Shown one piece after another: positions 1 through 64,000 of a stretch of 64,000 nucleotides of DNA. A program made the translations under genes and the position numbers. Source of the DNA: Streptomyces sp. NA02950. Lineage in GTDB: Bacteria > Actinomycetota > Actinomycetes > Streptomycetales > Streptomycetaceae. Under the pieces are notes generated by a model, which saw only the letters and a program-made list of their open reading frames with translations, ran no database searches and was not told where the DNA came from. Location of the stretch: assembly GCF_013364155.1 (NCBI RefSeq), contig NZ_CP054916.1, positions 4,461,001-4,525,000 of the forward strand, read 5' to 3'. Numbering within the stretch: the first letter of the stretch is position 1; every line of letters starts with the position of its first letter.

Positions 1-1106
1 TGGCTGACGACGTACGCCTGGTCGGGCCCGGCGGGCGGCACGATCTCCACCGGGTTGTCCAGGCCCTTGGCACGGGCCGCCTTCCGTACGGCGTCCAGGC
101 CCACATCGGCGGTGTGCGCTCCGCCGCCGCCCGAACCCCCGTGGTCCATCCCCGGCGTGGATCCCGGTCCCGCGCCGTGGCCCGCGTGTTCACCGCCACC
201 GCCGGTACGGTCGCCGTCCAGCGTGGCGGAGACGGCGGGGGTGGTCTGGCCGAGCGCGGACCGCAGGTCGCCGACGCTCGTCCCGGCGTAGGTGGACCAG
301 GTGAGCCCGGTCGCGGACAGGAAGAACAGCCCGAGCGCCACCCACACCCCGACGGAGCCGTGGAACGACAGCGTGCGCCGACGGCCGGTGGCGGAGCGGT
401 CGGGGACGGCGACGGCGCGCACCCCGCGCCGGGTGCCCCGGCGGCGGTGCGCCAGCCACAGCACCAGACCCGCTCCGGTGATCACCCACAGCCAGCTGGC
501 GGCGAGTTCGCTGTAGAGCCGGCCGGTCTCGCCGAGGTGCAGATCGCGGTGGAGCTCATCGATCCAGGTGCGCAGCGGGAGGGCGCCGGACGAGCCGTAC
601 TGCTCCAGCGCACCGCGCACCTTCCCGGTGTACGGGTCGACGAACACGGCCAGGGTGTGGCCGGAGTCGACGCCCGTCACGCCGGACAGCAGCACCCGGG
701 TGGTGGCACCGTCCTCGGGCGACGGCCGTACGGCGCTGATCTCGCCCTCGGGGTGGGCCTCGCGGGCGGCGGCCACCTGTCGGGAGAGCGGCAGCTCGGT
801 GTCCCCGACGGGAACGCGCAGTTCGTGGTCGTAGACGATCTTCTCGGCCTGGAAGGACCCCGCGTAGAGCAGTCCGCTGACGGCGGCGATCAGCAGGAAC
901 GGCGCGATCAGCACCCCCGCGTAGAAGTGCAGCCGCAGCACGAGGGGGCGCAGGGCCGCCCAGGAGAAGCGGCGGGCGGTGCCGGGGGACTTCTCCGGTG
1001 CGGGATCCGGTGACGCGGTGTCCGGTCGTGCGGTGTCCGGTCGTGCGGTGTCCGGGGACTCGTCCGCGGCGGCGTCCGCGGCGGCGGAGAGGGGTTCTGC
1101 GGTCAT
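1..1106 (-). CDS. PepSY-associated membrane protein, C-terminus cut by window edge
   Basis: Open from an ATG at 1106 to the window edge (368 codons seen, no stop). The first 40 residues are Pro/Asp/Thr-rich and include a repeated TARPD unit. The first membrane helix is near residues 53-80 and starts with the RLHFYAG signature of PepSY_TM proteins. A large external segment follows, then further helices around ELAASWLWVITG and VGVWVALGLFFLSATG. The distal part has a His/Gly-rich loop (EHAGHGAGPGST) before a PepSY-like end. PepSY_TM proteins are polytopic membrane proteins of uncertain function, often near iron or copper genes. It is divergent from the His/Met-rich membrane gene at 1313, with about 200 bp between. 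The metal link is inferred from the His-rich loop and neighbours. Confidence 0.85.
   Translation of the reverse strand, partial: MTAEPLSAAADAAADESPDTARPDTARPDTASPDPAPEKSPGTARRFSWAALRPLVLRLHFYAGVLIAPFLLIAAVSGLLYAGSFQAEKIVYDHELRVPVGDTELPLSRQVAAAREAHPEGEISAVRPSPEDGATTRVLLSGVTGVDSGHTLAVFVDPYTGKVRGALEQYGSSGALPLRTWIDELHRDLHLGETGRLYSELAASWLWVITGAGLVLWLAHRRRGTRRGVRAVAVPDRSATGRRRTLSFHGSVGVWVALGLFFLSATGLTWSTYAGTSVGDLRSALGQTTPAVSATLDGDRTGGGGEHAGHGAGPGSTPGMDHGGSGGGGAHTADVGLDAVRKAARAKGLDNPVEIVPPAGPDQAYVVS
1018..1054. repeat. 15-bp tandem repeat inside the PepSY gene
   Basis: The unit GTGTCCGGTCGTGCG occurs twice back to back (1018-1032, 1033-1047), followed by half a unit. On the coding (minus) strand it gives the repeated TARPD/DTARP peptide in the disordered N-terminus. 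It is probably a slippage-prone in-frame repeat. Confidence 0.8.
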
Positions 1107-1312
1107 GGACGGCTCCCGGATCGATGGGCAGGTCGGTCGTGCCGCACGGGGGCGGTCCGCACGACGGCACAGGGGTGCCGGTCAAGTGGTCGGTCAAGTG
1201 GATGGCTGAGTTCCGGAGTTCTGGGTGTGAGCTGGCACACACTGCCCCCGTTTGTCATGCGGGGACGAAGATTCGGCCGGGGCTCCTGTCCCGCGCGGCG
1301 GCCGCTGGCACG

Positions 1313-1996
1313 ATGACGGCCATGGCCACCGGGTCGACCTTCCGCCTCGCGCGAGCCGCCGTGTTCGCGGCGGTGTGCGTTGTGGTCACGGCCCTCGGAC
1401 ACGCGCTGATGTCCGGCGTCACCCTGCCGCTGTGGTCGGTGGCCTGCGCGTTCGCCGGGACGACGGCGGTCGCGTGGTGGGCGGCCGGACGGGAGCGCGG
1501 AGCGCTGGCCGTCACCGGTTCGACGGTGATCGCACAATGCGGGCTGCACATCCTGTTCCTGCTCTCGGCGACGGTGGGCGCAGCCCCCGCCCACGGAGGC
1601 ATGCACCACTCCATGCCGATGCCCGCGCCCATGCACCACGGCGCGGACACGGTGGCCTCGGTGGGTTCGATGCACTCGATGCACTCGATGGGTTCGGCGG
1701 GGCCGGACTGGCCCTGGCACGGCAGCGGCGGGATGGCCCTCGCCCATCTGTTCGCCACGCTCATCAGCGGAGTGTGGCTGTGGCGCGGTGAGACCGCCGC
1801 CTTCCGGCTCGGCCGGGCGCTCGCGGCCGCCGTGTTCGTACCGCTGCGCATCGCCCTGCGGATGCTGGGCGCGGGGACGGCCGAACCGCCCGCGTGGTCC
1901 TCCGTGCCCACCGCCGCACGCCGGTTGCGGGGCGCGCTGCGGTGGCAGGTGATCCGCCGCAGAGGACCGCCGGGGCATCCGCTCCCCTGCCACTGA
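1313..1996 (+). CDS. His/Met-rich integral membrane protein
   Basis: 227 residues from ATG 1313; a second in-frame ATG at 1322 is equally possible, and there is no clear Shine-Dalgarno (SD) sequence. Three hydrophobic stretches lie in the N-terminal third (AAVFAAVCVVVTALGHALM, LWSVACAFAGTTAVAWW, STVIAQCGLHILFLLSAT). A loop of repeated His/Met pairs follows (GGMHHSMPMPAPMHHG and MHSMHSMGS), then another helix (ALAHLFATLISGVWLW) and a basic tail. His/Met loops of this type commonly bind copper or another soft metal. I do not recognise a named family. The position between a PepSY gene and a SigC-like sigma factor supports a metal-handling role, which is inference. Confidence 0.75.
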   Translation: MTAMATGSTFRLARAAVFAAVCVVVTALGHALMSGVTLPLWSVACAFAGTTAVAWWAAGRERGALAVTGSTVIAQCGLHILFLLSATVGAAPAHGGMHHSMPMPAPMHHGADTVASVGSMHSMHSMGSAGPDWPWHGSGGMALAHLFATLISGVWLWRGETAAFRLGRALAAAVFVPLRIALRMLGAGTAEPPAWSSVPTAARRLRGALRWQVIRRRGPPGHPLPCH

Positions 1997-2204
1997 CCGC
2001 CCTTCCTCCGCGTGCCCCTCTCCCGGCGCACCGGTGAGGGCGGAGTACCGGCGCCCGTTCCGGCGCCGGATCGATGCCCCGGTACCGCGGGCCCCGTGCC
2101 CCTCCCGGCCGCCGTCCGCGCACGCCCCGCGCCCACCGCGCGGTGCGCGGTGCGCCGCACCCGTGCCCGCGGACCGTCCACCGCCACCGGAAGGACGTTC
2201 GACG

Positions 2205-2774
2205 ATGCCCGCTGCCCTGACCGAAGCTGTCGAGGACAACCGGCGGGTCACCGCCTGGGCCCTGGCCGCCCGCGACGGTGACCCCGACGCCGTGGAGCGG
2301 TTCGTCCGCGCCACCCGCCACGATGTGCGCCGCTTCGTGATGCGCCTCGGCGCCGATCCGCACGCCGCCGACGACCTCCTCCAGGAGACGTACTTGAGGG
2401 CGCTGACCGGGCTGCCGACGTTCGCCGGGCGCTCCTCCGCCCGTACCTGGCTGCTGTCGATCGCCCGCCGCGTGGTCATCGACCGCTACCGCAGGGCCGC
2501 CGCCCGCCCCCGGCTGCTCGACACCGACGACTGGCAGGAGATCGCCGAACGGGCCCAGCCCGTCGGGCTCCCCGGCTTCGACGAAGGGGTGGCGCTGCTC
2601 GATCTGCTCGAGGAACTCGACCCGGCGCGGCGCGAGATGTTCCTCCTGACGCAGGTGCTCGGGCTGCCCTACGCGGACGCCGCCGAGGCGACCGGCTGTC
2701 CCATCGGCACCGTGCGCTCCCGAGTGGCCCGCGCCCGGGAGGAGATGACCGCGCTGCTGGCGTCGGCGGCCTGA
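2205..2774 (+). CDS. SigC-like ECF RNA polymerase sigma factor
   Basis: 189 residues. ATG 2205 is chosen because GGAAGGA at 2189-2195 is a good SD; the frame is open upstream to 2034. Region 2 lies at about residues 10-80 (ADDLLQETYLRAL, then GRSSARTWLLSIARRVVIDRYRR). Region 4 lies at about 125-185 (REMFLLTQVLGLPYADAAEATGCPIGTVRSRVARAREE). The blocks SSARTWLL.IAR and LLTQ.LGL.YADAA..GCP.GTIRSRVARAR closely match what I know of Mycobacterium tuberculosis SigC. No anti-sigma gene is adjacent; the upstream gene is the His/Met-rich membrane protein and the downstream one is a response regulator. SigC-type factors have been linked to metal acquisition, so a role in controlling the flanking metal-type genes is plausible but inferred. 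Confidence 0.9.
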   Translation: MPAALTEAVEDNRRVTAWALAARDGDPDAVERFVRATRHDVRRFVMRLGADPHAADDLLQETYLRALTGLPTFAGRSSARTWLLSIARRVVIDRYRRAAARPRLLDTDDWQEIAERAQPVGLPGFDEGVALLDLLEELDPARREMFLLTQVLGLPYADAAEATGCPIGTVRSRVARAREEMTALLASAA

Positions 2775-2851
2775 GGGCGGTGGCGTCGGGCACGAGTCGG
2801 TCCCGACGCCCCGGTACCGTGGGCCCCATGACCGGGGGAAGGGCCGAGCCG

Positions 2852-3508
2852 ATGATCCGAGTGCTGCTCGCGGACGACGAGCCGATGATCCGCGCCGGGG
2901 TGGCGGCCATCCTCGGCGCGGCCGGGGACATCGACGTCGTCGCCGAGGCCGGGGACGGCCACCAGGCCGTGGAACTCGCCCTGAAGCACCGCCCGGACCT
3001 GTGTCTCCTCGATATCCGGATGCCCCGGCTCGACGGGCTCGAGGCGGCGGCCGAACTCGGCCGGGTGCTGCCCGAATCCGCCGTCGTGATGCTCACGACC
3101 TTCTCGGAGGACGCGTACATCGCGAGCGCGCTCGGCTCCGGCGCGGCCGGGTTCGTGCTCAAGTCCGGCGATCCGCGCGAGCTGATCTCCGGAGTGCGGG
3201 CGGTGGCCGAAGGCGGCGCGTATCTCACCCCGTCCGTGGCGCGGCGGGTCATCAGCCACCTGGGCACCGGGCAGTTGGGCAGGCGGGCCGACGCCCGCGC
3301 CCGGACCGAGCAGCTGACCGGGCGCGAGCGTGAGGTGCTCGCCCTGGTCGGCTCCGGTCTGTCCAACGCCGAGATCGCCCGGCGGCTGCATCTGGTCGAG
3401 GGCACGGTGAAGGCGTACGTCAGCCAGGTCCTCGCCCGCCTCGGGGTCAGGAACCGGGTGCAGGCGGCGATCCTGGCGTACGAGGCGGGACTTGTGCCCC
3501 AGGAGTGA
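2852..3508 (+). CDS. NarL/FixJ-family response regulator
   Basis: 218 residues from ATG 2852, which has GGGGAAGGG at a suitable distance; an upstream in-frame ATG at 2828 is possible. The receiver domain (1-120) has the acidic pair DDE at residues 8-10, phospho-acceptor Asp54 in LCLLDIRMP, and the switch Lys in FVLKSGD. A linker leads to a LuxR-type HTH (about 150-210: LTGREREVLALVGSGLSNAEIARRL, then VEGTVKAYVSQVLARLGVRNR). It is 70 bp upstream of the HisKA_3 kinase at 3579 on the same strand, so the two form a NarL-type two-component system. The stimulus is not evident. Confidence 0.95.
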   Translation: MIRVLLADDEPMIRAGVAAILGAAGDIDVVAEAGDGHQAVELALKHRPDLCLLDIRMPRLDGLEAAAELGRVLPESAVVMLTTFSEDAYIASALGSGAAGFVLKSGDPRELISGVRAVAEGGAYLTPSVARRVISHLGTGQLGRRADARARTEQLTGREREVLALVGSGLSNAEIARRLHLVEGTVKAYVSQVLARLGVRNRVQAAILAYEAGLVPQE

Positions 3509-3578
3509 CCCGGACCGGGGATGGTCTCCTTACTTTCGTCGGGGGCGCCCGACGGGGCCGATCGACGATGCTGGTCCC

Positions 3579-5189
3579 ATGCTGCGCAGTGGGTTCCGAC
3601 GGATGGTACCGGCGAACGGGCGGGGGTGGGCCTCCCGGCTCCTCGACGCCGCGCGGTGGCTGGCGCTGTGGCTCGCGTTGTGGCTGCCGCCGGCCTCCGA
3701 GGCGGCGCTCTCCTCGTACGGCCGGGCCAAGGTGGTGGCGGCCGCCGCGGCACCGCTGCTGGCCGCGGCGGTGGCGATGGGCCGCCGGTGGCCGCTGGCC
3801 GCGCTCGGGGTCCCGGTGGCACTCAGCCTGGCCCTGAGCACGCAGATGTTCACCCCGCTGTACTGGCCCGCGCTGGCGGTGTTCGGCTACCTCACCGGAT
3901 GCCGGACGGCCACGGCCCGCCCCGTGCTGTGGTTCCTCGGCTCGGTGGCGGTGGCCGGACTGCCGCTGTGCGTGGTGGTCGAACGGGATCTGTGGGCGTG
4001 GCCGTCCCTGCTGCTGACCCTGCTGGGCACCGCCGGACTGCCGTGGCTGCTGGGCCGCTACCGCCGCCAGTACGCCGAACTGGTGCGGCTGGGCTGGCGG
4101 CTGGCCGACCGGATGGAGCGCGAACAGCGGGTCGTCGCCGAGCGCACCCGCTACCGCGAACGGGCCCGGATCGCGGGCGACATGCACGATTCGCTCGGCC
4201 ACGAGCTGACGCTGATCGCGGTGCGGGCCGCCGCCCTGGAGATCGACGCCACGCTCGCCCCGCGCCAGCAGCGGGCCGCCGGGGAGCTGCGGGAGGCCGC
4301 GGGCACCGCGACCGCGCGGCTGCGGGAGATCATCGGGGTGCTGCGCGCGGACGAGGAAACGCAGGGGGAGGACCGGCCCGCCGCCGCCCCTCCCGGGGAG
4401 AGCGCCGAGACCCTGGTCGCGCGCGCCCGTGCCTCCGGGCTCGACGTCACCCTGGAGCGCCGCGGCGAGTCGGCCGGGTTGCCGCCGATGGCCGCCCTGG
4501 CCGTGCACCGGGTGCTCCAGGAGGGGCTGACGAACGCCGCCAAGCACGCACCGGGCGCGGCGGTACGGGTCCGTCTGGTGCGGACCGAGGACCCTCCGGC
4601 CGTCGCCCTCACCGTCGTCAACTCCCCCGGCGGAGCGGGCCCGCTGCCGGGGGTGGCCTCCGGCGGTGCGGGGCTGGTGGGGCTCGACGAGCGGGTACGG
4701 CTCGCGGGCGGTGTGCTGCGCGCGGGACCGGCCCCGGACGGCGGCTTCGAGCTGGCCGCCGAGCTCCCGGCCACGACCGCTCCCCCGCCGCGTGCCGCGG
4801 GCGACATCTCCCGGCTCACCACCTCCGGGCGGGAGCTGACCCGGGCCCGGCGCCGGGTGCGGCGCCAGCTCATCCAGGCCGTGGTGGCACCGGTGGCGGC
4901 GCTGGCCGGGATCCTGGTGCTGATGATCCCCGTCAGCCTGGTGAGTTCGTCCTTCTCGGTGCTGGACCGGGGCACGTACGACCGGCTGGCGGTGGGCACC
5001 CCTCGGGACGACGTGACGCCACGGCTGCCGCTGTTCACCCGGGACGGGCCGCCCGACGACTCCCCGGCCCCGCCCCGTGGCCGGACTTGCGTCTACTACA
5101 GCACCGGGCTGATGTCCTCCGACGCCTACCGGCTGTGCTTCGCCCGGGACCGGCTGGTGTCCAAGACGCTGCTGACGCGGGGGCCGTGA
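3579..5189 (+). CDS. HisKA_3 sensor histidine kinase with an extra C-terminal membrane segment
   Basis: 536 residues from ATG 3579. The N-terminal 160 residues carry about five hydrophobic segments. A basic linker leads to the HisKA_3 box ARIAGDMHDSLGHELTL with phospho-acceptor His203, then a HATPase region (LAVHRVLQEGLTNAAKHA; GAGLVGLDERVRLAGG). After the ATPase domain there is an additional segment not normal for this family: a basic stretch, a TM helix at about residues 431-457 (LIQAVVAPVAALAGILVLMIPVSL), and about 80 residues with two Cys (RTCVYYSTG, YRLCFARD) that would lie outside the membrane. It pairs with the regulator at 2852. The exported Cys-containing tail may be a second sensory element (inference). 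Confidence 0.9.
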   Translation: MLRSGFRRMVPANGRGWASRLLDAARWLALWLALWLPPASEAALSSYGRAKVVAAAAAPLLAAAVAMGRRWPLAALGVPVALSLALSTQMFTPLYWPALAVFGYLTGCRTATARPVLWFLGSVAVAGLPLCVVVERDLWAWPSLLLTLLGTAGLPWLLGRYRRQYAELVRLGWRLADRMEREQRVVAERTRYRERARIAGDMHDSLGHELTLIAVRAAALEIDATLAPRQQRAAGELREAAGTATARLREIIGVLRADEETQGEDRPAAAPPGESAETLVARARASGLDVTLERRGESAGLPPMAALAVHRVLQEGLTNAAKHAPGAAVRVRLVRTEDPPAVALTVVNSPGGAGPLPGVASGGAGLVGLDERVRLAGGVLRAGPAPDGGFELAAELPATTAPPPRAAGDISRLTTSGRELTRARRRVRRQLIQAVVAPVAALAGILVLMIPVSLVSSSFSVLDRGTYDRLAVGTPRDDVTPRLPLFTRDGPPDDSPAPPRGRTCVYYSTGLMSSDAYRLCFARDRLVSKTLLTRGP

Positions 5190-5249
5190 GCGGGGCATTG
5201 CTCATCCCCGGACAACAGCGGCCCGGTACGGAAGGCGCGTTGCTACGGT

Positions 5250-5275
5250 GAAGCCCCGTCGGCCGAGAGGGCTTC
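5250..5275 (+). promoter_or_regulatory. Stem-loop spanning the Nudix ribosome binding site
   Basis: GAAGCCC (5250-5256) pairs perfectly with GGGCTTC (5269-5275) across a 12-nt loop. The purine-rich SD candidate GAGAGGG lies in the loop and right arm, 7 nt before GTG 5282. Folding would partly occlude translation initiation. No ligand-binding motif is recognised. Confidence 0.35.
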
Positions 5276-5281
5276 AGAATC

Positions 5282-5722
5282 GTGAGCGCTGACCGTCCGC
5301 ACTCCGTGCGCGTCGCCGGAGTGGTCGTCGACACGCGGGGCCGGGCGCTGCTGGTCAAGCGGCGGGACGGCGGCGGCTGGGAGCCGCCGGGCGGAACGCT
5401 CGACGCGGCCGCCACCATCCCCGAGGCGCTGCGCCGCGAGATCCTCGCCGAGACGGGTGTCACCATCGCGCTACCGGCCACGCTCACCGGCGTCTACAAG
5501 GACATGACCGGGCTGGTCGTCTCCCTGGTCTTCCGCTGTACGGCGCTCGACGGCGCCCCCGTCACCGGCCTCCGGACCCGCGCCTGGCGCTGGGCCACCC
5601 GCACGGAGGTCGCGGACCTGGCCGACGCGGCCCGCGCGGCCCGGATCCTGGACGCCCTGAACGCCGTGGACACCCGCACCGCACCGGTGGTCGGGGCCCA
5701 CGACGGGGTCGCGACCCGCTGA
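5282..5722 (+). CDS. Nudix hydrolase family protein with a degenerate Nudix box
   Basis: 146 residues from GTG 5282, the only start with purine-rich sequence just upstream. The Nudix fold is recognisable: VRVAGVVVDTRGRALLVKRR, then WEPPGGTLDAAATIPEALRR and REILAETGV. The canonical box is G-x5-E-x7-RE-U-x-E-E-x-G-U. Here the first Glu is Ala and the first of the paired Glu residues is Ala (REILAETGV), while RE, the second Glu and the Gly are kept. Metal-dependent hydrolysis may therefore be altered. Substrate unknown. It stands alone, convergent with the LysR gene. Confidence 0.85.
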   Translation: MSADRPHSVRVAGVVVDTRGRALLVKRRDGGGWEPPGGTLDAAATIPEALRREILAETGVTIALPATLTGVYKDMTGLVVSLVFRCTALDGAPVTGLRTRAWRWATRTEVADLADAARAARILDALNAVDTRTAPVVGAHDGVATR

Positions 5723-5792
5723 ACCACCGCGCTGAGCGGCCGCACTGAACCGCCACGCCACACCGCCGCGCCGAGCCGCCGCACCGTTGCGC

Positions 5793-6692
5793 TCACCCGG
5801 ACATCAGCCGCGTCAGCTCGTCCGCCACCGCCCGCGCCGCCGGGCTGGTCCAGCGGCGGCGGTGCCGGGTGAGCTGTACGGGGACCGGCGGGACGACGGG
5901 TGCGTGGACCTCGGCCAACGCGCCCTCGGCGAGCTGCCGTTCGACCACCGCGCGGGGGAGGAGCGTCAGCCCGAGACCGGCGGCCACACACGAACGGGCG
6001 GCCTCGATACTGCCGAAGCGGGTGAGCCGGGGCGCCGGACCGGGCAGCGCGAGCAGGGTGCGGACGAGGTGGTCGCTGTACGAGCACCCCTGCTCATGGA
6101 CGAAGAAGCGCTCCCCGGCCAGCTCCTCCCAGCCCACCGCGCGCCCGGCCAGCGGGTGTTCCGGGCCGGAGAGGCAGACCAGGGGTTCACGGGCGATGGC
6201 GTGGGCGGTGAGCTCGGTGTCGGTCACCTCCGGCTCCAGCAGCAGCACGAGGTCGAGCCGTCCCGAGCGCAGCCCCTCCACGGCCGCGTCGGTGCCCGCA
6301 GCGTGGAGTTCGAGGTCGATCCCGGGGTGGCTGCGGCGCAGCGAGGCGATGACACCGGGCAGCCGGGACGCGCACAGGGACTCGCCCGCGCCCAGGGTGA
6401 CCCGGCCCTCCACCGCGCCGTCCGCGGCGTCCCCGCTCCCGGCCGCCGCGGCCGCGCGCAGCCGGGCCTCGGCGTCGAGGACGTCCTCGGCCTCCTCGAG
6501 CAGACGGCGGCCGGTACTGGTCGGGAGGGTTCCGGAGGGCAGCCGGTCGAAGAGCCGGGTACCCAACTCCTTCTCCAGCGTACGGATCTGGACCGTCACG
6601 GTGGACTGGGCGAGATGGAGTTCGGCGGCGGTGGCGGTGAAGCTCCCGGTCCTCGCCAGGGCCGCGAACGTCCGCAGGAGTCGGGTGTCCAC
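5793..6692 (-). CDS. LysR-family transcriptional regulator
   Basis: 299 residues from GTG 6692. The N-terminal winged HTH (VDTRLLRTFAALARTGSFTAT, AELHLAQSTVTVQIRTLEKELGTRLFDR) is followed by a substrate-binding domain (VEGRVTLGAGESLCASRLPGV onward), at the usual LTTR length. It is divergent from the PhzF-family gene at 6768 with a 75-bp intergenic region holding an ATC-N9-GAT motif. Regulation of that neighbour, with autoregulation, is the natural inference. The effector cannot be read from the sequence. Confidence 0.93.
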   Translation of the reverse strand: MDTRLLRTFAALARTGSFTATAAELHLAQSTVTVQIRTLEKELGTRLFDRLPSGTLPTSTGRRLLEEAEDVLDAEARLRAAAAAGSGDAADGAVEGRVTLGAGESLCASRLPGVIASLRRSHPGIDLELHAAGTDAAVEGLRSGRLDLVLLLEPEVTDTELTAHAIAREPLVCLSGPEHPLAGRAVGWEELAGERFFVHEQGCSYSDHLVRTLLALPGPAPRLTRFGSIEAARSCVAAGLGLTLLPRAVVERQLAEGALAEVHAPVVPPVPVQLTRHRRRWTSPAARAVADELTRLMSG

Positions 6693-6703
6693 CTCTCCAG
6701 GCT

Positions 6704-6718
6704 ATCGCGATCGTCGAT
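6704..6718. promoter_or_regulatory. Candidate LysR operator (ATC-N9-GAT)
   Basis: The 15 bases at 6704-6718 begin ATC and end GAT with nine bases between, matching the dyadic T-N11-A LTTR box. They also contain ATCGCGAT. The site lies between the divergent LysR and PhzF-family genes, 12 bp upstream of the LysR start. Confidence 0.5.
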
Positions 6719-6767
6719 GGGAGTCAGCGAAAGGAATCGTTGGACACGATGACCAGGGGGCGTAACC

Positions 6768-7661
6768 ATGGTTGCCATGACAACCGCACCGCTGAACCAC
6801 CTCCCCGATGTGCTGCGCTACTCCGCCTTCACCACCGACCCTTCGGGCGGCAACCCCGCCGGTGTGGTCCTCGACGCCGGCGACCTCGCGCTCGACGACG
6901 CCGCGATGACCGCCGTCGCCGCCCGGCTCGGCTACTCCGAGACCGCGTTCATCACCGAGCGGGACGAGGCCGCGCGCCGCTACCGGCTGCGGTTCTTCAG
7001 CCCGCGCGCCGAGGTGGCGTTCTGCGGCCACGCCACCGTGGCCACGTCCGTCGCCCTCGCCGAGCGCGACGGCCCCGGTGAGCTGGTCTTCGACACCGCG
7101 TCGGGGGAGATCCGGGTGCACACGGCGACGGACGGCGACGGTCCGCCGCGCGCCAGCCTGACCAGCGTGCCCACCCGGTCCCGCCCGGCCGAGGACACCG
7201 AGCTGGACACGGCGCTGACGGCCCTGGGCTGGTCCCGGGACGACCTCGATCCGGCGCTGCCCCCGCATGTCTCCTTCGCGGGCAACGACCACCTCGTCCT
7301 CGCCGTCGCCACCCGGGAGCGGCTGGCCGCCCTCGACTACGACGTCGCCGCCCTGGAGGAGCTGATGACCCGGCGCGGCTGGACCACCGTGCATCTGGTG
7401 TGGCGCGAGGCCCCGGACCGCTTCGGCTTCCACGCCCGCGATCCGTTCCCGGTGGGCGGGGTGGTCGAGGACCCGGCCACCGGCGCCGCGGCCGCGGCCT
7501 TCGGCGGCTATCTGCGGACCCTGGGCCTGATCACGGAGGAGACGCGGGTACGGATCCGCCAGGGCGAGGACATGGGCCGCCCCAGCGACCTCCTCGTCGA
7601 GGTCGCACCCGATGACCCCCGGGTCCGGGTCAGCGGCCAGGCCGTTCCGATCCCGTCCTGA
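6768..7661 (+). CDS. PhzF-family isomerase/epimerase-like protein
   Basis: 297 residues from ATG 6768 (ATG 6777 also possible). Family marks are FTTDPSGGNPAGVVL near the N-terminus, the catalytic-Glu segment GYSETAFI, FFSPRAEVAFCGHATVATSVAL, and the second-half motif DPFPVGGVVEDPATGAAAAAFGGYL. PhzF proteins have a diaminopimelate-epimerase fold and isomerise small metabolites; most homologues outside phenazine clusters have no known substrate, and no phenazine genes are present here. Probably controlled by the divergent LysR gene. Confidence 0.92.
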   Translation: MVAMTTAPLNHLPDVLRYSAFTTDPSGGNPAGVVLDAGDLALDDAAMTAVAARLGYSETAFITERDEAARRYRLRFFSPRAEVAFCGHATVATSVALAERDGPGELVFDTASGEIRVHTATDGDGPPRASLTSVPTRSRPAEDTELDTALTALGWSRDDLDPALPPHVSFAGNDHLVLAVATRERLAALDYDVAALEELMTRRGWTTVHLVWREAPDRFGFHARDPFPVGGVVEDPATGAAAAAFGGYLRTLGLITEETRVRIRQGEDMGRPSDLLVEVAPDDPRVRVSGQAVPIPS

Positions 7662-7682
7662 GGCCGGGTCCGGGGAGCGGGG

Positions 7683-8246
7683 TCACAGCGGGCCGTAGGC
7701 CGTGCCCTCCTCGTTGAGGAGGACGTACGACGGGCTGAGGGCCATCGCCTCGCGGGCCATGTCCAGCAGCCGGGCACCCGACGGCAGCGGGGCCAGGCCC
7801 AGCCGCTCGATCAGCTCGGCGCGGTTTCCGGCGAGGTCCTCGATACCGCAGTCCTCGCTGTACTCGGCGTCGAGGGAGGCGAGCAGGGCCTCGGTCTCCC
7901 GGTCGTCCGGCTCCCGCCCCCTACGCTCGAGTTCGCCCAGCGCTTCGCCCCAGCACGGCGCCCCGATCAGCAACTGCAACGCCGCGATGAGGCCGGTGCC
8001 GACGATCCCGGCCGAGCCCTCGGAGTCGGCGTGGAGCACCGGTCGTTCCTCGCCGCCGTCCCCGCACAGGAAGTACGAACCGCCTCCCGCGTCCTTGCCG
8101 ATCCCCTCCAGCGCGGCACCGGACGCCAGCCGCACCGGCTCGACGTGCTCGGAGAAGCGGGGGTCGAAGTCGAAGGGGTACGTGGCCAGTTCGGCGGCCC
8201 GGGGGTCGTCGCGCAGCCGGTCGAGCGGGGAGCCGGTTCGGTTCAT
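7683..8246 (-). CDS. Hypothetical acidic protein, possibly SMI1/SUKH-like
   Basis: 187 residues from ATG 8246. Acidic and soluble, with no signal peptide. Features seen are PLDRLRDDPRAAELATYPFDFDPRF, a Gly-rich GGGSYFLCGDGGEERPVLHADSEGSAG and EYSEDCGIEDLAGNRAELIERLG. The middle part, in which a pocket protein reports on a stored status value, vaguely resembles SMI1/KNR4 (SUKH) immunity-type proteins; this is a weak impression. The same reading frame stays open upstream through the remnant of an amino-acid permease, so the 5' boundary is uncertain and an in-frame fusion is possible. Confidence 0.65.
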   Translation of the reverse strand: MNRTGSPLDRLRDDPRAAELATYPFDFDPRFSEHVEPVRLASGAALEGIGKDAGGGSYFLCGDGGEERPVLHADSEGSAGIVGTGLIAALQLLIGAPCWGEALGELERRGREPDDRETEALLASLDAEYSEDCGIEDLAGNRAELIERLGLAPLPSGARLLDMAREAMALSPSYVLLNEEGTAYGPL

Positions 8247-8259
8247 GGGCCGGACCCTA

Positions 8260-8594
8260 CCGACCGGCCCCGGCACCGGCTCCCGCCCGGCCCCGCGTAC
8301 GTACAGCAGCGCGGCACCCGTCACCACCGGCGGCCACAGCAGATACCGGCCCGACATCACCAGCGGGAACACCACCCCGACGATCGCCGCGGACGCCGCC
8401 GTACGGCCCTTGCCGCGGCGCGGCGGCAGCCGGATCGCCGCGGCCGCGCCCACCGCGTACACGGTCACGAAGGACCCCGTGGTCAGCAGCACCAGCGGCT
8501 GCGGGCCCAGCCCCGTCACGGCCGCCAGCAGCAGCCCGGCGAACGCCGACGCGCTCCGCACCGGGGACGGCACCGTGTGGACCTCGGCGGGCAC
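8260..8594 (-). pseudogene. C-terminal remnant of an APC-family amino acid permease
   Basis: About 110 codons in the same frame as the gene at 7683-8246, with no stop between. It shows the terminal helices typical of Streptomyces APC permeases: LLLAAVTGLGPQPLVLLTTG, SFVTVYAVGAAAAIRLPPRR, then a basic turn and SGRYLLWPPVVTGAALLY. The roughly ten preceding helices are absent: upstream (8595-8729) I find no permease-like sequence in any frame before modC ends. Best explained as a deletion that removed most of a permease and left its tail fused in frame to the next gene. Confidence 0.6.
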
Positions 8595-8729
8595 CGGCGC
8601 CGTGATCGACCTCCGCCTCCAGCTGGTGCGCCGCGACCACGGCTCGGCGGGCCCGACGAGGTGGCGGGTCTCCCCGCACTCCTACCGCCAGGTGTTCCGC
8701 CATCGCGCGGCGGGACGCTGGAGGGGTTC

Positions 8730-9833
8730 TCAGGCCGGATAGGCGTGGGTCTGGGCGGCTTTGAGGGTGGCCCAGACGGTACGGCCCGGCTGGAGGCCGA
8801 GTTCGGCGACGGCCACGGTGGTCAGATCGGCGAGCAGGGGCAGTTCGCCGGTGAGCTCCACCCGGATCTGGTCGCCGTGCGACTCCAGCCCCGCCACCTC
8901 GGCCCGCCAGACGTTGCGCGCGCTGGCGTCGGGGCGGTCGCGGTGCAGGGTGACGGCCGAGGGCGGGAAGGCGACGAAGACCGGGCCGGTGAGGTCCTCG
9001 GTGATGGTGATGGCCGTACCGCCGTCGAGCGCCACGGTGTGGCCGTCGGCCCGCCCCTGGTAGAGGTTGAGCCCGACCAGGCTGGCGATGTAGTCGGTGC
9101 GCGGGCGGCGGGAGATCTCGGCCGGGGTGCCGTCCTGCACCACACGGCCGTGTTCGACGACCACCAGCCGGTCGGCGAGCACCATGGCGTCCAGCGGGTC
9201 ATGGGTGACCAGGACCGCCACCGCCTCGAAGTCGGCGAGGTGGCGGCGGAGCTGGGCGCGGATGTCCAGGCGGGTACGGGCGTCCAGCGCGGCCAGCGGT
9301 TCGTCGAGCAGCAGCAGCCGGGGCCGGGTGGCCAGCGCGCGGGCGAGCGCGACCCGCTGGGCCTGGCCGCCGGAGAGTCCGCGGGGCTTGGCGCCGGTGT
9401 GCGCCTCCAGGCCCATCCGGGCCAGCCAGTCGGCGGCCTCGGCGCGCGCCTCGGCCTTGGACAGGCCGTGGCAGCGGGGGCCGAAGGCCACGTTGTCGAG
9501 CGCGGTGAGATGCGGGAAGAGCAGATAGTCCTGGAACACCACGCCGACCGGGCGGGCTTCGGGCGGGGTGGCGATCCGCCGCTCCGGCTCCTCCAGCAGG
9601 CGGCCGTCCAGCCGCAGCGATCCGGCGGTGAGCGGGGTGAGTCCGGCGAGGGCGCGCAGCGCGGTGGTCTTGCCCGCGCCGTTGGGGCCGAGCAGCGCCA
9701 CCACCTCGCCGGGCGCGGCGGTCAGCGGAAGCTCCAGCCGGAAGTCGCCGCGGGCCACGACAAGATGGGCGTCGAGACCTTCGGCGCCGGTCCGCCGCGC
9801 GGCGGGCGTGGTGCGGGCGGGCCGGGTGCTCAT
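8730..9833 (-). CDS. modC: Molybdate ABC transporter ATP-binding protein ModC
   Basis: 367 residues from ATG 9833, which overlaps the modB stop (ATGA). Walker A GPNGAGKTT, Q-loop VVFQDYLLFPHLT, signature LSGGQAQRVALARALA, Walker B LLLLDEPLAALD and the H-loop His in VLVTHD are all present in the first 230 residues. The C-terminal third is a TOBE/Mop-type domain, as expected for ModC. With ModB and ModA it forms the high-affinity molybdate importer supplying molybdenum cofactor synthesis. Last gene of a tightly coupled operon. Confidence 0.93.
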   Translation of the reverse strand: MSTRPARTTPAARRTGAEGLDAHLVVARGDFRLELPLTAAPGEVVALLGPNGAGKTTALRALAGLTPLTAGSLRLDGRLLEEPERRIATPPEARPVGVVFQDYLLFPHLTALDNVAFGPRCHGLSKAEARAEAADWLARMGLEAHTGAKPRGLSGGQAQRVALARALATRPRLLLLDEPLAALDARTRLDIRAQLRRHLADFEAVAVLVTHDPLDAMVLADRLVVVEHGRVVQDGTPAEISRRPRTDYIASLVGLNLYQGRADGHTVALDGGTAITITEDLTGPVFVAFPPSAVTLHRDRPDASARNVWRAEVAGLESHGDQIRVELTGELPLLADLTTVAVAELGLQPGRTVWATLKAAQTHAYPA

Positions 9834-10705
9834 GAGGCGGCCATCCACCGGTCGCGCAGCCCTGCCAGGACCGTGACGGAGACGGCGAGCAGCACCAGGC
9901 TGAGGGCGATGGCCGCGGCCGGGTCGCTCTGGAGCGCGAGATAGACCGACAGCGGCATCGTCTGCGTACGGCCGGGGAAGTTGCCCGCGAAGGTGATGGT
10001 GGCGCCGAACTCGCCGAGCGCCCGCGCCCAGGCGAGCACGGCCCCGGCGGCCACGCCCGGCGCGATCAGCGGCAGGGTGACCCGCCGGAAGGCGGTGAAG
10101 CGGGACGCCCCGAGGGTGGTGGCGGCCTCCTCGTAGCGGGGGTCGGCGGCGCGCAGGGTGCCCTCGACGCTGATGACGAGGAACGGCATCGCCACGAACG
10201 CCTCGGCGACCACCACCCCCGTGGTGGTGAACGGCAGGGTGATGCCGAACGCCGAGTCCAGCCAGCGGCCGACGACGCCGTTGCGGCCCAGCGCGAGCAG
10301 CAGCGCCACGCCGCCGACGACGGGCGGCAGCACCAGCGGCAGCGTGACCAGGGCCCGCACCAGCCCGCGGCCGGGGAAGCGGGCGCGGGCCAGCACCCAG
10401 GCCAGCGGCACGCCCAGCACCAGCGCCACGGCGGTCGCGGCGGTGGCGGTGATCAGCGACAGCCGCAGCGCCTGCCAGACCGCGGCGCTGGTCAGCTGCT
10501 CGGACAGACCGCTCCAGGGCGCCCGGAGCAGCAGTGCCACCAGTGGCAGCACCAGGAAGGCGAAGCCGCCGAGCGCGGGCAGCAGCAGCGGCACCGGGAC
10601 CCCGGCCCGGGTCCGGCGGACCGTACGCCGGGGCCGCGGCCCGCCGCTGAGCCGCTCGGCGGCCTCGCCGGTGGTTCCGGTGGCTTCGGTGGCTTCGGTG
10701 GTCAC
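9830..10705 (-). CDS. modB: Molybdate ABC transporter permease ModB
   Basis: 291 residues from GTG 10705, overlapping the modA stop by GTGA. The frame is open well upstream but that part reads as a shadow of modA. Six helices are visible, beginning VPLLLPALGGFAFLVLPLVALLL. The EAA loop for ATPase contact is EEAATTLGASRFTAFRRVTLP near residue 215. Inner-membrane channel of the molybdate importer, translationally coupled on both sides. Confidence 0.93.
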   Translation of the reverse strand: MTTEATEATGTTGEAAERLSGGPRPRRTVRRTRAGVPVPLLLPALGGFAFLVLPLVALLLRAPWSGLSEQLTSAAVWQALRLSLITATAATAVALVLGVPLAWVLARARFPGRGLVRALVTLPLVLPPVVGGVALLLALGRNGVVGRWLDSAFGITLPFTTTGVVVAEAFVAMPFLVISVEGTLRAADPRYEEAATTLGASRFTAFRRVTLPLIAPGVAAGAVLAWARALGEFGATITFAGNFPGRTQTMPLSVYLALQSDPAAAIALSLVLLAVSVTVLAGLRDRWMAAS

Positions 10706-11538
10706 GGCTTGAGGAAGCCCGCCCCGCTCAGCACCTTCTGGCCCCGCGCGGACTGCACCAGGTCGACGAAGGCCGTCGCCGCCTTGGCGTTCGGCGCGTT
10801 CTTCAGCGGGACGATCGGGTAGTCGTTGAGGGCCTTCGCCGACTCCGGGAACTCCACCCCGGCCACCTTGCCGCCCGCGGCCTTCACATCGGTCTTGTAG
10901 ACCACGGAGGCGTCCACCTCCTTCAACTCCACCTTGGTCAGGGCGCCCTTGACGTCCTGCTCGTAGGAGACGGGCGTCAGCTCGAGGTGGCCGGCGTCCA
11001 GCGCCTTCCGTGCGGCGGCGCCGCACGGCACCTCCTCGGCGCACAGCGCCACCTTCGTCCCGGACCGGGTGAGGTCCTTCAGGCTCTTGATCTTCTTCGG
11101 ATTGCCCGGGAGGGTCGCGATCTCCAGCTGGTTGCGGACGAAGGTGGCCGGAGTGCCCTTGGCGTCCTTGTGATCGGTGACGGTCTTCATCGTCTTCGGG
11201 CTCGCGGCGGCGAACACATCGGCGGGAGCGCCGGAGGTGATGCTCGCCGCGAGGGCGTCGCTGCCGCCGAAGTTGAACGTCACCCTGGTGCCGGGGTGTT
11301 GCTTCTCGAAGGTCTTGCCGAGCGCGTGGAAGCTCTCCTTCAGCGAGGCCGCCGCGAAGACCGTCACCGTGCCGGACAGCTTGTCCGAGGAGGAGCCGGA
11401 GTCCGCCTTCCTGGAGCTGTCGCCGGAGTCGTCCGAGGAACCGGAGTCGTCCGAGGAACAGCCGCTGAGCGTCAGGGCCGCCACGGCGAGGCCGCCGACC
11501 ACGCGCAGGGCACGACGGGATGCGGAACGGGTGGTCAC
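10702..11538 (-). CDS. modA: Molybdate-binding lipoprotein ModA
   Basis: 278 residues from GTG 11538. Lipoprotein signal with lipobox LSGC (Cys at about residue 27), then a Ser/Asp-rich tether. The mature part is a type II periplasmic-binding fold with family marks VTVFAAASLKESF, FNFGGSDALAASITSGAPADVFAAAS and DASVVYKTDVKAAGG. It captures molybdate or tungstate outside the membrane and delivers it to ModB. First gene of modABC, 63 bp downstream of the HTH-TOBE regulator on the same strand. Confidence 0.93.
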   Translation of the reverse strand: MTTRSASRRALRVVGGLAVAALTLSGCSSDDSGSSDDSGDSSRKADSGSSSDKLSGTVTVFAAASLKESFHALGKTFEKQHPGTRVTFNFGGSDALAASITSGAPADVFAAASPKTMKTVTDHKDAKGTPATFVRNQLEIATLPGNPKKIKSLKDLTRSGTKVALCAEEVPCGAAARKALDAGHLELTPVSYEQDVKGALTKVELKEVDASVVYKTDVKAAGGKVAGVEFPESAKALNDYPIVPLKNAPNAKAATAFVDLVQSARGQKVLSGAGFLKP

Positions 11539-11601
11539 AGGGTCTCTTCCTCTCTGCCGCACCGGGCCCGGACCTTCACGATCCGGCCACGGCGCCCGGG
11601 T

Positions 11602-11991
11602 TCACGGTCGTTCCACGACCACATTGGTCGACTTGATCACGGCCACCGCGGGGACGCCGGGCTCCAGCTTCAACTCCTCCGCCGACTCCCGGCTGATCAT
11701 GGACACCACCCGGAACGGCCCCGCCTGGATCTCCACCTGCGCGGACACATCGCCGAGGATCACTTCGGTGACGATCCCCCCGAAGCGATTGCGGGCCGAG
11801 GAGCCGGAGTTCTCCCGCTCCGCGCTCCGGGCGACCTCCCGCGCGAACGCGGCCAGCGCGGGCCCCGGCACCATCCGCCGCCCCTGCTCGTCCCGCTCCG
11901 CGGCCAGCCGCCCACTGTCGACCCAACGTCGCAAGGTGTCGGCGCTGACCCCCAGCAGGGCCGCCGCCTCGCCGATCCGGTACCTGTGCAT
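11602..11991 (-). CDS. HTH plus TOBE (Mop-like) molybdate-responsive regulator
   Basis: 129 residues from ATG 11991; in-frame ATGs at 12009 and 12027 are alternatives, none with a strong SD. Residues 1-60 are a MerR/excisionase-like HTH (YRIGEAAALLGVSADTLRRW, VDSGRLAAERDEQGRR). Residues 65-129 are a single TOBE/Mop domain (NRFGGIVTEVILGDVSAQVE, PFRVVSMISRESAEELKLE, AVAVIKSTNVVV), which in this superfamily binds molybdate. The small HTH+TOBE architecture is the actinobacterial counterpart of ModE. It lies directly upstream of modABC, so molybdate-dependent control of that operon is the likely role. Confidence 0.85.
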   Translation of the reverse strand: MHRYRIGEAAALLGVSADTLRRWVDSGRLAAERDEQGRRMVPGPALAAFAREVARSAERENSGSSARNRFGGIVTEVILGDVSAQVEIQAGPFRVVSMISRESAEELKLEPGVPAVAVIKSTNVVVERP

Positions 11992-12106
11992 CTGGCCATC
12001 ATGGCGCATCTGCGAGGAGAAAGTCATCCGTCGGATCGCATAAGGCAAGCGATCGGGGCATGGCTCCTCGCATGTACGGAAGGACAGCACTTCACTGCTC
12101 CGCTGC

Positions 12107-12127
12107 CCGGATCACCTTCATTGCCTC
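12107..12127. repeat. Left copy of a 21-bp direct repeat bounding the graspetide region
   Basis: Matches 17348-17368 at 20 of 21 positions (mismatch at the tenth base, C versus T). On the minus strand each copy reads as a purine-rich SD-like start followed two bases later by ATG and the short frame MKVIR. The left copy ends after nine codons (MKVIRAAEQ). The copies are 5.24 kb apart in the same orientation and enclose all the accessory genes here. Origin unresolved: recombination scar, target duplication or conserved leader peptide. Confidence 0.7.
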
Positions 12128-12236
12128 CTTCGTGCAGGCGGACGTACGGCCGCGGGGCTTTACAGACGGTGTCCAGTTCTGCCGGGAGCCGCCACAGCGG
12201 GCCACCGTGGTGGCGCCCGTTGCCTGGCCTGGGTAA

Positions 12237-12279
12237 GCCCCGGCCCTCCGCCTCATAGAGGCGACTGGAGGGCCGGGGC
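12237..12279. terminator. Nested hairpin terminator downstream of the graspetide operon
   Basis: A perfect 13-bp stem (12237-12249 with 12267-12279) encloses a second perfect stem, GCCTC (12250-12254) and GAGGC (12258-12262). It lies 26 bp past the methyltransferase stop on the minus strand. The rest of the 313-bp interval 11992-12304 holds the left direct repeat and no other feature I can support. Confidence 0.75.
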
Positions 12280-12304
12280 AGTCGCGTCCGCCGGGCGGTG
12301 CCCA

Positions 12305-13498
12305 TCAGTCGCTCAATGGCTGGTGCCGGTGCTTCCAGCGGAGGGCCGGTTCCTCACCGATCCGGTAGGCGTGTGCCTCGGGGGTGACCTCCATGCGGAC
12401 CGTGCTGATGTCCGGTTCGCCTGCGTCGTGCCAGGCGGTCAGGGTGCTTTCGATGGCGTCCCAGATGGTCACGGGACCGCCCTGCCGTACGGTCCACTCG
12501 TCACCGTCTGCGGTCAGCGCGGCGAACGCTTCCCGGCCGGTGTCGAACAGGTACACCGTCTCTCGGCTGTCGCTGATGGTACGTACGAGCTGGGCCCCGG
12601 GGGCGGCGAGCTGTGCCAGAAACGCCGGCATCCAGTCGTTCAGCACGTTGGGGGAAAGACCGGTCTTGCGCTCGGTGTCCGGGTAGGCGGCGCGGGCCGT
12701 GAGATCTCCGGAGAGAGGAACGACGGCTTCGGCGCGGGCCGGCATGAACGAGGTGCGGCCGATGATCCGGCCCGACGCCGTGCTGTCCTCGTTGACCGTG
12801 AGCTTGGCCAGACCGGTGCCGTAGGTCCAGGCGCTGGGGCCCACCGTGGCGAGGATGATCCCTCCGGGCTTGGTCTGCCTGATCCATGCGTAAGGGATGC
12901 GCCGTACGGCGCAGGTGGCGATGGTCCGGTCATACGGTGCGCGGCGGGGGTGTCCCAGGAGTCCGTCCCCGGTGATGGTCCAGGTGGAGTATCCGGCCAC
13001 TTCCAGGGCTGCGTCCGCGCGCTGTGCGACGGCCGGGTCCACTTCCACGGTGGTGACGCTGTCCTCTCCCAGCCGGTGGCACATCAGGCCGGTGGAGTAC
13101 CCCGTTCCCGTGCCGATCTCCAGGACGTTCATGTTGTCGTCCACGTCCAGGGATTCGAGCATCCCGACGACGGTGGAGGGCATGGTGGAGGACGAGGTGG
13201 GGAAGCCGGTTACCGGCCTGTCGGCGGCCTCGGCGGTCAGGTGGCCGTCGATCTGGGTCACCCATGTGTCGTTCTGGTAGACGAGGGCCAGCCATTGGCC
13301 AGGGTCGGTGTCGCGGCTGACGGGGGTGTAGTGGGTGAGGCCGTCCGGGCCCGTCTCGTGCTTGAAGAACATGGGAAGGAACAGTTCCCGGGGGACGGTT
13401 TCCACGGCTTTCCGCCAGGCAGGCGTCTTCAGGACGCCGCCCTCTTCCAGGTGGTCAGCCAGAGCGCGGCGGAGACGTACGGGGTCGAGTGGGTTCAC
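12305..13498 (-). CDS. tgmC: PIMT-like O-methyltransferase of an ATP-grasp peptide maturation system
   Basis: 397 residues from GTG 13498, overlapping the ATP-grasp stop by GTGA. The N-terminal half resembles protein-L-isoaspartate methyltransferase: SAM motif I VLEIGTGTGYSTGLMCHRLG, SVTTVEVDPAVAQRA and TGDGLLGHPRRAPYDR. A C-terminal extension of about 170 residues (from ASGRIIGRTSFMPAR) is the hallmark of the graspetide-associated PIMT group (TIGR04188 type). In fuscimiditide- and amycolimiditide-type pathways such enzymes methylate an Asp of the cyclised peptide, which then forms aspartimide. Its placement immediately after precursor and ligase fits that step. Last gene of the three-gene operon. 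Confidence 0.88.
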   Translation of the reverse strand: MNPLDPVRLRRALADHLEEGGVLKTPAWRKAVETVPRELFLPMFFKHETGPDGLTHYTPVSRDTDPGQWLALVYQNDTWVTQIDGHLTAEAADRPVTGFPTSSSTMPSTVVGMLESLDVDDNMNVLEIGTGTGYSTGLMCHRLGEDSVTTVEVDPAVAQRADAALEVAGYSTWTITGDGLLGHPRRAPYDRTIATCAVRRIPYAWIRQTKPGGIILATVGPSAWTYGTGLAKLTVNEDSTASGRIIGRTSFMPARAEAVVPLSGDLTARAAYPDTERKTGLSPNVLNDWMPAFLAQLAAPGAQLVRTISDSRETVYLFDTGREAFAALTADGDEWTVRQGGPVTIWDAIESTLTAWHDAGEPDISTVRMEVTPEAHAYRIGEEPALRWKHRHQPLSD

Positions 13499-14460
13499 GG
13501 TGTGGCTCCTTGCTCCAGGAGGTCAGCGAAAGCGGCGGCGATCGGTAGCCCGGTTTCGTCTTCGAGCCAGCCCCATTGGCCGTTGGGGTTCAGCTCCAGC
13601 CAGTGGAAGTCACCGTCATGGGTGATGCACAGGTCAAAGCTGCCGGAGGCAAGGCCGAAGTGTTCCAGGTGGGCGGTCAGGGCTTTTTCCATCCGGGTCG
13701 GGAGGGTTATGGGCCTGTAGGTCAGGGCGCTGTAATCGGCCCGCCAGTCCAACAGATCGGAGTCGATGCGGATTGCGAACACCTTCGGGCCGACGACGAC
13801 CACCCGCAGGTCCGCGACCTTGTTGATGCGGGCTTGGAACAGGTGCGGGACCACCGTCACGCTCTCGTCCACCTCGTCGGCGGTGACCGGTTCGGTCCAG
13901 GTGGTCAGCCCTACACCGTCGCTGCGCCGGTAGGGGGTCCAGCGCAGTGCCTTGTAGATCACGTGCTCGTGTTCTGCCATGAACGCACGGATGCCGGCCA
14001 GGTCGTTGGAGATCAGGGTGGGTGGGACCGTGAGGCCGAGGCGTTCGGCCACGGCCAATTGCAGGGGCTTGTGTTCCGCCGCGTAGTTGTGGAGCGGGTG
14101 GTTCACGTAGCGGCAGTGCGGCAGGGCGTACAGGGTGCCGCCTAGGCCGTGACGGACCTGGGCGGTTGAGAACCCGGCGTCCGGGTCGTCCAGGTGCTCG
14201 AAATAGGGCCAGGTGGGGCGGCGCCAGTAGACGGACCGCACCCCCTCCAGGGCGGTGTTCCTGGAGGGGGTCCGGAGGTGGCCGACGGGGGTGGCCGCCG
14301 GGCTGGCGCCGAACCGGGCCGACAGTAAGAGGCGGTCACCGATGTCGGAGGGGTCGAACCGCACCACGGGGACACCGCGCTGATTCAGTTCGGTGATCAC
14401 CATGTCGGCGGTTGCATCGTCCACTTCGGTGACGACCGCGACCGGTCCAGCGTCGGTCAT
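13495..14460 (-). CDS. tgmB: ATP-grasp ribosomal peptide maturase (graspetide ligase)
   Basis: 321 residues from ATG 14460, sharing one base with the precursor stop (TGATG). N-terminal pre-ATP-grasp segment (VAVVTEVDDATADMVITELN, VYWRRPTWPYF). The ATP-grasp core includes VPPTLISND, HVIYKALRW, the substrate-loop region VPHLFQARINKVADLRVVVV and the metal-binding end FDLCITHDGDFHWLELNPNGQW. That last motif matches the SAV_5884-type maturases (TIGR04187). These enzymes use ATP to join Asp/Glu side chains to Thr/Ser (ester) or Lys (amide) side chains of a precursor. Context decides the assignment: precursor upstream, PIMT-like methyltransferase downstream. Confidence 0.92.
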   Translation of the reverse strand: MTDAGPVAVVTEVDDATADMVITELNQRGVPVVRFDPSDIGDRLLLSARFGASPAATPVGHLRTPSRNTALEGVRSVYWRRPTWPYFEHLDDPDAGFSTAQVRHGLGGTLYALPHCRYVNHPLHNYAAEHKPLQLAVAERLGLTVPPTLISNDLAGIRAFMAEHEHVIYKALRWTPYRRSDGVGLTTWTEPVTADEVDESVTVVPHLFQARINKVADLRVVVVGPKVFAIRIDSDLLDWRADYSALTYRPITLPTRMEKALTAHLEHFGLASGSFDLCITHDGDFHWLELNPNGQWGWLEDETGLPIAAAFADLLEQGATP

Positions 14461-14720
14461 CAGTCCTGCTCGCTGTCCTGGTCGTGGTCGGTGTCGTTGC
14501 GGCTGTCCTGGTTGGTGGACTGCGGTTGCGTCTCGGTGCCCTTGCTCGTGCCGTGCTTGCCCATCTCCACGACGCCGCCCCGCGAGTCGCGGAAGACGGT
14601 GGTCTGGGTGGTGGGGTCGAGTTCGGCGGTGGCGTATCCGGGCTGGTAGGTGCTGGGGTAGGGACGCATCCGGCTAATGCCCCAGGGGATGCGCGGTTGG
14701 GCCGTCGTAGTGGTCTGCAT
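14460..14720 (-). CDS. tgmA: Graspetide (ATP-grasp-modified RiPP) precursor peptide
   Basis: 86 residues from ATG 14720, with a strong SD (GAGAGGGAA on the minus strand). The leader half carries the family motif PWGISRMRPYP (residues 12-22) and a second conserved segment, AELDPTTQTTVFRDSRGG (32-49). EMGKHGTSKGT (52-62) opens the probable core, matching the 'putative ATP-grasp target' group (TIGR04186). Residues 58-86 contain five Thr, four Ser, seven Asp and two Glu, and almost no hydrophobic residues: acceptors and donors for side-chain ester rings. Lys55 and Lys60 are possible amide donors. Ring topology and the leader cleavage site cannot be read from the sequence. No protease or exporter gene is adjacent. 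Confidence 0.92.
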   Translation of the reverse strand: MQTTTTAQPRIPWGISRMRPYPSTYQPGYATAELDPTTQTTVFRDSRGGVVEMGKHGTSKGTETQPQSTNQDSRNDTDHDQDSEQD

Positions 14721-14836
14721 GGGTTCCCTCTCTCTTCCGTTTCCTGTGTGTGGTGCACCGCCCGCGCCGGGACGGACCCCCGGGTGGGCATGGAAAGGGG
14801 ATTCGGTTATATCCGGCAGGGGTGGAGATGAGGTCG

Positions 14837-14850
14837 GGGCCTTCAGGCCC
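14837..14850. promoter_or_regulatory. 14-bp palindrome upstream of the graspetide precursor
   Basis: GGGCCT-TC-AGGCCC is a near-perfect dyad 117 bp upstream of the precursor ATG, in the 236-bp gap 14721-14956. On the minus strand a TTGCCA hexamer (complement of 14873-14878) precedes it, compatible with a -35 element, but no convincing -10 is seen. Could be an operator or a weak hairpin. Confidence 0.3.
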
Positions 14851-14949
14851 TATTGACGCTGGATGTGGAGGTTGGCAATCGCCAGTAGCTGTCACTGCTC
14901 CCGCTCCGTGGCTGGCCGAACGGAGTCACAGCGAGACCACCAGGCAACC

Positions 14950-14965
14950 ACCCCGTCTACGGGGT
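14950..14965. terminator. 7-bp hairpin at the stop codon of the 39-residue gene
   Basis: ACCCCGT-CT-ACGGGGT, with arms 14950-14956 and 14959-14965. It overlaps the TAG stop of the 39-residue gene on the minus strand. It may mark the 3' end of the upstream operon before the precursor gene. No U-tract is present. Confidence 0.3.
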
Positions 14966-15076
14966 CGTGTCGCCCGCGACGCACAGGGCAACGACTGCGG
15001 CCAGTGAGGCGAACACCGCAGCGACGATGACCCCGGCGCGGGCGATACGGACGAGGCGAAGGGCGGCGCTACGCAT
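14957..15076 (-). CDS. 39-residue single-span membrane peptide
   Basis: ATG 15076 to TAG 14957. Begins MRSAALRLVRIARAG and continues with one hydrophobic helix (VIVAAVFASLAAVVALCVAG). Positively charged N-terminus, so probably N-in. Its start overlaps the end of the 62-residue gene by 8 bp (ATGCGTAG), indicating translational coupling. Too short for an independent homology call; the overlap and codon bias support it being real. Fourth gene of the XRE-led set. Confidence 0.6.
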   Translation of the reverse strand: MRSAALRLVRIARAGVIVAAVFASLAAVVALCVAGDTTP

Positions 15077-15257
15077 CGGGGTTCTCCTCGCGCTGCTCGC
15101 GCGTGGCAGCGGTGTACGCGGCGAGGAGGGCCCCGCCCGTCCCGCATCCCGCGCCAGGCGTCAGGCACGACGGGCAAGCCGAGATGTGCTTGATGACCGC
15201 GTGCCACGCCTCCTCAACCTGGGTGGCGGTTGCGGCTGCGGTCTGCTGGGTGGCCAT
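15069..15257 (-). CDS. 62-residue Cys-containing small protein
   Basis: ATG 15257 overlaps the stop of the preceding gene (ATGA); ends at TAG 15069. Predicted mostly helical and soluble, with a compact Cys cluster in ISACPSCLTPGAGCGTGG (four Cys, C-x2-C then C-x6-C-type spacing with the third Cys). This could bind zinc or form a small redox/metal knuckle. No named family recognised. It is coupled on both sides within a four-gene set. Confidence 0.65.
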   Translation of the reverse strand: MATQQTAAATATQVEEAWHAVIKHISACPSCLTPGAGCGTGGALLAAYTAATREQREENPDA

Positions 15258-15850
15258 CAGGCTCCGGCCCCCTCGCGGGCGCGGCGCAGGGCGGTTACCA
15301 GCGCTTCCGCGTCGGACGGCGGGTAGTCCCGGGCGTGCCGGGGGCAGGCATACGTGATCCCGCCGCCGAGACTGCCGCCGTGCTCCTCGCCGACGATGAC
15401 CGGCTCGTCCGTCGGCAACTGGCAGCGGTGGCACAACTGTCGGCCCTCGACGCGGGGGCCGAGTTCGGCATGGTCCGCGGCGGCCAGGGCCTCCCACAGG
15501 CGCTGGGCGTCGGTCAGGTACCGGCCGGGCCCGAGCGGTACGCGCCAGTGCGGGCGCGGGCCCTCACGCCAGTCGGCAGAGGGCACACCGAGATACGTCA
15601 CTTCGTCGACCAGCGCGGTGAGCACGCGGACTTGGCGGAGATTCCAGCTGCGGGCGGAGCCGACCGCGACGAGCCAGTACAAGGTGCCGTAGGTGTCCTG
15701 GATGACGGCCCCCGACTCCGCCCCGAGGTGCTGGAGGGCGCGTTCGCCGACGGGCTGCGCCACGCGGACGGCGTCCCAGTGACTCCCGACGGGTAACGGC
15801 TCGACGCCCCCGGAGGGAGGCGGCTTCCAGGGCAGGGTGCGGCTCGTCAT
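15257..15850 (-). CDS. Hypothetical protein with a C-terminal zinc-type motif
   Basis: 197 residues from ATG 15850, which has an SD-like GGAG; the frame also opens at ATG 15862. The N-terminal part (GSHWDAVRVAQPVGERALQH, AVIQDTYGTLYWLVAVGSA, PHWRVPLGPGRYLTDAQRLW) resembles the shape of a bifunctional primase/polymerase-like N-domain found in actinobacterial accessory genes, but no catalytic acidic triad is evident. Near the C-terminus, LCHRCQLPTD and ITYACPRHARD give a C-x2-C...C-x2-H set, likely to bind zinc. Function unknown. It lies 100 bp downstream of the XRE-TPR gene and is coupled to the 62-residue gene. Confidence 0.65.
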   Translation of the reverse strand: MTSRTLPWKPPPSGGVEPLPVGSHWDAVRVAQPVGERALQHLGAESGAVIQDTYGTLYWLVAVGSARSWNLRQVRVLTALVDEVTYLGVPSADWREGPRPHWRVPLGPGRYLTDAQRLWEALAAADHAELGPRVEGRQLCHRCQLPTDEPVIVGEEHGGSLGGGITYACPRHARDYPPSDAEALVTALRRAREGAGA

Positions 15851-15914
15851 GGTCGACTCCATGCAACGGTCTGTGTGCTGACCGTCACATCGTGCCGAGC
15901 GGTCGGGGCGTCAG

Positions 15915-15933
15915 TGTTCCTTGATACGGAACA
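15915..15933. promoter_or_regulatory. Inverted repeat upstream of the zinc-motif gene
   Basis: TGTTCC (15915-15920) and GGAACA (15928-15933) are perfect arms around 7 bp, in the 102-bp gap between the XRE-TPR gene and ATG 15850. The centre read on the minus strand (TATCAA) could be part of a -10 element, so a protein bound here would cover the promoter. It shares the GTTC/GAAC core with the site at 17168-17192 but with different spacing. Confidence 0.45.
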
Positions 15934-15952
15934 ATGGCACCCCTTCGCGCTG

Positions 15953-17158
15953 CTACATGCCGACCCACGCAGCGAGCGACGACAAGGACTCAGGCGCCCG
16001 TCGCTGCCGACGCACCAAGGTGCCGATCGTCTCTCGCACCAGAGGGTGGTACCGGGCCTGCTGCGGGGCCACCCGGCGAGCCCGGACCAGGAACCGTTCG
16101 GCAGGTTCTGCCTTGCCCATCTGGGCGTAGGCCCGGGCCATCTCGATGTAGTACCGGCCGACCCGCATCCGAGGATGCGTCTCGGGGAAGTGCAGCTTCT
16201 TCGACAGCTTGACCGCCTCGCCGAGTTCACCGAGCTCCACGTTGGTCGCGACATCGAAGTGCTGCACGTTCGTCAAGCCGAACGAGGACCAGTACACCTC
16301 CGGCACATCCCGGCCAATCTCCTTGGCGGTCTCGTGCGCGAGACCCATGTATCCGGTGACGGCATCAGCGTCTTTGGCCTGGGCGGCCGCGATGGCCGAC
16401 GCGAGATGCAGACTCCCGGTCACGGCCAGGGCATCCACGTCTCCGGGCCGCTCGACCTGATCGACCAGATCGTGGCCGCGCGCGATGACCCGTAGCGACA
16501 TCTGATTGTTCCCGCGCCGGAGCAGCATGCTGGAGCGCTTGTTCAAACGGATGGCGAGCAGCAGCGGGTCCTGCGCCTGCTCGGCCATCCAGCCCATGCG
16601 CTCCAGCGCGGTAGACGCCAGATCGTGGTAGCCGACCCGGTAGGCGAACTCGTAGGCGACCCAGTAGCACCAGCTCAGCGACGAGGCCGCGCGCCGGTAC
16701 TCCTCGCCCGGAGGCAGGAGGCTGACCATCGTGGTGAGTTCCCCAAGGAGGCCAGGCAGCTTCGAACCAATGTCCCTGTACTCCGTAGCGGAGGCCCCGG
16801 CGCACAGTGCCCTGACGTCGCCCTCGACTTGGCCGATGAGCCGGGGGGCGATGTGAGGGTCGGGTCCGAGGTCGTAGAGATCCAACGCCTCCGACAACGG
16901 GGAGATGAGGCGATCGAGGTGGTCTTGCTGGAGCTCCGAGATGTACGGCTGGCCGTTGAGCACGGCGACATCGACCTGGAGGACTCGGGCGACGGCGGCC
17001 ACGACCGAGGGTGTGGCCGGCGCCAGACCCCGCTCGACCTTGGCGATGGTGCTGCGGGCAAGGAACGCGCGCTGAGCGAGGGCAGTCTGGGTGAGCTGGC
17101 GCAGTTTCCGGTAGTCCGCGATTCGAGCGCCGATGTGTTCCTCATTGCTCTGTGGCAT
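15953..17158 (-). CDS. XRE-family regulator with TPR-like sensory domain
   Basis: 401 residues from ATG 17158. XRE HTH at residues 8-65 (GARIADYRKLRQLTQTALAQ, STIAKVERGLAPATPSVVAA). The rest is all-helical with tetratricopeptide-like repeats (for example RVGYHDLASTALERMGWMAE and YYIEMARAYAQMGKAEPAER). This architecture is widespread in Streptomyces and often controls a neighbouring small-protein or natural-product gene set, in some cases by binding a peptide; the latter is family knowledge, not shown here. An 8-bp inverted repeat lies 10 bp upstream of the start, suggesting autoregulation. Confidence 0.88.
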   Translation of the reverse strand: MPQSNEEHIGARIADYRKLRQLTQTALAQRAFLARSTIAKVERGLAPATPSVVAAVARVLQVDVAVLNGQPYISELQQDHLDRLISPLSEALDLYDLGPDPHIAPRLIGQVEGDVRALCAGASATEYRDIGSKLPGLLGELTTMVSLLPPGEEYRRAASSLSWCYWVAYEFAYRVGYHDLASTALERMGWMAEQAQDPLLLAIRLNKRSSMLLRRGNNQMSLRVIARGHDLVDQVERPGDVDALAVTGSLHLASAIAAAQAKDADAVTGYMGLAHETAKEIGRDVPEVYWSSFGLTNVQHFDVATNVELGELGEAVKLSKKLHFPETHPRMRVGRYYIEMARAYAQMGKAEPAERFLVRARRVAPQQARYHPLVRETIGTLVRRQRRAPESLSSLAAWVGM

Positions 17159-17167
17159 GCTGAACTC

Positions 17168-17192
17168 CGTTCTGACCTAGACGCTCAGAACG
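17168..17192. promoter_or_regulatory. Candidate operator upstream of the XRE-TPR gene
   Basis: CGTTCTGA (17168-17175) and TCAGAACG (17185-17192) are perfect 8-bp arms separated by 9 bp. The site ends 10 bp from ATG 17158 and covers the expected promoter. The arm length and symmetry fit a dimeric HTH regulator, most simply the XRE protein itself. Confidence 0.6.
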
Positions 17193-17226
17193 GTACCCGC
17201 GGCCGGCTACCCGGGTACGGCTGATC

Positions 17227-17248
17227 GGTCCCCACCCTGGTGGGGACC
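17227..17248. terminator. 10-bp palindromic hairpin
   Basis: GGTCCCCACC (17227-17236) and GGTGGGGACC (17239-17248) around two bases. Could terminate transcription entering from either side and insulate the accessory block, or act as an operator. No T-tract. Confidence 0.4.
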
Positions 17249-17347
17249 GTCGTGCTTTCCGGGCATGGCGAAGGCGCCCTCATCCCGCCCAAGGCCACGG
17301 AGGCACACCGGCATTCCCCGGGGCCCTACGCCCTACCGCCCCCCTGG

Positions 17348-17368
17348 CCGGATCACTTTCATTGCCTC
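17348..17368. repeat. Right copy of the 21-bp direct repeat
   Basis: Matches 12107-12127 at 20 of 21 bases. On the minus strand it reads as a GAGG start with ATG and the frame MKVIRPGGR, ending after nine codons. It lies 190 bp upstream of the XRE-TPR start. Together the two copies bracket the accessory region. Confidence 0.7.
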
Positions 17369-17783
17369 GGGCTACTGGTGGTTGATGCAAACACTTTGGC
17401 ATAGGGTTGGGGGAAACGGTCTTCCGCGTCGAACCACCCCCTGATCCACCGCCGGACGCGGCGCTCGGCGACTCCTCCTTCCGCCGGTCCCCCGCCGCTC
17501 CCCCACCGCGGCGGCCCGGGCCCCCGTCCCGGGTCGCCGCACAGGGGTTTCGGTCCCGAACGGCCGGAGTTAACCTCGATCCGACCGCTCGAACAGCCCG
17601 TCAGGTGGGGCCACCCCCGCCCCACAGGGACTCCTCAGATTTCCTTGTCAGCCTGCTCACACCCGTGAAAGGCTCGGCGCACCCCATAAGGGGAACCCCT
17701 AACTCCGAGGCAGTCCCGTGCTGTTGGCTGCCACTCCGCGGCCTGATGTGAGAGGGTTGCCCCCGGCGGGGGCGCCGCTGTTC
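17369..17783. other. Non-coding interval before the sigma/CBM2 fusion gene
   Basis: 415 bp without a supported gene. It contains a small AGGGG-AA-CCCCT dyad (17689-17700) and GTGGGG...CCCCAC (17605-17625). TTGTCA at 17645-17650 could be a -35, but no clear -10 follows. It presumably carries the promoter and leader of the gene at 17784. Confidence 0.4.
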
Positions 17784-19433
17784 ATGAGTGAGGAATCTGC
17801 GCCCATGTCCCACCACTCATCTCTCCGGAACGGCGCGAACGTGCCGCTCGGTCACGCCGCCCCTCCCTCCGAGGGGCCCGACGCCGAGGTCTCCGCGACC
17901 GCCCTGCTCAACGCCTACTGGGATGCCGTCGCCGACTACGCCGAACTGTGCACCACCAGCCCCGAGAACGGTATGCGGCTGGCCACCGAGGCGTTCCGGC
18001 GCGGTATCCGGCAGGCCCGCAACCTCCGTACCCGCGGCTGGCAGCGCCTCCCCTGGCTGCCGCTGCTGCTGGCCGCCGTGCGGAAGACCGCCGCCGACTG
18101 GAACGCCAACCGCCACGGCGACCGCCTCAACTCCGATCTGCGGCTCTGGCTGGGCTCCGACCAGGCGGCCCGCTACGCCGTGCCGCGCCGGGAGCAGCCG
18201 CTCGCGCTGCGCGGGCTGCGGGACCTGCCGGAGGCGGACGGCGCGCTGCTGTGGTCGGTCGAGGTGGAGTCGCGGTCCGTGGAGGCGGTCGCCCGGGAAC
18301 TGGGCTGCGACGCCCTGACCGCGGCCGAGGAGATCGACCGGGTCCGCCACGCCTACCGGGAGCGCTGTCGGCGCAACCATGTGGAGTCCCTGACCGCCGG
18401 GGAGTGCGTCAGCTACGCCAAGCTGCTGGACGCGGCGACCCGTTCGCCCGACGCCCCCTCACCCGCCGACCTGTGGGACCACCTGGCGGGGTGCGCACGG
18501 TGCCGGGAGGCCTCCGCCTGTCTCTATCTGCACGGCGGCGGACTGCCCGGCGCGCTGGCGGGCGGAGTGCTCGGCTGGGGCGGGCACCCGTATCTCGAAC
18601 GGCGCCGTCTGGTCGCCGCACAGGCCCCCGGCGCCCAGCCCACCCGCTCGGCGGCGACCCCGAACGCCGTCCGGCCGCGCTTATGGGAAAGGCTGCTGGA
18701 CCGGTTCGACATACCGTGGCTCAGACGGCTGCGCGGCAGGGTCGCCACCGCGGGCGGCCGGGCCGTCCGCGGACGGCACCGCAGAACCCGGACCACGGTG
18801 GCGCTGTCGGCGGCCGCCGTGGTGCTGCTCGCCGGACTGGCCACGCTGGTCGGGCCGGACTCCTCCGAGGACGAGGACCGGGACAGCGCCGGACCGCGGG
18901 ACCCGGGCACCGCCTTGCCGAACGGGGTGCCCCCGGGGACGGCGCCGGAAGACACGGACCGGCCCACCACCCCCGAACCGTCCGAGGACAAGGGCAACCA
19001 CGACAACAAAGGCGATAAGGACCGCAAGAAGCCGGACGCTCCGCGCTCCCCCCGTCCGTCGCCGACGGAGCACACCCCCGGGCCCGGTGCGGACCACCGG
19101 CCCGAGGATCCTCCCAAGCCGCCCGCCTGCACGGCGGGGTACGAGGTCGTCGAGTCCTGGCCCGACGGTTTCGAGGCCGAGGTCACCGTCACCTCCCGCA
19201 AGGCCCTGGACACCTGGCGGGTCAGCTGGACGCTCCCCGGCTCCCAGGAGGTCAAGCATCTGTGGGACGGCGAGTACACCCAGGACGGCGACCGGGTGAC
19301 CGTGACGGCGAAGAGCTACAACGCGCGGGTGGAGGCGGGCGGCACGATCTCCTTCGGCTTCACCGCCGACAAGGAGGGCGATGTGCGGGCGGCCCGCGGC
19401 TTCGCCCTCGGCGGCAGCCCCTGCTCGGCCTGA
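17784..19433 (+). CDS. Sigma-like / zinc-finger / TM protein with extracellular CBM2 domain
   Basis: 549 residues from ATG 17784 (ATG 17805, with GAGGA upstream, is an alternative). Residues 30-205 resemble a degenerate sigma-70 protein (YWDAVADYAELCTTSPENGM, LLWSVEVESRSVEAVARELG). A zf-HC2-type HLAGCARCREA motif follows near residue 238. A basic linker leads to one TM helix (TTVALSAAAVVLLAGLATLVG) and a charged Pro/Lys-rich stalk. The last 100 residues form a family 2 carbohydrate-binding module (CTAGYEVVESWPDGFEAEVT, YNARVEAGGTISFGF), with Cys at both ends as in disulfide-closed CBM2. Topology: regulator-like part inside, glucan-binding module outside. Residues needed for core RNA polymerase or -10 binding are not evident, so it may be a sensor rather than an active sigma factor. 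Confidence 0.8.
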   Translation: MSEESAPMSHHSSLRNGANVPLGHAAPPSEGPDAEVSATALLNAYWDAVADYAELCTTSPENGMRLATEAFRRGIRQARNLRTRGWQRLPWLPLLLAAVRKTAADWNANRHGDRLNSDLRLWLGSDQAARYAVPRREQPLALRGLRDLPEADGALLWSVEVESRSVEAVARELGCDALTAAEEIDRVRHAYRERCRRNHVESLTAGECVSYAKLLDAATRSPDAPSPADLWDHLAGCARCREASACLYLHGGGLPGALAGGVLGWGGHPYLERRRLVAAQAPGAQPTRSAATPNAVRPRLWERLLDRFDIPWLRRLRGRVATAGGRAVRGRHRRTRTTVALSAAAVVLLAGLATLVGPDSSEDEDRDSAGPRDPGTALPNGVPPGTAPEDTDRPTTPEPSEDKGNHDNKGDKDRKKPDAPRSPRPSPTEHTPGPGADHRPEDPPKPPACTAGYEVVESWPDGFEAEVTVTSRKALDTWRVSWTLPGSQEVKHLWDGEYTQDGDRVTVTAKSYNARVEAGGTISFGFTADKEGDVRAARGFALGGSPCSA

Positions 19434-19636
19434 TGCCCGACCTGATGCCCGACCTGAGCCGGCCGCTCTGACCTGCGGACATAGACACAGGTCCGAGGCC
19501 GGGCCCGGGCCGCTCCCCGGGCGGCGGGCCACCCGGATGGGCGTATCAGACCTCCGGCCGCGGGCGAACCTGTGGCGGAATGCGGGGGAAGCCCTCCTTC
19601 CCCCACGGTGAGGTGAGCGATGAGCGGCGGCCCGGC

Positions 19637-19981
19637 ATGAGCAGCGTCCTGAGCGGCATCGTGTCCCTGCCCGCCGACACCCCGGTGGGACAGGCGGCCC
19701 GGGTGGTGGTGGAGGTCCGCAATGTGTCCCGCGCGGACATGCCCTCGTCGGTGGTGGGCGCGCAGGTGCTCACCGATGTGCCGCTGAGCCCCGGAGGCCA
19801 TGTCCCCTTCAGCGTCAAGGTGCCCGGTGAGCTGGTCCCCGGGGACGCCTACGGACTGCGGGTCCACGTCGACGTCAGCGGCACCGGGTTCCTGGAGCGC
19901 GGCGATCTGGTGAGCGCCCACGCCAATCCGGTGCCGGCCGGGTCCGTCGCCGGGCTGATCGCCCCGGTCAGCAAGGTGTGA
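19637..19981 (+). CDS. YbaY-like small protein (type III secretion lipoprotein chaperone family)
   Basis: 114 residues from ATG 19637; an upstream GTG at 19613 is in frame. The whole chain is a beta-sandwich of the YbaY/YscW type: SGIVSLPADTPVGQAARVVV, EVRNVSRADMPSSVVGAQVL, VPFSVKVPGELVPGDAYGLR and VHVDVSGTGFLERGDLVS. No signal peptide, so probably cytoplasmic, unlike the Gram-negative lipoproteins. Function in Streptomyces unknown. Stands alone, 200 bp after the CBM2 gene. Confidence 0.75.
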   Translation: MSSVLSGIVSLPADTPVGQAARVVVEVRNVSRADMPSSVVGAQVLTDVPLSPGGHVPFSVKVPGELVPGDAYGLRVHVDVSGTGFLERGDLVSAHANPVPAGSVAGLIAPVSKV

Positions 19982-20057
19982 ACCGGCGGGGCGCACAGAC
20001 GGAAGGGGCGGGTGCGGGGCGGACCCTCAGCCCGCCCGCACCCGCGCGCCTCCGCCG

Positions 20058-20285
20058 TCATCCGTTCTTGTCGGCGTCGGCCTCCGCCGCGCTCGCGGCC
20101 GACTCGGCGTCGTCCACCAGCCGGTTCAGCTCGGCGAGTTCGGAGGACGACGGGGCCGGATCGGTGGCCGACGGGGTGGCGCCCGACGACGTCCCGGAGC
20201 TGTCCGAGCCGCCGCCGCAGCCGGTGACCAGCGCGGCGCAGAGCACCGCGGCGGCGACCGCGGCCCCCGCCGTACGGCGGGTCAC
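20058..20285 (-). CDS. Small Ser/Ala/Asp-rich lipoprotein
   Basis: 75 residues from GTG 20285, overlapping the stop of the preceding secreted gene (GTGA). Signal peptide AAVAAAVLCAALVTGCGGGS with lipobox VTGC. The mature part is short, acidic and helical (SELAELNRLVDDAESAASAA). No recognised domain. Last gene of a run headed by a two-component system, so it may be part of that system's output. Confidence 0.75.
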   Translation of the reverse strand: MTRRTAGAAVAAAVLCAALVTGCGGGSDSSGTSSGATPSATDPAPSSSELAELNRLVDDAESAASAAEADADKNG

Positions 20286-20779
20286 GACGCGGATCCGTGG
20301 TGGTGCGCGGTGCACCACTTCTGGACCTTCGCCAGGTCCTTCTGGCGCTTCTCCAGGGTGGGGACGAGGGCCTTGCGGAACTTCAGCCGGTCGTTGAGGA
20401 AGGTGGCGATCTCGGTGTGGCCCGCCTTCTTCGCGTTCTCGGCCCGCTTCTTGACGCGGGCGATCGAGCCGCGCCGGGTCTCCGGGCCGCGCAGCCGCTT
20501 CAGGGCCCGCTCCAGCCGCCTGTCGATCTTCGGGGCGCGCTTGCACAGCGCCTTGGCGCCGTCCCCGGTCACCTTGCCGCCCTTGCCCCTGCCCTTCGCG
20601 CCCTTGCCGTCGCCACGCTTGCCGTCGCCGCCCTTGCCGTCGGCTCCCGTGCCGTCGGCGTTCGGGGTGGCCGCCGGGCTCGAGGCCGGGGCGCTGCCGT
20701 CCGCCTGGGCGAGACCCGCCGTGCCGAGTAGGGCGGCGGTGGCCGCGAGGGCCACGGCCGCGCTCTTTCCGCGGTGCAT
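20282..20779 (-). CDS. Secreted basic protein
   Basis: 165 residues from ATG 20779. Cleavable signal peptide (MHRGKSAAVALAATAALLGT then AGLAQA). A low-complexity Gly/Lys/Asp repeat follows (GADGKGGDGKRGDGKGAKGR). The C-terminal 85 residues are strongly basic and helical, with one Cys near each end (ALCKRAPKIDRRLERALKR and QKWCTAHHHG). No named domain. It is 44 bp downstream of the kinase gene and coupled to the lipoprotein gene. Possibly an envelope protein or a sensor accessory protein; unproven. Confidence 0.75.
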   Translation of the reverse strand: MHRGKSAAVALAATAALLGTAGLAQADGSAPASSPAATPNADGTGADGKGGDGKRGDGKGAKGRGKGGKVTGDGAKALCKRAPKIDRRLERALKRLRGPETRRGSIARVKKRAENAKKAGHTEIATFLNDRLKFRKALVPTLEKRQKDLAKVQKWCTAHHHGSAS

Positions 20780-20823
20780 GGTGTCGTCCTTCCGTAGGCC
20801 GTACCTGCCTGTCGGACGGGACG

Positions 20824-22365
20824 CTAGGGACGCTCTTTGTGGAATTCCTGTGGACCGGCCCCCGGGTGCGGGCCGGGCCCGGAGTACCAGTCCCGGCGCA
20901 GCAGCGGCAGGGTGGCCTCCCCGCCCCCGGCGGCCGCCACGGATCCGTCCGCCAGGACCGGCAGCCGGATGGCGAGCCGCGCGCCCGGCCGCCCGTCGGG
21001 CCGGTTCGCCACCGCCACCGTGCCGCGGTGCAGCGCGATCTGCTGGGCGATCAGGGTGAGCCCGAGCCCGGAGCCGGGGCTGTCCGGGCGGCGGTGGAAC
21101 CGCTGGAAGACCTCCTCGCGGAGCTCGGGCGGTATGCCCGGCCCCCGGTCGTCCACCGTCAGCAGCGCGGCCGGGCCGTCCGGTGCCCGCTCCGGCCCCA
21201 ACGCCACGTCGATCCGGGCCGGTCGGCCGTCCGGGGTGCCGTGCACCAGCGCGTTGGTGAGCAGGTTGTCCACCACCGAGCGCAGCCCCTGCTCCCAGCC
21301 GTGCGCCCACAGCCCCGGAGCGGCGGTCACCCGCACGTCGGCCTCCGGGTGGCGGCGGCGCAGATCGGCCGCCGACGCCTCCACCACCTCGGCGAGGTCG
21401 ACGGGTTCGAAGGCGTCGGCCTCCACCAGATCGCCGTGGGCCAGCGCCCGGAGCATCACCAGCAGCCGCAGCAGCCGTTCGTGCTCCTCGCCGAGGTCGG
21501 CCAGCACCTCGGTGCGGTCGGCGGCGGGCAGTTCGGGGTACTCGGCGAGGATGTCGAGGTTGGTGCGCATGCTCATCAGCGGGGTGCGCAGTTCGTGGGA
21601 GGCGGCCGCCGCGAACGAGCGCGCGGTCTCCAGCGCCTCCGCGGTGCGCGCGGCCTGCTGGTCGTAGCGGTCCAGCACGGTTCGCAGGGTGGCCGCCAGA
21701 TCGTCGACCTCGGCGATCCCGGTGCGCCGGTGGTCCAGCCGGGCCGGGCTGGTACGCGGATCGAGCCCGCTGGTACGGCGCTGGAGACGGCGCAGCGGCC
21801 GGACCGTGCCCGACGCGGCGGCCCAGGCCAGGGCCCCGGCGAGCGGGGCGGCCAGCAGCGCGACGGTCACCACGCGGCGGCGGACGAGCGAGAGTTCGGC
21901 CTCGCTGGTGGCGTCGGGGGAGAACAGCCACAAGGTGCCCCGCGCCGCTGGTCTGCCCTGCCGCTGCCCGATCGACACCGGGAGGGACAGCGCCCGCCAG
22001 CTCGCGTCGTCCGCGCGCACCGTGACGGGCCGTCCGGACACCTCCGGCAGGGCCACGGAGCTGTCGTCCGGCCGGGGCCCGGCGGCGACGGTGCCGCCCG
22101 GACCGTTGAGCCGGATGCCCATGTCCAGGGCCGAGCCCAGCAGCCGCCGTTCACGGTTCTGCTGGGCCGCCTGGCGGCCCGACGCGGTGGCGCGCAGCAG
22201 GGCCCGCGCGTCGGGGGCCACCGCCTGCGCCGCGCGGCGCAGCCGGGCGTCCTGTTCGTGGTGCAGATCGGTGGCGACCAGCCGCAACAGCACCCAGCCG
22301 GAGGCGAGGACGAGGACGGGGACGGCGGCCCCCACGGCGAGCGCGATACGGGTGGCCAGCCTCAT
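20824..22365 (-). CDS. Sensor histidine kinase (HAMP/HisKA/HATPase)
   Basis: 513 residues from ATG 22365, overlapping the response regulator stop (ATGA). First TM at residues 8-30, an extracellular domain of about 130 residues, second TM near 165-185 (VVTVALLAAPLAGALAWAAA), HAMP-type linker, HisKA box AAAASHELRTPLMSMR with His257, then N box (VDNLLTNALVHG), G1 box (VDDRGPGIPPELREEVFQRF) and G2 box (SGLGLTLIAQQI). Classical orthodox kinase paired with the OmpR-type regulator. The downstream secreted proteins and the upstream CDF transporter on the same strand suggest an envelope or metal stimulus (inference). Confidence 0.95.
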   Translation of the reverse strand: MRLATRIALAVGAAVPVLVLASGWVLLRLVATDLHHEQDARLRRAAQAVAPDARALLRATASGRQAAQQNRERRLLGSALDMGIRLNGPGGTVAAGPRPDDSSVALPEVSGRPVTVRADDASWRALSLPVSIGQRQGRPAARGTLWLFSPDATSEAELSLVRRRVVTVALLAAPLAGALAWAAASGTVRPLRRLQRRTSGLDPRTSPARLDHRRTGIAEVDDLAATLRTVLDRYDQQAARTAEALETARSFAAAASHELRTPLMSMRTNLDILAEYPELPAADRTEVLADLGEEHERLLRLLVMLRALAHGDLVEADAFEPVDLAEVVEASAADLRRRHPEADVRVTAAPGLWAHGWEQGLRSVVDNLLTNALVHGTPDGRPARIDVALGPERAPDGPAALLTVDDRGPGIPPELREEVFQRFHRRPDSPGSGLGLTLIAQQIALHRGTVAVANRPDGRPGARLAIRLPVLADGSVAAAGGGEATLPLLRRDWYSGPGPHPGAGPQEFHKERP

Positions 22366-23075
22366 GACGTACGGCCGCCCGGGCCGTCGGGGGTGCGCAG
22401 CACAAAGCCCACTCCGCGCACGGTGTGCAGCATGCGCGGCCGTCCGCCGGCCTCCATCTTGCGCCGCAGATAGCTGACGAAAGTGTCCACGGCGTCGGTG
22501 CGCACCTCGAAGTCGTAGCCCCAGACGCGGTCCAGCAACTGGTCCCGGGTGAGCACGATCCCGGTGTTGCGGGCGAGCACCTCCAGCAGTTCGAACTCGC
22601 GCCGGGTGAGCGGCAGCGGCGCCCCGTCCAGCCATGCCTCGCGCGCCTCGGGGGCGATCTCCAGCGGACCGACGCGCACCCGGTCGGTGGGCGCGGGCGG
22701 GCGGCGGCGCAGCAGGGCGTGCAGCCGCAGCACCAGCTCTTGCAGGGCGAAGGGTTTGACGAGGTAGTCGTCGCCCCCGGCCTGGAGTCCGGCGACCCGG
22801 TCGGACACCTCGTCGAGGGCGGACAGCATCAGCACCGGGATGTCGTTGCCGTCGCCGCGCAGCGCCCGGCACACCTCGATACCGCTCAGGTCCGGCATGG
22901 AGATGTCCAGGACCACCACGTCGGGGGCGTGGTCGCGCACCGCGGCGAGGGCGGCGCGACCGCCGTCGGCGAGGGACACGGAGAAGCCGTTGAGCCGCAG
23001 TCCGCGCTCCAGGGAGCGCCGGATGGCCGCGTCGTCGTCGGTCACCAGGACCCGTCCGCCATCTGTGGTCGCCAT
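22362..23075 (-). CDS. OmpR/PhoB-family response regulator
   Basis: 237 residues from ATG 23075. Receiver with DDD at residues 13-15, phospho-acceptor Asp57 (VVVLDISMPDLSG) and the Lys in DDYLVKPFALQEL. The C-terminal winged helix (about 135-230) contains LTRREFELLEVLARNTGIVL and TVRGVGFVLRTPDG. Coupled to the kinase by ATGA and 56 bp downstream of the CDF gene, with which it may be cotranscribed. Confidence 0.95.
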   Translation of the reverse strand: MATTDGGRVLVTDDDAAIRRSLERGLRLNGFSVSLADGGRAALAAVRDHAPDVVVLDISMPDLSGIEVCRALRGDGNDIPVLMLSALDEVSDRVAGLQAGGDDYLVKPFALQELVLRLHALLRRRPPAPTDRVRVGPLEIAPEAREAWLDGAPLPLTRREFELLEVLARNTGIVLTRDQLLDRVWGYDFEVRTDAVDTFVSYLRRKMEAGGRPRMLHTVRGVGFVLRTPDGPGGRTS

Positions 23076-23131
23076 CGGCACCACCTCCGGCCCGCGATGG
23101 TACGGGCCCGGGGTGATCCACCGGACACGGG

Positions 23132-24196
23132 CTATGCGGCGGTGCGCGGGACGGCGTGGTGGGCGAGCGGCGCATGCGGGTCGGGGGCGCCGGGCACCGG
23201 TGCCGGATCGGCGTGGATCAGGGCGGCGGTCAGCCGCGGCACCGCGTGCAGCAGGGCGTGTTCGGCCTCGACGGCGACCCGGTGGGCTTCCCGTACCCGC
23301 AAGCGCCCGTCGACCACCACCGCGACCTCCGCCCGCAGCCGGTGGCCGATCCAGCGGAGCCGCAGTTCGCCCACGCCCCGCACGCCGGGGACGGCCGTCA
23401 CCGCCCGCTCGGCCGCGTCGACCAGCTCCGGGTCCACGGCGTCCATCACCCGGCGGAACACCTCGCGGGCGGCGTCGCGCAGCACCAGCAGGATGGCGGC
23501 GGTGATGGCCAGCCCCACCAGCGGGTCGGCCGACCGCCAGCCGAGCGCCGCGCCGCCCGCGCCGGCCAGGACGGCGAGCGAGGTGAAGCCGTCGGTGCGG
23601 GCGTGCAGTCCGTCGGCGATCAGCGCGGCCGAGCCGATCTCCCGGCCGACGCGGATGCGGTAGCGGGCGACCCATTCGTTGCCGACGCAGCCGATGACGG
23701 CGGCCACGGCCACCGCGGGCAGATGGCTGATCTCCCGCGGGTGCAGCAGCCGGTCGACGGCGGTCCAGGCGGCGAACGCGGCGGAGGCCGCGATGGTGAG
23801 CACGATCGCGATCCCGGCCAGGTCTTCGGCGCGCCCGTAGCCGTAGGTGAAGCGGCGGGTGGAGGCGCGGCGGCCGAGGACGAAGGCGACGGCGAGCGGC
23901 AGCGCGGTCAGGGCGTCCGCCGCGTTGTGCACGGTGTCGCCCAGCAGCGCGACCGAGCCGGACAGCGCCACGACCACGGCCTGGGCCAGGGCGGTGGTGC
24001 CGAGCACCGCGAGGGAGACCCACAGGGCGCGCATGCCCCGCGCGGAGGTCTCCAGGGCGTGGTCGGTGCGGTCGGCGGAGTCGTGGGAATGGGGGCGGAG
24101 CAGATGCCCGGCCCGGTGGCGCAGCCGGGCCCACCGGCCGGTGGGCCCGTGGTGGTGGCCGTCCTGATGTCCGTGGTCTCCGTGCCGGTCGTCCAC
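23132..24196 (-). CDS. Cation diffusion facilitator (metal efflux) transporter
   Basis: 354 residues from GTG 24196, with GAGGAAAGGGGAG upstream. His-rich cytoplasmic N-terminus (HGDHGHQDGHHHG). The six-helix CDF core has the metal-site motifs HNAADALTALPLAVAFVLG (helix 2) and HARTDGFTSLAVLAG (helix 5, HxxxD). The C-terminal cytoplasmic domain has further His residues. These proteins exchange Zn(II), Fe(II) or related ions for protons. Here the helix-2 site is H..AD rather than the D..HM seen in Zn/Cd members, so specificity is uncertain. Divergent from an ArsR-type repressor. Confidence 0.9.
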   Translation of the reverse strand: MDDRHGDHGHQDGHHHGPTGRWARLRHRAGHLLRPHSHDSADRTDHALETSARGMRALWVSLAVLGTTALAQAVVVALSGSVALLGDTVHNAADALTALPLAVAFVLGRRASTRRFTYGYGRAEDLAGIAIVLTIAASAAFAAWTAVDRLLHPREISHLPAVAVAAVIGCVGNEWVARYRIRVGREIGSAALIADGLHARTDGFTSLAVLAGAGGAALGWRSADPLVGLAITAAILLVLRDAAREVFRRVMDAVDPELVDAAERAVTAVPGVRGVGELRLRWIGHRLRAEVAVVVDGRLRVREAHRVAVEAEHALLHAVPRLTAALIHADPAPVPGAPDPHAPLAHHAVPRTAA

Positions 24197-24270
24197 GACG
24201 CTCCCCTTTCCTCCGACTGGCCCGATGCGCTGGACATGCGCTGGACACGGTCTCCCCGTAGAGCCATTAT

Positions 24271-24286
24271 GTGCGTATGAGCGCAC
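24271..24286. promoter_or_regulatory. GTGCG-N6-CGCAC dyad at the ArsR start
   Basis: Arms 24271-24275 and 24282-24286, overlapping the start region of the ArsR gene and 75 bp from the CDF start. Shares the GTGCG/CGCAC core with the longer palindrome at 24301-24319. Confidence 0.5.
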
Positions 24287-24636
24287 GCATGCACCTATCA
24301 GATGCGCACCGTGCGCATCAGCGAGCACCGAGCGCCGCGCAGTTCGACCGCGCGGCCCGCCTCCTCGGCCTGCTCGCCGACCGCACCCGGCTGGTGCTGC
24401 TGCACACGCTCACCGCGGGTGAGGCCGATGTGACCGCCCTGACCGCCGCCTGCAGCGCCGCCCGCCCGGCCGTCAGCCAGCACCTCGCCAAGCTGCGGCT
24501 GGCCGGTCTGGTCACCTCCCGCAAGGACGGCCGCCGGGTGGTCTACGCACTCCAGGACGGACACCTCGCCCGGCTGGTCGCCGAGGCCCTCAGCCACGCC
24601 GACCACGAGCTGTCCGGCCTGCCCCGGCACGACTGA
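24277..24636 (+). CDS. ArsR/SmtB-family metalloregulator
   Basis: 119 residues from ATG 24277 (GTG/ATG at 24271 also possible). Winged HTH: RLLGLLADRTRLVLLHTLTA, then CSAARPAVSQHLAKLRLAGLV and SRKDGRRVVYAL. His residues at the start (MHLSDAHRAH) and at the C-terminus (LSHADHELSG) are candidates for an alpha-5-type metal site. It probably represses the divergent CDF gene and itself until metal binds. A 19-bp dyad lies inside its own first codons. Confidence 0.88.
   Translation: MSARMHLSDAHRAHQRAPSAAQFDRAARLLGLLADRTRLVLLHTLTAGEADVTALTAACSAARPAVSQHLAKLRLAGLVTSRKDGRRVVYALQDGHLARLVAEALSHADHELSGLPRHD
24301..24319. promoter_or_regulatory. Perfect 19-bp palindrome inside the 5' end of the ArsR gene
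   Basis: Arms GATGCGCAC (24301-24309) and GTGCGCATC (24311-24319) around one base, within codons 9-15. With the dyad 30 bp upstream it makes two same-core sites. An intragenic operator for autoregulation is the likely reading. Confidence 0.55.
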
Positions 24637-24751
24637 CCCGCTCCGGCCCGCCCCCGACCCGCTCCGGCGGCGCGACCGGGCGGCGCCAGAGGCGCGATGG
24701 GGCCGTGTGGCCATTCAGTCGCGGCAAGCCCACTGGTTACGATCTGGCGCG

Positions 24752-25204
24752 ATGGGAACACGGCGGGAGGCAGGCGGCGGCATAGCGAGGAGCGTGGTGT
24801 ACGGCACCGCGCTCCTCGGGCTGTGGCGCGCCGCCCTGCTGCTGGCCGCGGTGCTCTGGGTGATGCCGTCGTGCGTCCACCCCGCCGCGCACCACGTCCC
24901 GCCGTCGGCGGGGTGCACCCACCACGCGGCCACGACCGCGCCCGACCTCCTCGCCCTCGGCGCCCAGCCGGTCCGCGCGGAGCAGGACCACCCGTCCGAT
25001 CCGGACGGCCCCGGGGGCGGCGACAACTGTGTCGCGGGCCCCCGCGGCACGGGCCAGGCGCTGGTGCCCACCCCCGTCCCCCCGCCCCTGCCCACGGAGG
25101 CGCCGCCACCCGGCGCACCGCGGACCGCGGACTCCATCCGGGCACCGCCCGACCGCACCGTCCACGCCCTCGGCCTCCATCAGCTCCAGGTCCTGCGGAC
25201 CTAG
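24752..25204 (+). CDS. Cys/His/Pro-rich exported hypothetical protein
   Basis: 150 residues from ATG 24752 (frame open from 24707). A basic start is followed by one hydrophobic helix (VVYGTALLGLWRAALLLAAV). Then comes an external-looking segment with CVHPAAHH, CTHHAATT and a later Cys (GGDNCVAGPRG), and a Pro-rich tail. No named domain. The paired Cys-His clusters could bind metal. It precedes DUF3105 and DUF305 genes on the same strand. Confidence 0.6.
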   Translation: MGTRREAGGGIARSVVYGTALLGLWRAALLLAAVLWVMPSCVHPAAHHVPPSAGCTHHAATTAPDLLALGAQPVRAEQDHPSDPDGPGGGDNCVAGPRGTGQALVPTPVPPPLPTEAPPPGAPRTADSIRAPPDRTVHALGLHQLQVLRT

Positions 25205-25270
25205 ACCGAGGCCGGTACACGCGATCACTTCACCCATCCAGTGCGCGAATTGCGAGGACTGACTACAGCC

Positions 25271-25933
25271 ATGGGTTCCAAGGGCTCGAAGACGAAGGGC
25301 GCGGCCTCCGACCGCCGCGCGAAGATAGAAGAGCTGCGCCGCGCGGAGAAGGCCCGCGAGCGCCGCTACCGGATCCTGACCATCACCTCCTGCACGGTGA
25401 TCGTCGCCGGTCTGGCCGTCGGCGGCTACTTCCTGGTGGACACCGGGGACAAGGACGAGAAGACCAAGGTCACCTCCCAGACCGTGCGCACCGGTACGTT
25501 CAAGGGCATGACCACATGGAAGGGACTGACCCAGACCCACGTCCGGGGCAAGGTCAAGTACGCCATGTCACCGCCGGTGGGCGGGGACCACAACCAGGTC
25601 TGGCAGAACTGCTCCGGCGACGTCTACGACAAGCCGCTGGAGAACGAGCACGCGGTGCACTCCCTCGAGCACGGCGCGGTGTGGGTGACCTACACCGACA
25701 AGGCGTCGGCGAAGGACGTGGCCACGCTCAAGGCGCGGGTGGAGAGGACCCAGTACTCCCTGATGAGTCCGTACCCGGGCCAGAAGTCCCCGATCATCCT
25801 GAACGCCTGGGGGCATCAGCTGAAGATCGACAAGGCGTCCGACCCGCGAGTGGCCGCCTTCTTCAGCACGTTCGTGCAGGGCGACCAGACTCCTGAACCG
25901 GGCGCCGCCTGCACCGGGGGGAAGCCTTCATGA
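25271..25933 (+). CDS. DUF3105 membrane-anchored protein
   Basis: 220 residues from ATG 25271. A Lys/Arg-rich cytoplasmic start (MGSKGSKTKGAASDRRAKIE) is followed by one TM helix (ILTITSCTVIVAGLAVGGYF) and the DUF3105 domain with its invariant blocks: YAMSPPVGGDHNQVWQNCSG, VHSLEHGAVWVTY and LMSPYPGQKSPIILNAWGHQ. His residues in GGDH and EHG are conserved in the family and may bind metal. Ends by overlapping the DUF305 start (ATGA). Function unknown. Confidence 0.92.
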   Translation: MGSKGSKTKGAASDRRAKIEELRRAEKARERRYRILTITSCTVIVAGLAVGGYFLVDTGDKDEKTKVTSQTVRTGTFKGMTTWKGLTQTHVRGKVKYAMSPPVGGDHNQVWQNCSGDVYDKPLENEHAVHSLEHGAVWVTYTDKASAKDVATLKARVERTQYSLMSPYPGQKSPIILNAWGHQLKIDKASDPRVAAFFSTFVQGDQTPEPGAACTGGKPS

Positions 25934-26652
25934 CCGGTGTCCGGGCCGGGTTCGGCCGGGCGTCTCGCCAGCCCCTGGTGGCGGGTGTCGCCGCGGCGGT
26001 CGCCGTGCTGACCCTGGTCGCGGTCGGGGTGCTGTGGCTCATGACGGACCGCTCGGAGGGCAGCACCGACACCGGCACCCCCTCGACGACCTCCGCCGAG
26101 GCGGGGTTCGCCCGGGACATGGCGGTCCACCACCAGCAGGCGGTGGAGATGTCGTTCATCGTGCGCGACCGCACCGACGACGAGGAAGTGCGGCGGCTCG
26201 CCTACGACATCATCAACACCCAGGCCAACCAGCGCGGGATGATGCTCGGCTGGCTGGATCTGTGGGGGCTCGACGTGACCTCCGAGGACCCCCCGATGAC
26301 GTGGATGGAGCACGGCTCGAAGGGCCATGGCTCGATGGACCACGAGGGGATGGAGGGCATGGACGACGGCGGGCGGTACACCCCGCACGACGGCTCGCTG
26401 ATGCCGGGCATGGCCACCAACGCCGAGCTGGACAAGCTGCGTTCGGCCAAGGGCAAGAAGGCCGAGGTGCTCTATCTGAAGCTGATGACCGCCCATCACA
26501 GGGCCGGGGTGGCGATGGCCCGGGGCGCGGTGGAGCTGGCCGAGGACTCCACCGTCACCCGGCTGGCCAGGACGATGGTCCAGGGGCAGCAGGCGGAGAT
26601 CGCGCTGATGGCCGACATGCTCAAGGCGCGCGGGGCCCGCGCCCCGTCCTGA
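25930..26652 (+). CDS. DUF305 membrane-anchored metal-binding-type protein
   Basis: 240 residues from ATG 25930, overlapping the DUF3105 stop. N-terminal TM (VAAAVAVLTLVAVGVLWLM). The DUF305 ferritin-like helices carry the duplicated motif: FARDMAVHHQQAVEMSFIVR and LMTAHHRAGVAMARGAVELA. Between them is a Met/His loop (WMEHGSKGHGSMDHEGMEGM). DUF305 proteins are often found near copper-resistance genes. A strong bidirectional terminator follows at 26688. Confidence 0.92.
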   Translation: MTGVRAGFGRASRQPLVAGVAAAVAVLTLVAVGVLWLMTDRSEGSTDTGTPSTTSAEAGFARDMAVHHQQAVEMSFIVRDRTDDEEVRRLAYDIINTQANQRGMMLGWLDLWGLDVTSEDPPMTWMEHGSKGHGSMDHEGMEGMDDGGRYTPHDGSLMPGMATNAELDKLRSAKGKKAEVLYLKLMTAHHRAGVAMARGAVELAEDSTVTRLARTMVQGQQAEIALMADMLKARGARAPS

Positions 26653-26687
26653 GCCGGGGCTCCCGATTCCCGCATCCGATTCCCGCA

Positions 26688-26722
26688 CCGGACGCCCCGG
26701 CCCTCGCGGCCGGGGCGTCCGG
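26688..26722. terminator. Strong bidirectional hairpin terminator
   Basis: A perfect 15-bp GC-rich stem (26688-26702 with 26708-26722) and a 5-nt loop between the convergent DUF305 and P450 genes. Confidence 0.85.
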
Positions 26723-26756
26723 CTGTCCGGCGGCGGCGCGGGCGCGGCGCCGGGAC

Positions 26757-28079
26757 TCAGCCCAGCGGCGCCGGGGTGAAGGTGACCGGCATGGCGGCCA
26801 CTCCGTGCATCAGGGCGGAGGAGTTCCACTGGAGCTCCTCCGGCGCCACGGCCAGCGTCACGTCCGGGAGCCGGTCGATCAGCACCTCGATCGCCGCCGT
26901 GGCGATGACCTCGGCCAGTTCGCGCCCGGGCTCCGGGCAGCCGTGCTCACCGTGGCTGAAGGACATATGGGCCTGGTTGCCCGACGCCCCGGCCCGGAAG
27001 TCCGGGCGGACGTTGGGGTCCGCGTTGGCCGCGGCCATCCCGAGGACGAGGCAGTCGCCCTTCCTGATGTGCTGTCCGCCGAGCGTGGTGTCCTCGGCGG
27101 CCCAGCGGCCGATGAAGTTGGGGACCGGGGTGTCCTCCCACAGCACCTCGTTGAGCGCCTGGCCGACGCTGCGGCGGCCGCCCGCCATGGTGACCGCGAA
27201 GCGTTCGTCGGTGAGCATCAGCCGCAGCGCGTTGCCGATCCAGTCCGCGGTGGGCTGGTGGCTGGCGTAGACGGTGCCGATCAGATCGTTGACGATCTCC
27301 TCGTCGGTGAGGCCCGCGGGGTGCGCGGCCAGCCGCTCGGGGATGCTGGGCACCGGGTTGACCCGGACCTTGGCCACCAGCGCCGCCATCCGGTCGTACA
27401 TCCGCTGGTACGCGGCCGCCTGGTCCTCGCTGCCGTTGGCGAGGTCGAGCATGTCGCGCAGGAGGGCGGCCGATTGGGAGGCGTCCAGGCCGAACAGCCG
27501 GGTGACCACGCGCAGCGGGAGCCGGCCGGCGTAGTCGGCCACCAGATCGGCGCGGCCGCTGCCCGCGAAGGTGTCGATCAGTTCGTCGGCGACCCGTTCG
27601 CAGCCGGACCGCAGCTCGAACTGGTCCACCGAGGACAGCGCGTCGAACATCGCCTCGGACCGGCGCTGGTGCTCGGCGCCCTCGGTGAACAGCATCGTCG
27701 GGCGGTAGCCGACGAAGGTCATCAGCGGCCAGTCGGCCGGGATGCGGTCCCAGGCGTGCCAGCGGCGCGAGTCGCGGGCGAAGACCTTGGGGTCGGAGGT
27801 GACGCGGTGCAGCTCCCGGTAGCCGAGGACCAGCCAGGCGGGGACGTCGCCGTCGAGCAGGATCGGCGCGACGGGGCCGTGGTCCCGGCGGAGCTGCCGG
27901 TACAGCTCGTCCGGGTCGTCCTGGAAGCGTGCGGTGGGCGTGGGCACCGCGTCCGGGTGAAAGGGGCACTCCGGGCCGGGTGTTGCGGGCGCGGACGCCG
28001 GGGCGGGTGGGGTGAGCGGTTCGGCCGGGACGGGCGGGTTGTCCGCCGCGGCCGCGAGGGCGGGGTCGGGAGTCGTCAC
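26757..28079 (-). CDS. CYP157-type cytochrome P450 of the conservon (cvnE position)
   Basis: 440 residues from GTG 28079, overlapping the cvnD stop (GTGA). Haem loop FSHGEHGCPEPG with the axial thiolate at Cys381. The K-helix reads NEVLW at residues 310-314: the Glu is present but the Arg of the otherwise near-universal EXXR pair is Trp. The I-helix reads YASHQPTADW (271-280) where AGxET is usual, so the acid is Gln and the first Thr is Pro. Streptomyces CYP157 proteins are known to replace EXXR by EXXW, and conservons commonly end in CYP157/CYP154 genes, so this is a genuine family trait. A Pro-rich N-terminal tail of 35 residues precedes the P450 fold. Substrate unknown. Confidence 0.9.
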   Translation of the reverse strand: MTTPDPALAAAADNPPVPAEPLTPPAPASAPATPGPECPFHPDAVPTPTARFQDDPDELYRQLRRDHGPVAPILLDGDVPAWLVLGYRELHRVTSDPKVFARDSRRWHAWDRIPADWPLMTFVGYRPTMLFTEGAEHQRRSEAMFDALSSVDQFELRSGCERVADELIDTFAGSGRADLVADYAGRLPLRVVTRLFGLDASQSAALLRDMLDLANGSEDQAAAYQRMYDRMAALVAKVRVNPVPSIPERLAAHPAGLTDEEIVNDLIGTVYASHQPTADWIGNALRLMLTDERFAVTMAGGRRSVGQALNEVLWEDTPVPNFIGRWAAEDTTLGGQHIRKGDCLVLGMAAANADPNVRPDFRAGASGNQAHMSFSHGEHGCPEPGRELAEVIATAAIEVLIDRLPDVTLAVAPEELQWNSSALMHGVAAMPVTFTPAPLG

Positions 28080-28690
28080 GCGGTGCTCTCCACGGCGGAG
28101 GTGGCGGACAGGGAGTAGAGATAGCGGGCCAGCGTGACCAGCACGGTCTTGCAGGAGTCGCGTTTACGGGCATCGCAGTCGATCACCGGGACCTCGGGCG
28201 GCAGATCGAGGGCCTCCCGCACCTCCTCCAGCGAGTGCTGTGGCTCGGTGAAGTTGTTGCGCGCCACGATGAACGGGGTGCCGTGGTGTTCCAGGCGGTC
28301 CAGCGCGTACCAGGAGTCGGCCAGCCGGTTGGTGTCCACCAGCACGACCGCGCCGAGGGTCCCGGAGAACAGCCGGTCCCACAGGAACCAGAACCGCTCC
28401 TGGCCGGGGGCGCCGAACAGATAGAGCACCATCTGCTCGTCGAGGCTGATCCGGCCGAAGTCGAAGGCGACCGTGGTGGTGGTCTTGTGCTGGACGAAGG
28501 AGGCGTCGTCGATCCCGATGCCCGCCTGCGTCATCGTCTCCTCGGTACTCAGCGGACGGATCTCGCTCACCGACTGGACCATCGTCGTCTTGCCGACGCC
28601 GAACCCGCCGACGATCACGATCTTGAGGCCGTCGCTCGCGCTCTCCCGCAGCGGGGCGCGTACGGCGCTGTCAGAGGTTCTGGAGTGCAA
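28076..28690 (-). CDS. cvnD: Conservon GTPase CvnD
   Basis: 204 residues. The likely start is TTG at 28690, because no ATG/GTG lies between the cvnC end and the P-loop; this overlaps cvnC by 20 bp. P-loop GGFGVGKTT at residues 28-36, switch region LSTEETMTQAG, and LYLFGAPGQERFWFLW (G3-like) are typical of the MglA/Rab-like CvnD GTPases. NKxD is replaced by a divergent VARNNF segment, as usual in this family. Proposed to work with CvnA-C at the membrane as a G-protein-like switch. Confidence 0.9.
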   Translation of the reverse strand: MHSRTSDSAVRAPLRESASDGLKIVIVGGFGVGKTTMVQSVSEIRPLSTEETMTQAGIGIDDASFVQHKTTTTVAFDFGRISLDEQMVLYLFGAPGQERFWFLWDRLFSGTLGAVVLVDTNRLADSWYALDRLEHHGTPFIVARNNFTEPQHSLEEVREALDLPPEVPVIDCDARKRDSCKTVLVTLARYLYSLSATSAVESTA

Positions 28691-29030
28691 CGAGCACCTT
28701 CTTCAGGGTTTCGGGCTCCGGCAGCCGCCCGCCGGGGCGGGCCGCGTGCGGATGGCGCGCGGTGATCCGGCCGGTGTCGAGCAGATCGCACAGCAGGATC
28801 TTGACGACGCTGACGGGCAGGTCCAGATACGAGGAGAGCTCCACGACCGACAGCGGACTGCGGCACATCCGGAGGATCTTGATGTGCTCGGACTGCATGC
28901 CCGGCACCGGCTCGCATTCGCTGACGATCAGCGTGACCATGTCGAAGACGCTCTCGTCGGCGCGGCTTCGGCCACTGGTGATGGTGTACAGCCGGTCCGG
29001 GTCCTCGTTGTCGAGCGCCCCTCGGATCAT
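28671..29030 (-). CDS. cvnC: Conservon DUF742 protein CvnC
   Basis: 119 residues from ATG 29030, overlapping the cvnB stop (ATGA). A DUF742 winged-helix-like fold: LYTITSGRSRADESVFDMVT, GMQSEHIKILRMCRSPLSVV, ELSSYLDLPVSVVKILLCDL. DUF742 proteins occur almost only in conservons between the roadblock protein and the GTPase, and probably bridge the complex. Confidence 0.92.
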   Translation of the reverse strand: MIRGALDNEDPDRLYTITSGRSRADESVFDMVTLIVSECEPVPGMQSEHIKILRMCRSPLSVVELSSYLDLPVSVVKILLCDLLDTGRITARHPHAARPGGRLPEPETLKKVLVALQNL

Positions 29031-29452
29031 GCGTTGGTCCCGGCGGCGCCGCCCGCGGCCACCCGTGGCGCGGCCCGCAGATAGTCACCGATCTGCTCGA
29101 CCAGCTCGTTCATGTTGTGGCCGATCACGCCGACATCGGCTTCGTCATGGGCCACGACGGCCAGATGGGCGCCCTCACCGGCTTCGACGATGAACAGGAT
29201 TCCCCCGTGGAACTCCGTCATCGACTGCCGGACCCCGCCGCTGCCGTCGCCGAACTCGATGGACGCGCCGTGGGCGAGGCTCTGGATGCCCGACGCGATG
29301 GCCGCCAGCTGGTCGGCCTGGTCCACGGACAGCCCGGAGGTGAGGCACAGCTTGAGGCCGTCCCGGGACAGCACCAGGGCGTGCCGTGAACCCGGGGTCT
29401 TCTCCAGGAGGTTCTCCAGCAGCCAGTCCAAGCTGCGGTCTGTGGTGTTCAT
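29027..29452 (-). CDS. cvnB: Conservon roadblock/LC7 protein CvnB
   Basis: 141 residues from ATG 29452, chosen because GAAGGAA lies 7 nt upstream; GTG 29470, overlapping the cvnA stop, would add six residues. Roadblock/LC7 fold: LLENLLEKTPGSRHALVLSR, DGLKLCLTSGLSVDQADQLA, GILFIVEAGEGAHLAVVAHD. Roadblock proteins act as GAP or scaffold partners of MglA-type GTPases, matching CvnD two genes downstream. Confidence 0.92.
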   Translation of the reverse strand: MNTTDRSLDWLLENLLEKTPGSRHALVLSRDGLKLCLTSGLSVDQADQLAAIASGIQSLAHGASIEFGDGSGGVRQSMTEFHGGILFIVEAGEGAHLAVVAHDEADVGVIGHNMNELVEQIGDYLRAAPRVAAGGAAGTNA

Positions 29453-29466
29453 CGACGTTCCTTCTG

Positions 29467-31032
29467 TCACGGCTGGTCGTTCTCAGCAGGCTCGGCGGAC
29501 TCGGCGGACTCGATGTGCTCTGCGGGCTCCGTCGACTCGGCGTTACGCGCGGCACCGGCGGCGGAGCCTTTGCGGGTTGCCTGGCGGAAGGCGCCGAAAC
29601 GCGCTCCTGCCTCCTCCGGGCACGGACGGCTGGTCTTCCCCTCTTTGCCGGCCTCCGGCGAGACGGGCGGTACGGGCCGGGAGGCCGCCGCCAGCGTCTC
29701 GCCGCGGCGCCGCTTGGGCAGGCCGTTGACCGACCGCGGGGGCCGGGCGGCGGGGGACGGCGTACCGGGGGCGGGTGCCGGGGCCGGGGACTCGGCGGCC
29801 GCCGGGGCCTTGGCCGGGGCGCTGCCGGCGCGCTCGACCACCCGCGCGGACGGGGTGGCGGACGCCTGCCGGGCCGCGTCGACGGCACGGGCGCGGGCGG
29901 GCGGCTCGAGTACGGCGTCCTGGTTGATGTGGGTGATCAGCTGCTGCGGGATCAGCACCACCACGCCGGTGCCGCCACGGGCGGACGGCCGGAAGGAGAC
30001 GGTGAGATCGTGCTTGCGGGCCAGGCAGCCGACGACCGCGAGCCCGAGCCGGGTGCCGGACAGCGTCGTCAGGTCCAGCGCCTCGGAGGACACCGCCTTC
30101 TGGGCCCGGGCCAGCGCGGCCGGGCCCATGACCAGACCGCCGTCCTCGATGGTGACCACGACGCCGGTGTGCGTCTCCTCGACGTACACATGCACCTCCT
30201 CGGTGGGAGGCGAGAAGCTGGCGGCGTTGTCCATCAGCTCGGCGAGCGCGTGCATGACGCCCTCGGCGGCGTAACCGGCCACCGCCGCGTTGCTGGCCGA
30301 GTGGACCCTTACCCGCTGGAAGGCGCTGATCCGGCCGACCGCGCCGCGCAGCACGGACTCCATCACGATGGGCTTGGTCCAGCGGCGCCCGGAGCGGGCA
30401 CCGGTGAGCACGGCGATGGAGTCGGCGATCCGGCCCGCCTGGGCGGTGGTGTGATCCAGCTTCAGCAAGTCGCCGAGGACGCTCTCGTCGTGCCGGTTCT
30501 CCATCTCGCGCAGATCGGCGAGCATCGTGGTGGCCAGCGCCTGGACCCGGCCCGCGGCGTTGGCGCACGCCGCCATCGCGGAGGCGCGCATCCGCTCACC
30601 GGTGCCGATCTCCTGCACCAGCACCCGCAGCAGCCGCTGGTGGGCGGCGCTGACCGGACGGGTCACCTGGGTCAGCACGGTGTCCGCCGACCCGCCGTCC
30701 CGCAACCGCTTCACCGCTGCCGGAATCGTTTCATCAGCGAGTCTGGCGGCCTCCAGCTCCTTCGCCGCGGCCTCCCGCTCCAGCGTGGTGACCCGCTCCT
30801 GGAGGCGGCCGATGGACCGCGACCGGAAGGCGGCGACCGCCAGGGCCACCGCCAGCAGGACGGCGGCCGCCCCGCAGAAGACGGCGACCGCGGTGCGGTC
30901 GGTGGCGGGCACCTCGGCCGTCACCCACAGCCCCGCGCCGCCGGCGACGACGGCGGCCAGCAGCGGGACGGCCAGAGCCTGCCGCGTCAGCGAAGGTCCT
31001 TTGTAGGGATGGCTGGATATATGTGCTGACAT
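29467..31032 (-). CDS. cvnA: Conservon sensor ATPase CvnA
   Basis: 521 residues from ATG 31032 (SD GAGGA). Two TM helices near the N-terminus (QALAVPLLAAVVAGGAGLWV; TAVAVFCGAAAVLLAVALAV), a coiled coil (IGRLQERVTTLEREAAAKEL), then a HATPase_c domain (ALAELMDNAASFSPPTEEVH; VVTIEDGGLVMGP; LGLAVVGCLARKH). The C-terminal 170 residues are Pro/Ala-rich and disordered. A histidine-kinase-like architecture without a clear phospho-acceptor His. Head of the five-gene conservon, all genes joined by overlaps. Confidence 0.92.
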   Translation of the reverse strand: MSAHISSHPYKGPSLTRQALAVPLLAAVVAGGAGLWVTAEVPATDRTAVAVFCGAAAVLLAVALAVAAFRSRSIGRLQERVTTLEREAAAKELEAARLADETIPAAVKRLRDGGSADTVLTQVTRPVSAAHQRLLRVLVQEIGTGERMRASAMAACANAAGRVQALATTMLADLREMENRHDESVLGDLLKLDHTTAQAGRIADSIAVLTGARSGRRWTKPIVMESVLRGAVGRISAFQRVRVHSASNAAVAGYAAEGVMHALAELMDNAASFSPPTEEVHVYVEETHTGVVVTIEDGGLVMGPAALARAQKAVSSEALDLTTLSGTRLGLAVVGCLARKHDLTVSFRPSARGGTGVVVLIPQQLITHINQDAVLEPPARARAVDAARQASATPSARVVERAGSAPAKAPAAAESPAPAPAPGTPSPAARPPRSVNGLPKRRRGETLAAASRPVPPVSPEAGKEGKTSRPCPEEAGARFGAFRQATRKGSAAGAARNAESTEPAEHIESAESAEPAENDQP

Positions 31033-31386
31033 CTATCAGGTCCTCATGGGCGCGTTCGTTGGGGTTGAGACGGGACCACGCCGACATCAAGCCGTGGGCG
31101 GCACATGTTAGTACTGCTCACGCATTTTTGACCGGTACCGCTCAGTAGGCGGACGATGACGGCCCATCACCCGCCGAGGACCTCCGCACGCCGCTTACCG
31201 GGACAAAGGTGAACAGTTCTGAGGTGATGTCACGTATCCCTCCGAGGAAAGGCCGGAAATCGGCCCCGTGATCGGAGACAATGGATCCAGTAGCGCGGGA
31301 ACCCTCACACGACCTCCACCGAGCGCCGTAAACGTGAACGTCCCGCGGCCGGGCCCGCGTTCCGCCACGACCCCGCCCGTACCCCG
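31033..31386. other. Non-coding interval upstream of the conservon
   Basis: 354 bp between the cvnA start and the end of the SpoIIE gene, both on the minus strand. No coding frame is supported. The part nearest cvnA is relatively AT-rich (31100-31140) and should hold the conservon promoter; no operator-like dyad is obvious. Confidence 0.4.
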
Positions 31387-34140
31387 CTACGGCAGCGCCA
31401 GCTCGGCCCAGATGACCTTGCCGTCCGGGGTGTACCGGGTGCCCCAGCGGTCCGCGAACTGCGCCACCAGGAACAGCCCGCGGCCGCCTTCGTCCGTCGT
31501 CGCCGCGTAGCGCAGATGCGGTGAGGTGCTACTGGAATCGGACACCTCGCAGATCAGCCCGCGGTCGCGGAGCAGCTGCACCCGGATCGGGCCGGTGGCA
31601 TGCCGGATGGCGTTGGTGATCAGTTCGCTCAGCACCAGTTCGGCGGTGAACCCGCAGTCGCCCAGGCCCCATTGCTCCAGCTGCCGCAGCACGGCGGCGC
31701 GGACCCCGGCCACCACCGCCGGATCGGAGGCGACCTCCCAGGACACCACCCGGCCCGCGCCCAGCACCCGGGTGCGGGCGGCGATCAGCGCGATGTCGTC
31801 GCTGGGGGTGGTGGGCAGCATCTCGTCCAGGACGTGGGTGCAGATCTCTTCGGGTGTCCGGCCGGGCAGGGAGAGGGCGTCGCGCAGCAGCTCCAGACCG
31901 GTGTCGATCTCCCGGCGGCGGTCCTCGATCAGTCCGTCGGTGTAGAGCACCAGATTGCTGTTCTCGGCCAGTTCCAGTTCGGCGGTCTCGAACGGCAGCC
32001 CGCCCAGGCCCAGCGGTGGACCGGCGGGCAGATCGGGGAACTCCACCGAACCGTCCGGACTCACCACGGCGGGCGGTGGATGGCCCGCACGCGCCATCGT
32101 GCAGCGCCGCGTCACCGGATCGTAGATCGCGTACAGACAGGTGGCGCCGATGATCGATTCGCCCGCGGCCTCCAGGCCCTCGATCCGCTCCAGGGAACCG
32201 GGGCTCTCGTCCTGGTCGATCCGGGCGATCAGATCGTCGAGATGGGACAGGATCTCGTCCGGCGGCAGATCCAGCGTGGAGAAGTTGTGCACCGCCGTCC
32301 GCAACCGACCCATCGTCGCCGCCGCATGCAGACCGTGCCCCACCACATCACCCACCACCAGCGCCACCCGCGCCCCCGGCAGCGGAATCACATCGAACCA
32401 GTCACCCCCCACCCCCGACTCCGCCGGCAGATAGCGGAAGGCGACGTCCAGGGCGCTCTGGGCGGGCAGGGCGCGCGGCAGCAGGCTGTGCTGGAGGGTC
32501 ACGGCCATGGTGTGCTCGCGGGTGTAGCGGCGGGCGTTGTCGATGCACACCGCCGCGTGGGAGGCCAGCTCCTCGGCGAGCGAGACCTCTTCGTCCTCGA
32601 AGGGCTCCCGCTCCTTCATCCGCCAGAAGTTGACCATCCCCAGCAGCACGCCCCGGGCCCGCAGCGGCACGGTGACCAGCGACCGGACGCCGTACTCGAC
32701 GACTTTGGCGGTCTGTTCGGGGTCCTGGGCCTGCCATCCGGTGGCCTCGGCGAGATCGGTCTCCACCACCGGCCGCCCGCTGCCGTAGCCCCACGCCTGG
32801 GGGGTGGAGGCGACGAACGAGAAGTGCTTGCCGACCGGGTAGAAGGGGTGGTCGCGGCTGAGGCCGTGGACCGCCGCCCGCAGCATCTCCACCCCGCTCA
32901 CCGCCAGCGGCTCCTCACCGCGCGCCACCGGCTCCGCCAGGTCGACGGTGACGAAGTCGGCGAACCGCGTCACCGCCATCTGCGCCAGCTCCTCGGCGGT
33001 CCGGCCGATATCGAGGGTGGTGCCGATCTCCACACTGGCGTCGTACAGCAGCTTCAGCCGCTTCTGTGCCACATCGGCGCGGCCGGAAAGGGCGCGCAAC
33101 TCGGTGGAGTCGCGCAGGGTGGCGACGCTGCCGGGCGGGCCGCCGACGCGGTCGGTGAGGCGGTTGTTCACGGCCAGCAGCCGTTCACCGGCCACCACCA
33201 CCTCGTCGGTGACCACCCGACGGGAGACCAGCAGATCGGTGATGTGCGGCTCCAGGCCGAGGTCCTCGACCGGGCGCCCCTCGGGCCGGGGCGGCAGGTC
33301 CAGCAGGCGGGACGCCTCGTCGTTGGCGAGCACCAGACGGCCGTCGGAGCCGACGATGAGCACCCCCTCGCGCACCGAGTGCAGCACCGCGTCGTGGTGC
33401 TCGTACATCTGGGTCATCTCGACCGGGTCCAGACCGCGGGTCTGCCGTCTCAGCCGTCTGCTGACCAGGGTGGTACCGCCGGTGGCGAGGGCGAGCGAGG
33501 CGATGACGGCGCCGATGAGCAGGGGCAGTTGGCGGTCGACGAACCCGCTCACCTTCTTGACCAGGATCCCGGCGCTCACCAGACCGATCACATGCTGATG
33601 GCCGTCGAAGACCGGGACGACCGCCTGGCTCACCTCGCCACCGGGGCCGTTGACGATCTCGGTCACCCGACCGCCTGCCAGCGCGGGCTTGATGGTGCCG
33701 ACGAAGTGCTTGCCGATGAGGCCGGGCACGGGGTGGGTGATCCGGATGCCCCTGTCGTCGGTGACCACGATGAAGTCGAGATTGGACTTCTTGCGGACGG
33801 CCTCGGCCTTCGGCTGGAGCAGCGCGGTCGCATGACGGCTCTGCAACTCCCGGACGATCCCGGGGGAGCTGGCGAAGGACTCGGCGACGGCCAGCGACCG
33901 TCCCCGCGCCTCCTCGGTGGAGTCACGGCGTACCTGGAGCACCAGCGCCACGGTGGCCGCGGCGCCGAGCAGCAGCACGATCACCAGTTGCAGAACGAGG
34001 ACCTGACCGGCCACGCTGCGGACGCTCAGCCGCGACCGCGAGCGCCGCCCCGGCACCTCCGGGCGCTCACGCCGCTGACTCCGTGGGCGCCGACCGGGGA
34101 ACATACGGGCAGCCCACGATCGACCCATAAACCGGGCCAT
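31387..34140 (-). CDS. Multidomain SpoIIE/PP2C phosphatase with Cache, PAS, GAF and HATPase domains
   Basis: 917 residues from ATG 34140 (GTAGGGG upstream). TM1 near residues 45-65 (VLVLQLVIVLLLGAAATVAL) and TM2 after an extracytoplasmic Cache-type domain of about 130 residues (NLDFIVVTDDRGIRITHPVP) resemble CitA/DcuS sensors. Then PAS (AVLHSVREGVLIVGSDGRLV), GAF (ASVEIGTTLDIGRTAEELAQ), the SpoIIE phosphatase core (GGDWFDVIPLPGARVALVVG, DVVGHGLHAAATMG, LVLYTDGLIEDRR, SDDIALIAAR) and a C-terminal anti-sigma-type HATPase (ELVLSELITNAIRHA). Probably senses an external small ligand and controls a partner-switching sigma pathway; no sigma or antagonist gene is adjacent. Confidence 0.92.
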   Translation of the reverse strand: MARFMGRSWAARMFPGRRPRSQRRERPEVPGRRSRSRLSVRSVAGQVLVLQLVIVLLLGAAATVALVLQVRRDSTEEARGRSLAVAESFASSPGIVRELQSRHATALLQPKAEAVRKKSNLDFIVVTDDRGIRITHPVPGLIGKHFVGTIKPALAGGRVTEIVNGPGGEVSQAVVPVFDGHQHVIGLVSAGILVKKVSGFVDRQLPLLIGAVIASLALATGGTTLVSRRLRRQTRGLDPVEMTQMYEHHDAVLHSVREGVLIVGSDGRLVLANDEASRLLDLPPRPEGRPVEDLGLEPHITDLLVSRRVVTDEVVVAGERLLAVNNRLTDRVGGPPGSVATLRDSTELRALSGRADVAQKRLKLLYDASVEIGTTLDIGRTAEELAQMAVTRFADFVTVDLAEPVARGEEPLAVSGVEMLRAAVHGLSRDHPFYPVGKHFSFVASTPQAWGYGSGRPVVETDLAEATGWQAQDPEQTAKVVEYGVRSLVTVPLRARGVLLGMVNFWRMKEREPFEDEEVSLAEELASHAAVCIDNARRYTREHTMAVTLQHSLLPRALPAQSALDVAFRYLPAESGVGGDWFDVIPLPGARVALVVGDVVGHGLHAAATMGRLRTAVHNFSTLDLPPDEILSHLDDLIARIDQDESPGSLERIEGLEAAGESIIGATCLYAIYDPVTRRCTMARAGHPPPAVVSPDGSVEFPDLPAGPPLGLGGLPFETAELELAENSNLVLYTDGLIEDRRREIDTGLELLRDALSLPGRTPEEICTHVLDEMLPTTPSDDIALIAARTRVLGAGRVVSWEVASDPAVVAGVRAAVLRQLEQWGLGDCGFTAELVLSELITNAIRHATGPIRVQLLRDRGLICEVSDSSSTSPHLRYAATTDEGGRGLFLVAQFADRWGTRYTPDGKVIWAELALP

Positions 34141-34369
34141 ACCCCTACATCTACACCGGAGGCCCCCGGAAGGCGAGCTCCACCCAGGGGCCCCGCCCAC
34201 ACCGAGCACAGTCCGTGACGTCTCGGTGACGCTCCATCATCTTGCGGGGTCCCGCCACGCGGGGTGCCGAGCCGGGCGGTCTGTGTCAACCTTAAGAGGG
34301 GCAAATTCACCTGAATCGCCCCTTATCGGAACCATATGGTCTTCGATAGCGCCTGATGGAGGAGCCGAA

Positions 34370-34795
34370 ATGGCCAGTCACGCCGGTGGAGTCCAGACAG
34401 GAGCCGCCGCCCCACGCACCCCCGAGGTGAGCGGACGGCTCGTCTTCGCGGCGGTCATGATGATCTTCGGTGGTCTGATGACCCTGTTCCAGGGCATCGC
34501 GGCCGTCACCCACGACGAGGTCTTCGTCACCACGCAGAACTACATCTTCCAGTTCGATCTCAGTGGATGGGGCTGGGTCCATCTGATCCTCGGCATCGTC
34601 CTCATCGTGGCCGGCCTGGCGGCGTTCACCGGGGCGATGTGGGCGCGGGTCACCGGTGTGGTGCTCGCCGGACTCGCTCTGATCGCCAACTTCCTGTGGC
34701 TGCCGTACTACCCGGTGTGGGCCATGGTGCTGCTTGTCGTGGACGGCTTCGTCATCTGGGCGCTGTGCACCGCGCAGAGCCGCAGCACCGCCTGA
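34370..34795 (+). CDS. Four-TM membrane protein (DUF7144-like)
   Basis: 141 residues from ATG 34370 with GGAGGAG upstream. Four hydrophobic helices: RLVFAAVMMIFGGLMTLFQG, GWVHLILGIVLIVAGLAAFT, VTGVVLAGLALIANFLWLPY and WAMVLLVVDGFVIWALCTAQ. A widespread actinobacterial membrane family of unknown function, often stress-induced. Convergent with the SpoIIE gene at 34863. Confidence 0.8.
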   Translation: MASHAGGVQTGAAAPRTPEVSGRLVFAAVMMIFGGLMTLFQGIAAVTHDEVFVTTQNYIFQFDLSGWGWVHLILGIVLIVAGLAAFTGAMWARVTGVVLAGLALIANFLWLPYYPVWAMVLLVVDGFVIWALCTAQSRSTA

Positions 34796-34844
34796 GCACC
34801 ACCGCGGCCCCGGCGACCGTCTGAGCACCACCGCGGCCCCGGCG
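34792..34844. repeat. 24-bp tandem duplication at the end of the four-TM gene
   Basis: The 24 bases from 34792 recur exactly at 34821-34844 after a 5-bp spacer. The first copy includes the TGA stop, so the second carries a duplicate stop and trailer. Recent local slippage duplication between convergent genes. Confidence 0.85.
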
Positions 34845-34862
34845 GAAGGCCCCGCGAGACCT

Positions 34863-36059
34863 TTACAGCCCGATGACGACGAGCGCGGTGTCATCCGCGG
34901 CGGGGCCGCCGGTGACACCGAGGTCCGCCAGCAGGGCGTCCGCCAGTTCCTCCGGACCCTGGCCGCTGTGCCGGGCGAGGCCGGCGGTGAGCCGCTCCAG
35001 CCCGACGTCGATGTCCTCGTCCCGGCGCTCGATCAGCCCGTCGGTGTAGAGGACGAGGGTAGCCCCCGCGGTGTAGTGGACATCGGCCTGCGGCCGGGGC
35101 ACGTGCTGCTCGACCCGGGCGCCCAGGGGCGGGTCGGTCGCCCCGTCCAGCAGCTCCACCCGGCCGTCGGCATGGAGCAGCGCGGGCGGCGGATGGCCCG
35201 CACAGCTGTAGACGACGGTGTGCGCACGGGGGTCGATCACCACCTGCACGGCGGTCGCGGCGAGCGCCCCCTCGACGAAGCGCGCGTAGAGCCCGAGCAC
35301 CTCCAGGGCATTGGCGGGTCCCTCCACCACCCGGGTCGCGGCGGACAGCGCGCTGCGCAGCTGTCCCATCACACAGGCCGCCTCCAGCCCCTGCCCCACC
35401 ACATCCCCCACCGCGACGGCGATCCGGCCCTCGGACAGCTCGGTCAGCTCGTACCAGTCGCCGCACACATTGAGCGAGCCCACGGCGGGTCGGTAACGCA
35501 CGGCCGCGTACGGATGGTCCTCCGGTGAGCCGGCGGGCAGCATCGCCCGCTGGAGCGCGAGCGCGGTCGCCCGCTCCCGTGCGTGGGCCTGCCGCAGCCG
35601 CTCGTTCAGCTCCTGGAGCTCACGGGTGCGGATATAGAGGTCGGCGCTCATGTGCTCGGCCCGTGGGCTCAGGGGGGACCGCGCCCCGCCGCCCTCCTCG
35701 TGCCCGCGGACGAACTCCGTCACGTCCTCGACCCGGTGGATGATCAGCTCGACCCGGCCCTCCCGGTCCAGCACGGGAGTGTTGATCGGGCTCCAGTACC
35801 GCTCCTCGAAACCGCCGCCCTCCCCCGCCACCGGGATGTCGTACTTCAGCATCCCGATGGTGTCCCGTTCCCCGGTGCGCAGCACCCGGCGCAGCGAGGA
35901 CTCCAGACTGCGGGTGGCGGTGTGCTCCGGGTCGTCGGGGTTCTCGGGGAAGGCGTCGAAGACGTGCATCCCGACCAGTTCCTCGCGGGTGCGCTGGGTG
36001 TCCCGCAGATACGCGTCGTTCACCGCGACGATGACCAGGTCGCGTCCCAGAATCAGCAC
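34863..36059 (-). CDS. PAS-SpoIIE (PP2C) phosphatase with an abnormal start
   Basis: 398 residues from GTG 36059, but this start cuts into the PAS fold. Reading upstream in frame adds TGQQIDYEAIFEAIPTP, exactly the first PAS helix, with no ATG, GTG or TTG available. A strong SD (AGGGAG) lies 6 nt upstream of an ACG codon at 36110. PAS domain (LVIVAVNDAYLRDTQRTREE), linker helix, SpoIIE core (CGDWYELTELSEGRIAVAVG, DVVGQGLEAACVMG, LVLYTDGLIERRDED, ADDTALVVIGL). Soluble, lacking the HATPase module of its neighbour at 31387. Confidence 0.85.
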   Translation of the reverse strand: MLILGRDLVIVAVNDAYLRDTQRTREELVGMHVFDAFPENPDDPEHTATRSLESSLRRVLRTGERDTIGMLKYDIPVAGEGGGFEERYWSPINTPVLDREGRVELIIHRVEDVTEFVRGHEEGGGARSPLSPRAEHMSADLYIRTRELQELNERLRQAHARERATALALQRAMLPAGSPEDHPYAAVRYRPAVGSLNVCGDWYELTELSEGRIAVAVGDVVGQGLEAACVMGQLRSALSAATRVVEGPANALEVLGLYARFVEGALAATAVQVVIDPRAHTVVYSCAGHPPPALLHADGRVELLDGATDPPLGARVEQHVPRPQADVHYTAGATLVLYTDGLIERRDEDIDVGLERLTAGLARHSGQGPEELADALLADLGVTGGPAADDTALVVIGL

Positions 36060-36247
36060 CGGGGTCGGGATGGCCTCGAAGATGGCCTCGTAGTCGATCT
36101 GCTGTCCCGTGGCGCGCTCCCTGTGTCGGCACCCGCCTCCACCCGGCCCCCTGTGCCAATGTATGCCGCTTCCGCCGTCCCGGCCCCCCCGGCGCGGGCC
36201 CCTCCGGCCCGGGTGCGGCCGGGCCCCGGGCGGGGCAGGCTGAAGCC

Positions 36248-37792
36248 ATGCTGCTGGCAGATGTCGCGCGGACCTCCCGGAAGGTGGCGGCCACCTCCGC
36301 CCGTTCGGAGAAGACCGCCGCCCTGGCCGGGCTGTTCCGCCGCACGGAGCCTGCCGAGGCCCCGGTGGTGATCACGTATCTCTCGGGCAGGCTGCCGCAG
36401 CGCCGCACCGGGGTGGGCTGGTCCACCCTGCGGGAGCGGTACGAGCCCGCCGACGAGCCGCGGCTCACGGTGCTGGAGGTGCACCGGGCCCTCGACCGGA
36501 TCGCGGCGGTCTCGGGCACCGGCGCGGCCGCGGCGCGGAAGCAGATGGTGGGCGAGCTGATGTGCTCCGCGACCGAGGACGAGCAGCGCTTTCTGCTCGG
36601 GCTGCTGAGCGGGGAGCTGCGGCAGGGCGCGCTGGAGGCGCTGGCGGTGGAGGGGCTCGCGGCGGCGGCCGGTGCGCCGCCGGTGGAGGTGCGCCGGGCG
36701 GTGATGCTGGGCGGCTCGCTGGGCGCGGTGGCCGAAGCCCTGCTGGGGCGCGGCCCGGAGGCGCTGGCCGACTTCCGGCTGGAGGTGGGGCGGCCGGTGC
36801 TGCCGATGCTCGCGCAGACCGCCAAGGACCTGGACGAGGCCATGGACCGGCTCGGCCCCTGCGCGGTCGAGGAGAAGCTGGACGGCATCCGGGTCCAGGT
36901 GCACCGGGACGGGAACGACGTACGGATCTACACCCGCACCCTCGACGAGATCACCGGGCGGCTGCCGGAGGTGGTCGCGGCGGCGCGGGAGCTGGCGGTG
37001 GAGCGGGCGGTCCTGGACGGGGAGGTGATCTCCCTGGACGCCGAGGGGCGGCCGCGGCCGTTCCAGGAGACCTCCGCCCGGGTCGGCTCCCGCCTCGACG
37101 TGGCCGGGGCCTCGGCGGCGCTGCCGCTGTCCCCGGTCTTCTTCGACCTGCTGGCCGTGGACGACCGCGAGCTGCTGGGGCTCCCGGCCCGGGAGCGCCA
37201 CGGCGAACTGGCCCGGGTGGCGCCCGAGCCCCGGCGGGTGCGGCGGCTGGTGGCCGAGGACCCGGAGGATCCCGAAACCCGGCGCGCGGCCGGTGAGTTC
37301 GCCGCCGACGTACTGGCCCGGGGGCATGAAGGGGTGCTGGTGAAGGGGCTGGAGTCGGCGTACGGCGCGGGGCGGCGCGGGGCCTCCTGGCTCAAGGTCA
37401 AACCGGTGCACACCCTCGATCTGGTGGTGCTGGCGGCGGAGTGGGGGCACGGCCGGCGCACCGGGAAGCTGTCCAATCTGCATCTGGGCGCGCGGCGGCC
37501 GGACGGCACGTTCGCGATGCTCGGCAAGACGTTCAAGGGGCTCACCGACAAGCTGCTGTCCTGGCAGACCGAGGCACTGCTCGCGATCGCCGTCAGCGAC
37601 GACGGCTGGGTGGTGCGGGTGCGTCCGGAACTGGTGGTGGAGGTGGCCTTCGACGGTCTCCAGCGCTCCTCGCGCTATCCGGCGGGGGTCGCCCTGCGGT
37701 TCGCCCGGGTGCTGCGCTACCGGGAGGACAAACCGGCGGACCAGGCGGACACCGTCGCAACGGTGCTGGCGCTGCGGCGGAACGGCGGTTAG
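36248..37792 (+). CDS. ligB: ATP-dependent DNA ligase (LigB type)
   Basis: 514 residues from ATG 36248. N-terminal DNA-binding domain (1-170), then the nucleotidyltransferase domain with AMP-acceptor Lys210 in motif I (VEEKLDGIRVQVHR), motif III FFDLLAVDD, motif IV HEGVLVKGLESAYGAGRRG, motif V SWLKVKPVHTLDLVVLAAEW, and an OB-fold end (VVEVAFDGLQRSSRYPAGVA). Resembles mycobacterial LigB and archaeal-type ligases. Non-essential repair or backup ligase; three other nucleic-acid-type genes lie within 6 kb. Confidence 0.93.
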   Translation: MLLADVARTSRKVAATSARSEKTAALAGLFRRTEPAEAPVVITYLSGRLPQRRTGVGWSTLRERYEPADEPRLTVLEVHRALDRIAAVSGTGAAAARKQMVGELMCSATEDEQRFLLGLLSGELRQGALEALAVEGLAAAAGAPPVEVRRAVMLGGSLGAVAEALLGRGPEALADFRLEVGRPVLPMLAQTAKDLDEAMDRLGPCAVEEKLDGIRVQVHRDGNDVRIYTRTLDEITGRLPEVVAAARELAVERAVLDGEVISLDAEGRPRPFQETSARVGSRLDVAGASAALPLSPVFFDLLAVDDRELLGLPARERHGELARVAPEPRRVRRLVAEDPEDPETRRAAGEFAADVLARGHEGVLVKGLESAYGAGRRGASWLKVKPVHTLDLVVLAAEWGHGRRTGKLSNLHLGARRPDGTFAMLGKTFKGLTDKLLSWQTEALLAIAVSDDGWVVRVRPELVVEVAFDGLQRSSRYPAGVALRFARVLRYREDKPADQADTVATVLALRRNGG

Positions 37793-37825
37793 CGGCCGCC
37801 GGGGACACGGGCGCGGGACGCGGGC

Positions 37826-38479
37826 TCAGCGGCCCAGCGCCCGCGCGGCCAGCCGGTACGCGGCCAGGTCGGTCACCGAGATCATCGGCATCAGACGGCT
37901 CGCGGCCAGTCTGCTGAGGTCGCCGTGGCACGCGGTGTTCCAGTCCGCCCGGACGACCTCGCACATCGTGGTGACGCCGGAGAGCCCGGCCAGCAGGGAC
38001 AGATCGACGGCGGCCTCGGGGTATCCGGCCCGCTCCAGCACCCCGCCGGGCACCGCGCGCACCGGGAAGACATGACCGGGGCGGCCCAGTTGCTCGGGGG
38101 TGGTGCGCGGATCGGCGAGGGCCTGGATGGTGTGCGAGCGGTCGAGGGCGGAGCCGCCGGTGGTGGTGGGCCCGAGCAGATCGACCGAGACGGTGAAGGC
38201 GGTCGCCTGGAGACCGGTGTTCTCCTCCACCATCTGCGGCAGTGACAGCCGGGCGGCGCGGTCGTGCGGCAGGGCCACACACACCACGCCGGAGGTATGG
38301 TCCAGCATCTGGCGCAGGGCGCCCTCATGGGTGTGTTCCGCGGCGAGCACGAGATGGCCCTCGCGCCCCCGCGACGCGTCGTCGAAGACGACCACGAAGC
38401 CGCCCTCGGCGAATGCCTCGCTCGCCTGTTCCACGGCCAGCAGACGTTCCGTCCCGACCCGTTGCTCCATCACTGCCAT
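37826..38479 (-). CDS. RibB-fold (DHBP synthase) paralogue lacking catalytic residues
   Basis: 217 residues from ATG 38479 with GGAGGG upstream. The fold is clearly 3,4-dihydroxy-2-butanone 4-phosphate synthase (GGFVVVFDDASRGREGHLVL, GGSALDRSHTIQALADP, GRPGHVFPVRAVPGGVLERA, AAVDLSLLAGLSGV, MCEVVRADW). Two signature motifs are broken. Canonical DRENEGD reads SRGREGH, so a metal/catalytic Glu and the Asp are Gly and His. Canonical GHTEA reads GYPEA, so the catalytic His is lost. It is preceded by an FMN riboswitch and stands alone, without ribA, ribE or ribH. It may be a flavin-related protein with a new role or a non-catalytic regulator. Confidence 0.85.
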   Translation of the reverse strand: MAVMEQRVGTERLLAVEQASEAFAEGGFVVVFDDASRGREGHLVLAAEHTHEGALRQMLDHTSGVVCVALPHDRAARLSLPQMVEENTGLQATAFTVSVDLLGPTTTGGSALDRSHTIQALADPRTTPEQLGRPGHVFPVRAVPGGVLERAGYPEAAVDLSLLAGLSGVTTMCEVVRADWNTACHGDLSRLAASRLMPMISVTDLAAYRLAARALGR

Positions 38480-38604
38480 GGGCTGTGGCCCTCCTGCCCC
38501 TGTTCCCTGCGGATCGATTCCGGGGACGCGGGCAGAAGCGGCGCGGTGCACGGTCCGGGCCGCCCTGCCGTCCGGCGGGTCCCACCGTGCGCCACGGATA
38601 CCGC

Positions 38605-38733
38605 CGCGTACCTCCTCCCATCCGGACTGTCACCGTCGGTCCCGGAATTCCACCGGATCGGCCGGCCGATGGATTCGGCCGGGTCGCGGACTGTCACCGC
38701 CGGTTCGGAGTTGCACCGACCCCGGAGCACGCG
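38605..38733 (-). ncRNA. FMN riboswitch (RFN element)
   Basis: Read on the minus strand it contains the hallmark segments in order: CTCCGGGGTCGGTGCAACTC, ACCGGCGGTGACAGTCCGCG, a variable stem (38650-38690), GGTGGAATTCCGGGACCGAC, GGTGACAGTCCGGATGG and GAGGAGG. The closing stem P1 pairs CGCGTGCTCC with GGAGGTACGCG. It lies 125 nt upstream of the RibB-like ATG. The regulatory platform probably controls SD access. TTGACA on the minus strand (complement of 38779-38784) is a likely -35 of its promoter. Confidence 0.93.
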
Positions 38734-38944
38734 AAAACGCTGAGGAACATTTTGGCACACACCAAACCTCTGACGAAGTGTCAATGCTCACACGCCGTAC
38801 GCTGACGATTACGCAAGATCATCTCCGTACTGGACCGTTGGGCCCGGGACGGCGGGGCGGACGGCCGGGCCGAACGGGCGGCCCGGCCGGGCGTCCTGGG
38901 CGCGGGAGAGAATGTGGGATCCCGCTCCGATCGAGAGGCCCGGC

Positions 38945-39982
38945 GTGGAGACGACCGTCGCGGAGGACCGTGCCACCGCACCCGCCCGGAGAGCCGCCCG
39001 CCGGCTGGCACGGCTCCCCGACGGGCGCGGGCGGCAGGCGGCGGCCTGGTGCGCGGCACTCCTCCTGGCCGCGGTGAGCGTGGTGGTGGGCTGCCGGGCC
39101 GCCGACACCGACGGCATCACCCCGATCCCCCAGCTGCTGGCCTTCCTGCCCTGGCTGCTGCTCCCCGCCGGGCTCGGGCTGCTGCTCAGCGTGGTCGCCC
39201 GCTGGCCGCTGGGATGCGGCTGGGCGCTGACCGCCGCCGCGGTCACCGCCTGGTTCGTCCAGCCCTACGACAGCGGTCCCGCCCCCGCGCCGCGCGGCCC
39301 GGTCCTCGCCCATCTGCGGGTGCTGACCGCCAACCTGGAGTTCGGCGGCGCCACGGACGGGCTGCTGAACGCGCTGCGCCGGGAGCGGCCGGACCTCGTC
39401 TCGGTCCAGGAGTGCGACCGGCGCTGTGCGGCGGCGCTGCGCTCGGCCGACATCCGCGCGGCGTATCCGTACCGGAACGTGGTCACCGGCCGCCCCGCCC
39501 AGGGCTCGGCGATCCTCAGCCGCTTCCCGCTGGAGAACGGGAAGGGGCTGCCCGGTGAGCTGGCGATGCCCGGGGCGGTGGCGCGGATAGCCGGGCAGCG
39601 GCTGCGGGTGCAGGTCGCCCACCCCATGCCGCCGATGCCGGGCCAGCTGGGCATCTGGCGCGCCGAGTTGGGACGGCTGCGGAGCTACGCCGCCGAGCGG
39701 GGCGAGCACCCCACCCTGATCGCCGGGGACTTCAACGCGAGCCAGGACCATACCGCCTTCCGGGCCATTCTGGACACGGGGATGCGGGACAGCGCCCGCG
39801 CCGCGGGGCTTTCCCGGACGCCGAGCTGGCCGAGCGCCACCACCCCGGCACTGGGCACGCAGATCGATCACGTCCTGGTCAGCGACGCGCTGCGGCCGCG
39901 TACGGCCCGCTTCCTGGATCTGCCCGACACCGACCACCGGGCCCTGCTGGTCGAGCTGGATCTGCACCGGACCGGGCGCTGA
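38945..39982 (+). CDS. Membrane-anchored endonuclease/exonuclease/phosphatase family protein
   Basis: 345 residues from GTG 38945 (GAGAGG upstream); the frame is open from 38912. Three TM helices in the first 110 residues (QAAAWCAALLLAAVSVVVGC, LLAFLPWLLLPAGLGLLLSV, GWALTAAAVTAWFV), then an EEP catalytic domain: LTANLEFGG, DLVSVQECDRRC (metal Glu), AGDFNASQDHTAF, TQIDHVLVSD and DTDHRALLVEL (catalytic His). The active site is extracellular by this topology, so a nuclease or a lipid/sugar phosphatase at the envelope is likely. Confidence 0.9.
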   Translation: METTVAEDRATAPARRAARRLARLPDGRGRQAAAWCAALLLAAVSVVVGCRAADTDGITPIPQLLAFLPWLLLPAGLGLLLSVVARWPLGCGWALTAAAVTAWFVQPYDSGPAPAPRGPVLAHLRVLTANLEFGGATDGLLNALRRERPDLVSVQECDRRCAAALRSADIRAAYPYRNVVTGRPAQGSAILSRFPLENGKGLPGELAMPGAVARIAGQRLRVQVAHPMPPMPGQLGIWRAELGRLRSYAAERGEHPTLIAGDFNASQDHTAFRAILDTGMRDSARAAGLSRTPSWPSATTPALGTQIDHVLVSDALRPRTARFLDLPDTDHRALLVELDLHRTGR

Positions 39983-40011
39983 GCGGCCTCGCTCAAGTCC
40001 GGTGCGGTTCG

Positions 40012-40073
40012 GTCGCGCCCCGAAGGGGGGCGGGGCTTGTGTCGATATGCGGCTTTCGCCGCGTGGGCGCGAC
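40012..40073. repeat. REP-like intergenic palindrome
   Basis: GTCGCGCCC (40012-40020) pairs with GGGCGCGAC (40065-40073), enclosing a second hairpin GCGGC-TTTC-GCCGC (40049-40062). The motif series resembles a palindromic repeat seen between many Streptomyces genes. It may terminate both the EEP gene and the convergent LysR gene. Confidence 0.6.
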
Positions 40074-40143
40074 GGCCACGACGCGACCGCAGACGCATGA
40101 CGGCACCTCGCGGCACTTCCCGCGGAGCGCTGAGCGGCCGTCG

Positions 40144-41268
40144 TCAGCTCTCGCTCGGATCCCAGGAGTTGGCCAGCTCGAACGGATCGGGCTCCAAACC
40201 CGCCGTGGGCCAGCGCTGCTCGCGCTGCCACCGCTCGTTCTCCAGCGCCAGCGCGCTCCACAGCTGATTGAGCGGATGGGAGGCGTCGTAGTGGTCGCGC
40301 TCCCCGCGGCGGGTGAAGGCGCCGAGCAGCACCTCGAGTCGGGGCCCGGTGTCATTGACCAGTTCCACGGCGCGCAGCTCCCGACCCTGGGCGACGCGCG
40401 GATCGCCCGCGGCGTCCGCCACCCCCTTGGTCACCAGCATGCAGCCGCGCAGCAGCCCCGAACGCAGCAGCTCGAAGCCGTAGTTGACGGTGTCGATCTC
40501 GGCGGCGATATGCAGCTTGCCGCGGTAGTCGGCGCCGAACCAGGTGTGCAGTACCCCGTTCATCAGCCCGCTCGCCGAGATCACCAGTGGGACGGTGCGC
40601 AGCTCACCGGCCTCGACCGTCGGGCCGGGCAGCTCCTCCTCGGGCAGATTGGTGAGCAGCGAGACACCGTTGCGGCGCCACTCCATCACATCGAAGTCGC
40701 CGAGCTCATGGTCACCGCCGGGCCTGGTCACCACACTGCCGCAGACCAGATCCACCTCCTTGGCGCGCAGTTTGGCCAGTACGTCGCGGGTGCGGACATG
40801 GCCGACCTTGAGCTCGATACCGCGCTGCCGGAACTCCTCGGCCACCCGCTCCCCGGCACCCGCCAGATAGCCGAGGGTGAAGCGGGTGGTGCCCACCATC
40901 AGCGTTCGGCCGAGCCGCCGCCGTGACTCGTGGATCCCCTCCAGCCAGTCGCCGAGCGTGTCGCGCGCCAATGCGACGAGGGTTTCCCCGGTGCCGGTGA
41001 ACAGCACGTCCTTGCCGCGCCCCTGCTTGAGGACCAGCGGTTCGCCGCACAGCTCACGGAAGTTGCGGTTCATGGTGTCGAGCTGCTTCTGCACACTCGA
41101 CTGCTCCCGTCCCAGAACACGCGCCGCGCCCAAGGCCGTTCCGGCCTCGTGGACCACGATCAGCGTACGGAGCTGGTCCATGGTGGTGTCCATCAATGCG
41201 AGCGGGCTCTGCAGAAGCCTGCTCCGGCCGCCCGCGGACGGCGGTCCGAGCGCACCCGATCTCGCCAT
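40144..41268 (-). CDS. LysR-family transcriptional regulator (divergent type)
   Basis: 374 residues from ATG 41268, which has GGGGGAAAA just upstream; GTG 41286 is an alternative. HTH near residues 30-90 (TLIVVHEAGTALGAARVLGR, EQSSVQKQLDTMNRNFRELC), preceded by an unusual 28-residue N-terminal tail. The effector domain starts at LMVGTTRFTLGYLAGAGERV. Longer than typical LTTRs. Divergent from the LigD-type polymerase gene with 107 bp between. Confidence 0.85.
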   Translation of the reverse strand: MARSGALGPPSAGGRSRLLQSPLALMDTTMDQLRTLIVVHEAGTALGAARVLGREQSSVQKQLDTMNRNFRELCGEPLVLKQGRGKDVLFTGTGETLVALARDTLGDWLEGIHESRRRLGRTLMVGTTRFTLGYLAGAGERVAEEFRQRGIELKVGHVRTRDVLAKLRAKEVDLVCGSVVTRPGGDHELGDFDVMEWRRNGVSLLTNLPEEELPGPTVEAGELRTVPLVISASGLMNGVLHTWFGADYRGKLHIAAEIDTVNYGFELLRSGLLRGCMLVTKGVADAAGDPRVAQGRELRAVELVNDTGPRLEVLLGAFTRRGERDHYDASHPLNQLWSALALENERWQREQRWPTAGLEPDPFELANSWDPSES

Positions 41269-41375
41269 GTTTTCCCCCGCTTTCACTGTCCATCCTTTTT
41301 TCAGGACTGACGAGTTTAGTCACGGATCCCGACGGTTACTCGGCCTCGATATGCCCACGAAAGGGGACGCCCGTT

Positions 41376-42308
41376 ATGAGCGCGAAAGGGCCCGATGTAC
41401 GGAAGGTCAGGGCCGGGCATCACACAGTCGAGATCAGCCGGCCCGGAAAAGTGCTCTTCCCCGATGACGGAATCACCAAGTCCGATCTTGTCGATCACTA
41501 TCGCGCGGTCGCCCGGCTCATGGTGCCGCAATTGCGCGGGCGCCCATTGATGATGGAACGCCATCCGGACGGAATCGGCGGAAAGCCGCTGATGCAGAAG
41601 AATGCCCCCGATTACTTTCCGGACTGGGTGCGCCGGGCCGTGCTGCCGAAAGAAGGCGGCGAGGTCACCCATGTGGTGTGCGACGGCAGCGCCACCCTCG
41701 TCTACCTCGTCGACCAGGCGTGTATCACCCCGCACCGCTGGCTCTCCCGCGCCGACCGTCCCGACCACCCCGACCGGCTGGTCTTCGACCTCGATCCGCC
41801 CGGGGAGTCCGGTTTCGAGGCGGTGCGGTGGGCGGCCCGGCGGGTGTGCGCACTGCTCGGCGACATCGGACTGCCCGGACAGCTGATGACCACCGGCTCA
41901 CGCGGCCTCCATGTCGTCGTCCGGCTCGACCGCGGCGCGGACTTCGACACGGTGCGGACCTTCGCCCGGGACACCGCCGAAGTACTGGCCGCCCGCCACC
42001 CCGACCGGCTGACCACGGAGACCCGCAAGGCCAACCGGCGTGGCCGGCTCTACCTGGACATCCAGCGGAACGCGTACGCGCAGACGGCGGTGGCGCCCTA
42101 CGCGGTGCGGTCACGGCCGGGCGCCCCCGTCGCCACACCGATCGACGCCGAGGAGCTCGACGACCCCGCGCTCACCGCCGACCGCTGGACGGTGCGGACC
42201 ATCGGGGAGCGGCTGGAGAACGACCCCTGGGCCGGTACGGGCGCCAGGGGCCGTTCGCTGGGCGCCGCGCGCCGCCGACTCGAACGGCTGACCGCGGACG
42301 GCGGCTGA
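41376..42308 (+). CDS. Stand-alone LigD-type polymerase/primase domain protein
   Basis: 310 residues from ATG 41376. An archaeo-eukaryotic primase fold of the LigD POL type: KVLFPDDGITKSDLVDHYRA, PLMMERHPDGIGGKPLMQKN, the catalytic D-x-D in LVFDLDPPGESGF, TTGSRGLHVVVRLDRG, and YLDIQRNAYAQTAVAPYAVR with third-Asp context. No ligase or phosphoesterase domain is fused, as is common in Streptomyces. It synthesises short RNA/DNA patches in non-homologous end joining. Codon usage in the first 80 codons is less GC-extreme than in its neighbours. No Ku gene is in the window. Confidence 0.92.
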   Translation: MSAKGPDVRKVRAGHHTVEISRPGKVLFPDDGITKSDLVDHYRAVARLMVPQLRGRPLMMERHPDGIGGKPLMQKNAPDYFPDWVRRAVLPKEGGEVTHVVCDGSATLVYLVDQACITPHRWLSRADRPDHPDRLVFDLDPPGESGFEAVRWAARRVCALLGDIGLPGQLMTTGSRGLHVVVRLDRGADFDTVRTFARDTAEVLAARHPDRLTTETRKANRRGRLYLDIQRNAYAQTAVAPYAVRSRPGAPVATPIDAEELDDPALTADRWTVRTIGERLENDPWAGTGARGRSLGAARRRLERLTADGG

Positions 42309-42345
42309 GCGGCTGAGCGGCCGAACGGCGGTAGGACGGCCGGGG

Positions 42346-44424
42346 TCAGACCCCGATGTTCCCGCCGTCGCGCCGCCAGACGCTGATCACCGACGGGCGG
42401 ACCAGCTTGCCCGGCCCGTCCGGCCAGGTGGACTTGGGCTTCTCCACACTCGCCCCGTCCATCTCGCCCGGGTGCTGCACGGCCACCAGCACCCGCCGGT
42501 CCTGGACGATCGGACCGCAGGTCTCGGCACCGTTCGGCACGGTCAGGAACTGCTTGACCTCACCGCGGCGACGGCCCGCGGTGGCCACTCCGAACAGCCC
42601 GTCGTGGTTGCCCAGGGCATTGCCGTCCGTCGAGATCCACAGGTTGCCGTAGGAGTCGAAGGTCAGGTTGTCCGGACAGGAGATCGGGCTGACCTGGTCC
42701 TTCGGGAAGCCGCCGAAGTAGGTGGCCGGGTCCTCCGGGTCACCGCAGACCAGGAACAGCCGCCAGCCGAAGCGGCGGGAGGCCGGGTCGCCGCAGTGCT
42801 CGGTCAACTCCAGGATCTGACCGTGCTTGTTGCCGTTGCGCGGGTTCGCCTCGTCGACGGGTGCCTTGCCCTGCTTGCCCCGGTCGGTGTTGTTCGTCAG
42901 CGCGATGTACACCCGGCCGGTGCGCGGGCTCGGCTCGACGTCCTCGGGGCGGTCCATCTTCGTCGCGCCCACCTTGTCGGCGGCCATCCGCGTGAAGACG
43001 TACACCTCCTCGGCGGTCATCCCCTCCACGTGGGAGGTGTCGCCGCTCGCCAGCGGTATCCAGCGGCCGCTGCCGTCGAACTCGCCGTCCTCGGGCAGCT
43101 TCCCGGTGCCGTCGATCTCCGCGGCCGGGCTGTCACCGGTGAACTTGGCCACGTAGAGCGTGCCCTCGTCCAGCAGGGTGCGGTTGTGCTCGCGCGCGGC
43201 GCGGCTGGTGCCCTTCATCATGCGCTTGGCCGACACGAACTTGTAGAAGTAGTCGAACTTCTCGTCGTCGCCCATGTAGAGGACCGGGCGGCCGTCCTCG
43301 GTCAACCGGGGTTCGGCGGCCTCGTGCTTGAAGCGGCCCAGCGCGGTCAGCTTGCGCGGGGTCGAGTCCGGGTCGTACGGGTCGATCTCGATGACCCAGC
43401 CGAAGCGGTTGGACTCGTTGGGCTCCCGCGCCACGTCGAAGCGCTGGTCGAAACGCTCCCACTTGCGCTCGGACGCGGCACCGGCGATGCCGTAGCGCTT
43501 GAGGCGCGCGGCCGTCGTCGGGTCGGTCACCGAACCGCCGTTGGCGAAGTACTGGTTGAAGTTCTCCTCGCCCGACAGCACGGTGCCCCACGGGGTGATG
43601 CCACCGCCGCAGTTGTTCAGCGTGCCCAGGATGCGCCTGCCGGTCGGGTCGGCCGAGGTGCGCAGCAGCTTGCTGCCCGCCGCGGGGCCGGTGACCTCGA
43701 ACGGCGTGGTTCCGGTGATCCGGCGGTTGAGCCGGTGGCGGTTGACGGCGGTCAGCTTCCCGAGCCGGCGGTCCTCCTGCGCCACCACCACGGACAGCCC
43801 GTGCGCGGCCCAGCCGATCTCGGCCTGCTCGCGGGTCGGGTTGTTCGCGTCGTACCCGGCGAACATCAGCACCTCGTCGGTGTACTCGTGGTTGACCACG
43901 AGCAGCTGCCGGTCCCGCTCGTGCGGAACGTCGAGGACGGCCATGTAGTCGTTGTTGTAACCGAACTGCCCCGCCTGCGCCCTGGCCGACTGATGGTCCG
44001 CGTCGAAGGCGGGCGCGCCGCGCAGGATCGGGTCGCCCCACCGGATGACGACGTTCTGGTCGTGGCCCTCGGTGACGACCACCGCGTCCTCGGTGTTCGG
44101 CGCGACCGGCGCGAAGCGCAGGCCTCGTGCCGCCCGTCCCTCGGCGGCGGTCGCCGAGGCCGACGGCGCCGCTCCGGCCTCGGCGGCCGACGCCTCCGGT
44201 GCCCGGCCGACCGCCGTGACACCGGTCGCGGCGGCCACGGTCACCACGGCGCCCGCCCGCAGCAGCGAACGGCGCGACGCGGCACCCGCGATGACGTCGC
44301 CCACGTACTCGTTGTCGCTGGTGTTCGGCACCTCGTGGAAACAGGCGTCACCGCAGCGGTACCGGCAAGTCAGCGCGGCACGACCGCCCGGATGAGCGCT
44401 GATGAGCGGCAGTAGCTTGCGCAC
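42346..44424 (-). CDS. phoX: PhoX-family alkaline phosphatase (DUF839), Tat-exported
   Basis: 692 residues from GTG 44424 with GGAGGGG 5 nt upstream. The N-terminal 45 residues hold a conserved Cys-rich segment (RYRCGDACFHEVPN). A twin-arginine signal follows (SRRSLLRAGAVVTVAAATGV). The PhoX beta-propeller has FGYNNDYMAVLD, LVVNHEYTDEVLMF, NNCGGGITPWGTVLSGEENF, PVLYMGDDEKFDYFYKF and SCPDNLTFDSYGNLWISTDG. PhoX enzymes use Fe/Ca rather than Zn and release phosphate from organic esters outside the cell. A PHO box upstream indicates PhoP control under phosphate limitation. Confidence 0.93.
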   Translation of the reverse strand: MRKLLPLISAHPGGRAALTCRYRCGDACFHEVPNTSDNEYVGDVIAGAASRRSLLRAGAVVTVAAATGVTAVGRAPEASAAEAGAAPSASATAAEGRAARGLRFAPVAPNTEDAVVVTEGHDQNVVIRWGDPILRGAPAFDADHQSARAQAGQFGYNNDYMAVLDVPHERDRQLLVVNHEYTDEVLMFAGYDANNPTREQAEIGWAAHGLSVVVAQEDRRLGKLTAVNRHRLNRRITGTTPFEVTGPAAGSKLLRTSADPTGRRILGTLNNCGGGITPWGTVLSGEENFNQYFANGGSVTDPTTAARLKRYGIAGAASERKWERFDQRFDVAREPNESNRFGWVIEIDPYDPDSTPRKLTALGRFKHEAAEPRLTEDGRPVLYMGDDEKFDYFYKFVSAKRMMKGTSRAAREHNRTLLDEGTLYVAKFTGDSPAAEIDGTGKLPEDGEFDGSGRWIPLASGDTSHVEGMTAEEVYVFTRMAADKVGATKMDRPEDVEPSPRTGRVYIALTNNTDRGKQGKAPVDEANPRNGNKHGQILELTEHCGDPASRRFGWRLFLVCGDPEDPATYFGGFPKDQVSPISCPDNLTFDSYGNLWISTDGNALGNHDGLFGVATAGRRRGEVKQFLTVPNGAETCGPIVQDRRVLVAVQHPGEMDGASVEKPKSTWPDGPGKLVRPSVISVWRRDGGNIGV

Positions 44425-44550
44425 GTCTTCCCCTCCGTAAGAGTGTCACGTAAGGCTTCTGGGGGACCCGCTCGCGCGGCCCGCACCGACATGACGTCGG
44501 AATCCTCTTTCGGCGTGAAGCTATGGGCGTAGAACCTCGGTGCGGCGTCG

Positions 44551-44572
44551 GGCTCGTGAACCATGAGTGAAC
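44551..44572 (-). promoter_or_regulatory. PHO box (PhoP binding site) for phoX
   Basis: On the minus strand two consecutive 11-bp direct-repeat units begin GTTCAC: GTTCACTCATG (44572-44562) and GTTCACGAGCC (44561-44551). This is the Streptomyces PhoP core of two repeat units. A TAGCTT hexamer (complement of 44518-44523) is a possible -10. The site is 127 bp upstream of the GTG start and 111 bp from the divergent TerF-like gene, which could share it. Confidence 0.75.
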
Positions 44573-44682
44573 GGCGGGCGACCGGAATCGGCGGAAGAAG
44601 GTGACCGAGCGGCCCGCTAGCCTTTCGGCACCACGGTCATGCACCGCCATGCACCGCACACGACACGTGAGAGGTATCTCCC

Positions 44683-46344
44683 ATGGGCATACGGGACCTA
44701 CTGCGCAAAGTTTTCGGACGCTCCCGCGCCACGACGGCGGACGACTCCGCCATGCCGGAGGCCGCAGTTGTCCCGGACACCCAGCCCGGGGAAACGGAGG
44801 CCGTCTCGGCTGAGGGCGCCGAGACGGCCGAGGCGGCTGAGGCCGGGACCGGGGCCGAGGCGGCTGAGGCCGGGGCCGGGGCCGGGGCAGAGGCGCCGGG
44901 CGAGCCCGCCACGACGGCCGTAGCGGTCGAGGAGCCCGAGCCCCAGCCCGAGCCCAAGACCCCGGCCCCGCGGCCCGCCGGCGACGACACCCCGCCGGAC
45001 CCGGCCTTTGCCGAACCGCTGAAGACGCTGGACGAAATCCTGGGCTCCCCCTCGCCCGCCCCGGAGGCGAAGTCGGACACGTCCGCCGCCGATGCGGACA
45101 CGTCCGCCGGCGAGGCGGAGGCGGCAGCCGACGAGGCGGAGGCGGCAGCCGACGAGGCACCCGCCGCCGCTGTGGCAGACGAGCCCGAGCCCGCGGAGGC
45201 GGCGGCCGAAAGCGCCGCCGCCACCCCGGAGCCCGAGGCTGCCGCCGGGGCGGAAGAAGCCGAGGCCCCGGCCAAGCCGAAGGCCAAGGCCGACGAGAAG
45301 CCCGCCCCGGCGGCTGAACCGCAGGCCGACACCGCCGCTGAGGCGGAGCCCGAGGCCGCGGCCGAGGCGAAGCCGGAGAGCAACGAGCCGGAGGCCGCGG
45401 CCGACGACACGGCGGACACCGCCGCAGCCGAGGCGACGGCGAAGGCGGAGCCCGCCCAGGCGGAAGGGGCCAAGGCCCCGGCCAAGACGAAGGCGAGGGC
45501 CAAGGCCACCAAGGCGAAGGCCGTCGCGGCGGCCAAGGCGGAGCCGGACGTTCCAGCAGAAGAGGCCCCTGCCGAAGCGAAGGCCGACGCCAAGGCAGAG
45601 CACTCGGCCGTGGGGGCCGAGCGGGTGCGGGAGAACGCTCCTGAGCTGGTCGGGTTGTACACCGCCGCCGGAGAGGCGATCGAGAAGCAGGGCATCAGCG
45701 GCACGCGTGCCGTCGTCTACCTGGTCCTCGACCGGTCCGGGTCGATGCGGAACTACTACAAGGACGGCACCGTCCAGCACCTCGCGGACCAGGCCGTGGC
45801 CCTCTCCGCACACCTCGGTGGTGCCGCCGGCGGCACCGGCACGGTCCCCGTCGTGTTCTTCTCCACCGACATCGACGGCACCGCCGAGCTCGACCTCGCC
45901 AACCACTCCGGCCGCATCGAGGAGTTGCACGGTGCGCTCGGCCACATGGGGCGGACGAACTACCACACGGCGATCGACGCGGTCATCGACCACTACAAGA
46001 AGTCCGGCGCCACCGACCCCGCGCTCGTGATCTTCCAGACCGACGGTGCCCCCACCGGGAAGCCCGCCGCGGAGAAGGCGCTGTGCGCGGCGGCCGGGCT
46101 GCCGCTGTTCTGGCAGTTCATCGCGTTCGGCGACCCGGAGGCGAAGGGCTTCGACTTCCTCCGCAAGCTGGACACGTCGGCCGCGCTGGCCGTGCCGGAG
46201 AAGCGGGCCGTGGACAACACGGGCTTCTTCCACGCCGGGCTCGACCCGCGCGCGGTGGCCGACGCGGAGGTGTTCACACAGCTGGTGCGGAAGTTCCCGG
46301 ACTGGCTCAAGGAGGCGCGGACGGCAGGCGCCGTCAAGGGCTGA
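44683..46344 (+). CDS. TerF-like von Willebrand A domain protein with long low-complexity N-terminus
   Basis: 553 residues from ATG 44683 (GAGAGG upstream). Starts MGIRDLLRKVFGRSR, then about 300 residues dominated by Ala, Glu, Pro and Lys, including tandem 21-bp DNA repeats around 45112-45153. Residues 330-545 form a TerF/TerY-type vWA domain: MIDAS DRSGSM in YLVLDRSGSMRNYYKDG, PVVFFSTDIDGTAEL, HMGRTNYHTAIDAVIDHY, VIFQTDGAPTG, FWQFIAFGDPEAKGFDFLRK and DNTGFFHAGL. TerF-type proteins belong to tellurium/stress systems. No terD, terC or other ter genes are in the window. Confidence 0.88.
   Translation: MGIRDLLRKVFGRSRATTADDSAMPEAAVVPDTQPGETEAVSAEGAETAEAAEAGTGAEAAEAGAGAGAEAPGEPATTAVAVEEPEPQPEPKTPAPRPAGDDTPPDPAFAEPLKTLDEILGSPSPAPEAKSDTSAADADTSAGEAEAAADEAEAAADEAPAAAVADEPEPAEAAAESAAATPEPEAAAGAEEAEAPAKPKAKADEKPAPAAEPQADTAAEAEPEAAAEAKPESNEPEAAADDTADTAAAEATAKAEPAQAEGAKAPAKTKARAKATKAKAVAAAKAEPDVPAEEAPAEAKADAKAEHSAVGAERVRENAPELVGLYTAAGEAIEKQGISGTRAVVYLVLDRSGSMRNYYKDGTVQHLADQAVALSAHLGGAAGGTGTVPVVFFSTDIDGTAELDLANHSGRIEELHGALGHMGRTNYHTAIDAVIDHYKKSGATDPALVIFQTDGAPTGKPAAEKALCAAAGLPLFWQFIAFGDPEAKGFDFLRKLDTSAALAVPEKRAVDNTGFFHAGLDPRAVADAEVFTQLVRKFPDWLKEARTAGAVKG
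45112..45153. repeat. 21-bp tandem repeat in the TerF-like gene
   Basis: Two exact 21-bp units, 45112-45132 and 45133-45153, encode the repeated EAEAAAD peptide. In-frame and therefore likely variable in copy number. Confidence 0.8.
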
Positions 46345-46440
46345 CGCAGGTCACGCACCCGGTAGCGGGGGGCTGTCCGCGGCGGGAAAACACCCGCGCG
46401 GGTGGCCCCCTGCGCTCGGATACGATATGGGCAGCTCGTA

Positions 46441-47854
46441 AAGGACAACGTCACCCACTCCATGCTCCCGGCCGACGTCTACTCCCGCTATATGCGCCAG
46501 CGCGGCCATGACGTGCTCTACATCTGTGCCACCGATGAGCACGGCACCCCGGCCGAGCCGGCCGCCAAGGAGGCGGGGCTGCCGGTGGACGAGTTCTGCG
46601 CCCAGCAGCATGACGCGCAGAAGGCGATCTACGACGGCTTCGGGCTCGCGTTCGACTACTTCGGCCGGAGCTCCTCCGAGCAGAACGTGCAGATCACCCA
46701 GACCATCGCCCGCGAGCTGAAGGCGAACGGCTTCATCGAGGAGCGCTCGATCCGTCAGGTGTACTCCAACGCCGACGGCCGCTTCCTCCCCGACCGCTAC
46801 ATCGAGGGCACCTGCCCGCACTGCGGCTACGACAAGGCCCGCGGCGACCAGTGCGAGAACTGCACCCGGGTGCTGGACCCGACCGATCTGATCGACGCGC
46901 GCTCGGCGATCAGCGGCAGCAGCGATCTGGAGGTGCGGGAGACCAAGCATCTGTTCCTGCTCCAGTCCACGCTGGCCGAGGAGGTCGGCGCCTGGGTCGA
47001 CGAGCACGGCAAGCACTGGCCGACGCTGGCGTCCTCGATCGTCCGCAAGTGGCTGCCGAGGGGCTCCAGGACCGGTCGATCACCCGCGACCTGGACTGGG
47101 GCGTGCCGGTTCCGGCGGGCACAAGGCCTTCAACTGGCTGACGTACTACGGCGGCAAGTTCTCCACCTCGCAGAAGCGCGGTGTATTCACCGACGCGGCG
47201 CTGGAGCTGCTGCCCGCCGACTAGTGGCGCTACTTCCTGATGGCCAACGCCCCGGAGTCCGACGACACCTCGTTCACCTGGGAGCACTTCTCCGCCACCG
47301 TCAACAAGGATCTGGCCGACACCCTCGGCAACTTCGTCAACCGGGTGCTGTCCTTCTCCCGCAAGCGGTTCGGCGACGAGGTCCCGGCGGGGAAGGCCGC
47401 CGGTGAGGCCGAGGAGCGTCTCAACGAGGAGATCGCGCGGCTGCTCGCGGAGTACGAGGAGCACATGGACGCGCTCCAGTTCCGCAAGGCGGCGGCGCTG
47501 CGCGCCCTGTGGAGCGCGGGCAACTCCTACCTGGAGGAGAAGGCCCCCTGGCTGGAGATCAAGACCGACCAGGAGGCCGCGGCCCTCACCCTGCGCACCG
47601 CGATGAACCTGATCCACCTCTACGCGATCGTCTCGGAGCCGTTCATCCCGCCCTCCGCGAGGGCCATGCGGTCGGCGTTCGCGCTGACCGACGACACCGC
47701 GCCGTGGGTGGGCCAGGAGGAGGCCAGGGCGCTGGCGTCGGTCCCGGCGGGCACCGCCTTCACCGTCCCCCCGGTGCTCTTCGCGAAGATCACCGAAGAT
47801 GACCTGGAGTCCTACCGGGAGCGGTTCGGCGGCGCGGAGCAGCCGACGGCGTAA
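46441..47854 (+). pseudogene. metG: Decayed methionyl-tRNA synthetase gene
   Basis: Clear MetRS sequence in three broken pieces. The first (from about 46462: [57 protein letters not shown] zinc knuckle, [10 protein letters not shown]) lacks the HIGH-motif N-terminus. Near 47058 one base is missing (CTG-CC-GAG-GGG). The next frame continues [20 protein letters not shown], then jumps at about 47118 into [20 protein letters not shown], so some 80 codons are deleted. A TAG at 47222-47224 replaces the expected Tyr before [20 protein letters not shown], and the C-terminal domain then runs intact to 47854. Presumably a redundant second MetRS. Confidence 0.92.
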
Positions 47855-47972
47855 GCCCCTGGACCCGTGTGCCCCCGGCGGGGCGCGGGGCCCCGTTGAG
47901 CGCCCGGCAACCGTTCGTTTAGTCCCTCCGATGACCCTGTGAGTCCACACCACGGGGAAGTCGAGGAACACA

Positions 47973-48377
47973 GTGCCGGACGCACGGGTCACGGTGACGG
48001 TCCACGGCCCCGACCCGCTCTCGCGGGCCGGGGTCGTCCGCCATCTCCAGCATCAGCCCGCCGTCGAGCTGATCACCGGTGACGAGTCCCCCGCCACCGT
48101 GGCCGTCATGCTCGCCGAACGTCTCGACGACGTGGCCGGGGCCGAGCTGCGCCATCTGGTGCGCGGCGGTGCGCAGCGGGTGGTACTGGTCGCGGGCGAG
48201 CTGCGGGAGACCGAGCTGATGGCGGTGATGGAGTACGGCGTACGGGCGGTGCTGTGGCAGCACCGCACCACGCCCAGGCGGCTGCTGCGCGCGGTGCTCC
48301 GGGCGGCGCGTACGGAGGAGCGCGGCGAGCCGTGCGGGGTGGACCGGCGGCTGTCGGAGCCCGGTGTCCACAGCTAG
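47973..48377 (+). pseudogene. Response-regulator-like gene truncated before its HTH domain
   Basis: 134 codons from GTG 47973: VTVTVHGPDPLSRAGVVRHL, LRHLVRGGAQRVVLVAGELR, ETELMAVMEYGVRAVLWQHR. This matches a receiver-like N-domain of NarL/LuxR regulators near this locus in other streptomycetes, lacking the usual phospho-acceptor Asp. The LuxR HTH expected after about residue 130 is absent. The stop (TAG 48375-48377) lies exactly one base before a 16-bp terminal inverted repeat, so the truncation coincides with the element's edge. A short functional protein cannot be excluded. Confidence 0.65.
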
Positions 48378-48558
48378 CGCGTCAGCCAAGGTTTGCCCGG
48401 CAGCGAGGCGTCCTGGTGCGTGCGATCGCGAGGCGGCGGGGACGCCCTCGTCGTGGGCCTGCTCGGGCTTTCGGCCAACGCAGCGAGAGGGGGCACCTCC
48501 CAGCGGTAGCTGGGGGAGCGTGCCAGGGCGGCGAGCGGAGCGAACCTCGGCTGACGCG
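48378..48558. mobile_element. 181-bp MITE-like element with terminal inverted repeats
   Basis: The left end CGCGTCAGCCAAGGTT (48378-48393) is the inverted complement of the right end AACCTCGGCTGACGCG (48543-48558) at 15 of 16 positions. The interior holds a nested hairpin (GGCAC...GTGCC around CCCAGC-GGTA-GCTGGG, about 48493-48524) and no coding frame. No obvious target duplication is seen. It abuts the truncated response regulator on the left. A miniature transposable element or interspersed structured repeat is the best reading. Confidence 0.55.
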
Positions 48559-48577
48559 GCACCAGGCCCTGTCCTGC

Positions 48578-49477
48578 TCAGCGGGCGAGGGACGCGGAGT
48601 CGCCCATCACCACCACCGGATGGCGCCGCGGATCCAGGGTCAGCAGCAGGTTCTTCATGTTCTTCCGGGAGAGGCTGACACAGCCCTGGGTGGGCCCGCC
48701 GTGGTCCACGTGGAGCCAGATGCCGCCGCCCCGGTTCCAGCCCATCGGGCGGACCGGATCGAGCGGTGAGACGCCCGCCCGCCGGTTGTAGTTGATGGCC
48801 ACCACATAGCCGAAGGACCCGGACAGCGGCTCGCCCTCGGAGCCGGAGCCATGGATGGTGAAGGCCCTCTTGGCGTGGTGGTAGGGGAGCGCTGTGCCGG
48901 GGTCCTTGCGTCGCCCGCCCGCGTCGGTGAGCCCGAAGACGCCGATCGGGGAGCGTAGATCGCCCTGGTGGTGACGGTCGGTCCAGCCGCGTAGCCCGTT
49001 GTGGGCCATCCAGGAGGCTCCGGCCCGCCAGGCCGCGCCCGCGTCGCCCGTACCGCGCCGGGTGCCGTGGTTCTCCTCGTCCGCCTCCACCCGCTCGTAG
49101 AGCACCGCGGTGGAGAGGGAGGAGTTCCGGCCGGTGCCGCTGACGACCACCACCTGGTCGGAGTCGTCCGGCAGTTCGGCCCGGGTCCGCGGCCCGAGCC
49201 CGGGCAGTTCCCGGGTCAGTTCGGGTGCGGCGGCGGCACGGGCCGCGAAGCTGACCGGGCCGCCCCGCCCGGGGTGGTGGGCGTTCGCGGGCTCACGTGC
49301 CGCCCCGGGTCCGGACGGCGCGCCGTCCGTGAAGGTGTCCGGTGCGCCGGGGTGGCCGGGGGATCCCCTGTGACCGCCGTCCGCGTCGCATCCGGTCAGC
49401 GGCACTGCCGACAGGAGGAGGGCGGCGGCGGTCAGCGCGCCCGCGGCCCTCCGTCCGGTCCGTGTCCGCACCCTCAT
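48578..49477 (-). CDS. L,D-transpeptidase-family lipoprotein (YkuD domain)
   Basis: 299 residues from ATG 49477 (GTG 49489 is an alternative). Lipoprotein signal with lipobox LTGC, a Pro/Gly-rich linker, then a YkuD-like domain: QVVVVSGTGRNSSLSTAVLY, SPIGVFGLTDAGGR, YVVAINYN and the catalytic segment HVDHGGPTQGCVSLSRKNM with Cys near residue 266 and flanking His. These enzymes make 3-3 peptidoglycan cross-links or attach ligands. The domain is divergent from classical Ldt. Lies 51 bp upstream of the end of aspS on the same strand. Confidence 0.85.
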   Translation of the reverse strand: MRVRTRTGRRAAGALTAAALLLSAVPLTGCDADGGHRGSPGHPGAPDTFTDGAPSGPGAAREPANAHHPGRGGPVSFAARAAAAPELTRELPGLGPRTRAELPDDSDQVVVVSGTGRNSSLSTAVLYERVEADEENHGTRRGTGDAGAAWRAGASWMAHNGLRGWTDRHHQGDLRSPIGVFGLTDAGGRRKDPGTALPYHHAKRAFTIHGSGSEGEPLSGSFGYVVAINYNRRAGVSPLDPVRPMGWNRGGGIWLHVDHGGPTQGCVSLSRKNMKNLLLTLDPRRHPVVVMGDSASLAR

Positions 49478-49528
49478 AGAGCTCTTCACACTTGAAGAAC
49501 CCGCTGGGGTGCCGGAGTGGTTGCCTCG

Positions 49529-51352
49529 CTACTCCGCGGGCTTCTCCGCCCGGCCCTCGGCCTGCTGGTCGTCCTTCTTCGCGGCCTGCTTGATCTGCGG
49601 CTTGCGGATCGACAGGTGCAGCTCCCGCAGCCGGGCCTCGTCCACCTCGCTGGGCGCGCCCATCAGCAGGTCCTGGGCGTTGCCGTTGAGCGGGAAGGCG
49701 ATGGTCTCGCGGATGCTGGGCTCGTCGGCCAGCAGCATGACGATGCGGTCGACGCCGGGGGCGATGCCACCGTGCGGCGGGGCGCCGAAGTGGAACGCGC
49801 GGAGCATTCCGCCGAACTCGCGCTCGACCTCCTCGCGGGAGTAGCCCGCGATCTCGAACGCCTTGAACATGACCTCCGGCTCATGGTTCCGGATGGCGCC
49901 CGAGGACAGCTCGGTGCCATTGCAGACGATGTCGTACTGCCAGGCAAGGATGTCCAGCGGGTCCTTGGTCTCCAGGGCCTCCAGACCGCCCTGCGGCATG
50001 GAGAACGGGTTGTGGGAGAACTCGATCTGCCCGGTGTCCTCGTTCCGCTCGAACATCGGGAAGTCCACGATCCAGCAGAAGCGGAAGACGTCCTCTTCGA
50101 AGTGACCGGTGCGCTTGGCGGCTTCGACCCGCACCGCGCCCATGATCTTGGAGACCTCGTCGTAGTCGCCCGCGCCGAAGAAGACCGAGGTGCCGGGCTT
50201 GCCCTCGACCTCGGCGATCAGCTTCTCGACGTCCTCGTCGGTGAGGAACTTGGCGATCGGGCCGGTCAGCTTGGAGTCCTCGCCGATCCGGACCCAGGCG
50301 AGCCCCCTGGCCCCGTGCAGAACCGCGAACTCGCCCATCTGGTCGAAGAACTTCCGCGGCTGGTCGGCGGTGTCCGGCACGGCCAGGGCGCGGACGTGCT
50401 TGTCGGCGAACGCCTTGAAGCCGGAGCCCGCGAAGACATGGCTGACGTCCCTGAGCTCCAGCTGGGCCCGCAGGTCCGGCTTGTCGGAGCCGTACTTCAG
50501 CATCGCCTCGCGGAACGGGATCCGCGGGAACGGCGAGGTCACATGGCGGCCGCCGCCGAACTCCTCGAAGAGCTCGGTCATGACCTTCTCGATGACCTCG
50601 AAGACGTCCTCCTGCTCGACGAAACTCATCTCGACGTCGAGCTGGTAGAACTCGCCCGGCGAGCGGTCGGCACGGGCGTCCTCGTCGCGGAAGCAGGGCG
50701 CGATCTGGAAGTAGCGGTCGAAGCCCGCGATCATCAGCAGCTGCTTGAACTGCTGCGGGGCCTGCGGCAGCGCGTAGAACTTGCCGGCGTGCAGCCGGGA
50801 CGGGACCAGGAAGTCGCGCGCGCCCTCGGGGGAGGTGGCGGACAGGATCGGGGTCGCCATCTCGTTGAAGCCCTGGGCGGTCATCTTCTGCCGGATCGCG
50901 GCGATCACGGCGGAGCGCAGCATGATGTTGCGGTGCATCCGCTCACGGCGCAGGTCCAGGAAGCGGTACTCCAGCCGCCGCTCCTCGTTCACCCCGTCGT
51001 CGGGGAAGACGGTGAAGGGCAGCGGGTCGGCGGCGCCCAGCACCTCGACACCGGTGACCTCGACCTCGATCTCACCGGTCGGCAGCTCGGGGTTGACGTT
51101 GTCCGCGCCGCGGGTGATCACCCGGCCGTCCACCCGGACGACGGTCTCCTTGGTGAGGGAGCTGAGCGCCTCGTTGGCCGGGGTGTCGGGACGGACCACC
51201 AGCTGGACCAGGCCGTAGTGGTCACGGAGATCGATGAAGAGGATGCCGCCCAGGTTCCGTCGATTGTGCAGCCAGCCGGAGAGCCGGACGTCGGTGCCGA
51301 CGTCAGCGGCGCGGAGCTGACCACAGGTGTGGGACCGGTACCGATGCATCAT
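49529..51352 (-). CDS. aspS: Aspartyl-tRNA synthetase
   Basis: 607 residues from ATG 51352 (ATG 51349 immediately follows). Anticodon-binding OB fold ([20 protein letters not shown]), class II motif 1, motif 2 [20 protein letters not shown], the bacterial GAD insertion domain ([16 protein letters not shown]) and motif 3 [13 protein letters not shown]. Full bacterial length. Acid-rich Lys/Gln tail. The flanking SpoIIE gene at 51467 is divergent. Confidence 0.98.
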
Positions 51353-51466
51353 TCATCCAAGTCGTGTGATCGGGAGGCGTGCGTACCCTCGGGAGCTTCT
51401 GGGCAAGCCTACCGGCGCTCGGACCCTCACTGGTAAGCGCTCGGAAAATGCCCATAAGGTAGTGCA

Positions 51467-53650
51467 ATGCGCACCGAGGACCTCCTGGCCGCCATGGCGA
51501 CCGGTCTGTGGCGCTGGGACAGTGTCTCGGGCGCCGTCTCCTACGACGCCGAAGCGGCCCGGCTGGTGGGGCTCCCCGCCGAGGCCGTCACCGTCTCGCA
51601 GGCCGCCGCCCGCGCTCGCTTCCACCCCGCGGACTGGCTGGAGGTCAAGGCCACCGTGCTGTTGGCGCTGGCCGAGGGCAGCCTCGCCGAGGCCCGGCTG
51701 CGCGTGGTGGACGAGAAGGGCACGGTGCTGCGGACCGTGCGCACCCGGACCCGGCCGGTGTCCCGCGGCGGCAGCGACGACGGCTACTACCTGCTCGGCA
51801 CCCTCCAGGAGGTTCCCGAGCCGCTGCCCGGCACCGCCGCGGTGGGCGCACCGGTCACCGGTGACTGGCGGCGCAACCGCGAGGCGTTCCTGCTGGACGC
51901 GGGGCGGGCGCTGGCCGAGGCGATGTCCACCGCCGAGGTGCTGCGGGTGGCCGCCGGGCTGTCCATGCCCGGTTTCTCGCCGGACGGGCTGGCGGTCTTC
52001 GGCGTCGCGGGCGACCGGATCTCGGTGATCGGCCGGCACGGGCCGCGGGCGGGCGCCGAGCACGCCTCCGGTGACCTGCCCGTGGACCACGACGCGCCCG
52101 CCGCCGAGGTGGTCCGCACCGGACGGGCGGTCTATCTGCCCTCGCCGGACCACTACCGCGAGCGCTTCCCGACCGCCTGGCCGCTGGCCCGGTCCCGCCG
52201 CCGGCACTCCTGGGCCTATCTGCCGCTGATCGTCGCGGGGCGGACCATCGGCGCCTGGATGGCCGGATTCGCTCATCCGGTGTCGTTCGCGCCCGACGAG
52301 CGTTCGGTGCTGACCACGATCGCCCGGATGCTCGCCCAGGCACTGTCCCGTACCGCGCTCCAGGAGACCGAGCGTGAGCTCGCGGACGGGCTCCAGCGCT
52401 CGATGCTGCCCGCCCGCAAGCCCGACATCCCGGGGCTCGCGGTGGCCGCGCGCTATGTGCCCACCGGCGGTGGGCTCCAGGTCGGGGGCGACTGGTACGA
52501 CGTGATCGCGCTGCCCTCGGGTCGCACCGCGCTGGTGATCGGCGATGTGCAGGGCCACGATGTGCGGGCCGCCGGGATCATGGGGCAGCTCAGGATCGCG
52601 GTGCGCGCCTACGCCTCCGAGGGGCACCACCCGGACGCGGTGCTCTCCCGCGCCTCCCGCTTTCTCGCCGGGCTCGCCGACACCGGCGGACCGGGCGCCG
52701 ACGACGGCTGGGATCCGCGGTTCGCGACCTGTCTGTACATGGAGGTGGATCCGGTCGCGGGCACGCTGGACATCGCCCGCGCCGGTCATCACGACCCGGC
52801 GGTGCGGCTGGCGGACGGCACGATGGTGGTGCGGCCGACGGCGGGCGGGCTGCCGCTGGGGATCGACCCGGACAGCGACTACCCCACCACCCGGGTGGTG
52901 CTGGAGCCGGGCGAGACGCTGCTCATGTGCACCGACGGGCTGATCGAGACCGGCGGGCACGACCTGGGGACCGGCTGGGACCGGATCCGGGAGGTCTTCG
53001 AGCGGCCCACCCCTCAGACCGGGGAGCCCGACGGGCCCGGCGGCGGGGACGACCTCGAATTGCTGGCCGAAGCCCTGGTGCAGGCCGTGCACGGGCCGCC
53101 GGCCCACCGCTCCACCGGCCCGCTCGCCGGCCGCCGCGAGGACGACACGGCCCTGCTGCTGATCCGGCGCGAGGCGGAGGTGTGCCTGGTCGGGCCGGGC
53201 TCGGCGCCGGTGCGGCGCACCGCGGTCACCCTCGCTCAGGCCGAGCCGGAGCGGATAGCCGGCGCCCGGCAGCAGCTGCGCGACATGCTGCACGACTGGA
53301 CGGACCGGGACCAGGTGGAGTCGGCGGTGCTGCTGCTCACCGAGACGGTCACCAATGTGCTGGTGCACACCGACGGCGACGCCCTGCTGGTCGCCGAGGT
53401 CAGCGGGCGGCGCGGGACCCGGCGGCTGCGCCTCGACGTGGCCGACAGCAGTGACGAACTGCCGCACCGCCGCCGCCCGGGCGAGCTGGCCTCCTCGGGG
53501 CGCGGGCTGCTGCTGATGGAGATGCTGGCCGACGCGTGGGGGGTGGACCCCCGGGGCGACGGCAAGTGCATCTGGTTCGAGCTGCACGAGAAGGCGCCGG
53601 AGGGGCCGGAGGGGCTGCCCCCGCCGCGTAGCGGGCCTCAGCTCTCGTAG
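51467..53650 (+). CDS. PAS-GAF-SpoIIE-HATPase phosphatase
   Basis: 727 residues from ATG 51467. PAS-like N-domain (GLWRWDSVSGAVSYDAEAAR), GAF (AFLLDAGRALAEAMSTAEVL; SWAYLPLIVAGRTIGAWMAG), SpoIIE core (GGDWYDVIALPSGRTALVIG, DVQGHDVRAAGIMGQLRIAV, LLMCTDGLIETGG, EDDTALLLIRR) and a C-terminal anti-sigma-like HATPase (AVLLLTETVTNVLVHTDGDA; GRGLLLMEMLADAWGV). Soluble, with no TM. A bifunctional phosphatase/kinase architecture of partner-switching regulators. Its last codons run into a tandem repeat. Confidence 0.93.
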   Translation: MRTEDLLAAMATGLWRWDSVSGAVSYDAEAARLVGLPAEAVTVSQAAARARFHPADWLEVKATVLLALAEGSLAEARLRVVDEKGTVLRTVRTRTRPVSRGGSDDGYYLLGTLQEVPEPLPGTAAVGAPVTGDWRRNREAFLLDAGRALAEAMSTAEVLRVAAGLSMPGFSPDGLAVFGVAGDRISVIGRHGPRAGAEHASGDLPVDHDAPAAEVVRTGRAVYLPSPDHYRERFPTAWPLARSRRRHSWAYLPLIVAGRTIGAWMAGFAHPVSFAPDERSVLTTIARMLAQALSRTALQETERELADGLQRSMLPARKPDIPGLAVAARYVPTGGGLQVGGDWYDVIALPSGRTALVIGDVQGHDVRAAGIMGQLRIAVRAYASEGHHPDAVLSRASRFLAGLADTGGPGADDGWDPRFATCLYMEVDPVAGTLDIARAGHHDPAVRLADGTMVVRPTAGGLPLGIDPDSDYPTTRVVLEPGETLLMCTDGLIETGGHDLGTGWDRIREVFERPTPQTGEPDGPGGGDDLELLAEALVQAVHGPPAHRSTGPLAGRREDDTALLLIRREAEVCLVGPGSAPVRRTAVTLAQAEPERIAGARQQLRDMLHDWTDRDQVESAVLLLTETVTNVLVHTDGDALLVAEVSGRRGTRRLRLDVADSSDELPHRRRPGELASSGRGLLLMEMLADAWGVDPRGDGKCIWFELHEKAPEGPEGLPPPRSGPQLS

Positions 53651-53701
53651 CGGGCCTCAGCTCTCGTAGCGGGCCCGGCTCTCGTAGCGGCTCTCAGCTC
53701 T
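53627..53701. repeat. 18-19 bp tandem repeat, four units, between convergent genes
   Basis: Units CGTAGCGGGCCTCAGCTCT at 53627-53645 and 53646-53664, a shortened unit at 53665-53682 and a variant at 53683-53701. The array covers the last 8 codons of the SpoIIE gene and the stop codon of the pirin gene. It looks like repeated duplication of the pirin 3' end. Confidence 0.85.
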
Positions 53702-54647
53702 CGTCGGCGGGTATGGAGCCGAGCCGTCCGGCCTGGAAGTCCTCGACCGCCTGGGCCAGCTCCGCACGGGTGTTCATCACGAACGGCCCGTAGTGCATCA
53801 TCGGCTCACGGATCGGCTGCCCACCGAGCAGCACCAGCTCGAAGTTGGGGCTGCGCGACTCCTGGGCGGCGTCGGCCCGTACGGTCAGCGCGTCACCGTC
53901 GCCGAAAACCACCGTCTGGCCGGTGCGGAACGGCCGTCGCTCCGGGCCCGCGGTACCGCGTCCGGCCAGTCCGTAGGCGAGGGCGTTGAAGCCGGGATTC
54001 CACGGCAGGGTCAGCTCGGCGCCGGGATTGAGCGACACATGCAGCATGGTGACCGGGGTGTGGGTGATGCCCGGTCCCCGGTGGCCGTCGATCCCGCCCG
54101 CGATCAGCCTCAGCAGGGCGCCGCCGTCGGCGGAGGTCAGCAGTCGGACCTTGCCGCCGCCGATGTCCTGGTAGCGCGGCGGCATCATCTTGTCCTTGGC
54201 CGGAAGGTTCACCCACAGCTGGAGCCCGTGGAAGAGTCCGCCGCGGGCCACCAGTGCCTCCGGCGGGGCCTCGATGTGGAGCAGCCCGGAACCCGCGGTC
54301 ATCCACTGGGTGTCGCCGTCGTTGATCGTGCCGCCGCCGCCGTGGGAGTCCTGGTGCACAAAGGTGCCGTCGATCAGATAGGTGACGGTCTCGAAGCCGC
54401 GGTGCGGGTGCCAGGGGGTGCCCTTGGCCTCCCCGGGCGCGTACTCCACCTCGCCCATCTGGTCCATCATGATGAACGGGTCGAGGTGCTGGTAGTCGAT
54501 GCCCGCGAAGGCGCGCCGGACCGGGAAACCCTCGCCCTCGAAGCCGCTGGGCGCGGTGGAGACGGCGAGCGCGGGACGGTGCCGCGCCTCGGCCGGTGCC
54601 GCGACACGGGGCAGGGTCAGCGGGTTCTCTACGGTCACTGCGGGCAT
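53694..54647 (-). CDS. Pirin family protein
   Basis: 317 residues from ATG 54647 with GAGGAGG upstream. Bicupin with the pirin metal-site motif HPHRGFETVTYLIDGTFVHQ and HGGGGTINDGDTQWMTAGSG, LLHIEAPPEAL, and a second cupin around PWNPGFNALAYGLAGRGTAG. Pirins are Fe-binding proteins; several have quercetinase activity and others bind metabolic enzymes. A long palindrome lies 16 bp upstream. Confidence 0.95.
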   Translation of the reverse strand: MPAVTVENPLTLPRVAAPAEARHRPALAVSTAPSGFEGEGFPVRRAFAGIDYQHLDPFIMMDQMGEVEYAPGEAKGTPWHPHRGFETVTYLIDGTFVHQDSHGGGGTINDGDTQWMTAGSGLLHIEAPPEALVARGGLFHGLQLWVNLPAKDKMMPPRYQDIGGGKVRLLTSADGGALLRLIAGGIDGHRGPGITHTPVTMLHVSLNPGAELTLPWNPGFNALAYGLAGRGTAGPERRPFRTGQTVVFGDGDALTVRADAAQESRSPNFELVLLGGQPIREPMMHYGPFVMNTRAELAQAVEDFQAGRLGSIPADES

Positions 54648-54663
54648 GACGGCCTCCTCGGTC

Positions 54664-54694
54664 GTTCATCGTTCAACTTAATTGAAGGATGAAC
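54664..54694. promoter_or_regulatory. 31-bp palindromic operator upstream of pirin
   Basis: Arms GTTCATCGTTCAA (54664-54676) and TTGAAGGATGAAC (54682-54694) match at 12 of 13 positions around CTTAA. The AT-rich core TTCAA-CTTAA-TTGAA resembles MarR-family sites. It sits between pirin and the SseB-like gene, where the pirin promoter should be. No MarR gene is adjacent. Confidence 0.65.
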
Positions 54695-54721
54695 AACCCG
54701 CAAGAGCGCCTTTCTGCCGTA

Positions 54722-55219
54722 CTAGCCGTACATCCGCCGCATCGCGAAGTCGACCATCTGTTCGACCGCCTTGGCGTCGAAGACCATCCGGTGCTCGCCC
54801 TCCATGTCGAGGACGAAGCCGTAGCCGGTCGGCAGCAGATCGATCACCTCGGCACCGGTGATGACGAAGTACTTGGACTCCTTGCCCGCATACCGCCGCA
54901 GCTCCTTGAGCGAGGTGAACATGGGGATCACCGGCTGCTGGGTGTTGTGCAGGGCGAGGAAGCCGGGGTTGTCACCGCGCGGACAGTAGACCTTGGAGCT
55001 CGCGAAGATCTGCTGGAAGTCCTCCGCCGACATCGAGCCGGTGGTGAAGGCACGCACCGCGTCGGCCAGCGACGGCGGCGACGGCTCGGGGTACAGCGGC
55101 TGCTCGCCGTAGCCGGCACCCGGCTGTGGGTGGTGCGACAGCGGCGGCTGCTGTTGCGGCGGAGGTGGCGGGGCGGCGTAACCCTGCCCTGCGCTCGCGT
55201 TCTGGTCGTAGCCGTACAT
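54722..55219 (-). CDS. SseB-family protein
   Basis: 165 residues from ATG 55219. A Gln/Pro/Gly-rich N-terminus (residues 8-50) is followed by an SseB domain: VYCPRGDNPGFLALHNTQQP, VIPMFTSLKELRRYAGKESK, EVIDLLPTGYGFVLDMEGEH. SseB-like proteins are small, of uncertain role, often linked to ESX/type VII or stress genes in actinomycetes. Divergent from the acyl-CoA dehydrogenase gene. Confidence 0.88.
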   Translation of the reverse strand: MYGYDQNASAGQGYAAPPPPPQQQPPLSHHPQPGAGYGEQPLYPEPSPPSLADAVRAFTTGSMSAEDFQQIFASSKVYCPRGDNPGFLALHNTQQPVIPMFTSLKELRRYAGKESKYFVITGAEVIDLLPTGYGFVLDMEGEHRMVFDAKAVEQMVDFAMRRMYG

Positions 55220-55269
55220 ACGCCGAAGCGTACTGAGTCACAGTTGACCCTTTGAGGGTTGCCCTTTAT

Positions 55270-55281
55270 TACCCACGGGTA
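55270..55281. promoter_or_regulatory. TACCC-AC-GGGTA palindrome upstream of the acyl-CoA dehydrogenase
   Basis: A 12-bp dyad in a T-rich patch (GCCCTTTATTACCC...), 79 bp before ATG 55360 and 50 bp from the SseB start. Consistent with a TetR-type fatty-acid regulator site, but no regulator gene is nearby. Confidence 0.45.
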
Positions 55282-55359
55282 GCATCATGGCGACTGAGAT
55301 CGCATCGATACGCATTACGCCGGAGGTCCCTGCCTCCCGAGCCTTACGGAGCCGTCGCC

Positions 55360-57186
55360 ATGGGGCACTACAAGTCGAATCTCCGCGACATCGAGTTCAA
55401 CCTCTTCGAGGTGCTCGGCCGCGACAAGCTGTACGGCACCGGTCCGTTCGCGGAGATGGACGTCGAGACCGCGAAGAGCGTGCTCGCCGAGATATCCCGG
55501 CTCTCCGAGAACGAGCTGGCCGACTCCTACGCCGACTCGGACCGCAACCCGCCGGTCTTCGACCCGGCCACGCACACCGCGCCGATACCCGAGTCGTTCA
55601 AGAAGAGCTACCAGGCGTACATGGACGCCGAGTGGTGGCGCCTGGGCGTGCCGGAGTCGCTGGGCGGCACCGCCTGCCCGCGCTCGCTGCTGTGGGCCTC
55701 CGCCGAGACCATCCTGGGGTCCAACACCCCGATCTGGATGTACGCTTCCGGCCCGGCCTTCGCCGGTGTGCTCCATGACGAGGGCACCGAGGAGCAGTTG
55801 AAGGTCGCTCAGCTGATGGTGGACAAGCAGTGGGGTTCCACCATGGTGCTGACCGAGCCGGACGCCGGTTCGGACGTGGGCGCCGGCCGCACCAAGGCGG
55901 TCCAGCAGGAGGACGGCAGCTGGCACATCGACGGGGTGAAGCGCTTCATCACCTCCGGTGAGCACGACCTCTCCGAGAACATCATCCACTTCGTGCTGGC
56001 CCGGCCCGAGGGCGCGGGCCCCGGCACCAAGGGTCTGTCGCTGTTCATCGTCCCCAAGTACGACTTCGACTGGGAGACCGGTGAGCTCGGCGAGCGCAAC
56101 GGCGTCTACGCCACCAACGTCGAGCACAAGATGGGTCTGCGGGTGTCCAACACCTGTGAGCTGACCTTCGGCGCCGGCCGCCCGGCCAAGGGCTGGCTGC
56201 TGGGCGAGAAGCACGACGGCATCCGCCAGATGTTCAAGATCATCGAGTTCGCGCGGATGATGGTCGGCACGAAGGCCATGGCCACCCTCTCCACCGGCTA
56301 CCTGAACGCGCTGGAGTACGCCAAGGAGCGGGTGCAGGGCGCCGACCTGGCGGCCTTCACCGACAAGACCGCCCCGCGGGTCACCATCACCCACCACCCG
56401 GACGTGCGCCGCTCGCTGATGACGCAGAAGGCGTACGCGGAGGGCCTGCGCTCCCTCGTCCTCTACACCGCCTCCGTCCAGGACGAGATCCTGGTCAAGG
56501 AGACCGCGGGCGAGGACGCCTCCGACGCGCACGGTCTCAACGACCTGCTGCTGCCCATCGTCAAGGGCTACGGCTCGGAGAAGGCGTACGAGCAGCTCGC
56601 CCAGTCGCTCCAGACCATCGGCGGCTCCGGCTACCTCCAGGAGTACCCGCTGGAGCAGTACATCCGGGACGCCAAGATCGACACCCTCTACGAGGGCACC
56701 ACGGCGATCCAGGGCCAGGACTACTTCTTCCGCAAGATCGTCCGGGACCAGGGCAAGTCGCTGACCGTCCTCTCCGAGGAGATCAAGAAGTTCCTGGCCG
56801 AGGCCGCCGGCGGCGAGGAGCTGGCCCCGGCCCGCGAGCGGCTCGCCCAGGCCGCGGTGGACCTGGAGGCGATCGTCGGCACCATGCTCACCGACCTGGC
56901 CGCCACCGAGCAGGACGTCTCGTCGATCTACAAGGTCGGTCTGAACTCCACCCGGCTGCTGCTGGCCTCCGGTGACGTGATCATCGGCTACCTGCTGCTC
57001 AAGGGCGCCGCGATCGCCGCCGAGAAGCTGGGCACCGCCTCCGCGAAGGACACCTCCTTCTACCAGGGCAAGATCGCGGCCGCGAAGTTCTTCGCCAACG
57101 AGGTCCTGCCGGGCGTCTCCGTCCAGCGTGCGCTGGCCGAGTCCGTCGACAAGGGTCTGATGGACCTGGACGAGTCCGCCTTCTGA
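55360..57186 (+). CDS. Acyl-CoA dehydrogenase (FadE type, long form)
   Basis: 608 residues from ATG 55360 with ACGGAG 8 nt upstream; the frame is open further 5' but lacks a ribosome site. N-terminal extension ([20 protein letters not shown]) as in long-chain FadE-type enzymes, then the FAD/substrate core: [66 protein letters not shown]. The catalytic-base region ([33 protein letters not shown]) is followed by a C-terminal helical domain. Beta-oxidation, first step. A 21-bp terminator stem follows. Confidence 0.96.
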
Positions 57187-57230
57187 TCCCTCGGTGGCGC
57201 TGACTCACAGAGCCTGAGCGAAGCCGTCCA

Positions 57231-57287
57231 GCGACGACAGGAAGCCGGCCGTCCCCTCGATGGGGGCGGCCGGCTTCCTGTCGTCGC
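57231..57287. terminator. Long hairpin terminator between convergent genes
   Basis: A perfect 21-bp stem (57231-57251 with 57267-57287) with a small inner CCCC-TCGA-TGGGG hairpin. Serves the acyl-CoA dehydrogenase gene and the opposing gene at 57311. Confidence 0.9.
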
Positions 57288-57310
57288 CGCTCCCCGGCGC
57301 CGGTCGCCCG

Positions 57311-57688
57311 CTACCGCTCCTCGTCGGGCCGCTGCTCGCGCAGCGCCCGTTCCACCTCTTCCCACGCCTGGCGGCGGATCTCCTCGCCCTCGGCGAGGAG
57401 CTCCTCGACGGACGCGCTCCCGCCGCCGGGCGGACGGGGCCGTGCCCTCAGCTTGGCCAGCAGATCCCGGCACGCCTCGTCCTCGGTGGCGAACCGGCTC
57501 GTGTCCCGGTCCACCGAGCGCTCCCGCAGCCCGGTCGTCCAGCCGCCGTCCGGCGCGGGCCGGAGGAAGTAGTAGGCGTCCGGCTGGACCGGGATGTCAT
57601 GCGCTCCCGGGATGTCGTACAGCGCGTCCGGCACCTGGTCCTCGTGGAGGACACGGATCAGTTCCCATCGGTCCACGCGAACCAGCAT
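57311..57688 (-). CDS. Small acidic cytosolic protein, probable immunity factor for the TNT toxin
   Basis: 125 residues from ATG 57688, only 6 bp after the TNT gene stop, so the two are co-translated. No signal peptide. The N-terminal 85 residues look globular (VDRWELIRVLHEDQVPDALY, DAYYFLRPAPDGGWTTGLRE, RFATEDEACRDLLAKLRARP). The tail is a charged helix (EELLAEGEEIRRQAWEEVER). No named domain. A cytosolic acidic partner immediately downstream of an exported NAD glycohydrolase is the arrangement seen for TNT and its antitoxin IFT in mycobacteria, hence the inferred role. Sequence similarity to IFT is not apparent to me. Confidence 0.65.
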   Translation of the reverse strand: MLVRVDRWELIRVLHEDQVPDALYDIPGAHDIPVQPDAYYFLRPAPDGGWTTGLRERSVDRDTSRFATEDEACRDLLAKLRARPRPPGGGSASVEELLAEGEEIRRQAWEEVERALREQRPDEER

Positions 57689-57694
57689 CCGCCG

Positions 57695-58444
57695 TCAGTT
57701 GAGCGGGGTCAGGTTCCCCGCCGCGACGAGCTGGGGGATCGAGGGGCCGGTCAGGTACTGGAGCCCCTGTCCCGGCTGGCCGAACCAGGGCCGGATCGGA
57801 CCGGCCTCCACCAGGAAGGGCTTGGTGACCCGGTAGAGGTGGTAGCCGAACGGGTAGTCCGGGTCGAGGGTGTTGAGGTTGCCCGGCGGCAGCGCACGCT
57901 CGGTGTAGGGCGTACCGGCCGGGGCGAGGAAGTGGCCGAAACCGCTGCCGAAGAGGTCCACCTTCTGCCCGGCCCTCAGGGTGACGGTGGTCTTCAGCGG
58001 CTCACCGTTGAGCAGTGTCCAGCCGTCCGGGTACGGGTACCACCAGCCGCCCGTCCGCTCGTTCCAGTAGCAGTCCAGGAAGGCGGCGGAGGAGCGATAG
58101 CCGTCCAGCCGCTGGTAGCCCTCCAGCATCCGGCCGATCGCGCCGGTGCGGGGCAGATAGGCCGGGCCCAGCCGCCAGTCGCCCTGGAAGTACCGCTGCT
58201 GCGCGGGGCCGGGGGCCATGTTGGTCCCCCCGACGCGGTCCCTCGTCGGACACGGCACGGGGCGGCTGCTCCCGCTGCTCGGACGGCTGCCCGTGGAGTG
58301 CTGATCGGACGGGGTACCGGCCGGTGCGGCCGGGACCAGCCCCATGGCGACGAACCCGGCGGCAGGCTGCGCCACGGCCGAACCACCGCTGCACAGCAGC
58401 AGCAGCGAGCCCAGGACAACGAGGACGTGTCGAAGAACGCGCAT
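57695..58444 (-). CDS. Secreted TNT-domain NAD glycohydrolase
   Basis: 249 residues from ATG 58444. Sec signal peptide (MRVLRHVLVVLGSLLLLCSG, cleavage likely after AVAQPA). A Cys pair and WYPYPDGW-type middle segment lead to a C-terminal TNT domain of about 95 residues: LFGSGFGHFLAPAGTPYTER, ALPPGNL, YPFGYHLYRVTKPFLVEAGP, IRPWFGQPGQGLQYLTGPSI, PQLVAAGNLTPLN. The conserved Arg (TERALPP), His/Arg (YHLYRV) and Gln (GLQY) positions of this NADase family are kept. Such enzymes cleave NAD(P)+. No large delivery domain is present, so it is a simple secreted enzyme rather than a polymorphic-toxin tip. Paired with the 57311 gene. Confidence 0.88.
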   Translation of the reverse strand: MRVLRHVLVVLGSLLLLCSGGSAVAQPAAGFVAMGLVPAAPAGTPSDQHSTGSRPSSGSSRPVPCPTRDRVGGTNMAPGPAQQRYFQGDWRLGPAYLPRTGAIGRMLEGYQRLDGYRSSAAFLDCYWNERTGGWWYPYPDGWTLLNGEPLKTTVTLRAGQKVDLFGSGFGHFLAPAGTPYTERALPPGNLNTLDPDYPFGYHLYRVTKPFLVEAGPIRPWFGQPGQGLQYLTGPSIPQLVAAGNLTPLN

Positions 58445-58624
58445 CCGGTCTTTCCCCTTGCGTGCGACTCAGTACGAGGGAGCGGTCACGGGGAATATCG
58501 GCGTATTTGCCGGACTCATAGCCTTAGCTGACGTGCTTTCATCAGATCGGCGCAACGCGACCCCACGAATGGATCCGGCGGCCGCACCCCGGCCGCGGGG
58601 CCGGTCCGAATCTATGCTGAGCAC

Positions 58625-59917
58625 ATGAGCGCACACCCCGGCATCGACCGCGGCCACACCGATGACCTGATGGCCTTCCTCCGCGCCAGCCCATCGCCGT
58701 ACCACGCGGTGGGGAATGCCGCTCAGCGCCTGGAAAAAGCGGGTTTCCGACAGGTCGAGGAGACCGCAGCCTGGGACGGTGCGGCGGGCGGGCGGTTTGT
58801 GCTGCGGGGTGGGGCGATCATCGCGTGGTACGTACCGGAGGGGGCGAGCCCGTCCACTCCGTACCGGATTGTGGGCGCTCACACCGACTCTCCCAATTTG
58901 CGGGTCAAGCCGATTCCGGACACCGGAGCGCACGGCTGGCGCCAGATCGCCGTCGAGATCTACGGCGGCGCCCTCCTCAACACCTGGCTCGACCGCGACC
59001 TCGGCCTCTCCGGCCGGATCACCCTCAGAGACGGCTCGCACCGGCTGGTCACCGTCGACCGCCCGCTGCTGCGGGTGCCCCAGCTCGCCGTGCACCTGGA
59101 CCGGGCCGTCAACAGCGAGGGCCTCAAGCTGGACAAGCAGCGCCACATGACGCCGATCTGGGGCCTGGGCGAGGTCGAGGAAGGCGATCTGATCCGCTTC
59201 GTCGCCGACGAGACCGGGGTCGCGGCCGATGAGATCGGCGGCTGGGACCTGATGGTGCACAGCGTCGAACCGCCCGCCTACCTCGGGCGTGACCGCGAAC
59301 TGGTGGCCGGTCCCCGGATGGACAATCTGCTGTCCGTGCACGCCGGTACGGCCGCGCTGGTCGCCGCCGCAGCCCACCCCGACCTCGACGCCATCCCCGT
59401 GCTCGCCGCCTTCGACCACGAGGAGAACGGCAGCCAGTCCGACACCGGCGCCGACGGCCCGCTGCTCGGCAATGTCCTGGAGCGCTCGGTCTTCGCGCGC
59501 GGCGGCGGCTACGAGGACAAGGCGCGCGCCCTCGCGGGCAGCTTCTGCCTCTCCTCCGACACCGGGCACGCCATCCACCCCAACTACGCCGAGCGCCATG
59601 AGCCCGGCCACCACCCGCGCCCCAACGGCGGCCCCATCCTCAAGGTCAACGTCAACCAGCGCTATGCCACCGACGGCTCCGGGCGGGCCGTCTTCGCCGC
59701 CGCCTGCGAGCGCGCCGGGGTGCCCTGGCAGAGTTTCGTCTCCCACAACTCCATGCCGTGCGGCACCACGATCGGCCCGATCACCGCCGCCCGCCACGGC
59801 ATCTCCACCGTCGACATCGGCGTGGCGATCCTGTCCATGCACTCGGCGCGCGAGCTGTGCGGGGCACAGGACCCCAGGCTGCTCGCCAAAGCGCTGACCG
59901 CATTCCTGGAGGGCTGA
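58625..59917 (+). CDS. M18-family aminopeptidase
   Basis: 430 residues from ATG 58625. Metal and catalytic segments in order: IVGAHTDSPNLRVKP, GGALLNTWLDRDLGLSGRI, AGPRMDNLLSVHAG, AAFDHEENGSQSDTGADG, SSDTGHAIHPNYAERHEPGH and SHNSMPCGTTIGPITAARHG. A dinuclear zinc aminopeptidase preferring acidic or neutral N-terminal residues; cytosolic dodecamer in relatives. Its stop directly abuts the next GTG start (TGAGTG), so it is translationally coupled to a regulator. Confidence 0.95.
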   Translation: MSAHPGIDRGHTDDLMAFLRASPSPYHAVGNAAQRLEKAGFRQVEETAAWDGAAGGRFVLRGGAIIAWYVPEGASPSTPYRIVGAHTDSPNLRVKPIPDTGAHGWRQIAVEIYGGALLNTWLDRDLGLSGRITLRDGSHRLVTVDRPLLRVPQLAVHLDRAVNSEGLKLDKQRHMTPIWGLGEVEEGDLIRFVADETGVAADEIGGWDLMVHSVEPPAYLGRDRELVAGPRMDNLLSVHAGTAALVAAAAHPDLDAIPVLAAFDHEENGSQSDTGADGPLLGNVLERSVFARGGGYEDKARALAGSFCLSSDTGHAIHPNYAERHEPGHHPRPNGGPILKVNVNQRYATDGSGRAVFAAACERAGVPWQSFVSHNSMPCGTTIGPITAARHGISTVDIGVAILSMHSARELCGAQDPRLLAKALTAFLEG

Positions 59918-61858
59918 GTGCACTTCTCCCTGCTGGGCCCCGTGACGGTGACCACCGGCCCCCCGGCAGCGGCCGTCGAGGTCCCGCTGGGGGCGGCCAA
60001 ACGGCGCAGTGTGCTCGCCATGCTGCTGCTGCGGCCCAACTCGACCGTCTCCATGGAGCAGTTGACCGCCAGTCTGTGGGAGGACGAGCCGCCCGCCCAC
60101 GCCAAGACCGTCATCCAGGGACATGTCTCCCGGCTGCGCGCGGTCCTGGCCGAGCACGGCGCCGGTGACCTGGGCGTCGAACTCACCACCCACGGCTCCG
60201 CCTATCTGCTGCGGCTGCCCGAAGGGCTGGTCGACGCCCAGCGCTTCGACCACCTGGTCTCCAGCGCCCAGCCGGAGGCCGCCCCGGCCGACGCCGTCCA
60301 GCTGCTGAGCCAGGCACTCGGGCTGTGGCGCGGCCCGGCACTGACGGGGACGGTGGCCAGCCCGCCGTTCGCCGCCGCGGCCCACGCCCTGGAGGAACGG
60401 CGGCTGACCGCGGTGGAGGCGCTGGCCCGGGCGTACGGGGCGCTCGGCGAGCACGACAGGGCCGCGGGTGTACTGCACCCCGCCGCCCTCGCCCAGCCGC
60501 TGCGGGAGGGGCTGATCGCGGATCTGATGCTGGCGCTGTACCGCACCGGGCGGCAGTCCGACGCGATCGCCTGGTTCCACCGCACCCGGGAGCTGCTCGC
60601 CGACGACCTGGGAGTCGACCCGGGGGAGCGGCTGACCGGCGCGTACCAGGAGATCCTGCGGGCCGGACCGGGGGCGGACGCGGGGCGCGGCGCCACCGAC
60701 GGCCCGGCCCACGCCGCGGTCCAGCCGGTGCCCGCGACCCCCGCGCACCCGGTCGCCGCCCCCGCGGCGGCCACGGGGGCGCCGGTGCCCGAACTGCTCC
60801 CCCGGCCCCCGGCCGGGTTCCTCGGGCGCACCGAGGAGCTGACGGAGCTGTCCCGGCTGGCGCTGCCCGCCGAAGAGGACCGCGGCTACGGCGGCGCCCC
60901 CGGCGGCTTCCCGCCCGAGGGCGGCATCACACTCGTCACCGGACCCGCCGGGGTCGGCAAGACCGGTCTCGCGGTGCACTGGGGCCACACGTACGCCGGC
61001 GCCTTCCCCGACGGGCGGCTCTTCGCGGATCTGCGCGGCTTCAGCGGCGGCGAGGAGGCCGCGCCGCTGGAGGTGCTGCGCGAGTTCCTGTTCACCCTGG
61101 GCACCCCGGCCGAGCAGATACCCTCCTCGGCCCCGGCCGCCTCCGCGCTCTACCGCTCGCTGGTCGCCCGCCGGCGGCTGCTGGTGGTGCTGGACAACGC
61201 GCGCAGCTCCGCCCAGGTGCGGCCGCTGCTGCCCGGCGGCCCGCACTGCGCCACGCTGGTCACCAGCCGCAGTCGGCTCGACGGGCTGATCGCCACCGAC
61301 GCCGCCCGTCCGCTGCGGCTGCACGCGCTCGGACCCGAGGACGGCATCGCGCTGCTCGGCGCGCTCCTCGGACCGGAGCGGGTGGCCGAGGACCTGGCCG
61401 CCGCACGGGAGTTGGTGGCCCTGTGCGACGGACTGCCGCTGGCGCTGCGCGCCGCCTCCGCACAGCTGATGGCCCGGCCCCGCTGGCGGCTGGCCCGGCT
61501 GGCCACCGCCCTCCGCGACGAGCGGCGCAGGCTCGCCCTGCTCTCCGCGGAGGACGCCGGGGTGGCCGCCGCGCTGCGCAACTCGGTGGCCCGGCTCTCC
61601 GCGGACGACGCCGCGCTGCTGCGCACCCTGGGCACGGGCTTCGCCCGGGAGGTCAACACGGCGGAGGCGGCGGCCCTGTCGGGGGCGGACCCCGAGCTGA
61701 TCCAGGACTCCCTGGACCGGCTCGCCGAGATGCATCTGCTGGACGAGGAGGCCACCAACCGCTACGTCATGAGCGACCTGGTGAAGCTCTTCGCCCAGGG
61801 CAACGGCAGGGGGGACGGGAGCGCGGACGGGAGCGCCGGAGGCGGCGAACAGCGCTGA
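59918..61858 (+). CDS. AfsR/SARP-like regulator with NB-ARC ATPase, lacking TPR domain
   Basis: 646 residues from GTG 59918 (GGAGGG upstream within the preceding gene). Residues 1-95 are the OmpR-like DNA-binding domain (VPLGAAKRRSVLAMLLLRPN, MEQLTASLWEDEPPAHAKTV). About 100-250 are the bacterial transcriptional activation domain (LVDAQRFDHLVSSAQPEAAP). From 305 comes an NB-ARC module with P-loop TLVTGPAGVGKTGLAVHWGH, Walker B-type RLLVVLDNARSSAQV, ATLVTSRSRLDGL and GLPLALR. AfsR-type proteins usually end in TPR repeats and are about 950 residues; here the chain stops after the winged-helix ARC segment with a Gly/Asp/Ser tail. Its target is unknown. Confidence 0.9.
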   Translation: MHFSLLGPVTVTTGPPAAAVEVPLGAAKRRSVLAMLLLRPNSTVSMEQLTASLWEDEPPAHAKTVIQGHVSRLRAVLAEHGAGDLGVELTTHGSAYLLRLPEGLVDAQRFDHLVSSAQPEAAPADAVQLLSQALGLWRGPALTGTVASPPFAAAAHALEERRLTAVEALARAYGALGEHDRAAGVLHPAALAQPLREGLIADLMLALYRTGRQSDAIAWFHRTRELLADDLGVDPGERLTGAYQEILRAGPGADAGRGATDGPAHAAVQPVPATPAHPVAAPAAATGAPVPELLPRPPAGFLGRTEELTELSRLALPAEEDRGYGGAPGGFPPEGGITLVTGPAGVGKTGLAVHWGHTYAGAFPDGRLFADLRGFSGGEEAAPLEVLREFLFTLGTPAEQIPSSAPAASALYRSLVARRRLLVVLDNARSSAQVRPLLPGGPHCATLVTSRSRLDGLIATDAARPLRLHALGPEDGIALLGALLGPERVAEDLAAARELVALCDGLPLALRAASAQLMARPRWRLARLATALRDERRRLALLSAEDAGVAAALRNSVARLSADDAALLRTLGTGFAREVNTAEAAALSGADPELIQDSLDRLAEMHLLDEEATNRYVMSDLVKLFAQGNGRGDGSADGSAGGGEQR

Positions 61859-62045
61859 CCGACGGCCGTGTTCGCCCGCCGGGTTCGTCCGCCGCGTCAG
61901 CGGGACGACATCGTGGGCGGCCGTCGACGCGGCGCGTTAGTGAGGCGTTAGCGGTGCGGCAGCCGGACAGCAGCCGTACGCCAGCGGGCCCCGACAGTCT
62001 TGAGACGTACCGCACGACGTCCACGACCCGCTGGGGGGATCCACC

Positions 62046-62795
62046 GTGTCGACCACCACCACCAACGCCCGCACCGTCCGCACCGCCGTCGCGAGCCTGA
62101 CCGCGATGGCGGCGGCCATCACCCTCGCCGCCTGCGGCGGCAACGACGCGGACGGGGTCAAGCGGTCCGGCTCCGCCGAGAGTTCGACCGCCGCCCCCGC
62201 CACCCAGGGCTCGGACTCCGAGGGCGGGAAGCAGGACACGAACGCGGGGGGTGGCGCCGACGCCGGTGCCCAGGGCGGCGCCCAGGCCGGCGGTGACGGA
62301 AAGGGTCCCGGCGGCAGCGGCGGTGGGAAGAACGGCGGCGGCAAGAGCGGCGGCACCTCGGGCGGCTCCGGCGGCTCCGGCGCCAAGACCGGCACCTGTG
62401 ATCCGAAAAAGCTGTCGATGAGCGTCAGCTCGGTCCCCCGGCCGGTCAACCACCTGCTACTCAAGGCCACCAACACGTCCGGCGCGACCTGCACCCTCCC
62501 GGGCTTCCCCGCGCTGCGGTTCGACGACGCGCAGGCGGCCACCCCGGTGGCCGAGGCGACCAAGCCGCAGGCCGTCGTGACCCTCGCCCCCGGCGAGACC
62601 GGCTACGCGGGCGTCCTCACCTCCGGCGCCGACGGCTCGGGAACGAACGGCACCAAGGTCACCAAGCTCGGTGTGTACCTCACCGGCTCCGACGCCGTCA
62701 CCTCCGTAGCACTGCCCGGCGGCTCGGTGTACATCGACAGCCGCGCCCAGGTCACCTACTGGCAGAGCGACAGCTCCGACGCGCTGAACTGGTGA
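62046..62795 (+). CDS. DUF4232 lipoprotein
   Basis: 249 residues from GTG 62046 with GGGGGG 7 nt upstream. Lipoprotein signal with lipobox LAAC, then a Gly/Ser/Lys-rich disordered stalk (about residues 40-115) and a DUF4232 beta-sandwich: PVNHLLLKATNTSGATCTLP, GFPALRFDD, VVTLAPGETGYAGVLTSGAD. A common exported family of streptomycetes of unknown function. Confidence 0.92.
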   Translation: MSTTTTNARTVRTAVASLTAMAAAITLAACGGNDADGVKRSGSAESSTAAPATQGSDSEGGKQDTNAGGGADAGAQGGAQAGGDGKGPGGSGGGKNGGGKSGGTSGGSGGSGAKTGTCDPKKLSMSVSSVPRPVNHLLLKATNTSGATCTLPGFPALRFDDAQAATPVAEATKPQAVVTLAPGETGYAGVLTSGADGSGTNGTKVTKLGVYLTGSDAVTSVALPGGSVYIDSRAQVTYWQSDSSDALNW

Positions 62796-62844
62796 CGCCC
62801 CTTCGGACCCGGGCAGCCGACTCCCCTGCGGCTGCCCGCTGACC

Positions 62845-62876
62845 GACGGCCCCCGGCTCCCCCGCCGGGGGCCGTC
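62845..62876. terminator. Hairpin terminator after the DUF4232 gene
   Basis: A perfect 13-bp stem (62845-62857 with 62864-62876) and 6-nt loop, 50 bp past the DUF4232 stop. Confidence 0.85.
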
Positions 62877-62919
62877 CCGTCATGTCCCGCGCCACCGCCG
62901 CCCCCGTCCCGCCCCTGTC

Positions 62920-62981
62920 CGTCCCACGGGATGTCCCAGCAGGTCACGGCGCCGGGCCGGAACGGGACGTCCCATGGGACG
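62920..62981. promoter_or_regulatory. Pair of related palindromes upstream of the NlpC/P60 gene
   Basis: CGTCCCACGGGATG (62920-62933) and CGTCCCATGGGACG (62968-62981); the second is a perfect 14-bp dyad. The two sites are 48 bp apart and 127-180 bp from ATG 63108. They could bind a repeated dimer of one regulator. The rest of 62796-63107 shows no gene. Confidence 0.45.
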
Positions 62982-63107
62982 GCAGCGCCCCCGAAACCCC
63001 CTTCCGAGCGGCTGAGAGTGGATCCCGTCGCCGCGGCGAACCGGCCCGGCGGCCTCAACCGACAGGCACCGACGGACGGTCGGCGCTCTGCGAAGGGGGA
63101 TTCCGAA

Positions 63108-64000
63108 ATGACGCACTCCACCGTGCACGGCCCGCGCCGGACCATGCTGCGCAAGGTCCTCCCCACGATCGCCGCGGCGAGCATCGGCGCCGCCGGACTC
63201 GTGGGCTGCTCCGGCGGCGGCGACGGCGACGGCCATGGCGCCAAGGCGGACACGGCGGACAAGGCGGCCGGAAGGAGCGCCCTGAGCCGTGACACCAAGG
63301 TCAAGGCCAAGGACCCGGGTCTGAAGCTGAAGACCACCAGCGGCGAGTTCGGCACCAAGGCCGCTGCCGCCGCCGACTTCCCCACCTGGGGCACACGCTG
63401 GGTGGTCCACCAGACCCCGGACACCGGCTCCGCCTCGGTCGGGATGATCAATCAGGGCGCCGCGGGCCAGGACCGCATCACCGCCGACTACCAGGTCGAC
63501 ACCGGGCACAAGGTGTGCGAGGACGGGTCCTGCTCGACCTACATGGCCCACATCACCAAGCCGGTCAACGGCTTCCTGAGCGTCCTCGCGGTGGACATCC
63601 CGCAGGACTCGCTGCCCGGCGTCCCGGTGCAGAACGGCGGTCAGCCGCCGAAGCCGCCGCAGACCGGCGGCACCCGCGGCGAAGCGCTCCAGCGCGCCTC
63701 CACCTGGCTCACGGCCAACGGCGGCACCCAGGTGCCGTACAGCCAGGCCAAGATCTGGAAGGACGGATACCGGCAGGACTGCTCGGGCTACGTCTCCATG
63801 GCGCTCGGTCTGAAGGCGCCCGGCACCAACACCGTGGGGCTCACCAGCTCCAGCATCACCAAGCCGATATCCCTGAACGAGCTGAAGCCCGGGGATCTGC
63901 TCATCGACGCCGCCGGCAACAACAACACCCGCCATGTGGTGATGTTCGAGAAGTGGAACGACGCCGCCCACACCTCGTACACCTCGTACGAGCAGCGCGG
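63108..64000 (+). CDS. NlpC/P60-type cell-wall hydrolase lipoprotein, cut by window end
   Basis: 297 codons seen from ATG 63108 with AAGGGGG 7 nt upstream; the frame is still open at the window end. Lipoprotein signal with lipobox VGCS. After a Lys/Asp-rich stretch and a linker (PPKPPQTGGTRGEALQRAST), the catalytic domain has the nucleophile Cys225 in RQDCSGYVSMALGL and the His276 motif RHVVMFEKW. Fold type is NlpC/P60 or a close relative, cleaving peptidoglycan stem peptides. The front half (residues 60-185) does not match a domain I know. Confidence 0.85.
   Translation, partial: MTHSTVHGPRRTMLRKVLPTIAAASIGAAGLVGCSGGGDGDGHGAKADTADKAAGRSALSRDTKVKAKDPGLKLKTTSGEFGTKAAAAADFPTWGTRWVVHQTPDTGSASVGMINQGAAGQDRITADYQVDTGHKVCEDGSCSTYMAHITKPVNGFLSVLAVDIPQDSLPGVPVQNGGQPPKPPQTGGTRGEALQRASTWLTANGGTQVPYSQAKIWKDGYRQDCSGYVSMALGLKAPGTNTVGLTSSSITKPISLNELKPGDLLIDAAGNNNTRHVVMFEKWNDAAHTSYTSYEQR

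Follow-up and report, generated by a model that had tools for sequence, protein, structure and literature searches.

A probable graspimiditide cluster of Streptomyces sp. NA02950 with a shared core type and a predicted Asp-Ser aspartimide site

Introduction

Which rings would be closed in the product of a three-gene graspetide locus of Streptomyces sp. NA02950, and is their pattern peculiar to this locus? An earlier note, made from the letters of a 64,000-nucleotide stretch of the chromosome (the window), had read the genes as those of a precursor peptide, an ATP-grasp ligase and a PIMT-like methyltransferase, of the family behind fuscimiditide and amycolimiditide, and had supposed that the ring pattern of the core should be its own. 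In the group 13 graspetides, or graspimiditides, Thr-Asp esters build a stem-loop and a methyltransferase later modifies one Asp of the loop (PMC13001092). Three surveys counted 1,326, 962 and 1,432 group 13 clusters, and according to a 2026 review the characterised graspimiditides are four: fuscimiditide, amycolimiditide, albusimiditide and SsfA(BM) (PMC13001092).

Results

Three overlapping genes of the graspimiditide type

The three minus-strand genes overlap as the earlier note described, by 1 nt between precursor and ligase and by 4 nt between ligase and methyltransferase:

14460..14720, minus strand: precursor peptide gene, 86 amino acids (TIGR04186, PF14408; 64 homologs)
13495..14460, minus strand: ATP-grasp ester ligase, 321 amino acids, ATG start (TIGR04187)
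12305..13498, minus strand: PIMT-like aspartyl O-methyltransferase, 397 amino acids, GTG start (TIGR04188; SAM motif GTGTG at 129; WHDAGEP, of the form WXXXGXP, at 356)

We find that all three proteins exceed the curated NCBIfam cut-offs of the family models with which the note had proposed to check them: the precursor scores 81.7 bits against TIGR04186 (cut-off 25), the ligase 391.5 bits against TIGR04187 (cut-off 350) and the methyltransferase, rightly called PIMT-like, 483.3 bits against TIGR04188 (cut-off 380). The Pfam cut-offs of PF14408 (precursor) and PCMT (methyltransferase) are exceeded as well. With scores above the family cut-offs, the observation is genuine and not due to chance. 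The ligase also matches six solved ATP-grasp proteins at E <= 0.01 (9bou, 5ig8, 5ig9, 7m4s (AMdnB), 7mgv (CdnC) and 7drm), which we take to be graspetide ligases. Finer points of the earlier description fared unevenly. Both precursor motifs are present, RMRPYP at residues 17-22 and MGKHGTS at residues 53-59; the ligase has the ELNPNGQW motif but does not end in it, since ELNPNG stands at residue 289 of 321; and residues 55-86 of the precursor hold the five Thr, four Ser and two Glu that were counted and no Phe, Trp or Tyr, but six Asp and not seven. A WXXXGXP motif is reported in graspimiditide PIMTs (PMC13001092), and the proposed kinship with fuscimiditide and amycolimiditide is upheld by the scores against all three TIGR models, which place the locus in group 13 (PMC13001092). 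We therefore assign a probability of roughly 0.87 to the reading that this is a group 13 graspetide (graspimiditide) cluster with ester and aspartimide chemistry of that type. The cluster is an intact, well-supported and uncharacterised member of this established group. Three core strings had no match in the papers searched, and TIGR04186 likewise had none.

No peptidase was found among the flanking ORFs scanned, and the transport genes there belong to molybdate and cation families, in keeping with the note's remark that no protease or exporter is linked. The scanned neighbours include a molybdate transport set, which lies on one flank, a CBM2 protein, two histidine kinases and a cation efflux protein. 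Upstream of the cluster are ORFs 15069-15260 and 15257-15862 and, on the cluster's strand, a regulator that is a candidate for a link to it:

15953..17158, minus strand: HTH/TPR regulator, upstream (HTH_31 above cut-off, NsdA-family match below cut-off)

ORFs 25-32% identical to this regulator occur in 3 of 15 related loci. Group 13 clusters may adjoin DUF397/DUF5753 genes (PMC13097080); a Pfam search of the regulator gave no match to DUF5753. Of the window ORFs of at least 60 amino acids within about 10 kb, leaving aside the three genes and ORFs that overlap them, none was matched in more than three of the 15 related loci. ARAGORN found no tRNA in the window, and nothing between positions 11000 and 18000 matched Rfam at gathering score. 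A mobile-island setting has no direct support, there being no tRNA and only ordinary neighbours among the ORFs scanned, though the flanks differ between species. No conserved promoter was seen in the 350 bases upstream in ten loci, which align poorly beyond the start codon and its surroundings; L037 and L039 alone also resemble one another further up.

Two conserved blocks in the leader

The leader carries two conserved blocks:

14679..14687, minus strand: PWG motif of the leader, residues 12-14, proposed as the site that the ligase recognises, the putative equivalent of RPFG of ThfA (from conservation)
14553..14636, minus strand: second leader block, residues 29-56 (DPxTQ..G..H; from conservation), with three short strands predicted by AlphaFold at moderate to low confidence

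RPFG is the recognition element of the ThfA leader (PMC13003496). The near-invariant PWG, with P12 kept in 61, W13 in 60 and G14 in 58 of 65 precursors and a weighted conservation of 0.93-0.98 across 149 precursors, resembles RPFG in position and likeness. RMRPYP is likewise conserved among the homologous precursors; by this comparison it is more likely PWG than RMRPYP that matches the ThfA element. Near-invariant in the 149 precursors (effective number 18.8) are, besides PWG, residues D35, P36, T38, Q39, G48 and H56, and mean information is 2.95 bits over residues 11-22, 2.69 over residues 29-56 and 2.77 over the core. If RPFG-type recognition is valid here, then the DPxTQ block would serve a purpose other than ligase recognition. 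AlphaFold places strands at residues 31-34, 40-44 and 50-55 (mean pLDDT 75, 71 and 56 over residues 31-40, 41-50 and 51-60, respectively) in a precursor model that is weak overall, with a mean pLDDT of 62 and a pTM of 0.28. ThfA is described as a random coil (PMC13003496).

A core shared across a subfamily

The core of the precursor is delimited as follows:

14463..14552, minus strand: core region, residues 57-86, with predicted esters and a predicted aspartimide at D72 (from homolog comparison)

The supposition that its ring pattern would be its own was not borne out. The same core type is found in 53 of the 64 homologous precursors, so the pattern belongs to a subfamily, and we reject the idea of a unique core. 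Over residues 54-86 identity to the window precursor averages 0.87, against 0.67 for residues 12-53, the core being the higher of the two in 61 of the 64 homologs, and eight columns of the 65-precursor alignment are invariant, H56, G57, D72, D82 and D86 among them. Measured against nine orthologs, all three genes show more synonymous than non-synonymous change (mean pN/pS 0.21-0.44). The ratio of mean pN to mean pS is 0.21 in the core (residues 54-86) and 0.44 in the leader, and the values of the ligase (0.31) and the methyltransferase (0.35) lie between. The core value comes from 33 codons only, and it is the lowest of the four regions in just five of the nine pairs and the highest in three, which is why our claim of constancy rests on identity relative to the leader. 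Judged in that way, the core clearly changes less than the leader. When ten diverse precursors were combined into a profile, 1,652 candidates yielded 837 clusters at E <= 1e-3; the best 120 of the 837 were used, which biases the core statistics towards near relatives.

Precursor-like matches occur in 112 of 295 genomes of the genus and, among the matches listed, an identity of 67% is reached in four genomes (G000, which is the source genome, G007, G462 and G031). In a named collection, which gave 15 loci, the closest ligase relatives are those of Streptomyces tuirus, S. macrolidinus, S. olindensis and S. ipomoeae, and further relatives come from Kitasatospora, Actinacidiphila, Kribbella and Longispora; precursors of the window type are named from Streptomyces, Kitasatospora, Actinacidiphila and Yinghuangia. 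The source genome itself encodes four TIGR04187 ligases above cut-off.

We also note three further observations in the source genome. A broken relative of the cluster lies at G000:C1:5773534-5774140 (loci L005, L006 and L052), where the precursor frame is open and has a core of the sister type described below, and where only pieces of a ligase (profile positions 1-47 and 50-115) and of a methyltransferase (298-363) were found. At G000:C1:8525631-8526749 (L004, L064) a TIGR04187 ligase accompanies a TIGR04186-like short precursor, and the window's methyltransferase has no match in the stretch fetched; this is perhaps a graspetide cluster of different build. Finally, equal-scoring PIMT-like matches at G000:C1:72607-73020 and 9546701-9547114 lie on opposite strands and equidistant from the ends of the 9,619,720-base contig, a layout that points to a linear chromosome with terminal inverted repeats no shorter than about 73 kb.

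Mirror spacing and the predicted rings

The core has the sequence pattern expected of a stem-loop, with Thr before and Asp after a single loop Asp. Relative to D72, Thr occupies positions -14, -10, -8 and -3 of the window core and Ser position -4, and Asp follows at +4, +6, +8, +10 and +14. Among 57 window-type cores, the window included, T-10, T-8, S-4, T-3, D0, S+1, D+4, D+6, D+8, D+10 and D+14 are present in every one, and position -14 holds Thr in 53 cores, with Ser in the other 4. Fuscimiditide (AGTMRVTYPDGQKPGQSDVEKD) provides a reference. We take D10 as its loop Asp, because no other Asp occurs in the loop and a Gly comes next; relative to it, Thr lies at -7 and -3, and Asp at +8 and +12. 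Its rungs are T7-D18 and T3-D22 (PMC12291112), that is, -3/+8 and -7/+12, and so form a mirror arrangement. A Thr at -3 from the loop Asp, where the innermost ester Thr of fuscimiditide stands, is common to fuscimiditide and the window type.

A sister core type (GTETSTxTNxDSxxDQGHDQDSxQD, mostly from Streptomyces) resembles the window type in its leader, its NxDS loop motif and its outer Asp spacing, but is one residue shorter ahead of the loop and has Gly in place of D78 (position +6) in 61 of 64 cores. All 64 have T-13, T-9, T-7 and T-3, which are mirrored by Asp at +4 (62/64), +8 (61/64), +10 (64/64) and +14 (61/64); position -4 is variable (Thr or Ser in 45/64), and T-5 mostly has no opposing Asp.

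We favour, at somewhat better than even odds and on the strength of these spacings, the rungs T58-D86, T62-D82, T64-D80 and T69-D76, perhaps with S68-D78 as well, which would give four or five esters; the predicted aspartimide site is D72, before S73. A shuffling test of the Asp side was applied to 15 core sequences, one of which could not be anchored. Of the 14 scored, 11 have the full set of Thr rungs, with Thr-only p values from 0.019 to 0.985 and p < 0.05 in 5 cores, or in 1 when Ser is counted; a P0062-type subgroup, with two of four rungs, accounts for the value of 0.985. Fisher combination of the 14 Thr-only p values gives 3.6e-5, which is only a guide since the cores are related. Taken alone, the window core fits three of four rungs with Thr only (p = 0.50) and four of five with Ser (p = 0.29), so that its register is not fixed by this test, and a rival offset of -4 fits equally well with three Thr.

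The larger set of cores is more telling. From 147 distinct cores we set aside 51 of the window type, 14 that could not be anchored and 11 with another tail length or ending, leaving 71 that were tabulated. In 70 of these, each Asp that stands at a scored mirror position faces a Thr or Ser; the one exception is a window-type core that the filter had let through. Of the 11 anchored cores outside the table, 10 carry four mirror Thr rungs and the remaining one carries three. Moreover, the alignment of cores for conserved Thr/Asp pairs that the earlier note had proposed reveals not only mirror spacing but joint replacement of a Thr and its mirror Asp: in L007 and L013 (one subgroup) and in L017, T-11 and its mirror Asp replace T-9 and its mirror Asp, and P0057 has neither T-7 nor D+8 and has D+6 opposite T-5. 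L091 keeps T-9 without a mirror Asp and has no T-5. As sequence evidence on the ring pattern, the linked swaps are better than the shuffling p values. The cores of L017, L007, L013 and P0057 amount to natural exchanges of one presumed ester rung for another, and provide a ready test set for the rung choice of the ligase. Comparison with solved structures gave a best match of E 0.29 for the precursor profile, for an SsfA-like core profile nothing but repeat proteins, none better than E 0.039, and no match for the sister core profile; a mixed core profile matched fuscimiditide, which is itself among the rows of that profile.

The reading that survives best beside the four-rung ladder is an extension that overlaps with it, in which five esters form as in SsfA, the fifth through S68-D78 or the C-terminal carboxylate. 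S-4 and D+6 are both constant in the window type, whereas the sister type has mostly Gly at +6 and varies at -4; SsfA(B) has five esters (PMC10787088), and ThfB takes Ser instead of Thr (PMC12291112). Against this, S68 adjoins T69, which is awkward for two rungs, and the constancy of both S68 and D78 means that covariation within the type is no test of the pair. We consider a fifth ester a real prospect but one with odds of only about one in three. It is a good deal less likely that a cluster of this same type closes its core in a long-loop register, with T64-D76 (loop 65-75), T62-D78 and T58-D82 as three esters and D80 and D86 left free. This is the offset of -4 that the mirror spacing of three window-core Thr allows, and its 11-residue loop falls within the 10-12 residues of known graspimiditides (PMC12291112), whereas the favoured register would have a loop of 6 (T69-D76). 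However, it does not fit the sister type, in which the partner of T62 at +6 is Gly in 61 of 64 cores and yet the equivalent of T62 is Thr in all 64; P0057 lacks the equivalent of T64 together with D+8, not D+4; and no role is left for the invariant T69, D80 and D86. A decayed or silent cluster that makes no product is very improbable, for despite the broken relative in the source genome and the lack of a protease gene nearby among the ORFs scanned, the three frames are intact and synonymous change predominates in all three genes.

Discussion

Under the favoured ladder, biosynthesis would begin with the ATP-grasp enzyme binding the leader near PWG and phosphorylating Asp side chains, which Thr (or Ser) hydroxyls would then attack to give nested side-chain esters. 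The esters of amycolimiditide form in strict order, loop first and then down the stem (PMC13003496), and here the ladder might likewise be zipped from the loop downwards through T69-D76, T64-D80, T62-D82 and T58-D86, with S68-D78 as a possible fifth rung. The methyltransferase would next methylate D72 in the closed loop, and loss of methanol would close the Asp-Ser aspartimide, whose hydrolysis may lead mostly to isoAsp. Ester rings followed by an aspartimide, as the earlier note had it, is the expected order, established in relatives of this cluster. The leader would be removed by a protease encoded elsewhere than beside the cluster; according to a 2025 paper the native protease is known for no graspimiditide (PMC12291112).

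What makes the locus valuable is that its rings can be predicted and tested, that its predicted aspartimide site is Asp-Ser and that its core remains constant as the leader drifts. The mirror rule yields a predicted ring pattern that can be checked by one mass-spectrometry experiment, and the locus would put aspartimide formation at Asp-Ser to the test, all four characterised members having Asp-Gly (PMC13001092). The main task ahead, according to the 2026 review, is to tie graspimiditides to biological function (PMC13001092), and a subfamily with a constant core and a drifting leader is a good place to seek a conserved target. A bolder proposal, which we regard as a long shot, is that a fixed five-rung ladder with an Asp-Ser aspartimide is kept near-constant in four genera through one conserved target or partner, with the DPxTQ..G..H block, a predicted small beta-meander, serving as a docking site or being retained as part of the product.

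How does the locus compare with known systems? Its ligase shares the ATP-grasp superfamily with the microviridin ligases MvdC and MvdD but scores far under their equivalog cut-offs (161.4 bits against 425 and 144.2 against 475), so that it is not classed as a microviridin ligase. Imiditides and type I pamtides have a related methyltransferase with an identical C-terminal motif but are made from linear precursors without an ATP-grasp ligase (PMC13001092); here a ligase gene overlaps the precursor gene, and that assignment does not fit. With the graspimiditides the locus shares the set of precursor, ATP-grasp ligase and PIMT-like methyltransferase, a leader motif of the PWG/RPFG type and a core that appears, as far as its residues can tell, Thr-rich and then Asp-rich around one loop Asp. 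It differs from them in the Asp-Ser of its loop, where the four characterised products have Asp-Gly (PMC13001092), and in a predicted inner loop of 6 residues as against the known 10-12 (PMC12291112).
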